In this document: positions 1-64,000 of the stretch, one piece after another | How positions within the stretch are numbered: position 1 is the first letter of the stretch | Layout: the number at the start of each line of letters is the position of its first letter | NCBI GenBank assembly: GCA_040754395.1 | Contig: JBFMCL010000014.1 | Span: 1-64,000, forward strand | DNA length: 64,000 nucleotides | Source of the DNA: Nitrospirota bacterium | Lineage (GTDB): Bacteria; Nitrospirota; Thermodesulfovibrionia; Thermodesulfovibrionales; SM23-35 | Direction of reading: 5' to 3' | Program-made: the position numbers and the translations under genes | Notes under the pieces: model-generated | Seen by the model: only the letters and a program-made list of their open reading frames with translations | What the model was told of the DNA's origin: nothing | The model's database searches: none

Positions 1-189
1 TTGCAGTGGTACTGCCACATTTACAAATTGTTGTCGGAAAAACAACTCCTGTCTAAATTCTCTCCACGGGACCTGCTGATGCATTTGCTGGAAATCAAAA
101 AAGTGAAGATCAATGACTCATGGCATACTGCGGAAATAACAGGTAGAACCCAAAAACTGATCGAGAAATTGGGTCTACATATTACGTAA
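1..189 (+). mobile_element. C-terminal end of a transposase (IS1634/IS4-like), cut by window edge
   Basis: An open frame enters from the left edge and stops at TAA 187-189, giving about 62 residues. The segment with SPRDLLMHL followed by a lysine-rich stretch, WHTAEITG and a terminal helix resembles the extreme C-terminus of DDE transposases of the IS1634/IS4 type. The catalytic domain would lie outside the window, so the family is inferred from the tail only. No terminal inverted repeat could be recognised in the 120 bases that follow. It could instead be the end of an unrelated basic protein. Confidence 0.45.
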
Positions 190-315
190 ATCTGGCGGAG
201 TTACAGGTTAATTTCTGCACAACTCCTGCTCGAATCTTGATACAATGAGCATAGAACAAGAGGGGATAGCGTCTTGTATAAAACCGTGAAAATATCCGGC
301 AGGAGGTGATTGTTG

Positions 316-669
316 ATGCAGGAGATTGTTAGGCTGATCGCGAATTACACTGCAACCGTAGCAGAAGCCATTGCAGTGCTTTTTATTATCTTCGGGATTG
401 TGGGAGCCGTATTCATCTATATAAAAAAAGCGACTCTCTTCCATCAGAACTACTGGGCGATGTCGGACAGCAGGACACATCTCGGGCATACCTTTATGTC
501 GCGCTTGAGTTCCTGATAGGCGCTGATATTCTGAAGACAGCGATTTCACCGACATGGGAAGATATCCGGACAACTGGCAGCGATTGTAGGCATACGAACG
601 GTATTGAACTGTTTTCTGTCGAAAGAGCTGAAGGAGATGGAAGCAGCCTCAAAAGCCACATGCCCTTAG
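316..669 (+). pseudogene. DUF1622 membrane protein, broken by two frameshifts
   Basis: A good ribosome site (AGGAGGT, 301-307) precedes ATG 316. The first frame gives an N-terminal membrane helix (EAIAVLFIIFGIVGAVFIYI). The family's second half then continues in a different frame from about 483 (RAYLYVALEFLIGADILKTA, then PTWED). It returns to the first frame at about 566-571 (QLAAIVGIRTVLNCFL, then SKELKEMEAA) and ends at TAG 667-669. At the second break, removing one C from GATATCCGGACAA restores the expected DIGQ. Read across both breaks, the protein has the size and pattern of DUF1622 (roughly 110-120 residues). Read as it stands, only a truncated 66-residue product is made. Either this is a young pseudogene or there are two assembly errors. 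Confidence 0.75.
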
Positions 670-700
670 GGGGTCCCCCTGCATTCCGCACAATACCGGC

Positions 701-1687
701 TTACGGACTCTTTGATTCTCCGGGTTTTGCGGTCTCCTCGACCTTTGTCCAGGTCTTGTCGGGATTGAATAGCTTTAACGCCTCTGCAGAGTGCTTTGTA
801 GTTTTGCCAAGATTTTTTTGGTAAATGATACCCTCCTGATTTACCATAAAAGTCATGACGCCGGAATTCCCGTATTCCGCAGGGTAGGCAATGATCGCAA
901 ATCCGAGGATCATTTTCTCCTTAACCACATAATTGTACGCCCCTCCGTGCGCATGTTTGCCCTGACCCTTCAGGATCGTGAAATAATACCCGTGGAACGG
1001 CTGGAGGTCCGGATTGGCATACCCTTCCTTTGCAGCCTGCGCGACCAGTGGTCCGAGAGGACTCTCTTCCCCGCCTTCCTCAGTTTCCCAGTAGAGGCCG
1101 TCGCGTTTCCCTTCGGAGCTTATTATTCTCTGAGCAAACTCTACCTTGCCGCTGCCGCCGCAATCCTTTGTCGCATACTCATGCTGGGCATCGACATATG
1201 CGTGCAGCACTTCCATGACGTGCAGTTCGTTTCTGCCTATTCTCCGGTTCAGGATCTCCTTTTTTCCTTTTTGCGTGTCGAATACCCATACTGAGTCCTT
1301 CTTCACAATCGGAATAGGCAGAGGCCAGCTGTCAGCGCCTACAGAAAGGATCATAGTGCCGTCTGATTTCTGCGAAAGGCTGTGCATCTTGTGATATGCC
1401 CTGAGGAATTTTTCACGGCCGGTCCTGTCCGACGCTTCATCACCGGAAGAGATCAGTTCCCTGCTCCCGGGACCAAGAACCGCAAGCATTTCATTCAGGT
1501 CATGAGACTTGACTGCAGCGACAAGGGATTCCACTGCTTCGTCAGGGGAGGGAAAGTTCTTCTGCGTTATGCTCTCTGCCTGAAGGGTTGCGGCAATTGC
1601 CGGCAGGCATACTGTGAAGGCAATAAGGCATGAGAGCACAGTCAACCAACGTGTCGTTCCCTTTTTGCGAGCAGTCACCCTATTCAT
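701..1687 (-). CDS. DUF2950 family exported protein
   Basis: A 328-residue protein of the DUF2950 family, function unknown. ATG 1687 was chosen because GGGAGA lies just upstream; a start nine codons earlier has no usable ribosome site. The N-terminus is basic, then hydrophobic (TVLSCLIAFTVCLPAIAATLQA), a Sec signal peptide, so the protein is probably periplasmic. Family-like motifs seen include FPSPDEAVESLVAAVK near the start, the central PLGPLVAQAAKEGY and FHGYYFTILKGQG, and GVMTFMVNQEGIIYQKNLG near the end. It follows the DUF3300 gene on the same strand with a gap of about 60 bases, and these two families are commonly neighbours. They probably form one transcription unit acting at the cell envelope, but no biochemical role can be assigned. 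Confidence 0.85.
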   Translation of the reverse strand: MNRVTARKKGTTRWLTVLSCLIAFTVCLPAIAATLQAESITQKNFPSPDEAVESLVAAVKSHDLNEMLAVLGPGSRELISSGDEASDRTGREKFLRAYHKMHSLSQKSDGTMILSVGADSWPLPIPIVKKDSVWVFDTQKGKKEILNRRIGRNELHVMEVLHAYVDAQHEYATKDCGGSGKVEFAQRIISSEGKRDGLYWETEEGGEESPLGPLVAQAAKEGYANPDLQPFHGYYFTILKGQGKHAHGGAYNYVVKEKMILGFAIIAYPAEYGNSGVMTFMVNQEGIIYQKNLGKTTKHSAEALKLFNPDKTWTKVEETAKPGESKSP

Positions 1688-1745
1688 TTGCTTTCTCCCT
1701 TGTATATCTGTCATCCCTGGAAAAATGCGCGACGGATTGCTCTTC

Positions 1746-2951
1746 TCACCTGCGGAACACTCCTCCTCTCCCGCTGTCCCTGAATCCGTCGTCCTGCTGT
1801 CTTATACTCCTGCCCGGACGTATTACATCTATATTCCTGCGGCTTTCATTCCCCCGTTCGCTCGCTCTCCGCTCAAAACTTCCGTTGCCGATCCCCCTGA
1901 AGGGAGTATCCCGCGTCGGCGTTTGTTGAAATGTTTTTGGTGCAATTCTGACACCGGGAGCAGGCGATCCTTTCCGGATACCGACGGGACGCTTCGGAGA
2001 TTCCGATGCCTTTTTCCTGTAACTTCCCGACGGGTATCCCCGCATTTCCTGACTTGCCGGTGATATGCTCGACGCCCTGGGTTTTGACCCGATGAAGCGT
2101 TCACTTGTTCTCCTGTCCCGATAGGCGACCCCTTTTCTGTGACTGGGGTCGTGACGCCAGAAAACCCTGCCGGAATCACGCCTATCGCGGTGCCTGTGGA
2201 ATCGTTTTGTTTTATGGACATCTATATAGATATGCCGGACATGCCAGTCGAACCATGTCCAGGACCAGAAACCGATTCCAAGAAAAATCGGGGGGCTGTA
2301 ACTGATATATCCGCCGGAGTAAACAAGCCCCGGCGGGTAGTACCAGTAATAGGGTGGATAGGCCGGATACCACCACGGTCCGTATACGTAAAGAGGATCA
2401 TAGATCGGGATATAGATGGTGCGCGTTTCAATCGGCTCGATTCTGATAATCTCCCGCTCAATGATTACTTTCTGTTCTGCAGTAGACTTGAGATTTCCCT
2501 GATCCCGGGCTTTTTCGCGCAGTTCCTGGATGACATCCATAGCTTCCCCTTCCTGGACCAGAAAAGCGTCTCCCAGTTTCCTGGTCTGGTCCAGTTTCTC
2601 ACTCATGGCGAAGAGGATATCCGGGAAATGACAGAGCGATTTTACGCTCGGGTCCCAGGACTTCAGCTGCAGGGCGTTGTCCAGTGAATCGCCTTTTAAT
2701 TCCCTGTTCTGACGCAGCCAGCGCTCGGCCTCGACCACCTCAAGCGGATAGGTAGATGCCATCAGTATCTGGGCGATCAGCGAGTCGGGATAAAGCGCGA
2801 TTGGAGCAAGCATCTGAGCAAGCTCTTCCTTGCTGAACTTTTCAGGCTGCTCAAGCGTATCGAAATCCTGGGCAGGCAGCCAGCCAGGTATCATAAGCAT
2901 GGCGATGATGATCCATGCCAGACTTGCCATAATCATTCGCGTACTTCTCAT
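1746..2951 (-). CDS. DUF3300 family exported protein
   Basis: A 401-residue protein. ATG 2951 was preferred over an upstream ATG (3005) because AAAGGAGA sits at the right distance. A signal peptide occupies roughly residues 1-28 (ending near GWLPAQ). The conserved DUF3300 portion follows: a segment with ELAQMLAPIALYPDSLIAQI and ASTYPLEVVEAERWL, then the aligned region around WDPSVKSL. After a helical linker comes a Tyr/Pro/Trp-rich stretch (YDPLYVYGPWWYPAYPPYYW). The C-terminal third is very basic and low in complexity, rich in Arg, Ser and His, as often seen in this family. The molecular function is unknown; export to the periplasm is inferred from the signal peptide. It is the first gene of a probable two-gene unit with the DUF2950 gene downstream. 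Confidence 0.85.
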   Translation of the reverse strand: MRSTRMIMASLAWIIIAMLMIPGWLPAQDFDTLEQPEKFSKEELAQMLAPIALYPDSLIAQILMASTYPLEVVEAERWLRQNRELKGDSLDNALQLKSWDPSVKSLCHFPDILFAMSEKLDQTRKLGDAFLVQEGEAMDVIQELREKARDQGNLKSTAEQKVIIEREIIRIEPIETRTIYIPIYDPLYVYGPWWYPAYPPYYWYYPPGLVYSGGYISYSPPIFLGIGFWSWTWFDWHVRHIYIDVHKTKRFHRHRDRRDSGRVFWRHDPSHRKGVAYRDRRTSERFIGSKPRASSISPASQEMRGYPSGSYRKKASESPKRPVGIRKGSPAPGVRIAPKTFQQTPTRDTPFRGIGNGSFERRASERGNESRRNIDVIRPGRSIRQQDDGFRDSGRGGVFRR

Positions 2952-3173
2952 CGTTTCTCCTTTTCCTGCGCTCCTGAAAAATCCGGACATCCCGGAAACC
3001 CTCACCTGATTTCCGTGAACGGCTTGGAATCATCGGGAGCTCTTCTTTTTATTGTAACAACAGCAGGGAAGGCAAACAAGGCCGGCATGGGAAATCAGCA
3101 TCGGAAAGGAGGATTCAGGAAACGCGTTTCCAGCTGGTGTAGGTACTATACACCCCTCCGTTTTCGAAAATGT

Positions 3174-3203
3174 TTGACAAACAATTTAGAAAGTAATTAC
3201 TAT
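3174..3203 (+). promoter_or_regulatory. sigma70-type promoter for the small zinc-ribbon gene
   Basis: TTGACA (3174-3179), an 18-base spacer and TACTAT (3198-3203) form a near-consensus promoter. The AT-rich leader then runs to the ribosome site of the gene starting at 3237. Confidence 0.75.
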
Positions 3204-3236
3204 AAATATAATAAAAAAGAAAGGTGCGTGATAAAG

Positions 3237-3425
3237 ATGAAGCCCTTTATAACATTTCCCGCCGTTGACAAACAGATATGCAGCAATTGCAGCATTACGC
3301 TGGGGTTAGATAAATTATCGAGAAACGTGGTAGATATGAGAGAAGACGAATGCGGCATGCCGGCAGTGATCGTAAGGTGTCCGGTATGCATGACGCTGCT
3401 TGAGTGGGAAACAAAGGGAAGCTGA
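3237..3425 (+). CDS. small two-CxxC (zinc-ribbon-like) protein
   Basis: A 62-residue protein with two paired cysteine knuckles: CSNC near residue 14, and CPVC near residue 50. Four cysteines in two CxxC pairs predict one zinc ribbon. A longer in-frame reading back to 3015 exists, but it crosses the promoter and has no ribosome site. ATG 3237 follows AAAGGTG at about ten bases; a GTG at 3228 is the alternative start. The gene has its own strong promoter and a rho-independent terminator, so it is a single-gene unit. I do not recognise a named family. Such small ribbons can be nucleic-acid or protein adaptors, but nothing here shows which. Confidence 0.65.
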   Translation: MKPFITFPAVDKQICSNCSITLGLDKLSRNVVDMREDECGMPAVIVRCPVCMTLLEWETKGS

Positions 3426-3437
3426 GATGTTCTGCAC

Positions 3438-3474
3438 AAGAGACAGAAAGGAACTCCCGGACTGTCTCTTTTTT
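3438..3474 (+). terminator. rho-independent terminator after the zinc-ribbon gene
   Basis: A perfect 9-bp stem (AAGAGACAG at 3438-3446 with CTGTCTCTT at 3462-3470) is followed by an uninterrupted run of T to 3474. It lies 12 bases after the stop codon. Confidence 0.88.
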
Positions 3475-3599
3475 GCGCCTCCATTTGCTTGAGAGGCAGT
3501 CGCGCAACGCAGCTTTTTCGTGATTCCCGCCGGCTGAGGGGTGCGCATTCCGAAGGCTGTCAAATTTTTTTCTTCTCAAAAGGAATCCCGTAAGCTCAC

Positions 3600-3628
3600 T
3601 TGACAGGAATCACTGTTCAGCCTACACT
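3600..3628 (+). promoter_or_regulatory. promoter of budA, placing the mRNA start at the ATG
   Basis: TTGACA (3600-3605), a 17-base spacer and TACACT (3623-3628). The -10 box ends six bases before ATG 3635, so transcription should begin at or next to the start codon. No Shine-Dalgarno sequence is present, so the mRNA is predicted to be leaderless. Confidence 0.7.
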
Positions 3629-3634
3629 GTGTAT

Positions 3635-4444
3635 ATGAAAACATTGAAGCATTTCAGCAGCTTGCTGTTCACAATCGCGTTCAGCATTGTATTGTCAGGC
3701 TGCGCGCACCTGCAGAGTCGTGACATTGTCTATCAGAATTCTCCCATCAGCAGTCTTATGGCAGGTGTGTATGATGGAGAAACCTCATACCGCACAGTAA
3801 GAGCACACGGGAATTTCGGATTGGGGACGTTTAACGGTCTTGACGGGGAGATGGTCGGCCTGGAGGGCGAATTCTTTCAGGTAACCGTTGACGGAAAAGT
3901 GCATCCGGTTAATGATTCCATGAAAACCCCTTTTGTGGTGGTGACTTTTTTCGAGCCTGATCTTACATTCCGGATCAGCAGCGTCTCTACCATGAAAGAA
4001 CTGGAACAGTATCTGGATGCGCAGCTGCCCTCACGAAATATTCTTTATGCAATAAGAATCAACGGGATATTCGAGTATATTAAGGCGCGGAGCATTCCGA
4101 GGCAGCACACGCCGTATCCTCCCCTTGCCGAAGCAGTGCAGCAACAGGCGATCTTTGAATTCCATGCCATTGAGGGAACGCTTGTAGGATTCCGTTCCCC
4201 TGCGTATGCAGCAGGGATAAATGTCCCGGGATACCATTTTCATTTTATTTCGAAAGACAGAAAGAACGGAGGACATCTGCTTGACTGCAGCATGCAGGAT
4301 GGTACCGCTGCGGTCGACAGTGCACATAACCTATATCTAACGCTGCCCGGTCACGGGGATTTTTATCGGGCGGGTCTTGCGGAGACGCAGTCAGGGGAAC
4401 TGGACGCTATTGAAAAAAGCGGTTCTTTGAACAAGGAACGATAA
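3635..4444 (+). CDS. budA: alpha-acetolactate decarboxylase, lipoprotein form
   Basis: A 269-residue member of the acetolactate decarboxylase family, which converts 2-acetolactate to acetoin plus CO2. The metal site is visible: GYHFHFISKDRKNGGHLLDC carries the HxH pair and the third histidine at about residues 199-213. The N-terminal EGEFFQV element and TPFVVVTFF are also typical. Unusually, the N-terminus is a lipoprotein signal (hydrophobic helix, then LSGCAHL), predicting attachment to a membrane on the outer face of the cytoplasmic membrane. No acetolactate synthase (budB/ilvB) lies near. ATG 3635 was chosen; it sits at the predicted transcription start. Secreted enzymes of this family are known, so export is plausible rather than an annotation error. 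Confidence 0.88.
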   Translation: MKTLKHFSSLLFTIAFSIVLSGCAHLQSRDIVYQNSPISSLMAGVYDGETSYRTVRAHGNFGLGTFNGLDGEMVGLEGEFFQVTVDGKVHPVNDSMKTPFVVVTFFEPDLTFRISSVSTMKELEQYLDAQLPSRNILYAIRINGIFEYIKARSIPRQHTPYPPLAEAVQQQAIFEFHAIEGTLVGFRSPAYAAGINVPGYHFHFISKDRKNGGHLLDCSMQDGTAAVDSAHNLYLTLPGHGDFYRAGLAETQSGELDAIEKSGSLNKER

Positions 4445-4519
4445 CAGTTTCTCCCCACAATAGAGACACAGCCAACCCCGGACAATGCCACATCACGAAT
4501 CAATAGAAGGAGGACACGC

Positions 4520-5050
4520 ATGGCGAAGTGGATCATTGATCCAGATCACTCTGTCGCATCTTTTGTGGTGAAGCATCTGATGGTAGCGAACGTGCGCGGC
4601 CAGTTCAACAAGATCAGCGGTACTATTCACTTTGATCCTGCTGAACCGGGAAGCGCCTCTGTTGAAGCATCAATACATGCCCCTGGAATCTACACGGGGA
4701 TTCAGAAGCGCGACGACCATCTCAGGAGCCCGGATTTTTTTGATACGGCCACGTATCAGGATATTTCTTTTAGAAGCGCTAAGGTTGAAAAAAACACCGT
4801 GAATGCATTCAGGGTGACCGGCGAGTTGGTCATTCATGGAGTTGCCAGGGAAGTAACGCTGAATGCAGAATATTTCGGTCCAGAAAAAAGCCCTTACGGC
4901 GAGACCAGCCTGGGTTTTGCCGCGACAATAACGATCAACCGTGAAGATTTTGGTGTGCGGTGGAATGTCGCGCTTGAGAGCGGCGGAGTCATGGTGGGGC
5001 GGGAGGTCAAAATCTACCTTGACATAGAGGCTGATCTCTCCGGAGAATGA
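4520..5050 (+). CDS. YceI family lipid-binding-like protein
   Basis: A 176-residue YceI family protein, a lipocalin-like barrel known to bind isoprenoid chains in some members. The family start is visible in WIIDPDHSVASFVVKHLMVANVRGQF, here split by me as WIIDPDHS and FVVKHLMV. Also seen are the central RDDHLRSPDFFDTATYQDI and the terminal REDFGVRWN with LESGGVMVG. AGGAGG at 4507-4512 fixes the start at ATG 4520. There is no signal peptide, so this is a cytoplasmic YceI form. It follows budA by 75 bases and may share its transcript, though it has a separate strong ribosome site. Its ligand cannot be read from the sequence. Confidence 0.88.
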   Translation: MAKWIIDPDHSVASFVVKHLMVANVRGQFNKISGTIHFDPAEPGSASVEASIHAPGIYTGIQKRDDHLRSPDFFDTATYQDISFRSAKVEKNTVNAFRVTGELVIHGVAREVTLNAEYFGPEKSPYGETSLGFAATITINREDFGVRWNVALESGGVMVGREVKIYLDIEADLSGE

Positions 5051-5083
5051 GTTTTTGTCGCAGGATCATTTCGGCAGATACCA

Positions 5084-5629
5084 TTAACGCGGTTCGGGTG
5101 ATTGCTTTTCAGTAGGGCATTTAATGCCCTCAAACGCGTAGACGATTCTTTTTTCCTTTTCAAGTCGTTTTTCGGGACATGGTGTTTTTGCAAGGTTCTT
5201 TACGATATTTTCGGCCTCCACCCTGCTGAAAAGGCTGTCAAGAGATTCTGCGATACACGTTGCGGTAAGGGTGTCAAAAATCCTTGCGTTCTCACCGTCT
5301 GTAACTGTGGCATACGGAATCTGATATTCCTTCACGCTCCGTGCAAATGCAATACTGTACCGTTCCCATGATTCCATGGAAGAAGGGCTGCATTTTACCG
5401 CCATGTAACTCACCTGGGAGATGGTAAGAATAAAATCTATGCTTACTTTTGACTCGCAATTCGGTAAGCCGAGATCGAATTCCGGATCTACTTCGATATC
5501 CTCTGGTGAATATCCCTTGTCCTCGGTCAGGATTTTCCAGAAATTCAGTCGCGCGCCTTCGAGTTGTATCGCTTCCACGAATTCCTTTTCCCTGATTTTC
5601 TGCTGCACGATTTCTTCCCTGTCTTTCAT
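5084..5629 (-). CDS. orphan HsdR N-terminal-like nuclease domain protein
   Basis: A 181-residue protein resembling the HSDR_N-type domain, the PD-(D/E)xK nuclease fold found at the N-terminus of type I restriction subunits. The start ATG 5629 follows GGGAG. The core is visible as VSIDFILTISQVSYMAVKC: the aspartate of the first strand, then a lysine (AVKC) where the E/QxK motif is expected. The usual acidic partner of that lysine is replaced by alanine, so catalytic activity is uncertain. No helicase, HsdM or HsdS gene is nearby, so this is a stand-alone copy, a form that is common in anaerobic bacteria. It ends at the pair of parS sites upstream of smc; whether that proximity matters is unknown. 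Confidence 0.7.
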   Translation of the reverse strand: MKDREEIVQQKIREKEFVEAIQLEGARLNFWKILTEDKGYSPEDIEVDPEFDLGLPNCESKVSIDFILTISQVSYMAVKCSPSSMESWERYSIAFARSVKEYQIPYATVTDGENARIFDTLTATCIAESLDSLFSRVEAENIVKNLAKTPCPEKRLEKEKRIVYAFEGIKCPTEKQSPEPR

Positions 5630-5749
5630 CGCGGGCTCCCTTATTGAAAGTTGGTTTTTGACATGCGCATTTCGGCGGTGTATGTCATACAGTATTTCTC
5701 TCGTATTGTAAAGGATAATGATGGTTACATCAATCCCCTTTTTCTCCAA

Positions 5750-5765
5750 TGTTCCACGTGGAACA
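5750..5765. promoter_or_regulatory. parS site 1 (ParB-binding palindrome)
   Basis: TGTTCCACGTGGAACA is a perfect 16-bp palindrome matching the bacterial parS consensus bound by ParB/Spo0J. It is 303 bases upstream of smc. Confidence 0.9.
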
Positions 5766-5807
5766 CTGGGGAATGTTTCTGTTCATCTTCGCAGGGCTGC
5801 TCATGAC

Positions 5808-5823
5808 TGTTCCACGTGGAACA
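5808..5823. promoter_or_regulatory. parS site 2 (ParB-binding palindrome)
   Basis: A second identical copy of TGTTCCACGTGGAACA, 58 bases from the first. Both copies are followed by CYGGGGA, so the repeat extends past the palindrome on one side. Paired sites so close together are expected to act as a strong ParB loading region. Confidence 0.9.
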
Positions 5824-5855
5824 CCGGGGATAACAGGTGTTGTGAGCACTACTCA

Positions 5856-5947
5856 CCCAGATTATTCATGAAGCGTGGAATAGCAGAAGAGATGCAGTAT
5901 CAGCGCATCTCTTCTGTATAGAGCAAGAAATCTATGAATAATACAGG
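5856..5947 (+). mobile_element. MITE-like repeat A (92 bp)
   Basis: The left end CCCAGATTATTCATGAA matches the reverse complement of the right end (CCTGTATTATTCATAGA) in 12 or more of 17 positions. The flanks CTCA (5852-5855) and CTAA (5948-5951) look like a slightly decayed 4-bp target duplication. The interior is a perfect 11-bp hairpin (AGAAGAGATGC with GCATCTCTTCT). The first 29 bases are identical, inverted, to the right end of the element at 32550-32822. There is no coding capacity, so it is non-autonomous. A 4-bp duplication and CCC-type ends would suit an IS1380-like parent, which is inference. Confidence 0.7.
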
Positions 5948-6029
5948 CTAAGAATATCCGAAAAAATACACCTGCTCACGCACTATATTTTTCCAAATAC
6001 ATGAGAAAAATCCATGCACGAAATAGCTC

Positions 6030-6058
6030 TTGTCAGTACTGCGCATATAAGGTATAGT
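6030..6058 (+). promoter_or_regulatory. promoter of smc
   Basis: TTGTCA (6030-6035), a 17-base spacer and TATAGT (6053-6058). The -10 box ends nine bases before ATG 6068 and there is no ribosome site, so the transcript is predicted to begin within about three bases of the start codon. Confidence 0.7.
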
Positions 6059-6067
6059 ATCTTAGCA

Positions 6068-9000
6068 ATGCGCATCGATAAGCTTGAATTGATCGGCTTC
6101 AAGTCTTTCGGGGAGAGAACCTCATTCAACTTCCATCCCGGTATTACCTGTATCGTTGGCCCGAACGGGTGCGGAAAGAGCAACATTGTTGACGCGTTCC
6201 GGTGGGTCCTTGGAGAACAGAGCGCGAAGAGCCTTCGGGGGGAAAAAATGGAGGAGGTTATCTTTAACGGATCGGTTTCGAAGAAACCCAGGGGGATGTC
6301 AGAAGTGACCCTTGCCATTTCCGGGCTCAACAGCGCATCGCAGGCAGAGCAGGGAGATAACGGAGAAAGTTCGGGGGATACCGTAACGGTTACGAGGAGG
6401 CTTTACCGGTCAGGAGACAGTGAGTATCTGATGAATAAGAGCCAGTGCAGGCTGAAAGACATAAAAGACCTCTTTCTTGATACAGGGCTTGAAGTGCGAA
6501 GCTATTCGATCCTTGAGCAAGACAGGATAGCGGAGATTCTGAATGCAAAACCCCTTGAAAGAAGGTTCCTGATCGAGGAAGTCGCCGGGGTGATGAAATA
6601 TAATGTCAGAAAGAAAGAAGCCCTTTCCAAGCTCGACTCATCGAGGGCGAACCTCCAGAGGATCAATGATATTATTATTGAAGTAAAAAAACAGATCAGT
6701 TTCCTCGACAGGCTGGCAAAGAAAGCGGAACGATACAAGAAACTCATCTCTGAGATTCATGCCATCGAACTGAAGCTTGCAAAGCGGGATTTCGAAAGTC
6801 TTCGAGAGTCCTTTCAGGCGCTGAATGCGGAATACCACGTGATCAAAGAAGAAGATGCGCTCAAACGGGCAGATCTCTCAAAGTTCGAAACTGCGGCAGA
6901 GACAAGAAGGCTCCAGCTTCTGGAAATGGAAAAGCAGGTGGATCAGGTGCAGGATAAATTCCAGAACCTTGAAAGGGAGATCGCTGACATCGAAAAAAGT
7001 ATTGCGGTCGCGGGTTCAGAGGCAGAAAACTATTCAGAATACCTCTCGAAGCTGTATCAGCAAAAGGACGAATTTGGCAAAAAGGGATCTGATTTCCTGA
7101 TTCGGAAACACGAACTGGAGCAGGCGGAAATTGATCTGCATGAGGAAATTCAGCGACAGAAAGAACTCTTGGAAGACAAGGCTGATTTCATCCGCGCTCA
7201 GGAGGAAGAACTCTCGGACAAAGAGGAACTGCTGGAGGGAAAAAGGCGGGAGATCTTCAGGATATCGGAGGAGCTCAGCTTCCTGAGAAACAACCAGAAC
7301 AAGCTCCAGGCAGCGTTTGAAAACCTGAGGCACCGTGAAGAAACGTCCCAGAAGGACTCGGAACATCTCAAAAAGATACTGGGAGAACTGGATGCCTCAT
7401 TGAAGGACCTTGAGGCAAACCTTCTCGAAAGAAGCAATGACATTATGCTTCTGAGAGAGAGAAAGGAAATAAAGGTCAAAGAAGCTGCGGCGGCGAACAA
7501 CCGGATGGAAAACCTCAGAGAGACATTATCCAAAGTGAAAGAGGAACTTGCCTCCCACATATCACGGGTCGATTCCCTGAGAGAAATCGTATTCGATGAA
7601 TCAGCGCAGGAGCTGTTGTCCGGTGAGGCGGGGTTTCACATGATTGCGGCGATTTCTGATGTCATCGAAGTTGACGATGAATATGAAAAGGCAATAGAGA
7701 GCGTGCTGTCTGAAAAGGTGAATTCCTTTGTCCTTTCCTCATACCATGATATCGAACATGCCATAAAAATATTAAAAGACAAGGGGTTAGGAAGAACAGC
7801 CTTTTTCCCTGCCGATGCAGTGCATTCCGCCGGACCACAGGATGAACCGGAAGGGGTGCTGGGAAGAGCGAGCACATTCCTGAAGGCAAAAGAAGGGTTT
7901 ACGGAGATTGCCCTGAGTCTTTTTCAGAATGTATTTGTGGTTCCCGACCTGAAGGCAGCGCTGACCCTGATTGCCGTAAACAAGAGGCAACTCTATGTAA
8001 CTATGGACGGAGACGTTGTGGAACCTTCCGGTGCGGTGATCGCAGGAGAAATTAAGGGGATTTTCAAAAGGAAAAGGGAGATACGTGAACTCGAGGACGC
8101 GATAGAAAACAGTAAAAACAAAATCCAGAGCCTCCAGGCTGAATTGAATGCAATCCTGCACGTGATTGATGCTCTGCAGAACGAAACAAAGGGAATAGAA
8201 GCCACGATCATTGAGAGAGAAAAAGAAGTATCTCTCAAGAAACTGACCGCGGACAATTACCGGGAAGAAAAAGAACGGAGGAGCAGAAAACTTGCCTATC
8301 TTTCCCTTGAGCTGGAACAGATAATGAGGGAAAAGGAATCTCTTGAGAAGCAGCTTGCCGAAAAGGAAGCGGAGATTCAGTCTGCCGACCTGAAGAGGGG
8401 TGCATCGGAGGAGATGAGTGCGAACCTGTATGAGGAAGTATCGCAGAAACGAGCAGGAATCGAGGAGTATCGTTCCGAGGCCACCGAGATACGGCTCGAA
8501 ATAACCTCACTGAAGGAGAGGGGAGAGTCAGTCAGCAAGGAAAGAGAGAATATCGCGCGGGAAATCAGCGAGAGCGCGAGGAAGCAGGAATTTCTTGCAG
8601 AGGAGATCACCTCGGTAAAATCCCGCATAATGCAACGGCAGGAAGAGATCAAGGTGAATGAGGAGAAACTGAAATCACTCGTTACCGTTGCAGATGAATA
8701 CCGGCAGGAAATATCCCGGCAGAGGGAAATCATCAGTAACGAAAATCATGAGCTTCTTGAGGCAGAACATGAACTGAAGAGCCTCAGAGCCCAAATAGAG
8801 ACTTTTTCCCGGAGGATCTCCGAACTCGATGTCCAGAAGGCGGAGCATAGGCTGAAGATGGAGGCACTCACTGAAAACATCAGGCAAAATTACGGGCTTG
8901 CAATAGATGCCCTTGAAGCAGAACCGTTTACTGAGGAAGACGAAATACAGCTTGCAGAGTTGCGGCAGAAAGCGCAGGAACTCGGGCCCGTAAACCTTGG

Positions 9001-9580
9001 AACCATAGAAGAATACGAAGAACTGAGCAACCGGTATGAATTCCTGAAAAATCAGCAGGACGATCTGCACAAGTCAATTGCCGAACTCGAAGAAGCCATA
9101 GTAAAAATTAACGTGACGACCCGGAAAAAGCTTAGGGACGCATTTGAAGCATTGCGGACGAAATTCGCAGAAGTTTTTATCAAGCTGTTCGGTGGGGGAA
9201 AGGCTGAACTGGTAATGACGGACGAAAACAATATCCTCGAGACAGGCATCGACATCATAGCCCAGCCTCCCGGAAAAAGACTTCAGAATATCAGCCTTCT
9301 CTCAGGCGGTGAAAAAGCGCTTACCGCCTTATCCCTTCTCTTTGCAAGCTTCCTGATAAAGCCGACACCCCTCTGCATTCTGGATGAAGCGGACTCTGCC
9401 CTGGATGAGATGAATACCGACAAGTTCGCAAAGACGGTAAAGGAGCTTTCAAAAGATACGCAGTTTATCGTTGTCACGCACAACAGAAATACGGTAAGCA
9501 TCGCCGATTACATTTACGGCATCACAATGGAAGAAGCGGGGATTTCCAAGGTGATCTCCATGCAGCTCGTTGAAGCATGA
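6068..9580 (+). CDS. smc: chromosome segregation protein SMC
   Basis: A full-length 1170-residue SMC ATPase, the core of bacterial condensin with ScpA and ScpB. Walker A (GPNGCGKSN) is at residues 31-39. Two long coiled-coil arms rich in Glu, Lys, Arg and Leu flank a globular hinge at roughly 510-680. The C-terminal head holds the ABC signature LSGGEKALTALSLLF and Walker B CILDEADSALDE, followed by the conserved THN of the H-loop. The start was set at the family's MRIDKLELIGFKSFG; a reading 18 codons longer crosses the promoter. Two parS sites lie immediately upstream. ParB loads SMC at parS in well-studied bacteria, so the loading site and the loaded machine's gene are adjacent. scpA, scpB, parA and parB are not in the window. 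Confidence 0.97.
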   Translation: MRIDKLELIGFKSFGERTSFNFHPGITCIVGPNGCGKSNIVDAFRWVLGEQSAKSLRGEKMEEVIFNGSVSKKPRGMSEVTLAISGLNSASQAEQGDNGESSGDTVTVTRRLYRSGDSEYLMNKSQCRLKDIKDLFLDTGLEVRSYSILEQDRIAEILNAKPLERRFLIEEVAGVMKYNVRKKEALSKLDSSRANLQRINDIIIEVKKQISFLDRLAKKAERYKKLISEIHAIELKLAKRDFESLRESFQALNAEYHVIKEEDALKRADLSKFETAAETRRLQLLEMEKQVDQVQDKFQNLEREIADIEKSIAVAGSEAENYSEYLSKLYQQKDEFGKKGSDFLIRKHELEQAEIDLHEEIQRQKELLEDKADFIRAQEEELSDKEELLEGKRREIFRISEELSFLRNNQNKLQAAFENLRHREETSQKDSEHLKKILGELDASLKDLEANLLERSNDIMLLRERKEIKVKEAAAANNRMENLRETLSKVKEELASHISRVDSLREIVFDESAQELLSGEAGFHMIAAISDVIEVDDEYEKAIESVLSEKVNSFVLSSYHDIEHAIKILKDKGLGRTAFFPADAVHSAGPQDEPEGVLGRASTFLKAKEGFTEIALSLFQNVFVVPDLKAALTLIAVNKRQLYVTMDGDVVEPSGAVIAGEIKGIFKRKREIRELEDAIENSKNKIQSLQAELNAILHVIDALQNETKGIEATIIEREKEVSLKKLTADNYREEKERRSRKLAYLSLELEQIMREKESLEKQLAEKEAEIQSADLKRGASEEMSANLYEEVSQKRAGIEEYRSEATEIRLEITSLKERGESVSKERENIAREISESARKQEFLAEEITSVKSRIMQRQEEIKVNEEKLKSLVTVADEYRQEISRQREIISNENHELLEAEHELKSLRAQIETFSRRISELDVQKAEHRLKMEALTENIRQNYGLAIDALEAEPFTEEDEIQLAELRQKAQELGPVNLGTIEEYEELSNRYEFLKNQQDDLHKSIAELEEAIVKINVTTRKKLRDAFEALRTKFAEVFIKLFGGGKAELVMTDENNILETGIDIIAQPPGKRLQNISLLSGGEKALTALSLLFASFLIKPTPLCILDEADSALDEMNTDKFAKTVKELSKDTQFIVVTHNRNTVSIADYIYGITMEEAGISKVISMQLVEA

Positions 9581-9682
9581 TATCCGGGGGGTAACCCCTG
9601 ATACGGGCAAGGGATGACCCTCACGCGCGTACTCACCAGAAATCTGTGCATGTAGAGATAGCTTTTTTACGGGAACACCGCA

Positions 9683-9688
9683 TATTAT
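9683..9688 (+). promoter_or_regulatory. -10 box of the FAD-oxidase gene
   Basis: TATTAT ends six bases before ATG 9695. No good -35 hexamer is found at the normal distance, and no ribosome site precedes the ATG. A leaderless transcript is again predicted. Confidence 0.5.
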
Positions 9689-9694
9689 ACAGAT

Positions 9695-11065
9695 ATGAGC
9701 ACCGGTTTAACCCAGATTGCAGACAAGTTTCCGGACCTCAAGATCTCCATCGAGCCGGAAGACCTGATATGTTATGGATTTGATGCATCCGGAATCGAGA
9801 CAGCTCCCTCTGCGGTAGTCTGGCCGAAGAATACCGAGGAAGTTGTCAGACTGATGAAATATGCATACGATCACAGCATTGCAGTGGTCCCGCGCGGTGC
9901 CGGCACAGGGGTAACCGCAGGAGCAGTCCCGTCGAAAGGAGCGGTTATCCTCAGCTTTGAAAAGATGAAAAAAATCCTCGAGATCGATTCTGAAAATCTT
10001 GATGTGCTCTGTGAACCGGGAGTCATAAACGGAAAGCTCCAGAGCGAACTTGAATCGATGGGACTCTTTTACCCACCTGACCCTGCGAGTATGAATTTCT
10101 GCACCCTTGGGGGGAATGTCGCAGAAAATGCAGGGGGCCCGAGGGCCCTGAAGTACGGAGTGACCAGGGATTATGTGAGGGAAATGGAATGTGTACTGCC
10201 GAACGGGGAGGTAATCACTACAGGGGTGAAGACCTCCAAGGGAGTCGTCGGGTATGATCTGGCACGGCTCCTGATCGGATCGGAAGGGACACTTTCTGTA
10301 TTTACGAAAATACGCCTGAAAATCTTGCCTTTGCCGGATGCGGTAGTCACGCTGCTGGCGATTTTTCCTGCGCTTGAAACATCAGGCGATGCGGTAACCA
10401 GAATCATCTCGTCCAGGATAATTCCGAGGACCCTTGAATTCATGGACAGGGAGGCAATCGCAGCGGTCGAAAACTTCAAGCCTGTCGGGCTTCCAAAGGA
10501 TGCGGATGCGGTACTTCTCATTGAGCTTGACGGGCATCCTTCCACAATAACTGACGAGGCCGAGAAGATCGCCGAGATATGCCAGAATCTCGGGGCCGAG
10601 ATACGAATGGCAGAAGATGAAGATGCGAGAAACCTGCTCTGGGTATCGAGACGGGCGATTTCGCCGGCCCTTTACAAGATAAAACCTACCAAGATAAACG
10701 AGGATATCGTAGTCCCGAGGAACAGGGTTACCGCGATGCTGAAGTGTCTGCGAAGGCTTTCAGAGGAAAGCGGCATAAAAATAGTGAATTTCGGCCATGC
10801 AGGCGACGGCAATATCCATGTGAATATCATGGTTGACAGGGCAGACAAAGAAGAATATGAAAAAGGGCTTGGCCTGGTAGAAAAGGTATTCAGGGAAACG
10901 CTTTCTCTCGGCGGAACTATCTCCGGCGAGCATGGAATCGGTCTCACAAAAGCAGGGTATATCGGAATGGAACTTTCCGAAAAAGAGATGGAAATCATGC
11001 GTTCTATAAAAAAGGTCTTTGACCCGCAGAATATCCTGAATCCGGGCAAGATATTCCCGCGGTAA
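9695..11065 (+). CDS. FAD-linked 2-hydroxyacid dehydrogenase (GlcD/D-lactate dehydrogenase type)
   Basis: A 456-residue flavoprotein of the glycolate oxidase GlcD / D-lactate dehydrogenase family. It oxidises a 2-hydroxyacid to the keto acid and passes electrons onward. The FAD-binding PCMH-type half is N-terminal: VVPRGAGTGVTAGAVPS, then NFCTLGGNVAENAGGPRALKYG, and the FAD-covering GVVGYDLARLLIGSEGTL. The C-terminal FAD-oxidase half ends with the diagnostic FGHAGDGNIHVNI and GEHGIGLTK. No GlcF-type iron-sulfur partner lies next to it, so the electron acceptor and exact substrate (D-lactate, glycolate or another acid) cannot be told. The next gene, gltB, is 220 bases away with its own promoter, so this is probably a single-gene unit. 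Confidence 0.85.
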   Translation: MSTGLTQIADKFPDLKISIEPEDLICYGFDASGIETAPSAVVWPKNTEEVVRLMKYAYDHSIAVVPRGAGTGVTAGAVPSKGAVILSFEKMKKILEIDSENLDVLCEPGVINGKLQSELESMGLFYPPDPASMNFCTLGGNVAENAGGPRALKYGVTRDYVREMECVLPNGEVITTGVKTSKGVVGYDLARLLIGSEGTLSVFTKIRLKILPLPDAVVTLLAIFPALETSGDAVTRIISSRIIPRTLEFMDREAIAAVENFKPVGLPKDADAVLLIELDGHPSTITDEAEKIAEICQNLGAEIRMAEDEDARNLLWVSRRAISPALYKIKPTKINEDIVVPRNRVTAMLKCLRRLSEESGIKIVNFGHAGDGNIHVNIMVDRADKEEYEKGLGLVEKVFRETLSLGGTISGEHGIGLTKAGYIGMELSEKEMEIMRSIKKVFDPQNILNPGKIFPR

Positions 11066-11195
11066 CCCCCTCCCTGTCCCAAAGGTGTTCCGGAAAATGT
11101 CTGCATCATCCTTCATTACATTTCTCAGGAGAGTGTCAGTGCAACAAGATCCCCGGTTTTTAAGAGAACTCCAAAGAAACAACAGGCGTTGCTCA

Positions 11196-11224
11196 TTGAA
11201 AACACCTCGTGACTTCCCTATACT
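11196..11224 (+). promoter_or_regulatory. promoter of gltB
   Basis: TTGAAA (11196-11201), a 17-base spacer and TATACT (11219-11224). The predicted leader is about 55 bases. It ends at ATG 11288 without a clear Shine-Dalgarno sequence. Confidence 0.65.
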
Positions 11225-11287
11225 ATCACTCAAGACATCAGGGGGTACTGGTTCACTACAAAAGAGCGGAGTCGACCTGGTCATCTC

Positions 11288-14200
11288 ATGAAGCAGCAGG
11301 TTCCCATGAAGACAGCATATCACCATCATCATGCTACAGGATCGTGTGGCGTCGGATTCGTCTGCAACATAACCGGTAAAAAAACCCATCAGGTGGTTCA
11401 ATGGGGGGTAGAGGCGGTGAAAAACCTTACCCACAGGGGCGCTGTGGGTGCAGACGGAAAGACCGGAGACGGCGCAGGAGTGCTGTTTCAGGTACCGAAG
11501 GGTTTTTTCCGGCAAGTGATAGAAACGTCGGGATTCACTCTTTCGGATATCGATAATCTGGCCGTAGGCGTCGTTTTTTTCAGGAACCGCAGAGAAGAAG
11601 AGATCGAAAAAATCCTTCATGCCCAATCTGTGAGGACTATAGGCTGGAGGACTGTTCCGACACGCAAGGATGCCCTTGGATCGGCAGCCCTTGCCGCAAA
11701 GCCGGAGATCAGGCAGGTCTTGCTGGATATGGAGAATATTGCATACGGGAAACGGGAAATCGCGCTCTATTTAGCCCGGAGAATGATTGAAGAGGCCTGT
11801 GCAAGCGACGCGTATGTCTCATCGCTCTCATCAAAAACCATCGTCTACAAAGGGATGCTGGCAGCGACACATCTCGAACGTTTTTATCCCGACCTTTCAA
11901 ATCAATTGGTTGAATCAGCCTTTTGCCTGTTCCACCAGAGATTTTCTACCAATACTCTTCCGGACTGGACACTTGCGCAGCCGTTCAGGGTTCTGGCACA
12001 CAACGGGGAGATCAACACGATACAGGGGAACAGGAACTGGATCCGGGCGATAGAGCCGGATCTCCGGCACGAAATATTCGGAGAATACGGGGAGCGCATC
12101 AAACCGATCCTGTCCGGCGAAGAGAGCGATTCAGCATCGCTTGACAGGATTATCGAACTCCTTATGCTGTGCGGTTTTTCGCTTGAGCACGCAGTCAACC
12201 TGTGCATCCCGCAGGCATGGGAATGCGGTGATTTTGCAGACCAGGAAAAGAAAAGGAGCACAGAAGCCTTCTTTGAATACCAGTCTTTTCTGATGAAGCC
12301 GTGGGATGGACCTGCAGCGGTCGTCTGCACGGACGGCGACAGAGTGACTGCACATCTTGACCGGAATGGCCTCAGGCCGCTCAGATATATCCTGACCGAA
12401 GACGGTATCCTTGTGCTGGGCTCTGAGCTGGGGATGATAGACCTGGGGCGAAGGGAAATACGAAAAAAAGAACGGCTGGGACCCGGCGATACCCTCACGG
12501 TGGATTTCTCGAAGGGCGAAGTGCACACTACCGATCATGTCGTCAGCGTGCTGGCAAAGCAGAAACCGTACGGGGAATGGACGGACAGGTATCTTGTGCA
12601 GCTGCGGGTGAGCCCCGGAGAGAACAGCCCCCCGCTGTCTGATCTCACCAGGCAGCAGATCGCGTTTGGCTATACCTCGGAAGAAATAGATTTCAGCCTG
12701 CGGGGAATGGCAGAGACGGCAAAGGAACCGACCTTTTCCATGGGTGACGATACACCTGTCCCGTCACTTGCGGTGCAGCCCCAGCTTTTTTTTCGCTATT
12801 TCAAACAGAGATTTTCACAGGTTACCAATCCGCCGATCGACTCTGTAAGGGAACGTATGGTGATGTCCCTGAGGATGAACCTCGGCCATAAACGCAACTT
12901 CCTTGTCGAGACTCCCGAACATGCGAAGAGATTACAGCTCGATTCCCCGATTTTGCTTGAAGGCCAAATGAGGAGTATTAAACGCCAGACAGTATTCACC
13001 GTGAAGAAAATCTCTCTGACCTTCCCCGTGACAGACGCAGGGGGTCTTCTTCAGGCTGTCAGAAGACTTGAAAAGGATATCGTGCAGGCGGTGAAAGGGG
13101 GCGCAGAGATCGTCATCCTTTCAGATACCGGGATCTCGGCGGAAACAGCGGCGATACCGGGCCTGCTTGCAACAGCGGCCTCTTTTGCAGCACTCCGAAG
13201 GGAAAGGCTTGCCAACAGGGTCAGTGTAATCATCGAAACAGGAGAAGCCAGGGATGTCCACCATATGGCCTGCCTTATCGGCTATAATGCTTCGGCGGTA
13301 TATCCCTATCTTGCGTTGCAGACAATCGGAGCCCTGTGCGAACAAGGGGTCATTCCTCTTTCCTACACCACGGCTTCCGCACATTACCGACAGGCGCTCG
13401 AGGAAGGGCTTCTTAAGGTGATAGCAAAAATGGGTATTTCTACCCTCAGTTCTTATTACGGGTCCCATTTGTTCGATATTATCTGTCTGAACAGCGACGT
13501 TGCAGAGGAATTCTTCCCGGGGACTCCTGTGACGATCGAATCAGACGGATTACCCGAGATTGAACAATCGCTCCTGCTGCGTCATTCAGAGGGGTTTGCC
13601 CCGGCCGGGCCTGTGCTCCGGAATACAGGCTCTCTTAAATTCAGAAAAGGTGGGGAGCTTCACGCCTGGTCGCCTCCTTCCATCGTAACGCTGCATAAAT
13701 TCCTCAGGAGTCAGGATACAGACGCCTACCGGGATTTCTCAGGGAAAGCCGATGAACACGCGGTCTTTATCAGGCATCTTCTGCAGTACAGAAAAGGAAA
13801 TCCCGTGGCCCTTCATGAAGTCGAGCCGGAGGAGAATATCCTGAAGAGGTTTTTTTCGGGGGCAATGTCTGTGGGAGCGCTTTCTCCCGAGGCACATGAG
13901 ACGATCGCAGAGGCGTGCAACAGGCTCGGGATCAGAAGCAACAGCGGAGAAGGGGGGGAAGACCCTCAGCGATATTTCACGATCAAAAACAGCGCAATCA
14001 AACAGATCGCTTCAGGGAGATTTGGCGTTACCCCGTCATATCTGGCATCTGCAGCCGAACTCGAGATAAAAATGGCGCAGGGGGCAAAGCCGGGTGAAGG
14101 CGGACATCTTCCTGCAGACAAGGTTACCGGGTACATCGCGACGCTCCGGCACTGCTGTGCCGGCAGTGTCCTCATATCCCCTCCGCCCCATCATGACATC

Positions 14201-15670
14201 TATTCCATAGAAGACCTTGCACAACTTGTCAATGACCTTAAAGAAGCGAATCCCACGGCGAGGGTCTGTGTAAAACTGGTTTCCGAGGCTGGGGTCGGCA
14301 CAGTTGCCGCAGGTGTGGCAAAGGCGTATGCCGATATTGTCCAGATAAGCGGCTGCGAAGGAGGCACAGGAGCGGCTTCGCTCAGTTCGATAAAAAATTC
14401 GGGGAACTACTGGGAAATAGGGCTTGCAGAGACGCAGCGGGTGCTGATCGAAAGCGGACTGAGGGACAGGATAACCGTACGGGTTGACGGCGGACTGAGA
14501 ACAGGGAGAGATATAATCATTGCAGCACTTCTTGGCGCAGAGGAGTTCGGGTTCGGGACCGCAACAATGATTGCCGCAGGCTGCATCATGGCAAGGCAGT
14601 GCCATTCCAATACCTGTCCGACTGGCATTGCCACGCAGGACGAAAAACTCAGAAAGAGATTCAGGGGAAAGGCCGATGACATTTGTTTATACTTCAGGAC
14701 CCTTGCGCGGGAAATAAGAATGCTGCTTGCCGAAATGGGAATGAAAGGCCTTCAGGAGATAATCGGGAGAACAGAATTGCTTGCCCCTGTTCCTCCGGAC
14801 AGCGGACCTGCTTCCGGGAGAATCAGGCTGGAACGGTTCTACCACACATACCCTGAAGATCTCCCGAGAACCTGTTCTTCAAAAAGAAACGACAATCCCG
14901 CCGTCTCGCTGAACAGAACGCTCGTCAGGGACTTGCTCCCGTATATTGAAAACGCAGAACCTGTGGAAAGGGAATACACAATAAGAAATGTCGACAGGAG
15001 CATCCCTGTCAGCCTGAATTATCATATCGCTCTACGATACCGTGACAACGGCCTTCCGGAAGACACCCTCAGGCTGACCTTTCGGGGAACTGCGGGACAG
15101 AGTTTCGGCGCGTTCACGCACCGGGGCCTTTCTCTCACCTTAATCGGCGATGCGAACGACTATGTCGGAAAAGGGATGTATGGAGGGCGAGTAGTGATCA
15201 AGCCGGACCGTATGCGGGATTCTTATACTCATGTCGTTGCGGGAAATACTCTGCTCTATGGTGCCATTGGCGGAGAATTTTATGCAGCGGGAAGGGTCGG
15301 CGAACGTTTTGCGGTGCGGAACAGTGGCGCGACAGCGGTTATTGAAGGTGCCGGTCATCATCTCTGCGAGTACATGACACGGGGCACTGTGCTGGTATTG
15401 GGCGAACCTGGCTACAACGCAGGCGCAGGAATGACCGGGGGAACCCTCTATGTGTACGACGAGCGAGATACGCTTGCCGGGAAAGTGAATACCGCATATG
15501 TCCAACTGTTTCCGCTGGAAGTCAGGGAGGAGATTTTGGGCCTGAGGCTTCTCCTTGAGCGCCACCATAAATACACAGAAAGCAGAAAGGCAGCGGATAT
15601 CCTGAGCCGCTTTCAGGACCATCAGCATCTCTTCAGGAAGGTCATCCCAAGGCATTTCTGTCCTGTATAG
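11288..15670 (+). CDS. gltB: glutamate synthase large subunit
   Basis: A 1460-residue glutamate synthase large subunit, making two glutamates from glutamine and 2-oxoglutarate. The class II glutaminase domain begins with GSCGVGFVCN, whose Cys20 should become the N-terminal nucleophile after removal of a short propeptide. The propeptide has a natural run of four histidines. The central and FMN synthase domains follow, with PGEGGHLP and the ammonia-tunnel region. The 3Fe-4S cysteines are in CIMARQCHSNTCPTGIATQ. The C-terminal GxGxG beta-helix domain is intact. Start is ATG 11288, or ATG 11306 six codons later. No gltD (small NADPH subunit) follows, so the electron donor may be ferredoxin or a distant subunit. 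Length is normal for the family. Confidence 0.95.
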   Translation: MKQQVPMKTAYHHHHATGSCGVGFVCNITGKKTHQVVQWGVEAVKNLTHRGAVGADGKTGDGAGVLFQVPKGFFRQVIETSGFTLSDIDNLAVGVVFFRNRREEEIEKILHAQSVRTIGWRTVPTRKDALGSAALAAKPEIRQVLLDMENIAYGKREIALYLARRMIEEACASDAYVSSLSSKTIVYKGMLAATHLERFYPDLSNQLVESAFCLFHQRFSTNTLPDWTLAQPFRVLAHNGEINTIQGNRNWIRAIEPDLRHEIFGEYGERIKPILSGEESDSASLDRIIELLMLCGFSLEHAVNLCIPQAWECGDFADQEKKRSTEAFFEYQSFLMKPWDGPAAVVCTDGDRVTAHLDRNGLRPLRYILTEDGILVLGSELGMIDLGRREIRKKERLGPGDTLTVDFSKGEVHTTDHVVSVLAKQKPYGEWTDRYLVQLRVSPGENSPPLSDLTRQQIAFGYTSEEIDFSLRGMAETAKEPTFSMGDDTPVPSLAVQPQLFFRYFKQRFSQVTNPPIDSVRERMVMSLRMNLGHKRNFLVETPEHAKRLQLDSPILLEGQMRSIKRQTVFTVKKISLTFPVTDAGGLLQAVRRLEKDIVQAVKGGAEIVILSDTGISAETAAIPGLLATAASFAALRRERLANRVSVIIETGEARDVHHMACLIGYNASAVYPYLALQTIGALCEQGVIPLSYTTASAHYRQALEEGLLKVIAKMGISTLSSYYGSHLFDIICLNSDVAEEFFPGTPVTIESDGLPEIEQSLLLRHSEGFAPAGPVLRNTGSLKFRKGGELHAWSPPSIVTLHKFLRSQDTDAYRDFSGKADEHAVFIRHLLQYRKGNPVALHEVEPEENILKRFFSGAMSVGALSPEAHETIAEACNRLGIRSNSGEGGEDPQRYFTIKNSAIKQIASGRFGVTPSYLASAAELEIKMAQGAKPGEGGHLPADKVTGYIATLRHCCAGSVLISPPPHHDIYSIEDLAQLVNDLKEANPTARVCVKLVSEAGVGTVAAGVAKAYADIVQISGCEGGTGAASLSSIKNSGNYWEIGLAETQRVLIESGLRDRITVRVDGGLRTGRDIIIAALLGAEEFGFGTATMIAAGCIMARQCHSNTCPTGIATQDEKLRKRFRGKADDICLYFRTLAREIRMLLAEMGMKGLQEIIGRTELLAPVPPDSGPASGRIRLERFYHTYPEDLPRTCSSKRNDNPAVSLNRTLVRDLLPYIENAEPVEREYTIRNVDRSIPVSLNYHIALRYRDNGLPEDTLRLTFRGTAGQSFGAFTHRGLSLTLIGDANDYVGKGMYGGRVVIKPDRMRDSYTHVVAGNTLLYGAIGGEFYAAGRVGERFAVRNSGATAVIEGAGHHLCEYMTRGTVLVLGEPGYNAGAGMTGGTLYVYDERDTLAGKVNTAYVQLFPLEVREEILGLRLLLERHHKYTESRKAADILSRFQDHQHLFRKVIPRHFCPV

Positions 15671-15927
15671 CAGGGATTCACAAAAACCTTTCAGCGCACC
15701 GCAGATGCAGTGTCCGAAATTCCCTGATGTCTTGCGGAAATCCGGGGAACAGTTGCATAACCCTTTTTTGCCCGGTATCATTGAAATATATGCGGTGGGC
15801 GCGTAATGCGTTGCGCAGAAATACCACAGCATAAGGCGCTTCACCCATGAGACTGGCAGGTCTGAACATTATTATCACGAGCGGGATACTGCTTCCCGGG
15901 AACACAGCGTGGACAACTGAGAGAACT

Positions 15928-16638
15928 ATGCATAAAACAATCTTCAAGAGGATACTTATCATTGCGGTTATTGCAGGCATTGTTGTCGCGTTCAAGATCT
16001 TCAACCTTGGAGAATATTTCACCCTTTCCTATATAAAAGCATCTCAGCACAGATTTGAAATCCTTTATAGTGAACATCAGTTCCTTGTAATCGGCGGGTA
16101 CATGCTGATTTACATCCTTGTGACATCATTGTCTCTGCCCGGTGCGGTAGTAATGACCCTAGCAGGGGGAGTGCTCTTCGGGTTGTTGATGGGGACCATT
16201 GTCGTTTCCTTTGCAAGCACCATAGGCGCAACGCTGGCATGCGTTGTATCGAGGTTCATCCTGCGTGATTGGGTGCAGGGAAAATTCGGCGACAAACTTG
16301 CCACAGTAAATGAAGGGATCAAAAAAGAGGGAGTATTTTACCTGTTCACCCTCCGCCTTATCCCTGTCTTTCCTTTCTGGCTTATCAACCTTGTAATGGG
16401 ACTCACGAGGATGCCTTTGAAGACCTTCTATCTGGTTTCACAGGCGGGAATGCTGCCCGGGACCATAGTATACGTAAATGCAGGAAAAGAACTGGCGGGG
16501 ATCGATTCTCTTTCCGGAATACTTTCACCCAAGCTGATTCTTTCGTTTGTGTTTCTCGGACTTTTTCCGATCATCACGAAGAAATTGGTTGCTTTTTACA
16601 AATCCAGAAAATCCGGGAATACTATCCCGCGGGAATAG
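15928..16638 (+). CDS. TVP38/TMEM64 (DedA-like, SNARE-associated) membrane protein
   Basis: A 236-residue polytopic membrane protein of the TVP38/TMEM64 family. Start ATG 15928 (MHKTIFKRIL) is preferred to a longer reading from 15847. Membrane segments are visible at IIAVIAGIVVAFKIF, then LVIGGYMLIYILVTSLSL, GVLFGLLMGTIVVSFAS, the re-entrant-like region GVFYLFTLRLIPVFPFWLINLVMGLT and a C-terminal helix. The RLIPVFPFWLINLVMGLT stretch, with its arginine and prolines, is the family's signature. It lies 11 bases before a flavoprotein gene, and these two families often pair. Family members have been linked to lipid scrambling and membrane homeostasis; the role here is inference. Confidence 0.85.
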   Translation: MHKTIFKRILIIAVIAGIVVAFKIFNLGEYFTLSYIKASQHRFEILYSEHQFLVIGGYMLIYILVTSLSLPGAVVMTLAGGVLFGLLMGTIVVSFASTIGATLACVVSRFILRDWVQGKFGDKLATVNEGIKKEGVFYLFTLRLIPVFPFWLINLVMGLTRMPLKTFYLVSQAGMLPGTIVYVNAGKELAGIDSLSGILSPKLILSFVFLGLFPIITKKLVAFYKSRKSGNTIPRE

Positions 16639-16649
16639 GGAGAGTAAAA

Positions 16650-18098
16650 ATGGCAAAATATATGTTTGATATCGGCATTCTCGGGGGAGGGGCTGCCGGA
16701 CTCACTGTTGCATCAGGGGCTGCCCGGTTTGGAGCAAAGACCCTGCTCATTGAAAAGGAGAGAAAACTGGGAGGAGACTGCCTTCATTACGGGTGTGTGC
16801 CGAGCAAAACGCTCATCAGGACTGCGCACATTTATCATCTCATAAAGCGTGCGGAACAATATGGACTTCCCCGCGCTGACCTGAAACCGGTCGATTTCCA
16901 GGCAGTTGCACGCAGGATTCAGTCGGTAATTGGTACCATTCAGGAGCATGATTCGGAGGAACGGTTCTGCAAGCTCGGGGTAAAGGTCGAATTTGGCAAT
17001 CCGACATTTCATGACGAACATGCCGTGCGTCTGAATGGAGCACTCTACTCCGCAAAAAACTGGGTTATTGCCACAGGGTCTTCCCCTTTTGTTCCTCCCA
17101 TAGATGGCCTTAATAAGACACCTTATATTACGAACAAAGAGCTCTTTTCTCTCAGAACTCTTCCCAAGTCCATGGTCGCGATCGGCGGCGGTCCCATATC
17201 GGTCGAGATGGCACAGGCCTTCAATCGCCTGGGAACTAAAGTTACCGTGGTTGAACTCGGGAATCAGATTCTCGGGGCTGAGGACAGAGATATGGCTGAT
17301 CAGCTTATGCAGATTCTGGTTTCCGAAGGGATAACATTTCATTTGGGCTCTCTGCCCCTGGAGACAAAAGACCTCGGGAATGAAAGAGAAGTGCGCATTA
17401 AGGATACCGGAGGCAGGCGGATATCCCTGAGGGCGGAAACAATCCTTGTTGCAGTCGGAAGAACAGCAAACGTGCAAGGCCTTGGACTCGAGGGCATTTC
17501 AGTGGAAACCGGCGAAAAAGGCGTGAAGACAGACAGCAGGCTCAGGACGAATTACTCGCATATCTATGCTGCGGGAGATGCGACAGGGGCATATCAGTTT
17601 ACCCATGCTGCAGGGTATGAAGGCAGCATTGTACTCAGCAATGCTATTCTTCATCTGCCGAGGAAAGCAGATTATACCTATCTCCCTTGGTGCACTTATA
17701 CCGACCCTGAACTTGCAAGCATAGGGATGAACGAAAAAAGGGCAGCGGCAGCCGGCATATCATATTCTGTCTGGACGGAGGAATTCAGGACGAATGACCG
17801 GAGCCTTGCCGAAGGCGAAGAACGAGGCAGGATCAAGCTCCTCCTCGACGAGAAAGAAAAGCCTCTTGGCGTCCAGATACTCGGCCCGGGTGCAGGGGAA
17901 CTGATAAGCGAATGGGTCGCGGTCATGAACGGGAAAATAAAGCTTTCGACTGTTGTGTCAGCCATTCATCCCTATCCAACCCTCGGGGAGATCAATAAAA
18001 AGGTTGTGGGGACGTTCTTTGCCGGCAAAATCTTTTCCGATAAGGTAAAAAGGGCATTGAAATTCTTTTTCAATCTGAAGGGACGGGCATGCGGATAG
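16650..18098 (+). CDS. class I pyridine nucleotide-disulfide oxidoreductase (mercuric-reductase/lipoamide-dehydrogenase-like)
   Basis: A 482-residue flavoprotein. FAD motif GILGGGAAGLTVASGAA is at residues 9-25. The redox disulfide is GGDCLHYGCVPSK with Cys44 and Cys49. The NAD(P) motif is AIGGGPISVEMAQAF, and the second FAD motif TNYSHIYAAGDATG is followed by the dimer-domain segment SAIHPYPTLGE with its catalytic His-Pro. It has no HMA domain and no C-terminal vicinal cysteines, so it is not a true mercuric reductase. No 2-oxoacid dehydrogenase genes are near, so it is unlikely to be the housekeeping E3. The ribosome site AGGGAGAG precedes ATG 16650. Its coupling to the TVP38 gene and the overlapping DUF3047 gene suggests a role at the membrane; the substrate is unknown. 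Confidence 0.85.
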   Translation: MAKYMFDIGILGGGAAGLTVASGAARFGAKTLLIEKERKLGGDCLHYGCVPSKTLIRTAHIYHLIKRAEQYGLPRADLKPVDFQAVARRIQSVIGTIQEHDSEERFCKLGVKVEFGNPTFHDEHAVRLNGALYSAKNWVIATGSSPFVPPIDGLNKTPYITNKELFSLRTLPKSMVAIGGGPISVEMAQAFNRLGTKVTVVELGNQILGAEDRDMADQLMQILVSEGITFHLGSLPLETKDLGNEREVRIKDTGGRRISLRAETILVAVGRTANVQGLGLEGISVETGEKGVKTDSRLRTNYSHIYAAGDATGAYQFTHAAGYEGSIVLSNAILHLPRKADYTYLPWCTYTDPELASIGMNEKRAAAAGISYSVWTEEFRTNDRSLAEGEERGRIKLLLDEKEKPLGVQILGPGAGELISEWVAVMNGKIKLSTVVSAIHPYPTLGEINKKVVGTFFAGKIFSDKVKRALKFFFNLKGRACG

Positions 18099-18802
18099 GA
18101 ACACTTTTCATTTCGTTTTTCATAATGGTTCTTTTTTTGTTTCAGGCATATGCCCAGAATGAAAATGTCCTGATTCGTGAAGAGTTCCGGGATCTGGAAG
18201 ACTGGAGGCCGCTCCATTTCCCGAAGATCAAAAAGCATTCCACGTATTCCATCGTTCAAGAAGAAGGGAAAACATATCTGAGAACAGCAAGCATTGCCTC
18301 CGCATCGGCGATAGTCCATAAAAAGGAATTCGATGTGTATGAGTATCCAAGAATGAGATGGAAATGGAAGGCAGAGAATGTCTATAAAAAAGGAAATGTA
18401 AAGGAGAAGTCAGGTGACGATTATCCTTTGCGTGTCTATGTTATCTTCAAGTACGATCCTCTGCGCGCATCCCTGGGCCAGAAGATCAGGTATGGCTTAG
18501 CCAAAAAAATCTATGGTGAGTATCCTCCGCACAGCAGCCTCAGCTATATCTGGGCGAACAGGAAGGACGAACAGGGAATAGTCACGAATCCCTATGCTGA
18601 TGAATCAAAAATGGTGATCCGTGAGGCTGGCCCTGACAGGATCGGACAATGGCGGGAAGAGAATGTACATGTGGTTGATGATTACAGGAAAGCATTTGGA
18701 GCTGATCCGCCGGCGATCGCCAGCGTTGCGGTGATGAACGACTCAGACAACACGGGAGAACGTTCCGTTTCCTATATTGAGTATATCGAAGTCTACAAAT
18801 AG
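18089..18802 (+). CDS. DUF3047 exported protein
   Basis: A 237-residue DUF3047 family protein, function unknown. Its ATG lies 10 bases inside the preceding gene, indicating translational coupling. A signal peptide is clear (LFISFFIMVLFLFQAYAQ), so it is periplasmic. Family features include FRDLEDWRPLHFPK after the signal, MRWKWKAENVYKKGN, a segment with DDYPLRVYVIF, LSYIWANRKDEQ, and the final SVAVMNDSDNTGE with YIEYIEVY. It completes a three-gene unit with the TVP38 and flavoprotein genes. The beta-rich, sugar-binding-like pattern at the C-terminus is suggestive only. Confidence 0.85.
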   Translation: MRIGTLFISFFIMVLFLFQAYAQNENVLIREEFRDLEDWRPLHFPKIKKHSTYSIVQEEGKTYLRTASIASASAIVHKKEFDVYEYPRMRWKWKAENVYKKGNVKEKSGDDYPLRVYVIFKYDPLRASLGQKIRYGLAKKIYGEYPPHSSLSYIWANRKDEQGIVTNPYADESKMVIREAGPDRIGQWREENVHVVDDYRKAFGADPPAIASVAVMNDSDNTGERSVSYIEYIEVYK

Positions 18803-18822
18803 CATCCTTTTACAGGGGATAC

Positions 18823-21483
18823 ATGTACAAAAAAATCAGTGATTATGCCATTATCGGTGACCTTCATTCCATAGCACTCGTGGGACTTGACGGATCAGTT
18901 GACTGGTGCTGTCTCCCTCACATTGATTCCCCCAGCGTGTTTGGCGCATTGCTTGATGACAAAAAAGGAGGATGCTTTGCGGTAACTCCCTCAGGTGATT
19001 ATGATTCAGCCGCCAGTTATATGGACGATACGAATATCCTGGTAACCCGGTTCAGGACGAGAACGGGTGTTGCGCACATTACTGATTTTATGCCGGTTCC
19101 CGTGCACGGACAGGAGGATATGGAAGAGGAACATCATGAGCTTTATCGTTTGATACAGGTACTGGAGGGAGCAGTCGGGATAACACTCCGTTTCGAGCCC
19201 CGTTTCGATTACGCACGGGAAAAACAGGTATGTGAAAAAAAGGGTAAGGTCGTCCGATGCACGGGGAAAAACCTCTCTGTCTCACTGCTGTCGACCCATG
19301 ATTTCATTCTTCACGATGAAGGAGCTGCGGCGCTGTGGAATCTCAACGCAGGGGACAGGATATGGTTGCGGATGAAATATGGCATGGAGGATCAGTCTGC
19401 GCTTGACATTCAAAAAGCCGAAAAGGCCTTAAGAGATACCGCGACATACTGGCGGGACTGGCTGGGCAGGAGTGAAACAGGGGTAACCGTTGATCTGGGG
19501 CCCTATCGTGAAATGGTGAAACGGTCTGCACTTGTTTTAAAGCTTCTCTCTTATGAGACCACAGGTGCGATTGCTGCGGCAGGGACGACGTCCCTTCCCG
19601 AGGAGATTGGCGGGAAAAGGAACTGGGATTACCGGTATACCTGGATACGGGATGCAGCATTTACCCTTCAGGCGCTCTTTAATCTCGGGCATCTTTCTGA
19701 GATGGAAGGATACCTCAGATGGATTGAGCAGCGCATTGAAAAACATGGTGCGGCAAGACTCCAGGTAATGTACGGGCTTCGTGGTGAGGAGGAATTGCCG
19801 GAACAGGAACTCACACATCTGGACGGGTATAAAGGCTCCCGGCCAGTGCGCATAGGAAATGCAGCAGCAAAACAGAGACAGCTTGACATCTATGGTGAGT
19901 TAATGGATGCAGCCCAGAAACTGTCTGACTATGTCGGAAAGATAGATGCCGGGATGTGGCCATTTCTCCAGGGTATCTGTGAGTATGTGATTGCACACTG
20001 GCAGGAAAAAGATCACGGTATTTGGGAGGTTCGGGGGGGACCCCGTCATTTCGTATATTCGAAAGTCATGTGCTGGGTGGCGATTGACCGTGGCATCACT
20101 ATTGCGCGGCGGTATGGGTTCCCTGCTGAACTGAAAAAATGGAAGAAAGTGCGTGAGGACATAAAAGAGGAGATTTTACGGAAGGGCTACCGCGAATCAA
20201 AGAAATCATTTGTCCAGCATTATGATACTGATATGCCGGATTCAAGCAATCTCTTGCTTCCGCTCCTTGGGTTTCTTCCGGTTGATGACCCCCGCATACT
20301 TTCAACAATTGAAGCTACCCGCAGAGAACTTGACAGAGAAGGACTTCTGTACCGGTACAAAACAGAAGACGGATTGCCGGGCGGAGAGGGGGCATTTCTT
20401 CTCTGTGCATTTTGGCTGATCGATTGTCTCATTGCCCTCGGAAGGATCGAAGAGGCAGAACGCCATCTGCAACGGATCGAGAGGCTTTCCAATCATGTCG
20501 GGCTTTTTTCTGAGGAATATGACGTACGCCGGTCCGAACAACTGGGAAATTTCCCGCAGGCCTTTACCCATATTGGATATATCAATAGTGTGGTTGCCCT
20601 CTGCAAGGCAAAAGGACAGGATCGTACGGAACCGCTGATAGAGAGAAAAAGGCCGGGATATCTGCTCCTTTCCGGTACCGTTGTTCTCAATGACGGTGAA
20701 TCTCCGAAAAAAAACCCCTCAAAAGACATTATCATTCACCTCAAGCGCGCCATGAATATTCTCAGAGGGGCGTTTTTTGATACACAACATGGCAGGGTTG
20801 CGTACGAGAGGATGCACAAATCCCCGGCCTACGGGGAATATGTAGCCCTCACATACCATCTGAAAAACCTTAATCTGAGCCGTTTACAGTCGAGAAATGA
20901 ACAGGTGGCGTTCTGGATTAATGTATATAATGTTCTGGTGATACATGGAGTAATAGAACTTGGAATCAGAGATTCCGTGAAGGAGGTGCGGAGTTTTTTT
21001 CGGAGAGTTCAGTATCAGATACAGGGGATGTTCTTCAGCCCGGATGATATTGAACACGGTATTTTGCGTGGGAACAGGCGCCCTCCTCACTCCCTGTTCA
21101 AACCCTTCAAGGCAAAAGACAGGAGGCTGGTTTTTTCGATCAGACCTGTAGACCCGAGGATACATTTTGCTCTTGTATGCGCATCATCTTCCTGTCCCCC
21201 TATCGAAATATATACACAAGAAAACCTTGACAGGGAGCTGGATATTTCCGGGAAGACCTTTCTTAATTCAGGTGGTGTCATTATTGACAAAGAGAGAAGG
21301 CTCGTATCTCTTTCAAGAATATTCAGATGGTACGGTGATGATTTTGGAAAGGATCAGGCGAAAAGACTGAGGTTCATCGCCTCCTTTCTTTATGAGAAAG
21401 AAGACGCGGACTTTCTGAGAAAATATGCTGAAAGCATAAAAATATCTTATCAGGACTATGACTGGAGGCTGAACAGATATTAA
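18823..21483 (+). CDS. GH15 glucoamylase/trehalase-like protein fused to DUF547
   Basis: An 886-residue fusion. Residues 1 to about 600 are a GH15 family glycoside hydrolase: the N-terminal YAIIGDLHSIALVGLDGSVDW, the sugar-pocket motif NWDYRYTWIRDAAFTLQALF, and the C-terminal segment GLFSEEYD followed by GNFPQAFTHIGYINSV near residue 575. GH15 enzymes hydrolyse alpha-glucosidic bonds such as those of glucans or trehalose. From about residue 645 to the end is a complete DUF547 domain (AFWINVYNVLVIHGVIELG, then HFALVCASSSCPPI). Bacterial GH15 proteins normally stop near 600 residues. AGGGGAT gives a clear start at 18823. No frameshift or stop separates the two parts, so the fusion looks genuine. 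It may share the transcript of the DUF3047 unit, 20 bases upstream. Confidence 0.88.
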   Translation: MYKKISDYAIIGDLHSIALVGLDGSVDWCCLPHIDSPSVFGALLDDKKGGCFAVTPSGDYDSAASYMDDTNILVTRFRTRTGVAHITDFMPVPVHGQEDMEEEHHELYRLIQVLEGAVGITLRFEPRFDYAREKQVCEKKGKVVRCTGKNLSVSLLSTHDFILHDEGAAALWNLNAGDRIWLRMKYGMEDQSALDIQKAEKALRDTATYWRDWLGRSETGVTVDLGPYREMVKRSALVLKLLSYETTGAIAAAGTTSLPEEIGGKRNWDYRYTWIRDAAFTLQALFNLGHLSEMEGYLRWIEQRIEKHGAARLQVMYGLRGEEELPEQELTHLDGYKGSRPVRIGNAAAKQRQLDIYGELMDAAQKLSDYVGKIDAGMWPFLQGICEYVIAHWQEKDHGIWEVRGGPRHFVYSKVMCWVAIDRGITIARRYGFPAELKKWKKVREDIKEEILRKGYRESKKSFVQHYDTDMPDSSNLLLPLLGFLPVDDPRILSTIEATRRELDREGLLYRYKTEDGLPGGEGAFLLCAFWLIDCLIALGRIEEAERHLQRIERLSNHVGLFSEEYDVRRSEQLGNFPQAFTHIGYINSVVALCKAKGQDRTEPLIERKRPGYLLLSGTVVLNDGESPKKNPSKDIIIHLKRAMNILRGAFFDTQHGRVAYERMHKSPAYGEYVALTYHLKNLNLSRLQSRNEQVAFWINVYNVLVIHGVIELGIRDSVKEVRSFFRRVQYQIQGMFFSPDDIEHGILRGNRRPPHSLFKPFKAKDRRLVFSIRPVDPRIHFALVCASSSCPPIEIYTQENLDRELDISGKTFLNSGGVIIDKERRLVSLSRIFRWYGDDFGKDQAKRLRFIASFLYEKEDADFLRKYAESIKISYQDYDWRLNRY

Positions 21484-21670
21484 ATGCGTGTACGAAAACT
21501 GACCCTCTGCGTTTCTTACCCCTTGTGGTGCTTCGGGATATGGAAACACCACTAGCTCAGACACACAGGGGGAACACCATAGAACTGCACGTCTTCGATG
21601 CAGTCAGGATGGAGAAGAAATGGAGTGAACAGGCGAAAGAGTGATCGAGGCAGAAATGACCACCTTCAGT

Positions 21671-22303
21671 TCATGCAATTCTCTGGAACAGCGTATAGAC
21701 ATACGGCCTTTCCTCTCCCGAAGGCATGTGATAGGTATAGTCGAAATGTTCCCGCAGAGAGAACTCATTTCCGAGAAAATCCGCCAGCATGTCCTGGTCA
21801 TAATTCCTGATCCGCAACCCGCTGCACCATTGTGCTCCCTTCAGGGAAAACGCTGCGATGATCACGTATCCGCCATGTTTTACGATCTTTTTCAATGTAG
21901 CCAGGTACCCCTGCTGCTGCTGTTCCTCCAGGAGAAAATGCAGTACCGCTCTGTCGTGCCACAGGGCAATATTCTGCAGCCTGTGAAGGTGAAGAGGCTG
22001 TGTAATGTCGTCGGTAATCCATTGAACACGCGAAGCCTTTTCCTCTCCGAGCCGCTCCCGCAGTTTCTGCAACGCGACCTCACTGATATCCACCGCGATG
22101 ATGTTCTGGAATCCCTGCCGGAGAAGGCAATCAATCAGTGTGGTTGCGCCTGCACCCACATCGAGGACCGGGTCCTCCTTATTGAGGATGCATCGGGAAA
22201 TCAGTCTGAGGGAAGGTTCCGGCATGGACTCGTACCACCCAAGACGGTCAACCTCTTGAGAGGCGTACACCCTGTCCCAGTGTGCCTTAAAGTCTTTGTT
22301 CAT
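21671..22303 (-). CDS. class I SAM-dependent methyltransferase
   Basis: A 210-residue Rossmann-fold methyltransferase. Motif I is VLDVGAGATTLIDCLL, motif II contains IIAVDISEVALQKLRERL, and motif IV reads ALWHDRAVLHFL. That last pattern is typical of small-molecule methyltransferases related to the TehB/thiopurine group. The C-terminal part (FDYTYHMPSGEERPYVYTLFQ) would form the substrate lid. The substrate cannot be inferred. It lies downstream of the TauE/SafE gene on the same strand with a 43-base gap and may be co-transcribed, which would place it under the same two-operator promoter. Confidence 0.8.
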   Translation of the reverse strand: MNKDFKAHWDRVYASQEVDRLGWYESMPEPSLRLISRCILNKEDPVLDVGAGATTLIDCLLRQGFQNIIAVDISEVALQKLRERLGEEKASRVQWITDDITQPLHLHRLQNIALWHDRAVLHFLLEEQQQQGYLATLKKIVKHGGYVIIAAFSLKGAQWCSGLRIRNYDQDMLADFLGNEFSLREHFDYTYHMPSGEERPYVYTLFQRIA

Positions 22304-22346
22304 TCCAGAGAAAGATTTCTCAGGAGAAAGCGCGATGTTTTTCTCC

Positions 22347-23129
22347 TCATAGGGCGATGCCCGTCCATATTTTTATCGCTGTTGCACAAATTACGGCTGC
22401 AAGCAGCCACCGCAAAAACTGCACCTTTGTTTTTTTGCTGACGATGCTTCCTGCGGCCGCTGCGGGAAGGGCGCCCAGCACAAGGGTTGCGGCCATGAGA
22501 AAAGGGATCTGACCGGTTGCGGCCTTTCCGACCAGCCCGGCTGTTGCAGAAAAAAGACCGATTGCAAGGGTGCTGCCGAGCGCGACCCTGAGCGGAATCT
22601 TCAGGAGATACAGCAGGATCGGGATAATGATAAAGGCGCCTCCCTGTCCTACAAGGCCCAGAAAAAAGCCCACAGGAACCCCGATAACGATCGCTTTCCC
22701 TTTGCTGAAAGATACCTGATCTGCTATGTCTTCATCCTTGAAGTAACTGCGGGGAATGAGCATGGTTACTGCAGCAACCAGCGAAAGCATCCCGAGGATG
22801 CACAGGAGCAACGTGTCGGACATTGTTTTGGAAATAAGCGCCCCGCTGAGCGATGCAAGAAACAGAGTCGGCCCAAGGGTCATTACAAGGGTTCTGTTGA
22901 CAAGTCTCTGTTTCTGGTGCCACAACATCGCTGTTGCAGAGGCAAAAAACCCCTGCGCCATGGTAAGTCCGGTGATGCTCTTCACGTCAATTGCGGAAAA
23001 CCCGAGAACCTGCGGAAGATAGAGCAACAGCGGAAACATGATAATCCCGCCCCCGATTCCAAGCATCCCGGAAAAAAATCCTCCGGTTGAGCCCCCAAAA
23101 AAGAGAAACGCATAAAACGCCGCAGACAT
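22347..23129 (-). CDS. TauE/SafE family anion exporter
   Basis: A 260-residue membrane protein of the TauE/SafE family, usually linked with export of sulfite, sulfoacetate or other small organosulfur anions. The internal duplication is visible: GGFFSGMLGIGGGIIMFPLLL in the first half and GFFLGLVGQGGAFIIIPILL in the second (each shown here within a 21- or 20-residue run shortened at the ends). About eight membrane segments can be drawn. GGAGAG gives a good ribosome site for ATG 23129. The promoter upstream overlaps two similar 15-bp palindromes, so the gene is probably repressed by a dedicated regulator. No sulfur-assimilation gene lies nearby to name the substrate. Confidence 0.87.
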   Translation of the reverse strand: MSAAFYAFLFFGGSTGGFFSGMLGIGGGIIMFPLLLYLPQVLGFSAIDVKSITGLTMAQGFFASATAMLWHQKQRLVNRTLVMTLGPTLFLASLSGALISKTMSDTLLLCILGMLSLVAAVTMLIPRSYFKDEDIADQVSFSKGKAIVIGVPVGFFLGLVGQGGAFIIIPILLYLLKIPLRVALGSTLAIGLFSATAGLVGKAATGQIPFLMAATLVLGALPAAAAGSIVSKKTKVQFLRWLLAAVICATAIKIWTGIAL

Positions 23130-23182
23130 GTTTTATCTCTCCGGAAATGCAGAATACATTTTTCCCCTTTTCACGCTTAAGT

Positions 23183-23228
23183 ATAGACTAAATCTATTAA
23201 TTTATAATAATCGATAGTTTATATCTAT
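23183..23228. promoter_or_regulatory. two operator-like palindromes in the tauE leader
   Basis: ATAGACTAAATCTAT (23183-23197) and ATAGTTTATATCTAT (23214-23228) share the pattern ATAGNNTANATCTAT. Their centres are 31 bases apart, close to three helical turns, so two dimers would bind the same face. The second site covers the predicted transcription start of tauE and the first lies in its leader, as expected for a repressor. The regulator is not identifiable here. Confidence 0.6.
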
Positions 23229-23258
23229 ATAGTAAAAAATTGTGCGGGATATTGTCAA
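23229..23258 (-). promoter_or_regulatory. promoter of tauE
   Basis: On the minus strand TTGACA (23258-23253), an 18-base spacer and TACTAT (23234-23229). The leader is about 90 bases and contains the palindromes described separately. Confidence 0.7.
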
Positions 23259-23297
23259 TCTTTAAATGTGTGATGAAGGAAAACTTCCCGGGAGGTA

Positions 23298-24005
23298 TCA
23301 GATTCCCGCTTCATCCCGGAGATCCCGGAGTATCGAAAGGCTTTCCGGGGTCATTTCAGTCTCATTGATCTCGAGGATAACGCCGATATCGTACCTTCTT
23401 TTGAGTAATTCCCTGAGCGCCGAGACTTCTCTGCAGTCTGGCCGGAGCGGCCAGTGGTCTGTGAGGCCGTTGCGCCAGCCATTGTTTCGATGCATATGTA
23501 CATAATCTATTTTATTGATCTCTTCCTGATGCAGGGATCTGACGAAATGCACCGAATTTATCCCTGCAAGCTCCACATGTCCGAGGTCAAGTGTGACTGA
23601 GGCAGCATACCGATGCCAGAACCACCGCACATCGTGGGTATCCCTTGCATTCTCGAAAGATACCCTCGCAACAGCGGACAATTCATCCAACGCCTCCTGA
23701 AACCTCGAGTGATGGTGACCAAAAAGTCTCTTGCCTTCATAGGTCTTCTCATCATGAAGGATAAGTGCAAGGTCGGACCATTCAGCCATTATCCTGAGCG
23801 CGTGCATCATTTCCCTGTCCAACAGATAGTAGTTCACAGGATGAATGACATAGCGGATGCCTCTTTCCCTGCACATGCGGGCGCAATGCTTCATTTGGGT
23901 GAGGTTGTCCTTCATTCCGCAGTACACAGATATCTGAAAAAACTCTGCGTCCCACGTGTCCAGCTCTTCAGAAAAAACCACTCTCGTACCGATGCGCATA
24001 CTCAT
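23298..24005 (-). CDS. sugar phosphate isomerase/epimerase-like TIM-barrel protein
   Basis: A 235-residue protein of the xylose-isomerase-like / AP-endonuclease-2 TIM barrel superfamily. Start was set at ATG 24005 (MSMRIGTRVVF); a longer reading extends over the divergent tetR promoter. Metal-ligand strands are visible: the second-strand IRYVIHPVNYY, central VSFENARDTHDVRWF with its glutamate, VTLDLGHVELAG with an Asp and His, IDYVHMHRNNG, and the final VILEINETEMT with a glutamate. These match the ring of acidic and histidine ligands of the fold. Substrate is unknown. It is divergent from tetR and the menaquinone operon, with roughly 90 bases to the tetR operator; no functional tie is evident. 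Confidence 0.75.
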   Translation of the reverse strand: MSMRIGTRVVFSEELDTWDAEFFQISVYCGMKDNLTQMKHCARMCRERGIRYVIHPVNYYLLDREMMHALRIMAEWSDLALILHDEKTYEGKRLFGHHHSRFQEALDELSAVARVSFENARDTHDVRWFWHRYAASVTLDLGHVELAGINSVHFVRSLHQEEINKIDYVHMHRNNGWRNGLTDHWPLRPDCREVSALRELLKRRYDIGVILEINETEMTPESLSILRDLRDEAGI

Positions 24006-24069
24006 ATTGTAATCAATACCGCTTTCGAAAAAATACGGCGGAGAGAGTGACAGAAGCCAATAAATCCGT

Positions 24070-24099
24070 TTGACAGCACACAGCGGTTTAGAGTAGTAT
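24070..24099 (+). promoter_or_regulatory. promoter of the tetR-menaquinone operon
   Basis: TTGACA (24070-24075), an 18-base spacer and TAGTAT (24094-24099). The TetR-type palindrome begins inside the -10 box. Confidence 0.75.
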
Positions 24100-24119
24100 T
24101 GAGTGAGCACTCACTCAAT
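24098..24119. promoter_or_regulatory. TetR-type operator
   Basis: A 22-bp palindrome with perfect 10-bp arms: ATTGAGTGAG, a CA centre, CTCACTCAAT. The TGAGTGA/TCACTCA half-sites are typical of TetR-family operators. It covers the end of the -10 box and the transcription start, so binding should block the whole operon. Confidence 0.8.
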
Positions 24120-24218
24120 TTATTGAAACATTCACCGTCTGCAAGGATTTCCGGCAATGGTGCTGATTCTCCGGCAGAAGATCCTGCCCGGGAGAAAGTG
24201 CAGAGGACAGGAAACAGC

Positions 24219-24854
24219 ATGCTCAGGGACAGTAAAGAAGACCGAAAAAATCATGACAAGCGGACACGCATCCTTGATGCCGCACTGAAGACATTTGTGA
24301 AACGGGGCTTTCCCGACACGAAGGTTGCCGAGATTGCGTCGGAAGCAGGAGTGGCTGAAGGGACGCTCTACAACTATTTCCCGAGCAAGGAGGATCTTCT
24401 CCTCGCCCTTTTTGATGAAAAATGGGGCGGAATCATTGAGGAGATCAAAGGAAAGATCAGCCGGCTTGACGACCCGAACAAAAAATTGAAGGCAATATTT
24501 TCCCTGGTCGTGAGGATGTTCAAGAAGAACAGGCAACTGGCGGAGCTGTTCATGGTTGATGTCAAGCAGAGCAGCATTTTCCTGAACAATTACACGATCA
24601 ACCGTATTGTGGAATTTCTTGACATGATCGAAGAGGTTCTGGAGGAGGGAAAGGAGAAAGGGATTTACCGCAGGGATCTTGATACCCGTGTCGCAAAGAT
24701 GATCATTTTCGGGGCAGCCCAGGGAATTCTCCTGAGCTGGGTGTTGAGTGAATCGGCAGCGGTAAGAAAGCAGACCTTTAAGTTTTCCCTCTATCGTGCT
24801 GCAAAGACACTGAAAGACATTTTCAAATCCGGACTGGTTGGAGAAAAACAATGA
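24219..24854 (+). CDS. TetR/AcrR family regulator heading the menaquinone operon
   Basis: A 211-residue TetR-family regulator. The start ATG 24219 is preceded by AGGAAACAGC; a reading from 24099 would begin inside the operator and is rejected. The helix-turn-helix is at residues 16-62: RILDAALKTFVKRGFPDTKV, then AEIASEAGVAEGTLYNYFPSK. The C-terminal ligand-binding domain is all-helical, around FMVDVKQSSIFLNN and the final ILLSWVLSES; no ligand can be read from it. Its stop codon overlaps the ubiD start (ATGA), so it is the first gene of the operon and probably represses itself together with the quinone genes. FadR- and AcrR-like members often sense acyl-CoAs or hydrophobic molecules, which is only a suggestion here. 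Confidence 0.9.
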   Translation: MLRDSKEDRKNHDKRTRILDAALKTFVKRGFPDTKVAEIASEAGVAEGTLYNYFPSKEDLLLALFDEKWGGIIEEIKGKISRLDDPNKKLKAIFSLVVRMFKKNRQLAELFMVDVKQSSIFLNNYTINRIVEFLDMIEEVLEEGKEKGIYRRDLDTRVAKMIIFGAAQGILLSWVLSESAAVRKQTFKFSLYRAAKTLKDIFKSGLVGEKQ

Positions 24855-26296
24855 TATTTCAAGACCTGAAGGAGTTTATCGCATTTCTGGAAGACAAGAA
24901 GGAACTGGTGCGTATTAAGGCTGAGGTTGATCCGGTGCTCGAAGTAACAGAAATTACCGACAGGATATCGAAAAAGGGCGGGCCAGCCCTTTTGTTCGAA
25001 AATGTAAAGGGCTCCCGGATGCCGATAGTAATCAATCTCTTCGGCTCCTACCAAAGGATGAGCTGGGCGCTCGGAGTAGACGACTTCGGCAAGATCAATC
25101 AGCGTTTTGCCTCTCTGCTGAAGGGCGAGATTGATTTGAATATGCGCGAGAAGCTGGAGGCACTCTACGGTCTCTACAAGTTGAGTGCCTCCAAGCCAAA
25201 AGAGATAAAAAGGGCGCCTGCCCAGGAGATAGTGAAAGAAAAGGACTTCTCCCTGTTTGAATATCCTGTGCTGAAATGCTGGCCCGGAGACGGAGGGCGG
25301 TTTATCACCCTTCCCCTTGTGATCACAAAGGACCAGGAAAGCGGGAAGCAGAATGTGGGAATGTACCGGATGCAGGTCTATGATGAAAAAACTACCGGAA
25401 TGCACTGGCATACGCACCATGACGGTGCAGTAAATTACCGCAAGGCGGTGAAACTCGGCAAGCGGCTCGAAGTTGCCGTTGCCCTTGGCGGCGATCCGGT
25501 GACCATCTTTTCAGCGACAGCGCCGCTCCCGTACGGGATTGAGGAGCTGTTTTTTGCGGGGTTCCTGAGGGGCAAGCCGGTCGAAGTGGTCAGGGCAAAG
25601 ACCGTTGACCTGCTGGTACCTGCACGGGCTGAAATCATCCTTGAGGGATATGTCGAGATCGGTGAAAAGAGAAGGGAAGGACCGTTCGGCGATCATACGG
25701 GCTATTACTCGATCGCTGATGACTATCCGGTTTTTCACGTGACCTGCATAACCCAAACAAAAGATCCTGTATATCCTGCGACAATCGTCGGAAAGCCGCC
25801 TATGGAAGACTGCTACATGGGAAAGGCGACCGAGCGCATGTTCCTTCCGTTTATTAAGATGCAGCTTCCGGAGATCGTGGATGTGAACCTGCCGCTCGAG
25901 GGCGTATTTCATAATTGTGCCCTGATCTCCATCAAGAAGGCATACCCCATGCATGCGCGAAAGATAATGAATGCGATCTGGGGGCTCGGGCAGATGATGT
26001 TCACGAAATTCATCTTCATTTTTGACGAAGAGGTGGATGTGCAGAATACCTCTGAGGTAGCCTGGAAGGCTTTCAACAATGTGGATCCAGCCCGGGATAT
26101 CATGATTGCGGAGGGGCCTCTCGATGTTCTCGACCATTCTGCTCCACAACCTATTTATGGGGCAAAGATGGGGGTAGATGCAACAAAAAAATGGCCGGAA
26201 GAAGGGTACCAGAGGGAATGGCCTCCGGAAATTCACATGTCTGAGGAGATAAAGACGCTTGTCGAGAAGAGATGGAAGGAATATGGTTTTAAGTGA
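24851..26296 (+). CDS. UbiD family prenyl-FMN-dependent decarboxylase (menaquinone route)
   Basis: A 481-residue UbiD-type decarboxylase, which uses prenylated FMN supplied by UbiX. Family features are visible at the N-terminus (FQDLKEFIAFLEDKKELVRI), the prFMN-binding centre around GMYRMQVYDEKTTGMHWHTH, and the active-site region EGPFGDHTGYYS. In futalosine organisms, a UbiD/UbiX pair removes the ring carboxylate from the naphthoate after prenylation by MqnP, and this operon has exactly that trio. Its start overlaps tetR by four bases and its end overlaps the prenyltransferase frame. A role in another aromatic decarboxylation cannot be excluded, but the context strongly favours menaquinone. 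Confidence 0.9.
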   Translation: MIFQDLKEFIAFLEDKKELVRIKAEVDPVLEVTEITDRISKKGGPALLFENVKGSRMPIVINLFGSYQRMSWALGVDDFGKINQRFASLLKGEIDLNMREKLEALYGLYKLSASKPKEIKRAPAQEIVKEKDFSLFEYPVLKCWPGDGGRFITLPLVITKDQESGKQNVGMYRMQVYDEKTTGMHWHTHHDGAVNYRKAVKLGKRLEVAVALGGDPVTIFSATAPLPYGIEELFFAGFLRGKPVEVVRAKTVDLLVPARAEIILEGYVEIGEKRREGPFGDHTGYYSIADDYPVFHVTCITQTKDPVYPATIVGKPPMEDCYMGKATERMFLPFIKMQLPEIVDVNLPLEGVFHNCALISIKKAYPMHARKIMNAIWGLGQMMFTKFIFIFDEEVDVQNTSEVAWKAFNNVDPARDIMIAEGPLDVLDHSAPQPIYGAKMGVDATKKWPEEGYQREWPPEIHMSEEIKTLVEKRWKEYGFK

Positions 26297-27198
26297 GAGA
26301 AAAGCCTCTGCGCTGGGTGGGCATCGGAATGGCGGGTAAAGTAAAAATATATCTGGAGATGATTAAATTCCAGCACAGTATTTTTGCACTGCCTTTTGCA
26401 TATCTCGGTGCCTTTCTTGCAAGAATGAGGGTTCCTGAGCTGGAGACGCTTTTCTGGATTACCCTTGCGATGGTCGGCGCAAGGAGCTTTGCCATGGCAG
26501 TGAACAGGCTGATTGACAGGGAAATCGATCGCAGGAACCCGCGGACTTCGGCAAGGGCTTTACCGCAGGGACTCCTTTCTGCATGGAACGTAGTAGTGTT
26601 TTCTTTTTTCAGTCTGGCGGTCTTTTTGCTGGCGGTATATCACCTGACGCCGATATGCCGTTATCTCTGGCCTGCAGTGGTGATCCCGTTTGTTATATAT
26701 CCTTATACCAAGAGGTTCACCTGGCTTTCCCATTTTGTGCTCGGCTTCTGTCTCGGTCTTGCACCGGTGGGTGCCTGGATAGCGGTGACCAACACGCTCA
26801 GTCCGGAGCCGCTCATAATTGGCGCGGCAGTCCTTTTATGGGTAGCAGGCTTTGATATTTTTTATGCGATTCAGGATATGGATTTTGATATCAGGCAGAA
26901 ACTTCATTCGATTCCTTCAAGGTTTGGTATCAGCACGTCTCTTGCCCTGACAAGGATACTTCACTTCACAGCAGTAGCACTATTGGTCTGGCTGGGAATA
27001 CGGCTCGAAATGGGAATATTCTACTTTGCAGGGGTTGCCGCCGCTGCCCTGCTGCTTGCGTATGAGAACAGCATTATCAAGGCAAATGATCTGTCGCGGC
27101 TGAACGTCGCGTTCTTTACGATGAACGGGATTGTCAGCATCGTCATGTTCTGCTTCGTTGCCATGGAAATATTCTTCAGGAACCCGGGCAATGTCTGA
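26293..27198 (+). CDS. mqnP: UbiA-family prenyltransferase (MqnP)
   Basis: A 301-residue (or 289 from ATG 26329) polytopic prenyltransferase that joins a polyprenyl chain to the naphthoate ring. The first Asp-rich motif region reads AVNRLIDREIDRRNPRT, matching NxxxDxxxD, and the second is DIFYAIQDMDFD. About eight hydrophobic segments can be drawn. The GTG at 26293 overlaps the ubiD stop (GTGA), favouring translational coupling. The ATG at 26329 (MAGKVKIYLEMIKFQHSIF) matches the usual family start, so either is possible. It sits between ubiD and ubiX, the standard arrangement for the late steps of the futalosine pathway. Confidence 0.88.
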   Translation: MREKPLRWVGIGMAGKVKIYLEMIKFQHSIFALPFAYLGAFLARMRVPELETLFWITLAMVGARSFAMAVNRLIDREIDRRNPRTSARALPQGLLSAWNVVVFSFFSLAVFLLAVYHLTPICRYLWPAVVIPFVIYPYTKRFTWLSHFVLGFCLGLAPVGAWIAVTNTLSPEPLIIGAAVLLWVAGFDIFYAIQDMDFDIRQKLHSIPSRFGISTSLALTRILHFTAVALLVWLGIRLEMGIFYFAGVAAAALLLAYENSIIKANDLSRLNVAFFTMNGIVSIVMFCFVAMEIFFRNPGNV

Positions 27199-27775
27199 GT
27201 TCGTGGTCGGCATCACGGGTGCGAGCGGGAGTATTTATGGCATCAGGCTTATAAGAGAGCTTTGCCGGAGAAATCATGCGGTCAATGTAGTGATCACTTC
27301 CGCCGGGAAACAGGTGATGCAGGAGGAACTTGGGGTGTCCGGTTTTGACGATATGGAGAAGCTGGGACTTGCGGAAGCATGCAAATCGCTCACGCTATGG
27401 GAAAACAGTAACTTCCATGCGCCGTTCATGAGCGGATCAAGTGCACCTCAAGCGGTCATTATGATTCCGTGCAGCGTGGGAAAATTGGCTGCCATTGCAC
27501 ACGGAATCTCTGCAAATCTGCTCGAAAGAACGGCAGATGTGGCATTGAAGGAAAGAAAAAGACTGATACTTGTAGTGCGTGAAACGCCTCTCAGTCTGAT
27601 CCATCTCGAGAACATGGTAAAGGCTGCGAAGGCAGGCGCTGAGATCCTGCCTGCGATGCCGGCGTTCTATCACCATCCTCGGACAATCGACGACATGGTC
27701 AATTTCATTGTGGGAAAGGTCTTGAACCTTCTGGGAATCGCACATGATCTTTTCCCGGCATGGAGAAAAGAGTAG
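27191..27775 (+). CDS. ubiX: UbiX family flavin prenyltransferase
   Basis: A 194-residue flavin prenyltransferase, making prenyl-FMN for UbiD from FMN and dimethylallyl phosphate. The N-terminal VVGITGASGSIYGIRLIREL is the FMN-binding loop. The central segment with APFMSGSSAPQAVIMIPCS and the later ERKRLILVVRETPLS followed by HLENM and AGAEILPAMPAFYH are hallmarks of the family. ATG 27191 lies eight bases inside the prenyltransferase gene. It provides the cofactor for the UbiD enzyme two genes upstream. Confidence 0.93.
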   Translation: MSEFVVGITGASGSIYGIRLIRELCRRNHAVNVVITSAGKQVMQEELGVSGFDDMEKLGLAEACKSLTLWENSNFHAPFMSGSSAPQAVIMIPCSVGKLAAIAHGISANLLERTADVALKERKRLILVVRETPLSLIHLENMVKAAKAGAEILPAMPAFYHHPRTIDDMVNFIVGKVLNLLGIAHDLFPAWRKE

Positions 27776-27877
27776 CGATATGAAAGGTACTTCAGGGAGG
27801 GCAATACAAGGAATCGGAGGAATCAGAGAAACGTCTGCATCTCACGCAGGGGTATTTATAAAAAGGTACGGAATGGA

Positions 27878-28993
27878 ATGAATAAGGAGAATCTCAAGAG
27901 AATCGGGGAAAAGGTCGGCAAGGGCATGCGGCTTTCCAGGGAAGATGCGCTCGATATGATGGAATCGCACGATATCCTTACCCTCGGAAAGCTTGCAGAC
28001 AGGGTAAGGGAACGGAAATCAGGCAACTATGCCTATTTCAATGTCAACCGTCATATCAACCTGACCAATATCTGTATATCCCGCTGCAAGTTCTGTGCAT
28101 TCAGCCGGGACAAGGAGGATCATGATGCATATGCCATGACCATCGATGACGTGATGGACATCGCACGGGATGCCCGCAATCTTGGCATTACCGAATTTCA
28201 CATCGTCAGCGGCCTGCATCCCGACCTTCCCTTTGCGTACTATCTCGAGGTGATCTCCCGTTTAAAAAATATGATGCCCGAGGTGCACATTCAGGCCTTC
28301 ACTGCAGTTGAAATCGACTATTTTGCCAAAATCGCGAAATGTTCGGTCAGGGATGTCCTGATACAGTTAAAGGACGCCGGCCTGGGCTCACTTCCCGGCG
28401 GCGGTGCCGAGATCCTGAATTCGCGGGTGCGTGAGGAGGTCTGCGCAAAAAAAGCATCTGCTGAGGAATGGCTGGAAGTCATGAGGACAGCGCATAGCCT
28501 CGGGCTGAAGTCGAATGCTACCGTGCTGTACGGGCATATTGAGAGCAATGAGGAGCGGGTAGCACATCTTCTGAGACTAAGGGAACTCCAGGATGAAACA
28601 GGGGGGTTTCAGTCCTTTATCCCGCTGCCTTTCCATCCGAAGAATACCCAGATGCCGGACTTCACTAAACCGACCGCCATCGAGAATCTGAAGATGCTGG
28701 CGATTTCAAGACTCCTTCTGGATAACTTCCCTCACATTAAGGCATTCTGGATAATGCTCGGCCTGAAAATTGCGCAACTCTCGCTCCTTTTCGGGGTTGA
28801 TGACCTTGATGGTACCGTTGTTGAGGAGAGGATAACACATGCCGCAGGAGCTGAGACCGAGCAATCCATTTCGCGGGAAGAATTGCTGGAACTGATTTTC
28901 GCCGCCGGAAGAATTCCGGTGGAGAGAGATACCCTGTACAACATACTCAGGGTATACGGGAATGCCCAACAGGGTGCAACGGTTGAGACCTAG
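27878..28993 (+). CDS. mqnE: aminofutalosine synthase
   Basis: A 371-residue radical SAM enzyme that joins 3-[(1-carboxyvinyl)oxy]benzoate to S-adenosylmethionine, giving 6-amino-6-deoxyfutalosine. The cluster motif CISRCKFC has Cys66, Cys70 and Cys73 in the CxxxCxxC pattern. Further family marks are NVNRHINLTNIC, EFHIVSGLHPDLPFAYY, and SLPGGGAEIL with VREEVCAKKAS. The HxxSGLHP stretch fits MqnE better than the paralogue MqnC. The start ATG follows a weak GGAATGG. About 100 bases separate it from ubiX, the largest gap in the operon, but no terminator or promoter was recognised there. Confidence 0.93.
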   Translation: MNKENLKRIGEKVGKGMRLSREDALDMMESHDILTLGKLADRVRERKSGNYAYFNVNRHINLTNICISRCKFCAFSRDKEDHDAYAMTIDDVMDIARDARNLGITEFHIVSGLHPDLPFAYYLEVISRLKNMMPEVHIQAFTAVEIDYFAKIAKCSVRDVLIQLKDAGLGSLPGGGAEILNSRVREEVCAKKASAEEWLEVMRTAHSLGLKSNATVLYGHIESNEERVAHLLRLRELQDETGGFQSFIPLPFHPKNTQMPDFTKPTAIENLKMLAISRLLLDNFPHIKAFWIMLGLKIAQLSLLFGVDDLDGTVVEERITHAAGAETEQSISREELLELIFAAGRIPVERDTLYNILRVYGNAQQGATVET

Positions 28994-29837
28994 GGTAGGA
29001 CATATCCAGTTTTTGAATTGTCTGCCGTTATATTACGGTCTGGTGAAGAACTGCGCCCTGCTTGATATAGAGCTCATTAAAGGCATGCCTACGGAACTGA
29101 ATAACCTTCTGGTAAACGGCGGTCTTGATATCTCTCCTGTTTCCTCTATCGAGTATGCCCGGCATCATGATTCACTGGTATTGTTTCCCGATTTTACGGT
29201 GAGTTCAAACGGTGAGGTCAAAAGCATACTCCTGCTCAGCCGCTGTCCGATAGAAGAATTGTCGGATCAAAAGGTTGCGTTAACTACAACCTCAGCAACT
29301 TCACAGGTCCTGCTGAAAATCATCCTCAGCCGCGGCTATGGCGTTGCTGCAGAGTATGTCCCCTGCAGGCCTGATCTGGAAAGCATGCTGGCCGTTGCAG
29401 ACGCAGCTTTGCTCATAGGGGATATGGCTTTGCACTACTATGATAAGACAGATGACTATTACTGTTATGACCTAGGACGTGAATGGAAAAAGCTGACCGG
29501 GAAAAGAATGGTCTACGCGGTCTGGGCGGTCAACAGGGACTTCGCCGAGACAAAGAATGAACTGTGCGGGAATGTCTTCGATACCTTCAAAAAATCAATG
29601 AATTACTCGGCAGAGCATCTTTCGGAAATAGTTGCATATGCCGCCAAATGGGAACCGTTCAGCCCTGCGTTTCTCGCAGGATATTTCCAGTCTCTCCATT
29701 TTGGTTTTGGTGCTGAGTATCAGGAAGACCTGCTATATTTCTATAAAATGGCGTTTCAGATGGGAGAGATTGAGACTGTTCCGGAACTGGAATTTGTCAG
29801 TTTCCGTGCCGGAGTTACAACTGGAGTCACAATATGA
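28962..29837 (+). CDS. mqnA: chorismate dehydratase
   Basis: A 291-residue MqnA, dehydrating chorismate to 3-[(1-carboxyvinyl)oxy]benzoate, the first committed step of the futalosine route. The N-terminal VGHIQFLNCLPLYYGL is diagnostic, as is the ligand-binding GGLDISPVSSIEYARH with TTTSATSQVLLKIIL. It overlaps mqnE by 32 bases if ATG 28962 is used; a TTG at 28983 (MRPRVGHIQF) would give an 11-base overlap and a more usual family start. It is followed without a gap by mqnC. Confidence 0.93.
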   Translation: MPNRVQRLRPRVGHIQFLNCLPLYYGLVKNCALLDIELIKGMPTELNNLLVNGGLDISPVSSIEYARHHDSLVLFPDFTVSSNGEVKSILLLSRCPIEELSDQKVALTTTSATSQVLLKIILSRGYGVAAEYVPCRPDLESMLAVADAALLIGDMALHYYDKTDDYYCYDLGREWKKLTGKRMVYAVWAVNRDFAETKNELCGNVFDTFKKSMNYSAEHLSEIVAYAAKWEPFSPAFLAGYFQSLHFGFGAEYQEDLLYFYKMAFQMGEIETVPELEFVSFRAGVTTGVTI

Positions 29838-30904
29838 TGCCGCAAAAGATTTTGCAGGAAGTGATATCTGGCAGGAGAGTAAGCACTGCAGAAGCAAAGT
29901 ATCTTTTTGAAGAGGCTGATCTGCTTGAGACTGCAAAAGCTGCTGATGCTGTCAGGCAGAAGAAGCATCCGGACGGAATCGTCACGTTTCTCATCGACCG
30001 CAATGTTAATTACACCAACATCTGTCAGAACCAGTGCGCATTTTGTGCGTTTTATCGTCCCAAAGGCCATCCTGATGCGTATGTCCTGAGCCAGGATGAG
30101 ATTGAGAGAAAGGTTGCCGAGACGGTTGAACTTGGCGGCACCCAGCTTATGCTTCAGGGAGGGATCAATCCTGACCTCTCTATCGAGTATTATACGACCA
30201 TGTTCAGGGAAATAAAAAACAAATTCAGGATCAGGATTCACAGCCTGTCTCCTCCTGAGATCGTGCATATCGCTGAATCAGCAGGGATGTCTATCCCGGA
30301 GGCGCTTAAGGAACTCAGGAAAGCAGGACTCGATTCATTGCCGGGCGGAGGTGCCGAGATTCTCGCAGACCGGGTCAGGCAGAGGATCAGCCCGCGGAAG
30401 ATACTCTCCGGACAGTGGCTTGAAGTTATGGAAGAGGCGCATAAGCTTGGGCTGAAGACAACAGCGACCATGATGATCGGCACGGTTGAAACTCTTGAAG
30501 ACAGGCTGGAACATCTTCTCAAAATACGTGACCTGCAGGACAGAACTGGCGGATTTCTCTCGTTTATCCCATGGACATTCCAGCCAGGCAACACCTCGCT
30601 GGGAGGAAGTCCGGTGTTCCCGCTCGAATATCTGAGGTTCCTGTCTCTCAGCCGGATATTTCTGGATAACTTCCGGAATATTCAGGGCTCATGGGTCACT
30701 CAGGGGAAGGATATCGGCCAGGTTTGCCTGTCTTTCGGCGCAAACGACCTTGGCAGCATCATGATCGAGGAGAATGTGGTACGGGCTGCAGGCGTTTCCC
30801 ACAGGATAACTGTTGAGGGTATGGTTGACCTGATACGGAAAGCCGGAAAGATTCCTGCCCAGAGGGACACAGAATTTGCTATTCTCAAGGCATATAATGC
30901 CTGA
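29834..30904 (+). CDS. mqnC: dehypoxanthine futalosine cyclase
   Basis: A 356-residue radical SAM enzyme that cyclises dehypoxanthine futalosine. The cluster motif CQNQCAFC has Cys64, Cys68 and Cys71. It resembles mqnE in sequence (SLPGGGAEILADRVRQRISP) but carries the cyclase-type QLMLQGGINPDLSIEYY and FIPWTFQPGNTSLGG. Its ATG overlaps the mqnA stop by four bases. Its substrate requires prior removal of the base from aminofutalosine, and the only candidate for that step here is the downstream MTAP-like gene. Confidence 0.94.
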   Translation: MMPQKILQEVISGRRVSTAEAKYLFEEADLLETAKAADAVRQKKHPDGIVTFLIDRNVNYTNICQNQCAFCAFYRPKGHPDAYVLSQDEIERKVAETVELGGTQLMLQGGINPDLSIEYYTTMFREIKNKFRIRIHSLSPPEIVHIAESAGMSIPEALKELRKAGLDSLPGGGAEILADRVRQRISPRKILSGQWLEVMEEAHKLGLKTTATMMIGTVETLEDRLEHLLKIRDLQDRTGGFLSFIPWTFQPGNTSLGGSPVFPLEYLRFLSLSRIFLDNFRNIQGSWVTQGKDIGQVCLSFGANDLGSIMIEENVVRAAGVSHRITVEGMVDLIRKAGKIPAQRDTEFAILKAYNA

Positions 30905-30951
30905 AACAGGCTCACCTGTCTGAAGAATCAATGGTTTCATGAGTTAAGGAT

Positions 30952-31782
30952 ATGATAAGGAACAGAGAAATCCCTAAAGCAGAGTTTGCCTTCATCGGCG
31001 GGTCCAGCACCTATGCGGTTGATTTCCCCGGCGACCTTGGCCTGAAAAAGACGAAAGTGCTGGATAGAAAAACATTTATGACTCCTTTTGGAGAGAGCCC
31101 GGAATTCACCCTGTTCACAATCGGGGGAGATAATGTGCTGACGCTCAGGATGCACGGATGGCGTGCCGGCGTCAGGCGGGCAGAAGCTTCGCGCCAGGTC
31201 TTCTGGGTTCTTGAGCAGGCCGGGGTAAGAACCGTTCTTGCGGAGGGAGGAGTGGGAACAATACGGCAGGACATGAAAATGCGCGATTTTATCGTCCCTG
31301 ATGATTACCTTGACCTTTCCCTAAGGAAGGATGTCTGTCTTTCTGATAGGTATCTGCTCATCATGCGGGATCCGATCTGTCCCGACCTCTCCGAAGTGCT
31401 TGTTTCTGCAAGCAAAAGATTATTTCCTGACAGAAATGTGACAAGGGGAGTATATGCAGTGACTGACGGGCGGCATTTTGAAAGCCGTGCGGAGGTCAGG
31501 ATGATCGCGGCTATGGGCGGAGATGTTATTGGTCAGAGTCTCTGTCCTGAAGTGTATCTTGCCCGCGAGATAGGGGCATGTTATGCGGGTGTGTATCTGG
31601 CGGTCAACAGGGCAGAGGGAATCGGTACTGACTGGAGCCATAAGGAATTAAAGGATATTTTCTATCAGGAAGGTATCAATATCGGAAAAATCATTCTTGA
31701 AAGTCTCTCCGAGATACCACGGTTGCAAAAGAAAAACTGTCAGTGTGCACAATTGAGAAAAAAGACTCTGCTGAAATCATAG
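30952..31782 (+). CDS. MTAP/PNP family nucleoside phosphorylase-like protein, candidate aminofutalosine nucleosidase
   Basis: A 276-residue protein of the methylthioadenosine phosphorylase / purine nucleoside phosphorylase family. FIGGSSTY matches the phosphate-binding glycine loop, AEGGVGTIRQDMKMRDFIVPDDYLD the central core (quoted in two parts: AEGGVGTIRQDM, DFIVPDDYLD), and GGDVIGQSLCPEVYLAREIG the base/ribose site. The family's usual RHGxGH is altered to RMHGWRAG and MTxxPE to QSLCPE, so substrate preference has probably changed. It sits between mqnC and menG where a nucleosidase (MqnB or MTAN) would be expected. I infer that it cleaves 6-amino-6-deoxyfutalosine, perhaps by phosphorolysis. 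Ordinary methylthioadenosine salvage is the alternative. Confidence 0.7.
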   Translation: MIRNREIPKAEFAFIGGSSTYAVDFPGDLGLKKTKVLDRKTFMTPFGESPEFTLFTIGGDNVLTLRMHGWRAGVRRAEASRQVFWVLEQAGVRTVLAEGGVGTIRQDMKMRDFIVPDDYLDLSLRKDVCLSDRYLLIMRDPICPDLSEVLVSASKRLFPDRNVTRGVYAVTDGRHFESRAEVRMIAAMGGDVIGQSLCPEVYLAREIGACYAGVYLAVNRAEGIGTDWSHKELKDIFYQEGINIGKIILESLSEIPRLQKKNCQCAQLRKKTLLKS

Positions 31783-31815
31783 AAAGAAAAACTCTGAAAA
31801 TCCCCGGTGTTGTTC

Positions 31816-32538
31816 ATGAACCATTTCGACCATAAAAAGCGTGATGCACAGCAGGTGGAACAGATGTTTTCTGCGATCGCATCACGCTATGACTTCCTGA
31901 ACCATGTGCTCAGCTTTGGACTGGACTTTGGCTGGCGAAGAAAGGTGGCAGAGGAAACCGGAACAATTCAATGCCGGAGAATTCTCGATGTCTGTACAGG
32001 GACCGGGGATATGGCCATCGAGCTCTGCAAGTTCTGGAGAGGAAAGGCGCATATTGATGGGCTGGATTTTTCCCATGAACTTCTTGAAGTGGCGAGGCGA
32101 AAGATCAGAAACACTAAACTCGTGGACATGATAACCTTAAGGGAAGGAAATGCCGAAGACCTCCCCTATCAGGATGAACAGTTCGATGCCATTACTATTA
32201 CCTTCGGCCTGAGGAACATCAATGACAGACTCAGAGCGCTCAGGGAATTTTACCGTGTAGCCAGGCCGGGAGGCTGTTTTGTATGTCTGGAATTCAGTCA
32301 GCCGAGAAATGCTTTTTTTTCAGGGATTTATTCCGTGTATCTCCTGAAACTGGTGCCGCTTGTCTCAAGACTCCTCGGCTCAAACCCCGGCGCGTACAAG
32401 TACCTTGGGGAAACGATAAAGGATTTTCCTCCCCCCACCGACCTTGCCCGGCTGATTTCGACCGCGGGATGGAGTGAGGTAACCTTCCGGACACTGGCAG
32501 GAGGGATAGTGGCACTGCACCGGGGCGTGAAATACTGA
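31816..32538 (+). CDS. menG: demethylmenaquinone methyltransferase
   Basis: A 240-residue UbiE/MenG methyltransferase, using SAM for the last step of menaquinone synthesis. Motifs seen are the N-terminal VEQMFSAIASRYDFLNHVLSFG (read as VEQMFSAIASRYDFLN plus HVLSFG), motif I RILDVCTGTGDMAIEL, the family-specific ITITFGLRNINDRLRALREF, and LVPLVSRLLGSNPGAYKYLG with SIxxFP-like IKDFPPPTDLA. ATG 31816 was chosen; an upstream GTG adds three residues. It closes the operon. A MITE-like element begins 11 bases after its stop, and no terminator is seen between. Confidence 0.93.
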   Translation: MNHFDHKKRDAQQVEQMFSAIASRYDFLNHVLSFGLDFGWRRKVAEETGTIQCRRILDVCTGTGDMAIELCKFWRGKAHIDGLDFSHELLEVARRKIRNTKLVDMITLREGNAEDLPYQDEQFDAITITFGLRNINDRLRALREFYRVARPGGCFVCLEFSQPRNAFFSGIYSVYLLKLVPLVSRLLGSNPGAYKYLGETIKDFPPPTDLARLISTAGWSEVTFRTLAGGIVALHRGVKY

Positions 32539-32549
32539 TTCCTTACTAT

Positions 32550-32822
32550 CCCTTATTATTCATGAATTTTTCTGATTATCCTGAGGACAGAGTATTTTTG
32601 CTTATTCTCAGTCGTTCCTTCCTGCGAGCTCGCAGACGGGATCAATAGTCCCAAGGCTTTTACGGTCTATCACACCTATCGTTAAGTTCTTTGTTAACTT
32701 GCTCTTTATCATACAAGGCTTTTGCCTCTTTATTTTCACATAGTGTATTTGACTATCAGCAAAAGAATCCGCGCAAATACTCTATCCTCAAACGCTATTC
32801 CACGCTTCATGAATAATCTGGG
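32550..32822 (-). mobile_element. MITE-like repeat B (273 bp)
   Basis: The outer ends are inverted repeats: CCCTTATTATTCATGAA on the left and, read from the right, CCCAGATTATTCATGAA. It is flanked by perfect 4-bp duplications CTAT (32546-32549 and 32823-32826). The last 29 bases (32794-32822) are identical, inverted, to the first 29 of the 92-bp element at 5856-5947. The interior has no open frame of note but holds a 14-base palindrome (CTGCGAGCTCGCAG). It accounts for the whole gap after menG. It appears to be a non-autonomous relative of an insertion sequence not present in the window. Confidence 0.75.
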
Positions 32823-32840
32823 CTATCTGTCAATTGCATA

Positions 32841-33239
32841 TCAGTCAGTTTCTTTCCCTGTGTCCTGCAGTTTCAGCTTGTTGAATTTTTTCAGTTCCTC
32901 AACAAGTTGTTCTTCTGATATGGCTCCTATCCTGACCAATGCTTCCCCGAAAAAAATATAACTGTCGGACTGTTCTTTCAGCAGATCGTCCACTTGCTTC
33001 TGTGTCAGGTACTTTTCACGGACTGCGATTTCACCGAACTTATCGAATGTCTCCTCCTGCAGTATCAATATCTTCTGTATATCCTCATCACTGAGCAGAC
33101 CTTTTGCCTTTGCGAGTTCTCCGATCTGCAGATTATTTTTTTTCTGGATATACCTCGCCTGAAGGATATCCAATTCGGTAATGAGTTTTTTCCCGAGCAG
33201 ATATCTGCCGAATTTCAAATATTTCAACTGGAGAATCAT
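32841..33239 (-). CDS. small MshEN/GspE-N-like domain protein
   Basis: A 132-residue soluble protein made of two related helical segments. In the first, FGRYLLGKKLITELDILQA resembles the start of a GspE/PilB N-terminal (MshEN-type) domain. The second, FGEALVRIGAISEEQLVEEL, is the same motif again, with FGEIAVREKYLTQKQVDDLL between them. MshEN domains in secretion ATPases bind cyclic di-GMP, but whether this short form does is unknown. No secretion or pilus gene is near. The predicted start of transcription coincides with the ATG. It is divergent from the TPR protein gene, and the promoters of the two lie in the shared 183-base gap. Confidence 0.7.
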   Translation of the reverse strand: MILQLKYLKFGRYLLGKKLITELDILQARYIQKKNNLQIGELAKAKGLLSDEDIQKILILQEETFDKFGEIAVREKYLTQKQVDDLLKEQSDSYIFFGEALVRIGAISEEQLVEELKKFNKLKLQDTGKETD

Positions 33240-33246
33240 TAAATCA

Positions 33247-33275
33247 ATACTACATTAGTAAAAGGACTTTGACAA
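33247..33275 (-). promoter_or_regulatory. promoter of the MshEN-like gene
   Basis: On the minus strand TTGTCA (33275-33270), a 17-base spacer and TAGTAT (33252-33247), then seven bases to ATG 33239. There is no ribosome site, so the mRNA is predicted to be leaderless. Confidence 0.7.
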
Positions 33276-33383
33276 CACTTTTCATTTTCATGAGAAGAGG
33301 ACCTGAAATGCCGGTGTTGTTTGAGCGTGAGCACCCTGCAAAACAACTCCGTTTTAACCAGAAATCGGGATGAAAAGGATACC

Positions 33384-33413
33384 TTGACAAACAATTCTTT
33401 GACTCCCTATACT
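33384..33413 (+). promoter_or_regulatory. promoter of the TPR protein gene
   Basis: TTGACA (33384-33389), an 18-base spacer and TATACT (33408-33413). The ATG at 33423 is nine bases after the -10 box, so the leader is at most a few bases long. Confidence 0.75.
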
Positions 33414-33422
33414 TTGTAGACG

Positions 33423-34130
33423 ATGAACCAGCAGACACACGAACTCCATGAACGCGGGACGCAGCTTTTTGAAGAAGGCAGGTATACAGAGGCAGAACCC
33501 ATCCTGAAGGATGTAATCAGCTCGAATCCACGATATGCTGATGTCCATAACAAGCTTGGAATAATATCTCATCTGAGAGGGGACTACAGGCAGGCAGCGG
33601 CGTATTTCAAAAAGGCGCTTGAACTGAATCCCCACTATACCGAGGCATCGCTGAATCTTGCAATAACCTACAACGAGCTCAGTGAATTCAAAAGAGCACA
33701 GGAGGTGTTTTCTCTCGCCGCCCAAATAGCGCGTCCCACCCCAAAGGCAATTGACCCTTTTATTGCAGGGAAACTTGCCAACGAACATTACAAGCTCGGT
33801 AAAATTTATCTTGATTTCGGCATGAATGATGAGGCTATCGGAGAATTTGAAAAAGCGGTCAGGATGTTTCCCCGCCTCCCTGATGTGCATACAAAGCTCG
33901 GAATTGCGTTGAGGAACAAGGGTCTTATCGAAGATGCCATTACGCATTTTGTGAAGGCAAAAGAGATCAACCCTAATTATGGTCCTGCCTGGGTTCAACT
34001 CGGGCTGAGCTATTACATGAAAGGTCTTACCGGGCTCGCCCTGGAAGAATGGGAAAAAGCGCTGCAACAGATCCCTCACCTCAAAGAGGCAGAAGCATAC
34101 CTTGGCCTTCTGAAGAAAGAGGAAAAATAA
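33423..34130 (+). CDS. tetratricopeptide-repeat protein
   Basis: A 235-residue protein built from TPR motifs. Repeats are visible at about residues 4-37 (GTQLFEEGRYTEAEPILKDV), 38-71 (KLGIISHLRGDYRQAAAYFKKALELNP), with further copies around YKLGKIYLDFGMNDEAIGEFEKAV and the C-terminal LGLSYYMKGLTGLALEEWEKAL (each repeat quoted is a single TPR helix pair). No signal peptide or membrane helix is present, so it is probably a cytoplasmic adaptor. It ends six bases before an oligopeptide transporter ATPase gene and could be co-transcribed with it. No partner can be named. Confidence 0.85.
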   Translation: MNQQTHELHERGTQLFEEGRYTEAEPILKDVISSNPRYADVHNKLGIISHLRGDYRQAAAYFKKALELNPHYTEASLNLAITYNELSEFKRAQEVFSLAAQIARPTPKAIDPFIAGKLANEHYKLGKIYLDFGMNDEAIGEFEKAVRMFPRLPDVHTKLGIALRNKGLIEDAITHFVKAKEINPNYGPAWVQLGLSYYMKGLTGLALEEWEKALQQIPHLKEAEAYLGLLKKEEK

Positions 34131-34136
34131 TCTGCG

Positions 34137-35105
34137 GTGTCCCTCCTCGAAATAAGGGACCTCGTCATATCCTTTAGATTTGCCCACCAGACTGTTCAGG
34201 TCGTTTCACATCTCGATTTCCGGATTGAAGAGGCCGAGGTATTCGGCCTTGTGGGGGAAAGCGGATGCGGAAAAAGTCTGACCGCTCTGGGCATTATGGG
34301 GATCCTGCCGCATAATGCACGTGCGGAAGGCCGGATAATCTTCAAAGGTAACGATCTGCTAACACTTGAGAAAGGAGCCATGAGAGCGTTAAGGGGCAGG
34401 GAACTCGCCATGATTTTTCAGGAGCCGATGACTTCGCTGAACCCAGTGCTTACCATAGGCTATCAGGTAGCCGAGGTGCTCAGGACACACCTCGGACTCT
34501 CCAGAAAAGACGCGATGGCGCAGACCGTTGAGCTCCTGAAAGCCGTGAAAATACCCTCACCGGACATAAGGATAAAGGAATATCCTCACCAGATGTCCGG
34601 GGGGATGAGACAGAGGGTCATGATCGCGATGGCGATAGCCTGCAATCCGTCCCTCCTTATCGCTGATGAGCCAACAACCGCGCTTGATGTTACCATCCAG
34701 GCCCAGATTCTCGATCTCCTCAGAAACCTCAGAAAACAGCGGCGCATGGCGGTATTGCTGATTACTCATGACATCGGTGTCATTGCAGAGAATGCTGCTT
34801 CCGCAGCCATTATGTATGCGGGAAGAATTATGGAAATGTCCCGGGTCTCGGGTCTCCTGACCACGCCAAAACATCCATATACCATCGGACTTCTTGAGTC
34901 ACTCCCGAAAGCAAAGGGGATTCCCCTCAAACCAATCCCGGGGTCTGTGCCGAGACCTCATGAACTCCCACCGGGTTGCAGGTTTTCGAACCGGTGCCTC
35001 TCCATGATTCCTGAATGCGAGAAAGAGGAGCCGAGACTGCGGGAAATTACGCCGGGACATTTTGTACGGTGCATACGCGCAGGGGATATCAGATGGGAAT
35101 CTTAG
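34137..35105 (+). CDS. peptide/nickel ABC transporter ATPase (OppD/DppD type)
   Basis: A 322-residue ATPase of the OppD/DppD family. Walker A is [10 protein letters not shown], the signature is MSGGMRQR, Walker B is [12 protein letters not shown], and the H-loop is LLITHD. The C-terminal oligopeptide-transporter domain follows ([12 protein letters not shown], then [10 protein letters not shown] with its cysteines, probably binding an iron-sulfur cluster as in related ATPases). GTG 34137 is the start. It overlaps oppF by 13 bases. Its permeases are likely the pair at 37571-39406 on the other strand. No solute-binding protein is seen, so the substrate (peptide or nickel chelate) is open. Confidence 0.92.
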
Positions 35106-36043
35106 ATGTCATACGCCTGAAAAAATACTTTCCGGTCAAGCGAAAGGCATTTGCAAAGCAGGAATGGCTGAAGGCTGTTGACGGCTTAGATTTGTCCGTA
35201 CAGGAGGGAAAAGTCTTCGCACTGGTGGGGGAAAGCGGCTCGGGGAAGTCAACCGTGGCAAGGCTCATCCTGAAGTTGATAGCTCCTACGTCCGGAAAAG
35301 TCCTTTTTCAGGGCAGTGACGTCAATGGAATGGGACGGGATGAACTCCTGCGGTTCCGGAAATCGGTACAGATCGTGTTTCAGGACCCGTTTGCATCGCT
35401 CAACCCCCGGATGACCGTATTTGATACTCTCTCGGAGCCCCTGAAAATACACGGAATTGGTCAACGGTCAGAACTCAGGGAGAGAGTAGCCGGCCTGTTG
35501 CATAGCGTTGGACTTCAGACCGATGTGTTCACCCGCTACCCGCATGAGTTCAGCGGTGGCCAGAGACAGCGGATCTGTATCGCAAGGGCACTTGCTGTTT
35601 CACCAAAGGTTATTGTGGCAGATGAGCCTCTCTCAGCGCTTGATGTGTCGATTCAGGCACAGATCCTGACCATTCTGCAGGAACTCCAGCGAACCTCGAA
35701 TATCTCATTTCTCTTTATCAGCCATGACCTCAGGGTAGTGCAGTATTTCAGCGATGAAATCGCTGTCATGTATCTTGGAAAGATCGTGGAATCAGGAAAA
35801 ACAGATGTGCTTTTCGATGCACCGCAACATCCTTATACCGTCGAACTGCTTTCGTCCGCCCCTAAAATCACGCCAGGTGGAAAACCCAGAGAGATCCTGA
35901 AAGGAGATGTCCCAAGCCCGATTGATATTCCGCCGGGGTGTCCCTTTCATCCGAGATGCCCGAAAAGATTTGACCCTTGTGACAGGATTGTCCCAACGCT
36001 ACAGGAGACAGGAAACGGATTTGTGTCCTGTCATCTGTTCTAG
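35093..36043 (+). CDS. peptide/nickel ABC transporter ATPase (OppF/DppF type)
   Basis: A 316-residue OppF/DppF-type ATPase, partner of the preceding ATPase. Walker A is GESGSGKST, signature FSGGQRQR, Walker B VIVADEPLSALD, and H-loop LFISHD. The C-terminal cysteine-containing tail is present (PPGCPFHPRCPKRFDPC). ATG 35093 follows AGGGGAT and lies inside the upstream gene, indicating coupling. A longer reading from 35015 is not supported. The gene ends next to the remains of a cfa gene. Confidence 0.92.
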   Translation: MGILDVIRLKKYFPVKRKAFAKQEWLKAVDGLDLSVQEGKVFALVGESGSGKSTVARLILKLIAPTSGKVLFQGSDVNGMGRDELLRFRKSVQIVFQDPFASLNPRMTVFDTLSEPLKIHGIGQRSELRERVAGLLHSVGLQTDVFTRYPHEFSGGQRQRICIARALAVSPKVIVADEPLSALDVSIQAQILTILQELQRTSNISFLFISHDLRVVQYFSDEIAVMYLGKIVESGKTDVLFDAPQHPYTVELLSSAPKITPGGKPREILKGDVPSPIDIPPGCPFHPRCPKRFDPCDRIVPTLQETGNGFVSCHLF

Positions 36044-36058
36044 CTGTTTTGTTTTCGT

Positions 36059-36620
36059 TTATCGAACCGCAGTATATCCCCCGGGGATTCCGTCTTTTGA
36101 GAGCACAATCTGCCACACCTGCAGACAGCGTGCCCTGAAGGTTCCTGCGCAACTCAAAAGATAATATTTCCACATGCGGTAAAAGCAATCATCGTAGAGT
36201 TTACGCAGTTCTTCCCAGTTCCTGTGAAAGTTGTCAAACCATGACATAAGCGTTCGGTCATAGTCAGGACCGAAATTATGCCAGTCTTCGATTACAAAGA
36301 GGTTCTCTATGGATTCACTGATCTGCGCGCACAGTTAAAAACAACTACCTTATAAAGCTCGATCCTGAGTGCCAGATTTTTTTCACCGTTTTTTCTGGCC
36401 GCAACGGCATCAGCCTGCAAAAAAATTCATCGAGGCGATCACATTCCCACCATCCGTTCATGAAGGTTTCGCCGAGGCCAAGGCTCCCGTCCCTGAGAAC
36501 CCGTTTGAAAAAATCCTGATTTCCTATGCGTATGTCCGCGGGATTGGACCCATCGATGACGATCCCTGCAGGATGCAGAATCTTCTGCACAAGCCTTCTC
36601 AGTTCTTCGATTCCAGACAT
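36059..36620 (-). pseudogene. cfa: cyclopropane-fatty-acyl-phospholipid synthase, core deleted
   Basis: Two pieces of a cfa gene are joined with the middle missing. The 5' piece (36620 to 36345) encodes the N-terminal domain, with IRIGNQDFFKRVLRDGSLGLGE (quoted as FFKRVLRDGSLGLGE) and GWWECDRLDEFF. It then runs into TAG. The 3' piece (from about 36335 to 36059) encodes the C-terminus: AQISESIENLFVIEDWHNFG, then WFDNFHRNWEELRKLYDDCF and MWKYYLLSCAGTFRAR. About 200 codons are absent, comprising the SAM-binding motif and active site. The product would be inactive. Cyclopropane modification of membrane lipids by this gene is therefore lost unless another copy exists. Confidence 0.85.
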
Positions 36621-36961
36621 CTTGAGAACCCGTTCAGACTTATCTTGATATTAGCAATTTTCGCAAAAAATGCAAGTGCCGCACACGCTGTGCTGCTTTT
36701 GCAGGCATTTCGGCAAGGAATGCCCCTGTGTTCAGGAGGATAGAAGAGCATTGTTTCACGGACGTGATTCAGGATTGCGGCAAACCGCAGCATACTGGAA
36801 CTGAGATATTCTGAAACAACTCCGGGATCAAAGAAATACCATTTGTGTATTTCCGGATAGTCTCTCTGTGACGGGATGATGCATCCCGGGAGATGCTGTA
36901 TGTCGGCAGGGAAAAATGGTAATATTATCAGACAGAAAAAGGAAGGTGTAGCCTACACAGG
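36621..36961 (-). other. 341-base region upstream of pyrE with a relic open frame
   Basis: On the minus strand an open frame of about 100 codons runs from near 36945 to 36599 and includes SQRDYPEIHKWYFFDPG and ILNHVRETMLFYPPEHRG. There is no start with a ribosome site and no family I recognise. It lies directly upstream of the deleted cfa gene and may be another decaying gene. On the plus strand GGAAGGTG at about 36940 is the only likely ribosome site for pyrE, some 15 bases from its ATG. Confidence 0.35.
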
Positions 36962-37516
36962 ATGAAAAATCGTTTAATAGAACTGATCATTAAAAAGGCG
37001 TTCAAATACAGCAAAGAACCGGTATTCAGGCTTGTGTCCGGCAACATGAGCAACTATTATTTCAACTGCAAGGCAGTTACGCTTCATCCCGAAGGCATGT
37101 ATCTTATCGGCAATCTGATTTTTGACCTCATTAGTGACCTTGCAGTGAAAGGAATCGGCGGTCTTACGCTCGGAGCTGACCCGATAGCCTGTGCAGTCGC
37201 CTATACCTCTCACACCAGGAAGAAGCCCATAGAAGCGTTTGTGGTGCGCAAAACTGCAAAAACACACGGCACCATGCAATGGATTGAGGGAAACGTAACC
37301 AAAGGAGACTGCGTCGTGATTGTTGATGATGTCATAACCACAGGAAAATCCACCATCGAAGCAATAACAAAGGCCCAGGAAGGCGGTCTCCGGATTGTGG
37401 CGGTGGTTGCCCTCATCGACAGGCAGGAGGGCGGACGTGAGGCGGTAGAGGCATTGGGGTACAGACTGAATGCGCTCATTACCAGAGATGAAGTGATGGA
37501 GCGATACACACTATAG
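36962..37516 (+). CDS. pyrE: orotate phosphoribosyltransferase
   Basis: A 184-residue orotate phosphoribosyltransferase, forming OMP from orotate and PRPP. The PRPP loop is CVVIVDDVITTGKST at about residues 117-131. The flexible-loop lysines are in VVRKTAKTHG, and the N-terminal LVSGNMSNYYFNCKAVTLHP matches the family's FxSGxxSxYYxDxK pattern. It is separated from the main pyrimidine operon by about 5 kb and lacks the PyrR-type attenuator. It is convergent with the permease genes that follow. Confidence 0.92.
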   Translation: MKNRLIELIIKKAFKYSKEPVFRLVSGNMSNYYFNCKAVTLHPEGMYLIGNLIFDLISDLAVKGIGGLTLGADPIACAVAYTSHTRKKPIEAFVVRKTAKTHGTMQWIEGNVTKGDCVVIVDDVITTGKSTIEAITKAQEGGLRIVAVVALIDRQEGGREAVEALGYRLNALITRDEVMERYTL

Positions 37517-37570
37517 GAAAAACCGTCCCGCGTTACTTCGGACCTCCCGCTTTATGAAGTGTTGTACGGC

Positions 37571-38422
37571 TTATTCCTTTTCTGATCCCCAAAGCCGGGG
37601 GTCAAGTGCATCCCTCAGCCCTTCGCCGACAAGATTGTAGCTCAAGACAGTGATGAGGATCGCAAGGCCCGGGTAAAGGGATAACCACCACGCGATTTCG
37701 ATATTGTCCTTTCCGGCGGTCAGGATATTGCCCCAGCTTGGATCAGGTGGCTGGACACCGAGGCCAAGAAAGGAAAGTCCTGACTCAATGAGGATTGCCC
37801 CTGCGACGCCGAAGGTTGCCGCGACAAATACCGGCGAAAGGGCGTTCGGAAGGATATGTCTGAAAATGAGCCGCCTGTTGGTAATCCCGATTGCCTTTGC
37901 CGCATCCACAAAATCCCGTTCTTTCAGGGAAAGGAATTCGGCTCTGACAAGCCTTGCAACATCCATCCAGCTGGTAATCCCTATGACAACCATAATCGTA
38001 AAAATGTTCGGTTCAAGGATTGCGATGACCGCAAGGATCAGAAAAAATGTGGGAAATGCCAGCATGATGTCGACAAATCTCATTAAGACCGCGTCTGTTT
38101 TTCCCCCGTAGAAGCCTGCGACAGCCCCGATAATGATGCCTATTACCAGTGCAATGCCCACTGCGACGAACCCGACCTTCAACGACACCCTGCTGCCCCA
38201 AATGATTCTTGAGAGCAGGTCCCTTCCAAGTTCATCGGTCCCGAGCAGATGCTGTGTCCCGGGAGGGGAAAGCACATTATGCACATCTATTGCTGAGGGA
38301 TCATAGGGTGCGATGAAAGGGGCGAGAAGGGAGGTGATGATGAGGATAAGCACAACTGTGGCGCCAGCGGCCGAGAGACGGTTTCTCGTAAACCTTTTGC
38401 CTATGATGGTGACAAGCCGCAT
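37571..38422 (-). CDS. peptide/nickel ABC transporter permease (OppC/DppC type)
   Basis: A 283-residue inner-membrane permease of the OppC/DppC family. The N-terminal helix (GATVVLILIITSLLAPFIAPY) is followed by the family's PSAIDVHNVLSPPGTQHLLGTDELGRDLLSRI (shown here as HLLGTDELGRDLLSR). Four or five further helices follow. The cytoplasmic EAA loop reads DFVDAAKAIGITNRRLIFRH, and GLSFLGLGVQPPDPSWG is diagnostic. It starts 9 bases after the dppB-type gene ends and is co-transcribed with it. The ATPases probably are those encoded at 34137-36043. Confidence 0.92.
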   Translation of the reverse strand: MRLVTIIGKRFTRNRLSAAGATVVLILIITSLLAPFIAPYDPSAIDVHNVLSPPGTQHLLGTDELGRDLLSRIIWGSRVSLKVGFVAVGIALVIGIIIGAVAGFYGGKTDAVLMRFVDIMLAFPTFFLILAVIAILEPNIFTIMVVIGITSWMDVARLVRAEFLSLKERDFVDAAKAIGITNRRLIFRHILPNALSPVFVAATFGVAGAILIESGLSFLGLGVQPPDPSWGNILTAGKDNIEIAWWLSLYPGLAILITVLSYNLVGEGLRDALDPRLWGSEKE

Positions 38423-38431
38423 TTTTCTGCG

Positions 38432-39406
38432 CTACTTTCTCACTCGTACTCTCGGATCAACCATTGCGTATGATATATCTGCAATCAAGTTTCCGAACAG
38501 GGTCAGTATTGCTCCTATTACCAGAATTCCCATGATTGTGGGATAATCCCTTGCCATCGTTGAGGAATAAAACAGCTGCCCCATGCCGGGGATTGCAAAG
38601 ATTGTCTCAAATATGACCCCGCCGCCGATAAGGCCGGGAACCGAGAGGCCGAGAATCGTTACGATCGGCATGAGGGCATTCCTGAATGCATGTTTTATCA
38701 CTACCTGCGTTTCGGCCAGACCTTTTGCTCGTGCTGTCCTGATATAATCCTGCCTGATAACCTCGAGCATGCTCGAACGGCTGTAACGGCTCAGCCCGGC
38801 AATCCCGCCAAACGCTGAGATCCCGACAGGAAGAATAAGGTGTTTAATCCAGTCTATCAGCCGTGCAAAAGGCCCCATCTCGGATACATCAATGCTTTGA
38901 ATGCCTGATATGGGGAGAACACCCATGTTGACCCCAAAGAGTATCATAAGCAGGAGCGCGAGCCAGAAGGTGGGCGTCGAAAATCCGATGAACACAAAAA
39001 TTGTAGAGAGTTTGTCAAACAGCGAATATTGCTTTGTGGCAGACAGGACCCCGATGGGGACTGCAACAAAGAAAATCAGTATCAGTGAGAGAATGTTGAT
39101 GGTCAGGGTTATGGGAATTCTTTCGATTATCTTGTCAGCGACCTTTCTGCCGTCAACGAATGATTTGCCGAAATCGAGGTGCAGAAATCTTTTCAACCAA
39201 TCGATGTATTGCATGTGGAGCGGTTTATCGAGACCATACAGCTTTTTCAGGTTCTCTTTTGCCTGGGCGGTCACCTTCAGTGACATTTCAGTCTGCACTT
39301 CCACCGGATTGCCGGGAGCAAGATGGATGACGGTAAACGTTACTAAGGTGATCCCGAATATGAGAGGTATCATGAGGAGGATGCGCTTTGCGAGATAGGA
39401 GAACAT
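38432..39406 (-). CDS. peptide/nickel ABC transporter permease (OppB/DppB type)
   Basis: A 324-residue permease of the OppB/DppB family. It begins with a membrane helix ([20 protein letters not shown]) and HLAPGNPVE, followed by the periplasmic region ending [16 protein letters not shown]. The EAA loop is [20 protein letters not shown], and [19 protein letters not shown] is characteristic. A perfect TATAAT lies seven bases before its ATG, so the operon mRNA may start at the first codon. It forms a two-gene unit with the OppC-type permease. No solute-binding protein accompanies it. Confidence 0.92.
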
Positions 39407-39413
39407 GTCTTTA

Positions 39414-39419
39414 ATTATA
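39414..39419 (-). promoter_or_regulatory. -10 box of the permease operon
   Basis: A perfect TATAAT (39419-39414 on the minus strand) ends seven bases before ATG 39406. The -35 region is poor. No ribosome site precedes the ATG. Confidence 0.55.
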
Positions 39420-39541
39420 GTGCAAACTGCTTACACTGTGCAGCATGGTTTTAACTGTTCTCTCACAGGATAGTGCAAATATACCGCGCTCCTCAAACAC
39501 TTTTTCCCTGTGAAGAGAGATTTGAAAGGGTTGTTTTCAGG

Positions 39542-42331
39542 TTATTTTTTGGCGATTGAGGTATTCTTCAGATATTTTCCTGTAGAGGACTCTTTTACAT
39601 TGCTTAACGCTTCAGGCCTGCCTGCAAAGATAATCCTGCCACCTTTATCCCCGCCTTCAGGTCCCAGTTCTATAATCCAGTCAGATGCCCGGAGAATATC
39701 GAGGTTGTGCTCTATTACCAGCACGGTATTTCCTATTTCCACCAATCTTTGAAGAACGTCAAGCAGAGCCTGAACATCCCTGAAGTGAAGACCGATAGTC
39801 GGTTCATCAAGTATATATAGATAGCCCTTCCGGGTTCTCTGCCCGGTTTTTTGATGAGAGGAAGGCGCGAAGGTGTGGTTGGCCATCTCGGAACAGATTT
39901 TCAGCCTCTGTGCTTCACCCCCGGAGAGTGTCGTTGCAGGTTGACCGATCCGGAGGTACCCGAGCCCGATATCCTGAAGAAGGGACAATTTTTCCCTGAT
40001 GCGAGGCGTATCCTGAAACATTTCAGCGGCTTCGTCAACGGTAATAGCCAGGACCTCATCGATATTTTTGTCACGGTATATTACCCGGAGTGCCTCAGGC
40101 TTATACCTTTTTCCATTGCACTCTTCGCACTTCACATAAAGGTCTTCGAAAAAGTACATCTCCATTTTCTGATATCCTGCACCCTTGCAGGTTTCGCACC
40201 TTCCGCCGGGCACGTTGAAGGAGAAAAATCCCGGACCATATCCGCGGGCTCTGGATTCTGCCTGCTCGGAGAAGAGTTTTCGTATCAAATCAAAGATTTT
40301 TAAATAGGTTGCAGGATTTGACCGGGGACTCCGCCCTATCGGGTCCTGGGAAATAAGCTTCACCCCCTGAAGATGACGGGAGCCCTCCATTGACCGGTAT
40401 GGCAAGGGAAAATCATGTTCTGTCCTGAACGCTCGTGCCAGTGCCCGGTAGAGCGTTTGCACGATAAGGCTGCTTTTGCCAGAACCGGAGACTCCTGCCA
40501 CAGTTGTCAGTGTCTGCAGGGGAATCTCCAGATCAACCGTTTTCAGATTATTTCCGGAGGCACCGGAAAGAACAAGCGTTTCCCCGGTGCCGCTTCTTCT
40601 CTTAAAAGGGGTGGAGATGTTATCGATTCCCCTTACGTACCGGGATGTATTAGTTTCAGTCTTCAGAAAATCGGTTTTCGTTCCTGAAAATATAATCTGC
40701 CCCCCCTTCTGGCCGCCTCCCGGCCCCAGTTCAACCACCCAATCAGCAGATCCGATGATTCCTTTATCATGTTCCACGACAAGAATAGTATTGCCGAGCT
40801 GTGATAACTCTGACATGATATCCGAGATGATCTCTGTGTCCCGCGCATGAAGTCCGACAGTTGGTTCGTCGAGCACATACAGGGTTCTGGTGAGGAACGA
40901 GGCTATCTGGTTTGATAAGTTCACCCTCTGGTATTCACCCCCCGAAAGAGTCCTTCCGTCCCTGCTGAGGCTGAGGTAATCAAGGCCAACCCTCTTCAGG
41001 AAGCCGAGTTTGAGATGCACCTGTCTCAGTATCTCTTTGGCCATATCCCTTTGAAAAGGAGAAATATCGATATTGGCAAAAAACCTGACTGCTTCCGATA
41101 TCGGCATCCTGCAGAGTTCGGCGATATCAAGACCCGAAAGCCTGTAAGCAAGGGATTCCCCTCTCAGTCTTTTGCCCTCGCATTGCGGACACACCACCGG
41201 CCGCCGGTATCTGCTCAGGAAGACTCGCACATGAAGCTTGTATCTCCTGTTTTCCATATCTTCAAAAAAATCGTCGATTCCGTAGAAATTTGGGCATCCC
41301 CTGAAAAGCAGAGATTTCTCAGTGTCTGCAAGTTCAGAATAAGGTTTGGTGATATCGATGCCCTCTTTTCCGGCTCCCTTTATAAACTGTTGTTTCCACC
41401 ACCGGTATGCCGGCTTGTTCCAGGGATCGACCGCGCCTTTTGACAACGACAGGCTTTTATCGGGGACGATCAAATCCTCATCGTACCTCAGAATGTTGCC
41501 GAATCCTTTACAGTGAGGGCATGCACCGACAGGATGATTAAAGGAGAAGAGGAGAGGATAGGGTCTTGGCAGTTCGATACTGCATTCTTCGCAAGCGTTT
41601 TCGGAAGAGTACGCACGCATTAAAAAATCTTTGTCACGCACAAGAAGTATCTTTATTTTTCCATTGCCTTCTTTCCATGCCATCTCAATTGAATCGGATA
41701 ACCTCGGCTCATTTCGTATGACGAGCCTGTCGAGAACGATATCAAGAGCCGCGGGCTGAGAGCCGGGCGCCGTGAATCTGTCCGGAGAAGCAACATCGAC
41801 GACTTCATTGCTGATCCATGCACGGTAAAAGCCTCGCTGGGCTAATTCATCAACACTGCCGGCTGTTTCAAAGAGAATCATCGCCTTTTCCCCATAGTGG
41901 TGTTCAATAAGATCCGATGCTACCTGCGAAGGGTCCCAGGTTCTGATCTCCTTGCCGCATTTGAGACAGAAGGGCGCGGCAATTTTTGAATACAAAAGCC
42001 TGAACAGATCATAGAGTTCGGTTAATGTGCCTACAGTAGAACGGGAACCGCGTACCGGATTTTTCTGTTCGAGTGCGATGGCTGGCCGTATGTTATGAAT
42101 TGCATCGACATCAGGCCTGTCGAGTTTTTCAAGAAAAAGCCTCGCGTATGTTGAAAGCGACTCTATGAACCGCCACTGGCCCTCTGCATAAATGGTGTCA
42201 AAGGCCAGAGAGGATTTGCCTGAGCCTGATACTCCAGTAACCGCAATGACTGTATTATGGGGCAGGCTGAGGCAAATATTTTTCAGATTATTCTGCTTAG
42301 CGCCTTCAATTATCAGATTTTTTTCGGGCAT
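39542..42331 (-). CDS. uvrA: UvrA family excinuclease ATPase
   Basis: A 929-residue UvrA-type ATPase, which finds DNA damage for UvrBC nucleotide excision repair. Two ABC modules are present: GVSGSGKSSLAFDTIYAEG at about residue 33, and VAGVSGSGKSSLIVQTLY near residue 620. Signature motifs are TLSGGEYQRVNL and TLSGGEAQRLKI, and Walker B motifs are LYVLDEPTVGLH and LYILDEPTIGLH. Zinc-finger cysteines appear in CEECSIE with CPHCKGFG, and in CETCKGAGY with CEECNGKRY. Some usually invariant segments differ (NIRPAIALEQKNPVRGSRSTVG replaces the common LSPAISIEQ form). It may therefore be a second, paralogous UvrA rather than the main one. A TAAAAT box lies six bases before the ATG. Confidence 0.85.
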   Translation of the reverse strand: MPEKNLIIEGAKQNNLKNICLSLPHNTVIAVTGVSGSGKSSLAFDTIYAEGQWRFIESLSTYARLFLEKLDRPDVDAIHNIRPAIALEQKNPVRGSRSTVGTLTELYDLFRLLYSKIAAPFCLKCGKEIRTWDPSQVASDLIEHHYGEKAMILFETAGSVDELAQRGFYRAWISNEVVDVASPDRFTAPGSQPAALDIVLDRLVIRNEPRLSDSIEMAWKEGNGKIKILLVRDKDFLMRAYSSENACEECSIELPRPYPLLFSFNHPVGACPHCKGFGNILRYDEDLIVPDKSLSLSKGAVDPWNKPAYRWWKQQFIKGAGKEGIDITKPYSELADTEKSLLFRGCPNFYGIDDFFEDMENRRYKLHVRVFLSRYRRPVVCPQCEGKRLRGESLAYRLSGLDIAELCRMPISEAVRFFANIDISPFQRDMAKEILRQVHLKLGFLKRVGLDYLSLSRDGRTLSGGEYQRVNLSNQIASFLTRTLYVLDEPTVGLHARDTEIISDIMSELSQLGNTILVVEHDKGIIGSADWVVELGPGGGQKGGQIIFSGTKTDFLKTETNTSRYVRGIDNISTPFKRRSGTGETLVLSGASGNNLKTVDLEIPLQTLTTVAGVSGSGKSSLIVQTLYRALARAFRTEHDFPLPYRSMEGSRHLQGVKLISQDPIGRSPRSNPATYLKIFDLIRKLFSEQAESRARGYGPGFFSFNVPGGRCETCKGAGYQKMEMYFFEDLYVKCEECNGKRYKPEALRVIYRDKNIDEVLAITVDEAAEMFQDTPRIREKLSLLQDIGLGYLRIGQPATTLSGGEAQRLKICSEMANHTFAPSSHQKTGQRTRKGYLYILDEPTIGLHFRDVQALLDVLQRLVEIGNTVLVIEHNLDILRASDWIIELGPEGGDKGGRIIFAGRPEALSNVKESSTGKYLKNTSIAKK

Positions 42332-42337
42332 CTCAAT

Positions 42338-42343
42338 ATTTTA
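42338..42343 (-). promoter_or_regulatory. -10 box of uvrA
   Basis: TAAAAT (42343-42338 on the minus strand) ends six bases before ATG 42331. The -35 region is weak, and no ribosome site is seen. Confidence 0.45.
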
Positions 42344-42377
42344 ACACTATTTGCATGGCAACTTTATTCCGAATCCG

Positions 42378-42407
42378 TTGACAGCTTTTTTACCTTTATG
42401 GTTTAAT
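42378..42407 (+). promoter_or_regulatory. promoter of the pyrimidine operon
   Basis: TTGACA (42378-42383), an 18-base spacer and TTTAAT (42402-42407). Transcription should start close to 42413, so the PyrR hairpin is at the very 5' end of the mRNA. Confidence 0.75.
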
Positions 42408-42412
42408 AAAAT

Positions 42413-42446
42413 ACCTTTAAGGATGGCCCAGTGAGGCCGGAAAGGT
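42413..42446 (+). ncRNA. PyrR-binding RNA hairpin (pyrimidine attenuator)
   Basis: The lower stem pairs ACCTTT (42413-42418) with AAAGGT (42441-42446). The upper stem pairs GGCC (42425-42428) with GGCC (42435-42438) and presents the loop CAGTGA, matching the conserved PyrR anti-antiterminator loop. It sits upstream of a terminator and of pyrR itself. High UMP bound to PyrR should favour this hairpin and thereby the downstream terminator. Confidence 0.88.
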
Positions 42447-42488
42447 GAAGGAGGCAGCATGCGCTGCGAACAACATCCATCTTCAATG

Positions 42489-42521
42489 AACCTTCCACTC
42501 GGGTGAGAGGAAGGTTTTTTT
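42489..42521 (+). terminator. attenuator terminator in the pyr leader
   Basis: AACCTTCC pairs with GGAAGGTT, extended inward by CTC/GAG across an A-A mismatch, and is followed by a run of T. It lies between the PyrR-binding hairpin and pyrR. GTGAAGG near 42446 could pair with the 5' arm to form the antiterminator. Confidence 0.88.
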
Positions 42522-42654
42522 ATGTCAGTTTTCATCTGCCGGGCCTGCTACAGAGTGAATATGCAGAGGGTTATCCAGCAACGGCAATGTGCCGAATACG
42601 CAATTATTTTTTTCTGCTGCGGGAGAATGCAAAAAACTTTTGGGGGTTGCTGAA

Positions 42655-43197
42655 ATGTCTAAAGAATTAATGAACAGGCAGGATATCGACAGGACCCTTA
42701 CGCGAATGGCGCATGAGATAATAGAAAAGAACAAGGGTGTTGGGAATCTCTGTCTTGTGGGAATACAGAGAGGCGGCGCGTATCTTGCGAAACGGCTCTC
42801 TGCGAAGATAAAAAAGATAGAAAACAAGGAAGTCCCTGTCGGATCCCTTGATATCGCGTTTTACCGGGATGATCTCAATATAAGAAAAGATCAGCCTGTT
42901 GTCCGGAGAACCGAGGTTCCCTTTGAAGTTGCCAATATGAAGATAGTCCTTGTTGATGATGTGCTTTTCACAGGAAGGTCGATCAGGGCTGCCATGGATG
43001 CCCTCATGGACCTCGGAAGACCTGCGGCGATTCAGCTTTCAGTGCTGATAGACAGAGGGCACAGGGAACTCCCGATAAAAGCAGATTATGTCGGAAAAAA
43101 CATCCCGACTGCACTGAGCGAGACTGTTGAAGTCCAGCTCGAAGAGCAGGGCTTCGAAGACAGGATACTCCTCGAAAGACTTGAACAGGAAAAATGA
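42655..43197 (+). CDS. pyrR: PyrR bifunctional regulator / uracil phosphoribosyltransferase
   Basis: A 180-residue PyrR, an RNA-binding attenuation protein of the phosphoribosyltransferase fold. ATG 42655 was selected because GGGGGTT precedes it; a longer reading from 42589 lacks a site. The PRPP loop is [20 protein letters not shown], and the N-terminal [18 protein letters not shown] and the segment with [11 protein letters not shown] are typical. It is the first gene after the attenuator and so controls its own operon. Its stop overlaps the pyrB start. Confidence 0.94.
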
Positions 43198-44111
43198 ACA
43201 GCAAAGACCTTCTGGGCATCAAAGAACTCTCTCCTGAAGAGATAATCCTCATCCTCGACACGGCAGCAGGGTTCAGGGATGTGATAGGAAGGGACATAAA
43301 AAAGGTGCCTGCATTAAGGGGGAAGACTACCGTCAACCTCTTTTTCGAGCCGTCAACGAGGACACGGACATCATTCGAGCTGGCTGCAAAACGGCTCAGT
43401 ACAGATGTCATCAACTTCTCTGTTCCTACGAGCAGTGTGGTCAAAGGCGAGAGCCTTATCGATACCGCACTTACAGTCCAGGCACTTGGAGCTGATTTTA
43501 TCATCATACGGCACTTTTCATCGGGTGTGCCTCATCTCCTCGCAAAAAACCTCAGAGCCTCTGTTATCAATGCAGGTGACGGAACCAATGAGCACCCCAC
43601 CCAGGCACTCCTCGATGCATTTACGATAAGAGAAAAGAAGGGAAATATTGCCGGGCTCGATATCGCAATAGTCGGGGATATCGCGCACAGCAGGGTTGCC
43701 AAGTCGAATATTTACAGCCTGCTCAAGCTTGGTGCAAATGTCAGGCTGATCGGACCACCCACATTGATCCCCCGGGAGATACATGAACTGCATGTGAGGG
43801 TTTTCCATAATATGGAGGACGGGCTCAAAGACGTGGATGTCCTGATTATGCTCAGGATACAGACCGAGAGGCAGGGAAAAGGATTCTTCCCATCCACTGA
43901 TGAATATTCGAAAACCTGGGGACTGACAAAAGAACGGCTTTCGCTTGCAAAAGATGATGTTATCGTAATGCACCCGGGTCCAATGAACCGGGGCATTGAA
44001 ATCGATTCCGAGATTGCGGATGGCCCCAGATCAGTTATTCTCGAACAGGTTACCAACGGAATTGCGGTCAGAATGGCAGTAATGTATCTGCTTGCAGGGG
44101 TGAACAAATGA
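43194..44111 (+). CDS. pyrB: aspartate carbamoyltransferase catalytic subunit
   Basis: A 305-residue catalytic subunit that makes carbamoyl aspartate. The carbamoyl-phosphate loop reads [13 protein letters not shown], and [12 protein letters not shown] is the second family signature. The aspartate-side loop is present in [10 protein letters not shown]. There is no pyrI in the window, so the enzyme is probably an unregulated trimer or pairs with the dihydroorotase downstream. ATGA overlaps link it to pyrR before and pyrC after. Confidence 0.95.
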
Positions 44112-45400
44112 GGGTCTTTATACAAAACGGACATATTATTGACCCCTCCCAGGGCATTGACGGTGCAGGGGACATTTTCATAGAGCATGGAAAAATAAAG
44201 GAAATAACACTCAGAAACAGGGAGCAGAAAGCAAAAGGCAGGGAAGGACGTCAGATTGAAAGGCATATTGATGCCGGCGGGCTGACAGTGTTTCCAGGGC
44301 TTATTGACATGCATGTGCATCTCCGCGAACCCGGTTTTGAGCATAAGGAGACGATCAGCACCGGCACGCTGGCAGCCATTAAGGGGGGTTTTACTACAGT
44401 ATGCTGCATGCCGAATACGTTTCCTGTCAATGATAACGCAAGCGTCACAGAGTTCATTAAAAGAAAGGCGTCGCAGGAGGGGTATTGTACAGTCCTGCCA
44501 ATTGGTGCAATTACCAAAGGCCAGAGGGGTGAAGAGCTTGCCGAGATTGGCACCATGAGAAAAGAGGGCTGCATCGCCTTTTCTGACGATGGCCATCCGG
44601 TGATGAGCAGTCTGATTATGAGAAGAGCGCTCGAATATTCAAGGGCTTTTGATGTGCCGGTCATCTCCCACTGTGAAGATCTGACACTCTCCGAAGAAGG
44701 GGTAATGAATGAAGGAATCATGTCGGTCACACTCGGGTTGAAAGGAATTCCTGCCGAGGCTGAGCAGATTATGATCTTCAGGGACATTTTGCTCGCCGAA
44801 CTTACCGGCGGGAGACTGCATATTGCCCATGTGTCCACAGCGGGTTCTGTGCAACTGATCCGGAGTGCGAAGTCAAGAGGGATCAGCGTCACCGCGGAAA
44901 CCTGTCCCCATTATTTCAGCATCACAGAGGAAGCGGTGAAGGGATATGATACGAATGCCAAGGTAAGCCCTCCGTTAAGGACATGGCATGATGTTGAAGC
45001 GATCAGGGAGGGTTTGCGAGACGGCACGATCGATGTCATCGCGACAGACCATGCTCCCCATCACAGGGACGAAAAAATGCGGGAATTCGACATGGCTCCC
45101 TTCGGTATTTCAGGACTTGAAACAGCGGTCAGCTTGAGCCTCAATCTTGTTGAGCAGGGGATTTTAACAACGTCTCAGCTGGTGGAAAAGATGGCACTCA
45201 ATCCGGCCAGGATACTGCGAATCGCAAAAGGCACGATGAAACCAGGCTCTGATGCAGATATTGTACTGATTGATTCAGGGAAGGAATTCACTGTAGAGGC
45301 AGACCGGTTTATTTCAAAAGGAAAGAATACCCCATTTCAGGGATGGAACCTCAGGGGGAAACCTATTCTTACGATCTGCAGGGGCAAAATCCATGAGTAG
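44108..45400 (+). CDS. pyrC: dihydroorotase (class I)
   Basis: A 430-residue zinc amidohydrolase. Metal ligands appear in the N-terminal [16 protein letters not shown], the carboxylated-lysine region precedes the [12 protein letters not shown] segment, [10 protein letters not shown] supplies a further histidine, and [14 protein letters not shown] carries the catalytic aspartate. Size and the DHAPH motif place it in the long class I group that often complexes with PyrB. It overlaps pyrB by four bases and carA by eight. Confidence 0.95.
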
Positions 45401-46523
45401 TAGAGCTTTTCTCGTCCTGGCTGATGGAACTGTGTTCGAAGGAAGGGGGTGCGGCCACGAAGGCGAATCCATTGGGGAGGTCGTCTTCAATACCTCCATG
45501 ACCGGTTATCAGGAGATACTCACTGATCCTTCGTACCGGGGACAAATCGTGACCATGACATATCCCCAGATAGGCAATTACGGCATCAATGAGGAGGATG
45601 TCGAATCCCTTCATGGTCCGAAAGTCGAGGGGTTTGTGATTAAGGAATATATTGACTTCCCGAGCAACTGGAGGTCGTCCCGGACCCTTGGCCAGTATCT
45701 TAAAGACCATAAGATAGTCTGCATGGAAGATCTGGATACAAGGGCGCTGACCCGGCATTTGAGAAATCACGGCGCCCAAATGGGCATCATCTCAACTACT
45801 GATCCTGATCCGGCAAGTCTGCTTGGAAAAGTCCGGAAACATCCCGGCATATCAGCCATTGATCTGGTGAAGGATGTGACTACAGAAACACCCTATGCCT
45901 GGAAGCACGGTGTCTGGAAATGGGAAAACGCATCGCACCGGGCTCCGCACCCTGCGCTTTCTGTTGTTGTGTATGATTTTGGTGTGAAATTCAATATTCT
46001 GCGAAATCTTGTAGATGCAGGGTTCAGCGTCAGCGTTGTCCCTGCCAGAACCCCTGCAGATGAGGTGCTCGCAATGGACCCGGACGGCGTTGTTCTGAGC
46101 AACGGTCCGGGTGATCCTGAATCGGTCACTTACGCGATAGCAGCCGCGAGAAAGCTGATTGGCAGGAAACCGATTTTTGGCATATGCCTTGGTCACCAGA
46201 TCCTTGGTCTTGCAATGGGAGGAAGAACCTATAAACTGAAATTCGGTCATCACGGCGGGAACCACCCTGTTAAGGATTTGTCAACAGGAAAGGTCGAGGT
46301 AACATCGCAGAATCACAACTATTGTGTCGACATTAAAAGTCTGCACGGACAGGTCAGCCTTACTCATAAAAATCTCTATGACGGAACGGAAGAAGGGATG
46401 AAACATACAGAGTATCCTGTCTTCTCAGTCCAGCACCATCCGGAGGCAGGCCCGGGACCGAATGATTCGTCCCATCTTTTTGCGAGGTTCAGAAAAATGA
46501 TAGAGGGAAAGGAACAGATATGA
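45393..46523 (+). CDS. carA: carbamoyl-phosphate synthase small subunit
   Basis: A 376-residue glutaminase subunit. The N-terminal domain starts with [19 protein letters not shown] and includes [17 protein letters not shown]. The class I glutamine amidotransferase domain has the nucleophile in [11 protein letters not shown] and the His-Glu pair in [11 protein letters not shown]. It delivers ammonia to CarB, which is encoded two genes later rather than next to it. It overlaps pyrC upstream and a flavin-reductase-like gene downstream. Confidence 0.95.
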
Positions 46524-47044
46524 TAAAAGAGATCGAATCGGGAATTTATCATCTATTGCACCCAAAAATGACATTTTTTCTCACGAGCATCAGTAAAAAT
46601 GCCGAACCGAATGTCATGACCTGCGCTTGGGCAACGCCTGTAAGTGAGGAACCTCCCATGGTAGTAGTCTGTGTCGCAAAGGAAAGTTATACTGCTGAGC
46701 TGATACAGCAGACAAGGGAATTTGTGATCAATATTCCGTCAAAGTCCCTTGTCAAGGCATTATGGATATGTGGAAAACATTCGGGCAGAGATACTGATAA
46801 ATTCAGAAAAGCCGGGATAAAAATATCCCCGGCAAAAAAAGTCGCCCCCCCTGTTGTCGGCGGCTGCGTAGGGCACATAGAATGCAGCGTCTGGAAGGCG
46901 GTTGGGGCAGGAGAATGCTATGCATTTTTCGGCACGGTCCTCTCAGCGTATGCTGACGCAAGATATTTCAAAAAAGATGTATGGACTGCACACGCGCACA
47001 TCCCGCTTCATCTTGGCGGGAAGAAGTTGGTATATTTCAGATGA
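46520..47044 (+). CDS. flavin reductase-like FMN-binding protein inside the pyr operon
   Basis: A 174-residue protein of the flavin reductase / DIM6-NTAB family (split-barrel FMN binder). Typical segments are [22 protein letters not shown], read as a first strand pair (FFLTSISK) plus a family loop ([10 protein letters not shown]), then [19 protein letters not shown] and the C-terminal [12 protein letters not shown]. Its ATG overlaps the carA stop (ATGA), so it is translated as part of the pyrimidine operon. Flavin transfer to a dihydroorotate dehydrogenase is an obvious guess, but there is no pyrD or pyrK here to support it. It may also simply be a passenger. Confidence 0.82.
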
Positions 47045-47074
47045 CAAGTAGGCATTTTGTGAGAGTACCACATT

Positions 47075-47104
47075 GTCCTCGATGCTCATATAATATACGA
47101 GGAC
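47075..47104. promoter_or_regulatory. inverted repeat framing a -10 box upstream of carB
   Basis: GTCCTCG (47075-47081) and CGAGGAC (47098-47104) are perfect inverted arms around TATAAT (47089-47094). This could be an operator over an internal carB promoter, or a hairpin in the read-through transcript. Confidence 0.45.
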
Positions 47105-47139
47105 ATATCTTCCTGTGAAACAATAGCGGTCCGTTTCCT

Positions 47140-47169
47140 GCTCTCCTGAGGAGAGAATGCGCGGAGAGC
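47140..47169 (+). promoter_or_regulatory. mutually exclusive hairpins in the carB leader
   Basis: GCTCTCC (47140-47146) can pair with GGAGAG (47150-47155) or with GGAGAGC (47163-47169), but not both. Such alternatives are typical of leader-RNA switches, though no T-run follows. The carB ATG is 54 bases further on. Confidence 0.35.
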
Positions 47170-47223
47170 GTGGGAGGGAAAGCAAAAAAATCATAAATCA
47201 GAGGTATCGTTACAGAGAGCACT

Positions 47224-50200
47224 ATGCCAAAAAGAACTGACATCAAGAAAATACTCCTTATCGGGTCCGGCCCCATCGTTATCGGCCAGGCCTGTGAGTT
47301 TGACTATTCCGGGACCCAGGCGTGCAAGGCACTGCGGGAGGAGGGGTACAGGGTGGTCCTTGTCAATTCGAATCCGGCAACGATCATGACCGATCCTGAA
47401 ACTGCAGATGAAACCTATATAGAGCCCTTAACTGCGGATGTTCTCGAAATGATAATAAAAAAGGAGAAGCCTGATGCGCTCTTGCCGACCATGGGTGGAC
47501 AGACAGCGTTAAACCTGGCGGTTGAACTTTCAGAGAAAGGAATTCTCGAACGTTACAGGGTTGAACTGATCGGCGCGAAACTCCATGCGATCAGGAAAGC
47601 AGAGGACCGGGAACTCTTCAAGGAGGCAATGAAAAAGATCAATCTGGAGATCCCGAAATCTGCGCATATAGGGTCACTGAAAGACGGCCTTAACGCAATT
47701 GAGGATATCGGTTTCCCTGCAATCCTCAGGCCTTCATTTACCCTCGGTGGTACCGGAGGAGGCATCGCATATAACATGGAGGAATACCGGGAACTGCTTC
47801 AAAGAGGCCTGAAACTCAGCCCGGTGAGCCAGGTGCTTGTCGAAGAGTCGGTCCTTGGATGGAAGGAATATGAGCTCGAGGTCATGAGGGACGGAAAAGA
47901 CAATGTGGTCATCATATGTTCGATAGAGAACCTTGATCCCATGGGCGTGCATACAGGCGACTCCATAACTGTTGCCCCTGCCCAGACCCTGACCGACAGG
48001 GAGTATCAAAGGATGCGCGATGCGTCTATCGCGATTATCCGCGAAATAGGCGTTGATACAGGAGGGTCCAACATACAGTTCGCACTGAACCAGACAAATG
48101 GAAGGATGGTCGTTATCGAAATGAACCCGCGGGTCTCACGGAGTTCTGCCCTCGCCTCAAAGGCAACCGGGTTCCCCATTGCGAAGATTGCGGCAAAGCT
48201 TGCAATCGGCCTTGCCCTTGATGAAATACCCAATGACATCACGAGGGAGACCCCTGCATCATTTGAACCAACGATAGATTATGTGGTGACCAAGTTCCCC
48301 CGGTTTGCTTTTGAGAAATTTCCCGAAGCGGATTCCACACTCACCACGCAGATGAAGTCAGTCGGAGAGGCGATGTCGATCGGAAGGACATTCAAGGAAT
48401 CACTGCAGAAAGCCATAAGGAGTCTGGAAACTGGCTGTTACGGTTTCGAACATACGGAAACAGATACGAATATCATAGTATCAAAGCTCAAAACTCCGAA
48501 CAGTGAGCGCATATGGTATGTCGCCGAGGCACTGCGGCAGGGCATGAGCATTCAGCGTATCCATGAACTTACATGGATTGATCCCTGGTTTTTGCATAAT
48601 GTGCAACAGATCATTGATATGGAGGAAGAAATCCGTGGGTCAGAGACTCAGAAATCTTTGGCTGCCCGACTTCCCGAATCCTTATTGCACAAAGCCAAAC
48701 GGTATGGGTTTTCTGACGCAAGAATAGCCCAATTACTCGGTGTGCAGGAGGCTGATATCAGGAATTTCAGAAAAAAATGTGGGATACAGGCGGTCTACAA
48801 GATGGTTGATACATGCGCTGCTGAATTTGCCGCATATACGCCCTATATGTATTCGACATACGAAATGCCCTTCTATAGAATCGGTGATTCAGGGATCGAA
48901 GACACGGACACTCGACCGTGTGTTTCCCTTGCCGCTGCGGCTGAATGTGAATCAAACGCCTCGGAGAGAAAAAAGATCATCATACTTGGTTCAGGACCGA
49001 ACAGGATCGGACAGGGCATTGAATTCGATTACTGCTGTGTGCATGCGGTGTTTGCCCTCAGAGAGCTTGGGTATGAGACAATCATGGTCAACTGCAATCC
49101 CGAGACGGTCAGCACAGACTATGATACGGCCGACAGGCTTTACTTCGAACCGCTGACTATTGAGGATGTCCTGAATATCATCGAAAAAGAAAAGCCGGAA
49201 GGGGTGATCGTCCAGTTCGGCGGCCAGACCCCCCTGAAACTTGCGGTGCCGCTTGAAAGAGAAGGGGTGAAAATACTCGGGACTTCTCCTGATTCGATCG
49301 ACCGCGCAGAGGACAGGAAGCGTTTCAGGGAACTGCTGCATACGCTGAAACTGAGGCAGGCTGACAGCGACACCGCGATGTCTGTGCAGGAGGCGCTGGC
49401 TGCTGCTGAGAGGATAGGCTATCCGGTCATGGTGCGACCTTCCTATGTGCTCGGCGGCAGGGCCATGGAGATCGTGTACGATGAAAGATCACTCAGGGAA
49501 TATATGCAGCGGGCGGTAAAGGCGTCCCCGGAGCACCCTGTCCTGGTGGACAAGTACCTTGAGGATGCGATTGAGGTTGATGTGGATGCCATTTGCGATG
49601 GGCATAAGGTAATAATCGGAGGAGTCATGGAACATATAGAGCAGGCGGGCATACATTCGGGAGATTCTGCCTGTTCGCTTCCGCCCCATTCTCTTGGGAA
49701 GGGGATTGTCAGAGAAATAGAGCGGCAAACAAGGGCTCTGGCAAAGGAGCTCAATGTAATAGGCCTGATGAACGTGCAGTTTGCGGTGAAGAACAGAGAT
49801 GTCTATATTCTTGAAGTCAATCCGAGAGGGTCAAGGACAGTTCCCTTTGTGGGAAAAGCAACCGGGGTGCCCCTTGCAAAGCTTGCAGCAAAAGTGATGG
49901 TCGGCAAGATGTTGAAGGAACTCGGTTTTGCAAAGGAGAAGCGCATACCACATGTTGCCGTGAAGGAGGCAGTGTTCCCGTTCGACCGTTTTCAGGGCGT
50001 TGATACCGTGCTCGGACCGGAAATGAAATCGACCGGAGAAGTAATGGGCATTGATGACGACTTCGGTCTTGCCTTCGGAAAATCCCAAACAGCCAGCGGG
50101 AATACTATCCCCCTGTACGGGAAGATCTTTATAAGCCTAAAGGATAAGGACAAGCCGGCTGCTGTTCCTATTGTGAAGAAAATGCTCGAACTCGGTTTTT

Positions 50201-50523
50201 CCGTGGTTGCGACAAGGGGGACGGCAAAGCATCTTCACACGCATGGGCTGGACGTCAGGATTGTCAATAAGGTGGCAGAAGGCCGACCCCATATCGTTGA
50301 TTTAATCAAGAACAGGGAAGTGCACTTTGTCATTAATACGGTCAGCGGTGCACAGGCCCAGAAGGATTCTTTTTCCATACGGGAGAGTGCCTTGCGGTAC
50401 CGTGTGCCGTTTACTACAACAATCTCCGGTGCTGCGGCTGCAGTGAAGGCGATCGAGATGCTGAAGAAGAAAAAAGTGCATATTAAGTCTATTCAGGAAT
50501 ATCACAGAAGATCAGGAAACTGA
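47224..50523 (+). CDS. carB: carbamoyl-phosphate synthase large subunit
   Basis: A 1099-residue synthase with the expected internal duplication. The first ATP-grasp half starts [20 protein letters not shown]; the second starts near residue 575 with [18 protein letters not shown]. The oligomerisation region and the C-terminal allosteric MGS-like domain ([15 protein letters not shown]) are present. It is about 25 residues longer than the common form, because of an extra segment ([20 protein letters not shown]) just before the second half. It is separated from carA by the flavin-reductase-like gene and 180 bases of structured leader, so it may have its own control. Confidence 0.95.
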
Positions 50524-50710
50524 TTGTATGCCGCCGATGGGTTATCCCTGCGGTAGTCCCATTTGCCTTTCCCCTGTTGAAGATGGCAAAAAAGATCCAC
50601 TTCAGGCCGTCCGCAAATCATGTTGCCGGGTATGTTAGTGATTTATCCATAAGTCATGGTAATATATACATTGCCTAAAAAATTTTTTATTCTTTTTCCA
50701 GGGGGTGATT

Positions 50711-51862
50711 ATGCTGGGGAATAATTATTTTTTTACCTCGGAATCAGTGACAGAAGGCCATCCGGATAAAATCGCAGACCAGATCTCCGATGCAATACTG
50801 GACTCCATAATTATACAGGATCCTTATGCCCGGGTCGCATGCGAGACGCTTGTTACCACAGGATTGGCGTTTGTGGCCGGCGAAATAACCACAAAATGCT
50901 ATGTGGAAATCCCTGATATTGTCAGATCAACGATCAGAGATATCGGGTATACGCGGGCAAAGTACGGGTTCGATTATGAAACCTGTGCAGTCATCACCTC
51001 CATCCATGGGCAATCTTCGGATATTGCACTCGGGGTGGATATCGGAGGAGCCGGCGACCAGGGGCTTATGTTCGGATATGCCTGTTCAGAAACAGAGGAG
51101 CTGATGCCGTTGCCGATCCTGCTTGCGCACAAGCTTTCCATGAAACTTTCCGAGGTCAGAAAAACAGACGTTCTCGGCTATCTGAGGCCGGACGGCAAGA
51201 CACAGGTGACCGTCGAGTACAGGAACGGAAAACCCCTGCGGGTCGACAGTATTGTCGTTTCCACCCAGCACAGTCCTGAGGTAACCCTGAAGGAAATTAA
51301 GGAAGATGTTGTTGAGAAAGTAATCAAACCTACTGTTCCTCCGGAACTCCTTGATGAGGAACGCATCAAATATTTTGTGAACCCAACCGGAAGGTTTGTG
51401 ATCGGCGGGCCGATGGGCGATACTGGCCTGACCGGAAGAAAGATTATCGTTGACAGCTACGGCGGTGTAGGAAGCCACGGAGGAGGGTGTTTCTCGGGAA
51501 AGGATCCTTCAAAAGTCGACAGGTCAGGCTCTTACATGGCCAGATACATAGCGAAAAATATCGTTGCTGCCGGGATAGCGGAAAGGGTGCAGGTTCAGAT
51601 CGCATACGCGATAGGCGTGCCGGAGCCGGTGTCTGTACTGGCCGAAACATACGGCACAGGAAAGATACCTCAGGAGAAAATAGTAGACCTTATCCGGAAG
51701 CATTTCAATCTCACGCCGCAGGGAATGATAGATACCCTTAATCTCAGAAGACCAATCTTTAAAAAGACCGCGGCCTATGGCCATTTCGGAAGGAATGATC
51801 CGGATTTTACCTGGGAGACTACCGATAAGGCTGATACGTTAAGGAAAGAAGCAGGACTATAA
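50711..51862 (+). CDS. metK: S-adenosylmethionine synthetase
   Basis: A 383-residue MetK, making SAM from methionine and ATP. Signatures are [18 protein letters not shown]-like (here [18 protein letters not shown]), [12 protein letters not shown], and [20 protein letters not shown] with [13 protein letters not shown] 50711 follows GGGGGTG closely; a GTG two codons earlier is less likely. The 187-base upstream region shows no SAM-riboswitch-like core that I could recognise. It is followed by ahcY, and together they make and recycle SAM for the several methyltransferases and radical SAM enzymes in the window. Confidence 0.96.
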
Positions 51863-51956
51863 CAACAGGCAGAGGGAAAGGCAAAGAGAGGAGAAATGTT
51901 TCATGAATATGCCTCCTCTTATCCCACTCCCCGCACCTAATTGCATTGGAGGATGA

Positions 51957-53216
<1,260 letters not shown>

Positions 53217-53296
53217 GTAAGTGCACAGGAGACCGGAAGTGCGCAAAATTTTTTATGCGGATTCGATATCTCTAATAATATGATTGTATTCCAGGC

Positions 53297-53743
53297 ATGA
53301 AAGGCAAAATAGTCTCAGTCAATATCAGTGACAGGAAAGGGGTCAGGAAGAGACCGGTTAAGGGAGCAATGATAAAAAAAGACTTTGGCATCGAAGGCGA
53401 TGCCCATGCGTCTTCAGAATGGCACAGGCAGGTAAGCCTTCTGGCCATGGAAAGCATCAGGAAGATGCAGGCACTCGGGCTGAAAGTCAACCCGGGTGAT
53501 TTTGCAGAGAATATCACGACAGAAGGGATTGACCTGCTGAAACTCCCGATCGGTACCAAAATGACAATCGGTAAACAGATAGAGGTTGAGGTGAGCCAGA
53601 TAGGCAAGAAATGCCATACCCGGTGTGAGATATACAAGAAGGCCGGTGATTGTGTCATGCCAAAGGAAGGGATATTTGTGAAAGTGCTCAGGGGGGGGAA
53701 GGTCAGGGAAGGAGACGAAATAATAATACGCAGCACACAATAA
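53297..53743 (+). CDS. MOSC domain protein
   Basis: A 148-residue stand-alone MOSC domain. The expected beta-barrel elements are seen in KGIEGD-like FGIEGDAHASSEWHRQVSLL (20 residues), NPGDFAENITTEGIDLLKLPIG, the cysteine of VSQIGKKCHTRCEI, and GIFVKVLRGGKVREGD. MOSC domains bind or transfer sulfur for molybdenum cofactor. The very next gene is a MogA/MoaB-type protein, 24 bases on, which supports a molybdopterin role. No molybdoenzyme gene is in the window. Confidence 0.9.
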   Translation: MKGKIVSVNISDRKGVRKRPVKGAMIKKDFGIEGDAHASSEWHRQVSLLAMESIRKMQALGLKVNPGDFAENITTEGIDLLKLPIGTKMTIGKQIEVEVSQIGKKCHTRCEIYKKAGDCVMPKEGIFVKVLRGGKVREGDEIIIRSTQ

Positions 53744-53766
53744 ACAGTCAGAACGACTCAGGACAA

Positions 53767-54252
53767 ATGATAACAGTTGCGGTCTTAACGATAAGCGATA
53801 AGGGGGCAAGGGGCGAAAGAGAAGATCTCAGCGGCCCCTCTATTCAGGATATGCTCAAAGGCATTAAGGCTGAGGTCAGATACGCTGAAATTCTGCCTGA
53901 TGAAAAGGAACTCATCAAGAAAAAGCTTCTCCACTACAGCAAGGAGGTTGATCTGATATTCACTACAGGCGGGACAGGCCTTTCTCCCAGAGATGTCACA
54001 CCGGAAGCGACTCTCGAGGTCATTGAGAAAGAAGTCCCCGGGATTGCCGAAGCCATGAGGACAGAAGGCTTGAAAAAGACACGCAGGGCGATGCTCTCAA
54101 GGGCAGTGGCTGGCGTGAGGGGAACATCCTTAATCATCAATCTCCCGGGAAGTCCCCGGGCGGTTCAGGAAAGCCTGACAGCGATCATTGATGTTATCCC
54201 GCATGCACTTGAGAAGCTCAAGGGAGATCCTTCGGAATGCGGTACTCCGTAA
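53767..54252 (+). CDS. mogA: MogA/MoaB family molybdopterin adenylyltransferase-like protein
   Basis: A 161-residue MoCF-biosynthesis domain protein that activates molybdopterin for metal insertion. ATG 53767 (MITVAVLTISDKG) is the natural family start; a reading from 53650 lies in the MOSC gene. The molybdopterin-binding motif is FTTGGTGLSPRDVTPEA, followed by PGIAEAMR and a C-terminal NLPGSPRAVQESL. Coupled with MOSC upstream. Confidence 0.92.
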   Translation: MITVAVLTISDKGARGEREDLSGPSIQDMLKGIKAEVRYAEILPDEKELIKKKLLHYSKEVDLIFTTGGTGLSPRDVTPEATLEVIEKEVPGIAEAMRTEGLKKTRRAMLSRAVAGVRGTSLIINLPGSPRAVQESLTAIIDVIPHALEKLKGDPSECGTP

Positions 54253-54336
54253 GAGAAGCAATATACATGCGGCACGTTGCCTTTTCCCTGTGCCAAGGCA
54301 GCGTAAGGATACCGCGTTACAGAAAAAAAATTCTCA

Positions 54337-55059
54337 ATGAATGATATCTCCTTCACCCTTGCCTTTCTCGCAGGTATTCTCTCATTCCTGTCGCCCTGCG
54401 TTCTGCCACTGATTCCTTCATATGTGTCATTTATTACCGGTATTTCATTCACAGACCTCACTGTTGGGAGCGACAGAAAAAGAATCAGATATGTAACAAT
54501 GACAAATTCGGCTGCGTTCATCGCCGGGTTTTCGACAGTATTCATTGCGCTTGGCATATCCTCGTCTGCGATAGGTCAGTTTCTCTTCATGTACCTGGAC
54601 TTCCTCAGGATAATCGGAGGGGCACTCATTATTGTCTTTGGTCTTTTTATTGCGGGATTCCTGAAAATCGGCTTTTTCCTGCCGGAAAAGAAGATCCGCC
54701 TGAGCGGAAAACCTGCCGGATATATCGGAACATTTCTGGTCGGGATGACCTTTGCTGCAGGATGGAGTCCCTGTATAGGACCGATACTCGGAACAATCCT
54801 TGTGTATGCCGGTTCCAAGGGGTCTGCTCTTTACGGGGTCCAGCTGCTTGCGGTGTACTCGCTCGGCCTCGCATTGCCGTTTTTCATCTCAGCTGTCGCC
54901 ATGAATATGTTTCTCAGCTATTCATCCAGAATTGCAAAACACATGCGGGTGATAATGGTTATCAGTGGTCTGCTGCTGATCATCTTCGGCATAATGCTGC
55001 TGACCGATCAGATACGTGTCATCGGAAGGCTCTTCCCGGATCTCGGGATCAAATTGTAA
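54337..55059 (+). CDS. ccdA: CcdA-type thiol:disulfide transporter
   Basis: A 240-residue inner-membrane protein with six predicted helices, moving reducing power from cytoplasm to periplasm for cytochrome c maturation. The redox cysteines lie in the paired motifs LSPCVLPLIPSY (helix 1) and AGWSPCIGPILG (helix 4). No CcsX/ResA-type thioredoxin follows. The gene has no clear ribosome site and stands alone between mogA and a convergent small gene. Confidence 0.9.
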   Translation: MNDISFTLAFLAGILSFLSPCVLPLIPSYVSFITGISFTDLTVGSDRKRIRYVTMTNSAAFIAGFSTVFIALGISSSAIGQFLFMYLDFLRIIGGALIIVFGLFIAGFLKIGFFLPEKKIRLSGKPAGYIGTFLVGMTFAAGWSPCIGPILGTILVYAGSKGSALYGVQLLAVYSLGLALPFFISAVAMNMFLSYSSRIAKHMRVIMVISGLLLIIFGIMLLTDQIRVIGRLFPDLGIKL

Positions 55060-55091
55060 TCTGCATTCTTTGCAGGAAACCCTGAACGCGG

Positions 55092-55409
55092 TTATGGAGA
55101 AAAGTTCTGTTTGTCTTGGAGTGCGTCTGTCCTGGCAGATCCGGTTTCAGGGAGTTCCCTGTTTGATTCTTTATAGAGTAAATAGATCGCCTCGCTCAGC
55201 AGCCGCTCAGGATACCTTAAGGTTGCCTTAATGACGTCTGTCAGCGGATAATCGATATAATAACCGTCGGTATATACGATCCTGGTAAAGCGCCGTTTCA
55301 GGAGGAACCGCCGCAATTTCCTCCCATCTTTGTCGGTAAATGGAATAATAACGTGTTCTCCATCTTCCTCAAGACCATATTGTCTGATTAATTCATCGAT
55401 TTCTTCCAT
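55092..55409 (-). CDS. small uncharacterised protein
   Basis: A 105-residue charged protein I cannot place in a family. It begins MEEIDELIRQYGLEEDGEHV and has a strand-rich centre (RRFTRIVYTDGYYIDYPLTD, 20 residues) followed by a helix (PERLLSEAIYLLYKESN). No signal peptide or membrane helix is evident. It is convergent with ccdA and in the same direction as trpS, about 100 bases downstream of it. The composition is consistent with a real coding region, but the start has only a weak ribosome site. Confidence 0.55.
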   Translation of the reverse strand: MEEIDELIRQYGLEEDGEHVIIPFTDKDGRKLRRFLLKRRFTRIVYTDGYYIDYPLTDVIKATLRYPERLLSEAIYLLYKESNRELPETGSARTDALQDKQNFSP

Positions 55410-55510
55410 GCATGCGCTCTCACCGGCGCTCCCGTAAAATCCATGAATGATATCAGTCAGGATAACGGGTATTCTTCATTGTATTAAGGTGTCGCGATTA
55501 CAGTGGACTG

Positions 55511-56497
55511 CTAATACAAGCCGATAGCTTCCCGCACTATCCGCATCGTCTCTGCAGCAGCTTTTCCTGCCTTTTCAGTTCCCCTGTGCACCACATCCAA
55601 CAGTCTGTCAGGAGTATTCAAGAGTTCATCCCGTTTTGCCCAGATCGGCTCCATGACTCTGAAAACATTTTTGATCAGGATTTTCTTGCAATCAATACAG
55701 CCGATGCCTGCGGTTCTGCATCCGGAGGCAACTTCCTCACACTCTTCGAGGGATGAAAACACCTTATGAAGCTGATAAACCGGAGACAGGTCAGGATTTC
55801 CCGGGTCCGTCTTTTTTACCCGTGCGGGATCGGTGACCATCGTCCTTATCTTCTGTTCAACTTCTTTCGGGCTGTCAGAGAGATAGATCGCATTGTCATA
55901 GCTTTTCGACATCTTCCGTCCATCGGTTCCCGGGACCTTCGGAAACTCGGTGAGCAGGGCTTCTGGTTCAGGAAAGATTTCTTTGTAAAGATTATTGAAA
56001 CGCCGCGCGATTTCACGGCTAATCTCCAGATGGGGTACCTGGTCAATGCCGACAGGGACGTACTTTGCCCTGTATATGATGATATCCGCCGTCTGGAGGA
56101 GAGGGTATCCCAGGAATCCGTAGGTCGAAAGATCTTTATCTTTCAGTTCCTGCTGCTTCTCCTTATAGGTAGGTACCCTCTCAAGCCAGCCGACAGGGGT
56201 GATCATTGAGAGAAGCAGATGAAGCTCTGCATGTTCAAGAACTCTCGACTGAATGAATATCGTGCATTTGTCAGGGTCCAGGCCGACCGCCAGAAAATTT
56301 ACGAGCAGATCTTTTGTAGACTCTTTTATGGAAGACGGATCTGCATATCCGGTAGTAAGGGAATGCCAGTCTGCGACGAAATAATAACAGTCATACTGCT
56401 CCTGCAGTTTCACCCAATTGCTCAATGCTCCGACGAGATTTCCCAGGTGCACTCTGCCGCTGGATTGCATCCCGCTCAAAACCCGGTACTTCTTCAT
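55511..56497 (-). CDS. trpS: tryptophan-tRNA ligase
   Basis: A 328-residue class I tRNA synthetase charging tRNA-Trp. The HIGH-like element is SSGRVHLGNLVGAL near residue 13, and the KMSKS loop is GRKMSKSYDNAIYL. The tryptophan pocket is seen in FLGYPLLQTADIIIY with VPVGIDQVPHLE. A C-terminal-side cysteine group (CRTAGIGCIDCKK) is present, as in many bacterial forms. AGGTGG precedes ATG 56497. It follows a site-2 protease homologue by 34 bases and they may be co-transcribed. Confidence 0.95.
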   Translation of the reverse strand: MKKYRVLSGMQSSGRVHLGNLVGALSNWVKLQEQYDCYYFVADWHSLTTGYADPSSIKESTKDLLVNFLAVGLDPDKCTIFIQSRVLEHAELHLLLSMITPVGWLERVPTYKEKQQELKDKDLSTYGFLGYPLLQTADIIIYRAKYVPVGIDQVPHLEISREIARRFNNLYKEIFPEPEALLTEFPKVPGTDGRKMSKSYDNAIYLSDSPKEVEQKIRTMVTDPARVKKTDPGNPDLSPVYQLHKVFSSLEECEEVASGCRTAGIGCIDCKKILIKNVFRVMEPIWAKRDELLNTPDRLLDVVHRGTEKAGKAAAETMRIVREAIGLY

Positions 56498-56530
56498 TCA
56501 CCACCTCGCGAAAATAGGATATGCTGCGCT

Positions 56531-57199
56531 TTAGAACAACTGTAACAACCGCAGGAAAAGATTTACCAGCGGTAAGACGAAATAGTTTGTCAGTCCTGTC
56601 ATGATCATAAAAATGACAATGATAAATCCGAAAGGCTCGATCTTGCTGAATGAAACAGCCTGTTTATACGGCAAAAACCCTATGAGCACGCGGCCACCAT
56701 CCAGAGGAGGGATAGGAATCATGTTGAAGGCAGCAAGTACCACATTAATTATTATGCTCGACCGGAAAATCATTATTAAAGGAGTCATGACGCTTGAACT
56801 GATGGCATCGGGCAGAATCAATGACATAGGAGCTAATATGAGCTTGAGAACAAACAGGCTTGCAATCGCCAGAAGGATATTGGTAACAGGACCTGCAGCT
56901 GCCGAAATCGCCATATCCCTCTTGGGATTCCTGAAATTCATCGGATTTATGGGGACGGGTTTTGCATATCCGAACACGAACTGACCATTGGTGAATATGA
57001 TAAGCATCAAAGGCATCAGCACAGTGCCGATAGGATCGATATGTGCAAGGGGATTCAAGGTAAGCCTGCCCATCATCTTGGCGGTGGGATCTCCCAATTT
57101 GTTTGCCACGAATCCGTGCGAAAGCTCATGAAACACAATCGCTATCAGGATAGGAAATGCTGATATGATTATATGCCGCGCAATCTCTGAAAACTCCAC
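56531..57199 (-). CDS. site-2 protease (M50) family membrane metalloprotease
   Basis: A 222-residue polytopic protein of the M50 family, Rv-type without PDZ domain. The zinc site is IVFHELSHGFVANKLGDPTA, with the HExxH glutamate, and the third ligand motif is NMIPIPPLDGGRVLIG. The start is uncertain: GTG 57199 follows AAAGGG and gives a usual length; longer readings from 57265 exist. Such short S2P homologues are common next to trpS and scpA/B in firmicutes and other phyla. The substrate is unknown. Confidence 0.85.
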   Translation of the reverse strand: MEFSEIARHIIISAFPILIAIVFHELSHGFVANKLGDPTAKMMGRLTLNPLAHIDPIGTVLMPLMLIIFTNGQFVFGYAKPVPINPMNFRNPKRDMAISAAAGPVTNILLAIASLFVLKLILAPMSLILPDAISSSVMTPLIMIFRSSIIINVVLAAFNMIPIPPLDGGRVLIGFLPYKQAVSFSKIEPFGFIIVIFMIMTGLTNYFVLPLVNLFLRLLQLF

Positions 57200-57471
57200 G
57201 CTATTTGCCCTTTCTAGAGAGATTTGCCCTCTCCCTTGCTGCGAGTAACGCATGTATATGAGCAAGAGAAGGGAATCAGTCCTGGTCTTCTCTCTTCGTA
57301 TTGTACCTCAATTCCCTTTCAATTTTCGCCTCAGTCCTTATCGGGTGACGCAGCCTGAGAATGATAAAGGGGCACCGGGGACTTGCATTGTATTGTCCTT
57401 TGGTATGCTGCGGACGAACCAAAACACAGAGGCAAATTCCAGATAGAAACTATACTTTGTATGAAAAACTA

Positions 57472-57501
57472 TTGTCAAGATATGTATAAGCAGTATATAA
57501 T
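57472..57501 (+). promoter_or_regulatory. promoter of the Kdo cluster (kdsB)
   Basis: TTGTCA (57472-57477), an 18-base spacer and TATAAT (57496-57501). The ATG at 57515 is 13 bases on, so the leader is only about seven bases long. Confidence 0.7.
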
Positions 57502-57514
57502 GATATCGTACAGC

Positions 57515-59940
<2,426 letters not shown>

Positions 59941-60780
59941 GTGGCAATGGACGGAATACCCGTCTCCGATGCCATACTCGGCGGCGATAACAATCCCCTG
60001 TTTATTATTGCTGGCCCGTGTGTGATCGAGAATGAAGATGTAGTATTTCACTCTGCGGAGATGCTCCGCGAAATGTGTGCCCGTGAAGGTCTTCCCCTGT
60101 TGTTCAAGAGTTCCTATGACAAGGCAAACCGGACATCTGTGTCTTCATTCAGGGGGCCGGGAATAGAAAAGGGATTAAGAATCCTTATGGATGTGAAAAG
60201 CAGATTTCATATCCCTGTCATCGCAGATGTCCATTCTGTCGAAGAAGTCAGGCCGGCTGCGGAAGTGCTGGATATGATCCAGATACCCGCTCTCCTGTGC
60301 AGGCAGACAGACCTTATTCTGGCGGCAGCGAATTCCGGAAAACCGGTCAATATCAAAAAGGGACAGTTTATTGCCCCCTGGGATGTACGGAACATCATCG
60401 ACAAATTTGTCTCAACAGGGAACAGGAATCTCTTTATCACAGAAAGAGGGACATCTTTTGGATACAATAATCTTGTGGTAGATTTCAGAGGGATTCCGAT
60501 CATACGGTCATTCGGATTCCCTGTTATCTTCGACGTTACCCACAGTCTTCAGCTTCCCGGAGGAAAAGGAACGTCATCCGGAGGGCAGAGGGAATTCGCA
60601 GAACCCCTCGCAAGGGCAGCAGTTGCAACCGGTGTGGACGGACTGTTTATGGAAGTGCATCCTGACCCGGAAAAGGCGTTGTGCGACGGGCCGAATATGA
60701 TAAGGCTTTCAGAACTTCAGACATTGCTGAAAACTGTCAAAGCCATCGACAGTCTGGTGAAAAAACGGTCAGTTAATTGA
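59941..60780 (+). CDS. kdsA: 3-deoxy-8-phosphooctulonate synthase (metal-dependent type)
   Basis: A 279-residue Kdo-8-phosphate synthase, condensing arabinose-5-phosphate with phosphoenolpyruvate. The PEP site KSSYDKANRTS and RGTSFGYNNLVVDFRGI are present. The residue at the metal site is Cys27 in FIIAGPCVIEN (numbered from the GTG), which marks the metal-dependent class, in contrast to the Asn of the Escherichia coli enzyme. GTG 59941 follows directly on the pyrG stop; ATG 59947 is the alternative. A 65-base gap precedes kdsD, which has its own -10 box. Confidence 0.95.
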   Translation: MAMDGIPVSDAILGGDNNPLFIIAGPCVIENEDVVFHSAEMLREMCAREGLPLLFKSSYDKANRTSVSSFRGPGIEKGLRILMDVKSRFHIPVIADVHSVEEVRPAAEVLDMIQIPALLCRQTDLILAAANSGKPVNIKKGQFIAPWDVRNIIDKFVSTGNRNLFITERGTSFGYNNLVVDFRGIPIIRSFGFPVIFDVTHSLQLPGGKGTSSGGQREFAEPLARAAVATGVDGLFMEVHPDPEKALCDGPNMIRLSELQTLLKTVKAIDSLVKKRSVN

Positions 60781-60833
60781 ACCAATATTCCATTCCCTGA
60801 AAACGAAAATCTGTTATGATATCCGGGTTGTGC

Positions 60834-60839
60834 TAACAT
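60834..60839 (+). promoter_or_regulatory. -10 box of kdsD
   Basis: TAACAT ends six bases before ATG 60846, with no ribosome site and a poor -35 region. A leaderless transcript is possible. Confidence 0.45.
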
Positions 60840-60845
60840 ACTGCT

Positions 60846-61859
60846 ATGGTCAGAAGAAAACTAGAAAACCGCCGGAAAAAGACACAATCAGAGGATAATA
60901 TCATACATGTTGCCAGACAGGTCCTCGAGACAGAGGCCGCCGCAGTCCGTTCTCTTGCAAAGCGCCTGAACAGCAGTTTTGAAAAAACTGTTGATCTGGT
61001 GTTCTCCTGCAGGGGAAGAGTAGTCGTATCAGGCATGGGCAAGTCTGGACTGGTCGGAAAGAAAATAGCCGCAACCCTCGCTTCCACCGGCACGCCGGCA
61101 TTTTTTCTCCATCCTGCCGAGGCAAGCCATGGTGACCTTGGAATGGTAACCGAACGGGATATCGTTATCGCCATTTCGAACAGCGGGGAGACCGCGGAAC
61201 TTGTCGGACTGATACCCTTTTTGAAAAGATACCGTGTAAAGCTGATTTCTATGACCGGAAAGCCAAACTCAACCCTTGCGAAGTCTTCAGATGTAATGCT
61301 TGACATATCGGTGCAGGAAGAAGCCTGTCCCATGGGCATTATTCCTACCGCTTCGACAACCGCAACCCTCGCAATGGGAGATGCGCTTGCTGTGGCATTG
61401 CTTACAAAGAGGGGATTAAACGAACAGGATTTTGCCCTCCTGCATCCCGGCGGGAGTATCGGGAAAAAATTTTTTATTAAGGTCGAAGACCTCATGCACA
61501 GTGGTGAGGGTCTTCCTGTTGTCACTCTCGAAACGCCTGTTTCAAAGGCATTGATTGAGATATCCTCAAAAAGGCTCGGCCATGCCGTTGTGATAGACAG
61601 AGACAACAGATTAAGCGGAGTGATCACCGATGGGGACATACGGAGGGGCCTGGAGAAATGGGAGGGGCGGATTTTCAAGATGAAGGTGAAAAAAGTTATG
61701 ACAGAAAATCCCAAGACCATATCCAGGGAAGAGCTTGCAGCAAGGGCGTTATCGGTCATGGAGAGCTGCTCCATCACCGCCCTGATCGTGCCGGATGAAA
61801 ATGGCAGGCCTGTTGGAATTATCCACCTGCATGACATCCTGAGGCAGGGAATCGTCTGA
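60846..61859 (+). CDS. kdsD: arabinose-5-phosphate isomerase (KdsD/KpsF)
   Basis: A 337-residue isomerase turning ribulose-5-phosphate into arabinose-5-phosphate, the entry to Kdo. The SIS sugar-phosphate domain holds GMGKSGLVGKKIAATLASTG, HPAEASHGDLGMV and SNSGETAEL. Two CBS domains follow (ending LSGVITDGDIRRGLEKW and PVGIIHLHDILRQGIV). The ATG at 60846 is favoured by position. kdsC, which would dephosphorylate Kdo-8-phosphate, is not next to it. Confidence 0.94.
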   Translation: MVRRKLENRRKKTQSEDNIIHVARQVLETEAAAVRSLAKRLNSSFEKTVDLVFSCRGRVVVSGMGKSGLVGKKIAATLASTGTPAFFLHPAEASHGDLGMVTERDIVIAISNSGETAELVGLIPFLKRYRVKLISMTGKPNSTLAKSSDVMLDISVQEEACPMGIIPTASTTATLAMGDALAVALLTKRGLNEQDFALLHPGGSIGKKFFIKVEDLMHSGEGLPVVTLETPVSKALIEISSKRLGHAVVIDRDNRLSGVITDGDIRRGLEKWEGRIFKMKVKKVMTENPKTISREELAARALSVMESCSITALIVPDENGRPVGIIHLHDILRQGIV

Positions 61860-61965
61860 TAATGTGCTCCATTGTATTTCTTTTCCCTCTCTCCTGTAAG
61901 GGTAAGGCAGCTCCCGGAGATATATTCCGGGATTCATGATATTTCCGGGCACGTTCTTCAATTAG

Positions 61966-61994
61966 AAAGGCATTCCCGATGGAAAGCCTTTTTT
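61966..61994 (+). terminator. terminator after the Kdo cluster
   Basis: AAAGGC and TCC arms pair with GGA and GCCTTT, leaving a small internal loop, followed by a run of T. It lies 107 bases after the kdsD stop. Confidence 0.75.
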
Positions 61995-62020
61995 CAGTAA
62001 TAGCTGGATAGATAATAAAT

Positions 62021-62100
62021 TTATTTTTTGGCGGGGATAGCGTCCTTTACAGCCATTGCAGCCCTGAACTTCACGACCGTGCAGGAGCAAGCCGCTCTCC
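62021..62100 (-). pseudogene. possible C-terminal remnant of an HU-like DNA-binding protein
   Basis: On the minus strand a short frame ends VVKFRAAMAVKDAIPAKK before TAA (62021-62023). VVKFR followed by a short helix and a lysine-rich end resembles the C-terminus of HU/IHF proteins. The upstream sequence does not continue the fold. The rest of the 330-base gap (61860-62190) holds the terminator and the promoter of the response regulator. Confidence 0.3.
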
Positions 62101-62151
62101 TTGCTCTGCATGATGAAGATATCTGATATTTTCCTTCTCTGACACAATTCA

Positions 62152-62180
62152 TTGACAATCAACCTGGGAAATAATAAGCT
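62152..62180 (+). promoter_or_regulatory. promoter of the response regulator gene
   Basis: A perfect TTGACA (62152-62157), a 17-base spacer and TAAGCT (62175-62180). The ATG at 62191 is 10 bases on, and no ribosome site precedes it. Confidence 0.5.
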
Positions 62181-62190
62181 TTTGTTAGCT

Positions 62191-63216
62191 ATGGAAGACA
62201 GTACCAATAAACAATATAAGGTGTTGGTGGTTGATGATGAAGATACAATAAGGAAAAGTCTTAGCGGTTTACTTGAGGATCAAGGCTATGATGTGATAAC
62301 TGCCGGGAACGGCTCGGAATGCCTGCAAATCATGTCTGTGCAACATTTTGACCTTGTTATTCTTGATATCGTTATGCCGGAGAGGAACGGGATAGACATC
62401 CTGCAGGAAATCAGGAAGAAATACAAGGATACCGAAATAATCGTAATTACCGGATATGCAGACAAAACGAAGGCTATAACCACCTTCCGAATGGGTGTAC
62501 ATGACTTTATTGAGAAGCCTTTTGAGTCAAAATTAATACTGAATACCATTGCCAACTGTTTGAATCAACTCTCCTTACGAAAAGAGATTGCAAGTAAAAC
62601 ACAGGAACTTGGGGAATCCGAGAAACGCTATCGTCTCCTTGCCGAAAACGTAGCAGATGTCATATGGACTATGAATATCAATAGTCTGCGACTTACTTAC
62701 GTAAGCCCCTCTGTAACGCGTCTTCGCGGTTATAGCGTTGAGGAAGTAATGACCCAGACGTTGGAAGAAATTTTGACTCCTGCCTCTTTAGCTGTTGCCC
62801 TGAAAACCCTTGAGGAAGAGATGGCTATCGAAAAAATAGAACATAAGGATATGTTCCGAACGCGGACACTGGAAATCGAGTGTAAATGCAAAGATGGCTC
62901 CACAGTCTGGACCGAGGATAAAATGATATTCCTGCGCGGAGATGATTGCTGGCCTGTTGAGATTCTTGGAGTCTCGCGTGATATCACAAAACGCAAACAG
63001 GTGGAACAGCTACTTCGCAGACTCAGCACACGCGAAAGGAAAATTCTGCAACTCGTTATTGAGGGGATGACGAGTGCAGAAATTGCAGAAATTCTTTCCC
63101 TCTCATCCAAAACAGTCGAAACGTACCGCAGCCGTCTGATGGTGAAATTGGGTGTCAGAAATCTTCAGGGTCTTATCAAATTTGCCATCCAGCACAGTTT
63201 GACTCCTCTCGAATAA
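62191..63216 (+). CDS. response regulator with REC, PAS and LuxR-type HTH domains
   Basis: A 341-residue three-domain regulator. The receiver domain (about 8-125) has acidic residues Asp16 and Asp17, the phosphoacceptor Asp59 (LVILDIVMP), Thr87 and Lys109 (FIEKP). A short coiled coil leads to a PAS domain at about 140-265 (RYRLLAENVADVIW, then VEILGVSRDITKRK). The LuxR/GerE-type helix-turn-helix occupies the last 65 residues (LSTRERKILQLVIEGMTSAE, then KTVETYRSRLMVKLGV). A PAS domain between receiver and output is unusual and implies two inputs. The ATG at 62191 was chosen. The cognate kinase is not in view. An H-NOX sensor gene lies 174 bases downstream. Confidence 0.88.
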   Translation: MEDSTNKQYKVLVVDDEDTIRKSLSGLLEDQGYDVITAGNGSECLQIMSVQHFDLVILDIVMPERNGIDILQEIRKKYKDTEIIVITGYADKTKAITTFRMGVHDFIEKPFESKLILNTIANCLNQLSLRKEIASKTQELGESEKRYRLLAENVADVIWTMNINSLRLTYVSPSVTRLRGYSVEEVMTQTLEEILTPASLAVALKTLEEEMAIEKIEHKDMFRTRTLEIECKCKDGSTVWTEDKMIFLRGDDCWPVEILGVSRDITKRKQVEQLLRRLSTRERKILQLVIEGMTSAEIAEILSLSSKTVETYRSRLMVKLGVRNLQGLIKFAIQHSLTPLE

Positions 63217-63390
63217 CATAGACTGTCAAACTTTCCTGACAGACAAAAGGCATGATTTTCTTCATAATAGGCATAAACACTGTTTCAAGAGGAATTCTGT
63301 CGAATTAGGCTTATTTAATGAACGAAATAAACGGTCATCGTTTCGCTCAATGGCTCAACAGCTAATCTGCAAAACACGGGAGGGGAATAA

Positions 63391-63915
63391 ATGAAAGGTG
63401 TAATTGTTAAATGTTTAGGAGATTTGGTAAGAGAAAAGTTCGGAAGAGATAAATGGGAAGATGCCCTTGAAAGATCTGGGATTGAAAAAAACACTATTTT
63501 CTTGGCAACGGAAGATATTGAAGACGTTCAAATACTGAAGATCGTTGATTCCGTGTGCAAAGTTCTGAACATTTCGCTTGTTCAGGCTGCTGATGCTTTT
63601 GGAGATTACTGGGTCAATGCTTTTGCGCCAAGGATTTATGCACCGTATTACAGAGGGGTAAATTCAGCAAAGGAGTTTCTTTTAAATATGGATAAAGTTC
63701 ATATAATTACAACAAAAACCATTAACAATGCCCGCCCGCCAAGATTTGACTATGAGTGGAAAGACGACAAAACCCTCATTATCAAATATATATCCAAGAG
63801 GAGATTAATTGATTTCATGGTTGGTTTGGTAAAAGGGGTTGGAAAATATTATAGGGAGGATTTAATAGTAACAAAGCTGGGGCTGGACAAGGTAAAGGTT
63901 GTTTTCCCTGAGTAA
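63391..63915 (+). CDS. H-NOX (HNOB) haem-binding gas sensor
   Basis: A 174-residue stand-alone H-NOX domain, binding NO or O2 through haem b. His104 (MDKVHIITTK) is at the position of the proximal ligand, and the haem-propionate motif YxSxR is present as Y133-I-S135-K-R137. The N-terminal MKGVIVKCLGDLV and the conserved NxxxPP-like NNARPPRFDY also fit. GGGAGGGG gives a strong ribosome site. Free-standing H-NOX proteins normally signal through a partner kinase, cyclase or chemoreceptor encoded next door; the gene beginning at 63926 is the natural candidate. The region is more AT-rich than the rest of the window, which may reflect transfer. Confidence 0.9.
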   Translation: MKGVIVKCLGDLVREKFGRDKWEDALERSGIEKNTIFLATEDIEDVQILKIVDSVCKVLNISLVQAADAFGDYWVNAFAPRIYAPYYRGVNSAKEFLLNMDKVHIITTKTINNARPPRFDYEWKDDKTLIIKYISKRRLIDFMVGLVKGVGKYYREDLIVTKLGLDKVKVVFPE

Positions 63916-63925
63916 AAATGCCGCA

Positions 63926-64000
63926 ATGTCCAGTATGGCACAAAAAACTAAAGCAGAAGAGAGAACAGTTATGAATTATTCAATACCGATTAGGGAAGTA
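63926..64000 (+). CDS. start of an unidentified gene downstream of H-NOX, cut by window edge
   Basis: An open frame begins at ATG 63926 (or ATG 63935 or 63971) and stays open to the window end, encoding MAQKTKAEERTV and then MNYSIPIREV. It begins 10-55 bases after the H-NOX stop in the same direction, so it is probably co-transcribed. Too little remains to identify it. By family precedent it would be the signalling partner of H-NOX. Confidence 0.4.
   Translation, partial: MSSMAQKTKAEERTVMNYSIPIREV

Follow-up and report, generated by a model that had tools for sequence, protein, structure and literature searches.

MqnZ in a Nitrospirota menaquinone operon, a candidate stand-in for MqnB and MqnD

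The futalosine route to menaquinone is encoded in the window (the whole 64,000-nucleotide stretch of contig C14 that was analysed) by an operon with the order mqnL-mqnP-ubiX-mqnE-mqnA-mqnC-mqnZ-menG, every gene of which is on the + strand (Table 1). Which step is served by the MTAP/PNP-family protein encoded between mqnC upstream and menG/ubiE downstream? The gene, referred to here as mqnZ, is an open reading frame of 276 codons with an ATG start and AAGGAT directly 5' of it, in a genome of 2.98 Mb that is 99.96% complete and whose relatives also have the futalosine pathway. A preliminary description placed a divergent MTAP/PNP-family gene with altered RMHGWRAG and QSLCPE motifs at these coordinates, correctly on each count, and suggested that its product takes the place of MqnB by releasing adenine from aminofutalosine through phosphorolysis. 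It overlooked the absence of mqnD. The operon is headed by a gene for a TetR-type regulator, found in the same place in two other genomes (G128 and G178), which may control menaquinone synthesis.

Table 1. Coordinates of the mqn operon, of MqnZ motifs and of related features in other genomes; positions without a locus prefix are those of the window
Feature	Position	Strand	Evidence
TetR-type regulator gene	24099-24854		same place in G128 and G178
mqnL, UbiD family decarboxylase	24851..26296	+	TIGR03701, 640 bits (cut-off 496)
mqnP, UbiA family prenyltransferase	26293..27198	+	TIGR01475, 302 bits (cut-off 181)
ubiX/mqnM, flavin prenyltransferase	27131..27775	+	TIGR00421, 206 bits (cut-off 109)
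mqnE, aminofutalosine synthase	27878..28993	+	TIGR03700, 521 bits (cut-off 435)
mqnA, chorismate dehydratase	28962..29837	+	sole PF02621 protein of the genome
mqnC, cyclic dehypoxanthinyl futalosine synthase	29834..30904	+	TIGR03699 (equivalog), 506 bits (cut-off 428)
mqnZ (P0001, 276 aa), MTAP/PNP-fold protein	30952..31782	+	PF01048 (PNP_UDP_1), E 7e-32; orthologues in 42 genomes
menG/ubiE methyltransferase	31807..32538	+	TIGR01934, 246 bits (cut-off 158)
Met67-His-Gly-Trp-Arg71, in place of MTAP Arg60-His61	31150..31164	+	invariant in 73/73 MqnZ; first position Arg in 24/24 MTAP/MTIP
Glu98-Gly-Gly-Val-Gly102, in place of MTAP Thr92-Thr93-Ala94	31243..31257	+	71 Glu and 2 Asp of 73; G99-G102 invariant
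Thr171-Asp-Gly-Arg-His-Phe-Glu177-Ser178; Glu177 in place of PNP Glu201	31462..31485	+	column comparison
Gln195-Ser196-x-x-Pro-Glu200; Gln in place of Met	31534..31551	+	Gln in 73/73 MqnZ, Met in 31/31 MTAP/MTIP/PNP
Asn219, in place of PNP Asn243 / human MTAP Asp220	31606..31608	+	Asn in 73/73
mqnZ remnant	L310 (G208:C30), about 8006-8068	right strand	86% identity over 21 residues
Amidohydrolase gene near mqnZ	L137:8940-10271		recurs at five more loci
MTAP/MTIP-like protein with RHGVSGYSL and SWTGPGAIN	L063:3171-4019; L064:3767-4615; L066:3646-4515		own clade (100/100)
Joint mqnC/MTAP-like frame (G012)	L065:4105-5853		582 codons

Family membership and missing enzymes

PF01048 takes in MqnB, MTAN, MTAP, MTIP and PNP, and PF02621 takes in MqnA and MqnD. 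PF01048 is the only Pfam family matched by the window protein, in which the PF02621 domain is absent. Among NCBIfam models it scores best with MTAP, but its 124 bits fall far short of the cut-off of 275, which marks the protein as divergent within the superfamily. The MTIP model gives 91 bits (cut-off 223), and the models for MqnB (TIGR03664) and MTAN (TIGR01704) give no match to it at E 0.001.

The name MqnZ comes from Ravcheev and Thiele (2016, PMC4746308), who saw a PF01048 protein encoded next to mqnC and mqnE in mqnD-less Firmicutes and predicted from gene neighbourhood that it replaces MqnD; their example was M. hypermegale MHY_27640, and M. multacida was among the genomes named. Our literature search found no biochemistry on MqnZ since that one-paragraph prediction. 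When genome contigs were scanned with three queries (the window protein and two of its close orthologues), 78 MqnZ loci and 42 distinct genomes emerged, the orthologues being 47-71% (most 50-71%) identical to the window protein. The candidates include the orthologue of Mitsuokella multacida DSM 20544 (56% identity, E 4e-102), which has the invariant motifs in common. Its recovery by the scan identifies the window gene, at the level of sequence, as the already predicted MqnZ, to which membership in Nitrospirota is an addition. Holders are mostly Selenomonadaceae, Desulfotomaculum-type clostridia, Syntrophomonas and Nitrospirota, with further loci in Selenomonas, Anaerovibrio, Pelotomaculum, Desulfofundulus and Hydrogenibacillus; the named relatives of the closest orthologues are Nitrospirota. 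The PF01048 protein tree groups MqnZ as a single clade (100/100), which branches on a long stem next to MTAP/MTIP and outside the MqnB clade.

Only two PF01048 proteins are encoded in the whole genome: MqnZ and, on contig C16, a paralogue over both the MTAP and the MTIP cut-offs. The search thus found neither MqnB nor MTAN in this nearly complete genome, in agreement with the preliminary description. There is no mqnD either; with MqnA as the single PF02621 match in the genome, a hidden second MqnD is rejected. The window case resembles the one predicted in 2016 in being a PF01048 protein beside mqnE and mqnC in a genome without mqnD, but it lies in Nitrospirota and in a full mqnL-P-ubiX-E-A-C-Z-menG operon. 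Moreover, the prediction concerned replacement of mqnD alone; because mqnB is absent from this genome as well, the replaced unit would be mqnBD.

We give almost no credence to the idea that mqnZ is an ordinary methylthioadenosine salvage gene merely located in the operon. Although MTAP is its best named family, this idea is rejected by the family scores, by the separate 100/100 clade and by the true MTAP/MTIP on C16, and the strict exchange of mqnZ with mqnBD described below also speaks against it.

Exchange of mqnZ with mqnB and mqnD

The gene mqnD is absent from 41 of the 42 distinct MqnZ-bearing genomes examined, one of which (G293) has an outlying MqnZ sequence and no PF02621 match at all. 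At each of the 19 loci that were checked, including one from the exception (G283), the main PF02621 protein was MqnA-like; a weak additional PF02621 match in G269 is similar to neither MqnA nor MqnD. In a phylum sample of 91 genomes with PF02621 but without MqnZ, 80 have at least two PF02621 members (Fisher test, 6e-23, with the reservation that related genomes are not independent). The same split is seen within the window's family, where all ten MqnZ genomes have one PF02621 protein and no mqnD, whereas all five pathway genomes without MqnZ have two PF02621 proteins and an MqnB-clade protein (10/10 versus 0/5, p 3e-4). Where MqnZ-free relatives were examined, mqnB and mqnD were commonly immediate neighbours. 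Among the MqnZ genomes sampled in the PF01048 tree, an MqnB-clade protein occurs only in G283 (locus L159). No other genome was found to combine MqnZ with an mqnB-mqnD pair, a combination that weighs against the stand-in reading; this MAG is possibly an intermediate of the exchange, or contaminated. One further member of the family, G164 (98% complete), has no MqnA, MqnD or true MqnC, the whole pathway being gone.

The closest view of the exchange comes from two members of the window's family, G138 and G208, which have the identical operon, mqnL-P-ubiX-E-A-C-menG, minus mqnZ. Both own mqnBD as a pair elsewhere in the genome, and the MqnB product of G138 is over the futalosine hydrolase cut-off. 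Their MqnC proteins fall inside the clade of MqnZ-type MqnC (98/94), so that mqnZ was most simply lost in these two genomes. In G208, a 21-residue remnant of mqnZ matching residues 170-190 (E 2e-10) persists in the short gap that separates mqnC from menG; nothing convincing was found when a remnant was sought in G138. The MqnB proteins of the two genomes are sisters in the PF01048 tree, which fits a single arrival of mqnBD ahead of the loss of mqnZ. As the same operon is found either with mqnZ or, in genomes that own mqnBD, without it, the gene and the pair would be functionally exchangeable in one context, and MqnZ and the pair MqnB plus MqnD look interchangeable on these comparisons.

The explanation that we prefer, at about an even chance of being right, is that MqnZ stands in for both MqnB and MqnD. 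It draws on family membership, operon position, the absence of mqnB and mqnD, and the exchange with mqnBD among close relatives. MqnZ shares with MqnB (TIGR03664) the PF01048 superfamily and, on this reading, the base-removal step, but MqnB belongs to a different branch and is present in relatives without MqnZ. With MqnD, the 1,4-dihydroxy-6-naphthoate synthase (PF02621), it has neither family nor sequence in common, and it would fill the same pathway gap as a non-orthologous replacement.

We consider it improbable that MqnZ takes over only the MqnB step, cleaving futalosine or aminofutalosine as a nucleosidase or phosphorylase, with some other protein in the place of MqnD. The superfamily and fold of nucleoside-cleaving enzymes, the retained purine-site residues and the missing mqnB all agree with such a role, which was that given to the gene in the preliminary description. 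However, it is an incomplete account, since mqnD is lost as strictly as mqnB: the near-universal loss of mqnD in several bacterial lineages would be left without explanation, and no MqnZ retains the ribose-site Met or the phosphate-site Arg. Nor does another protein recur beside mqnZ across lineages; a comparison of mqnZ neighbourhoods found no recurring gene beyond the mqn genes and local synteny. At six loci, an amidohydrolase gene recurs near mqnZ and is a possible aminofutalosine deaminase.

It is also conceivable, although rather unlikely, that MqnZ replaces MqnD only, as proposed by Ravcheev and Thiele (PMC4746308), while the base is removed by an MTIP-type paralogue (here that on C16) or, elsewhere, by DeoD or MTAN. 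Nothing accompanies MqnZ more constantly than the absence of mqnD, MqnZ genomes nearly always encode a DeoD or MTAP/MTIP-type protein, and the promiscuous MtiP of M. jannaschii has been suggested to be able to serve the futalosine pathway (PMC6302742). On the other hand, G138 has kept an MTIP-type protein side by side with MqnB, so MTIP does not evidently make MqnB dispensable, and the 6-oxopurine pair that is fully conserved in MqnZ (see below) would be needless in an enzyme acting on base-free cyclic DHFL alone. In three cultured Selenomonadaceae (S. ruminantium HD4, S. montiformis and Anaerovibrio sp. JC8), the PF01048 set consists only of DeoD and MqnZ; MTAN in the Selenomonadaceae is rejected, most of the candidate proteins being DeoD-type PNPs. 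These three genomes and the co-occurrence in G138 favour base removal by MqnZ, although a promiscuous MTIP or DeoD may supply this step instead.

Other Nitrospirota families have an MTAP/MTIP-like protein of a separate clade encoded beside or near mqnC and a deaminase-like amidohydrolase (Table 1), maybe another stand-in for MqnB. In G012, mqnC and an MTAP-like gene make up one open frame in which each part is truncated; this may be a fusion, a deletion or an assembly error.

Active site and proposed chemistry

The predicted structure of the window protein (pLDDT 87.6, pTM 0.88) has the MTAP fold, a subunit of the trimeric PNP type (Z 28, rmsd 2.6 over 254 residues). In MTAP we take Arg60 to be a phosphate contact, Met196 a ribose contact and Asp220 an adenine contact. 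Alignment columns were compared between 73 MqnZ sequences and 24 MTAP/MTIP plus 7 PNP sequences. The motifs RMHGWRAG (residues 66-73) and QSLCPE (195-200) are not a local oddity, as their core letters are invariant in the 73 orthologues. In all of these, the phosphate-site Arg60 of MTAP has become Met67 and the Met next to Thr197 in MTAP, MTIP and PNP has become Gln195. The PNP-type Arg/His pair is absent, with Trp70 and mostly Ser or Pro instead, and nearly all MqnZ carry Arg-His rather than Pro-Arg ahead of the base-site Phe. The phosphate site retains His68 and Ser18/Ser196, and the base site retains Glu177 and Asn219, for which human MTAP has Ser and Asp. The equivalent Glu201 and Asn243 of PNP hold the purine base and form the 6-oxopurine contact (PMC9921493). 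MqnZ is like MTAP/MTIP (TIGR01694, PRK09136; PDB 3t94, 3ozb) in fold (Z 26-28), in a C-terminal CxC and in the Glu/Asn base pair, which is that of the MTIP-type rows, but differs in its own clade, in scores well under the family cut-offs and in the changes Arg to Met, Met to Gln and Thr-Thr to Glu-Gly.

Since the base site has the 6-oxopurine pair, futalosine, with hypoxanthine, is a likelier ligand than aminofutalosine, with adenine, which had been the substrate first put forward. Taken together, the changes and retained residues suggest an enzyme that binds a hypoxanthine nucleoside, lacks the ordinary phosphate site and has acquired a new acid/base at the sugar. Simple phosphorolysis, also part of the preliminary description, is disfavoured by the change of Arg60 to Met67 and of Thr-Thr to Glu-Gly and by the lack of the PNP-type Arg/His. 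A version in which a ribose-1-phosphate-type product bypasses MqnD through MtnA-like isomerisation followed by an aldolase, on the model of MTA salvage, could appeal to the MTAP fold, to the phosphate-site residues that are kept and to the presence of MtnA in the window's genome and most MqnZ genomes. We regard it as very improbable, given the loss of the phosphate-site Arg from every MqnZ. In addition, a PF01008 match is absent from five MqnZ isolate genomes and lies below the cut-off in a sixth (G274); as these six lack a convincing MtnA, the route cannot be obligatory, and its compulsory form is rejected.

How, then, might MqnZ serve in the place of both enzymes? Here we infer both reactions, and the residue roles from the sequence alignment. 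MqnA and MqnE would make aminofutalosine, which a deaminase would convert to futalosine; two deaminase-type amidohydrolases in the window's genome are candidate futalosine makers. On its trimeric MTAP/PNP-type scaffold, MqnZ would take hypoxanthine off futalosine with water, not phosphate, Glu98 being the likely base at the former phosphate site while Glu177 and Asn219 grip the hypoxanthine. Following the cyclisation step of MqnC, the same remodelled ribose site (Gln195, Glu98 and Arg71) would open and cleave the sugar remnant of the cyclic product, giving 1,4-dihydroxy-6-naphthoate, and MqnP, MqnL and MenG would perform the final steps to menaquinone. Alternatively, MqnC might come first, with MqnZ acting once afterwards.

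An MqnD-type role for MqnZ, alone or with base removal, is better supported than the exact chemistry. It is quite doubtful that one PNP-fold enzyme performs both N-glycoside hydrolysis and the C-C cleavage that frees 1,4-dihydroxy-6-naphthoate, possibly in a single visit after MqnC if MqnC takes base-bearing futalosine. To our knowledge, there is no precedent for a PNP fold carrying out MqnD-type ring opening and C-C cleavage. A change in MqnC indicating a new substrate is rejected: column differences between MqnC with and without MqnZ are mostly of lineage type; the MqnZ-free side of this comparison included a few mislabelled copies that belong to MqnZ genomes. The columns that part MqnZ bearers from G138 (V94 and I215) both vary within the MqnZ set.

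In summary, our analysis adds to the 2016 prediction the replaced unit mqnBD, a relic of the exchange in G208, a specific set of residues and the extension to Nitrospirota, and the present data make the prediction directly testable. A single enzyme with both chemistries would, if confirmed, represent the collapse of two pathway enzymes into one. If MqnZ does perform the MqnD step, the purine nucleoside phosphorylase fold has gained C-C cleavage, and the menaquinone annotation of Negativicutes, Desulfotomaculum-type clostridia and Nitrospirota would need to change, because the standard marker mqnD is missing there though the pathway otherwise looks complete.
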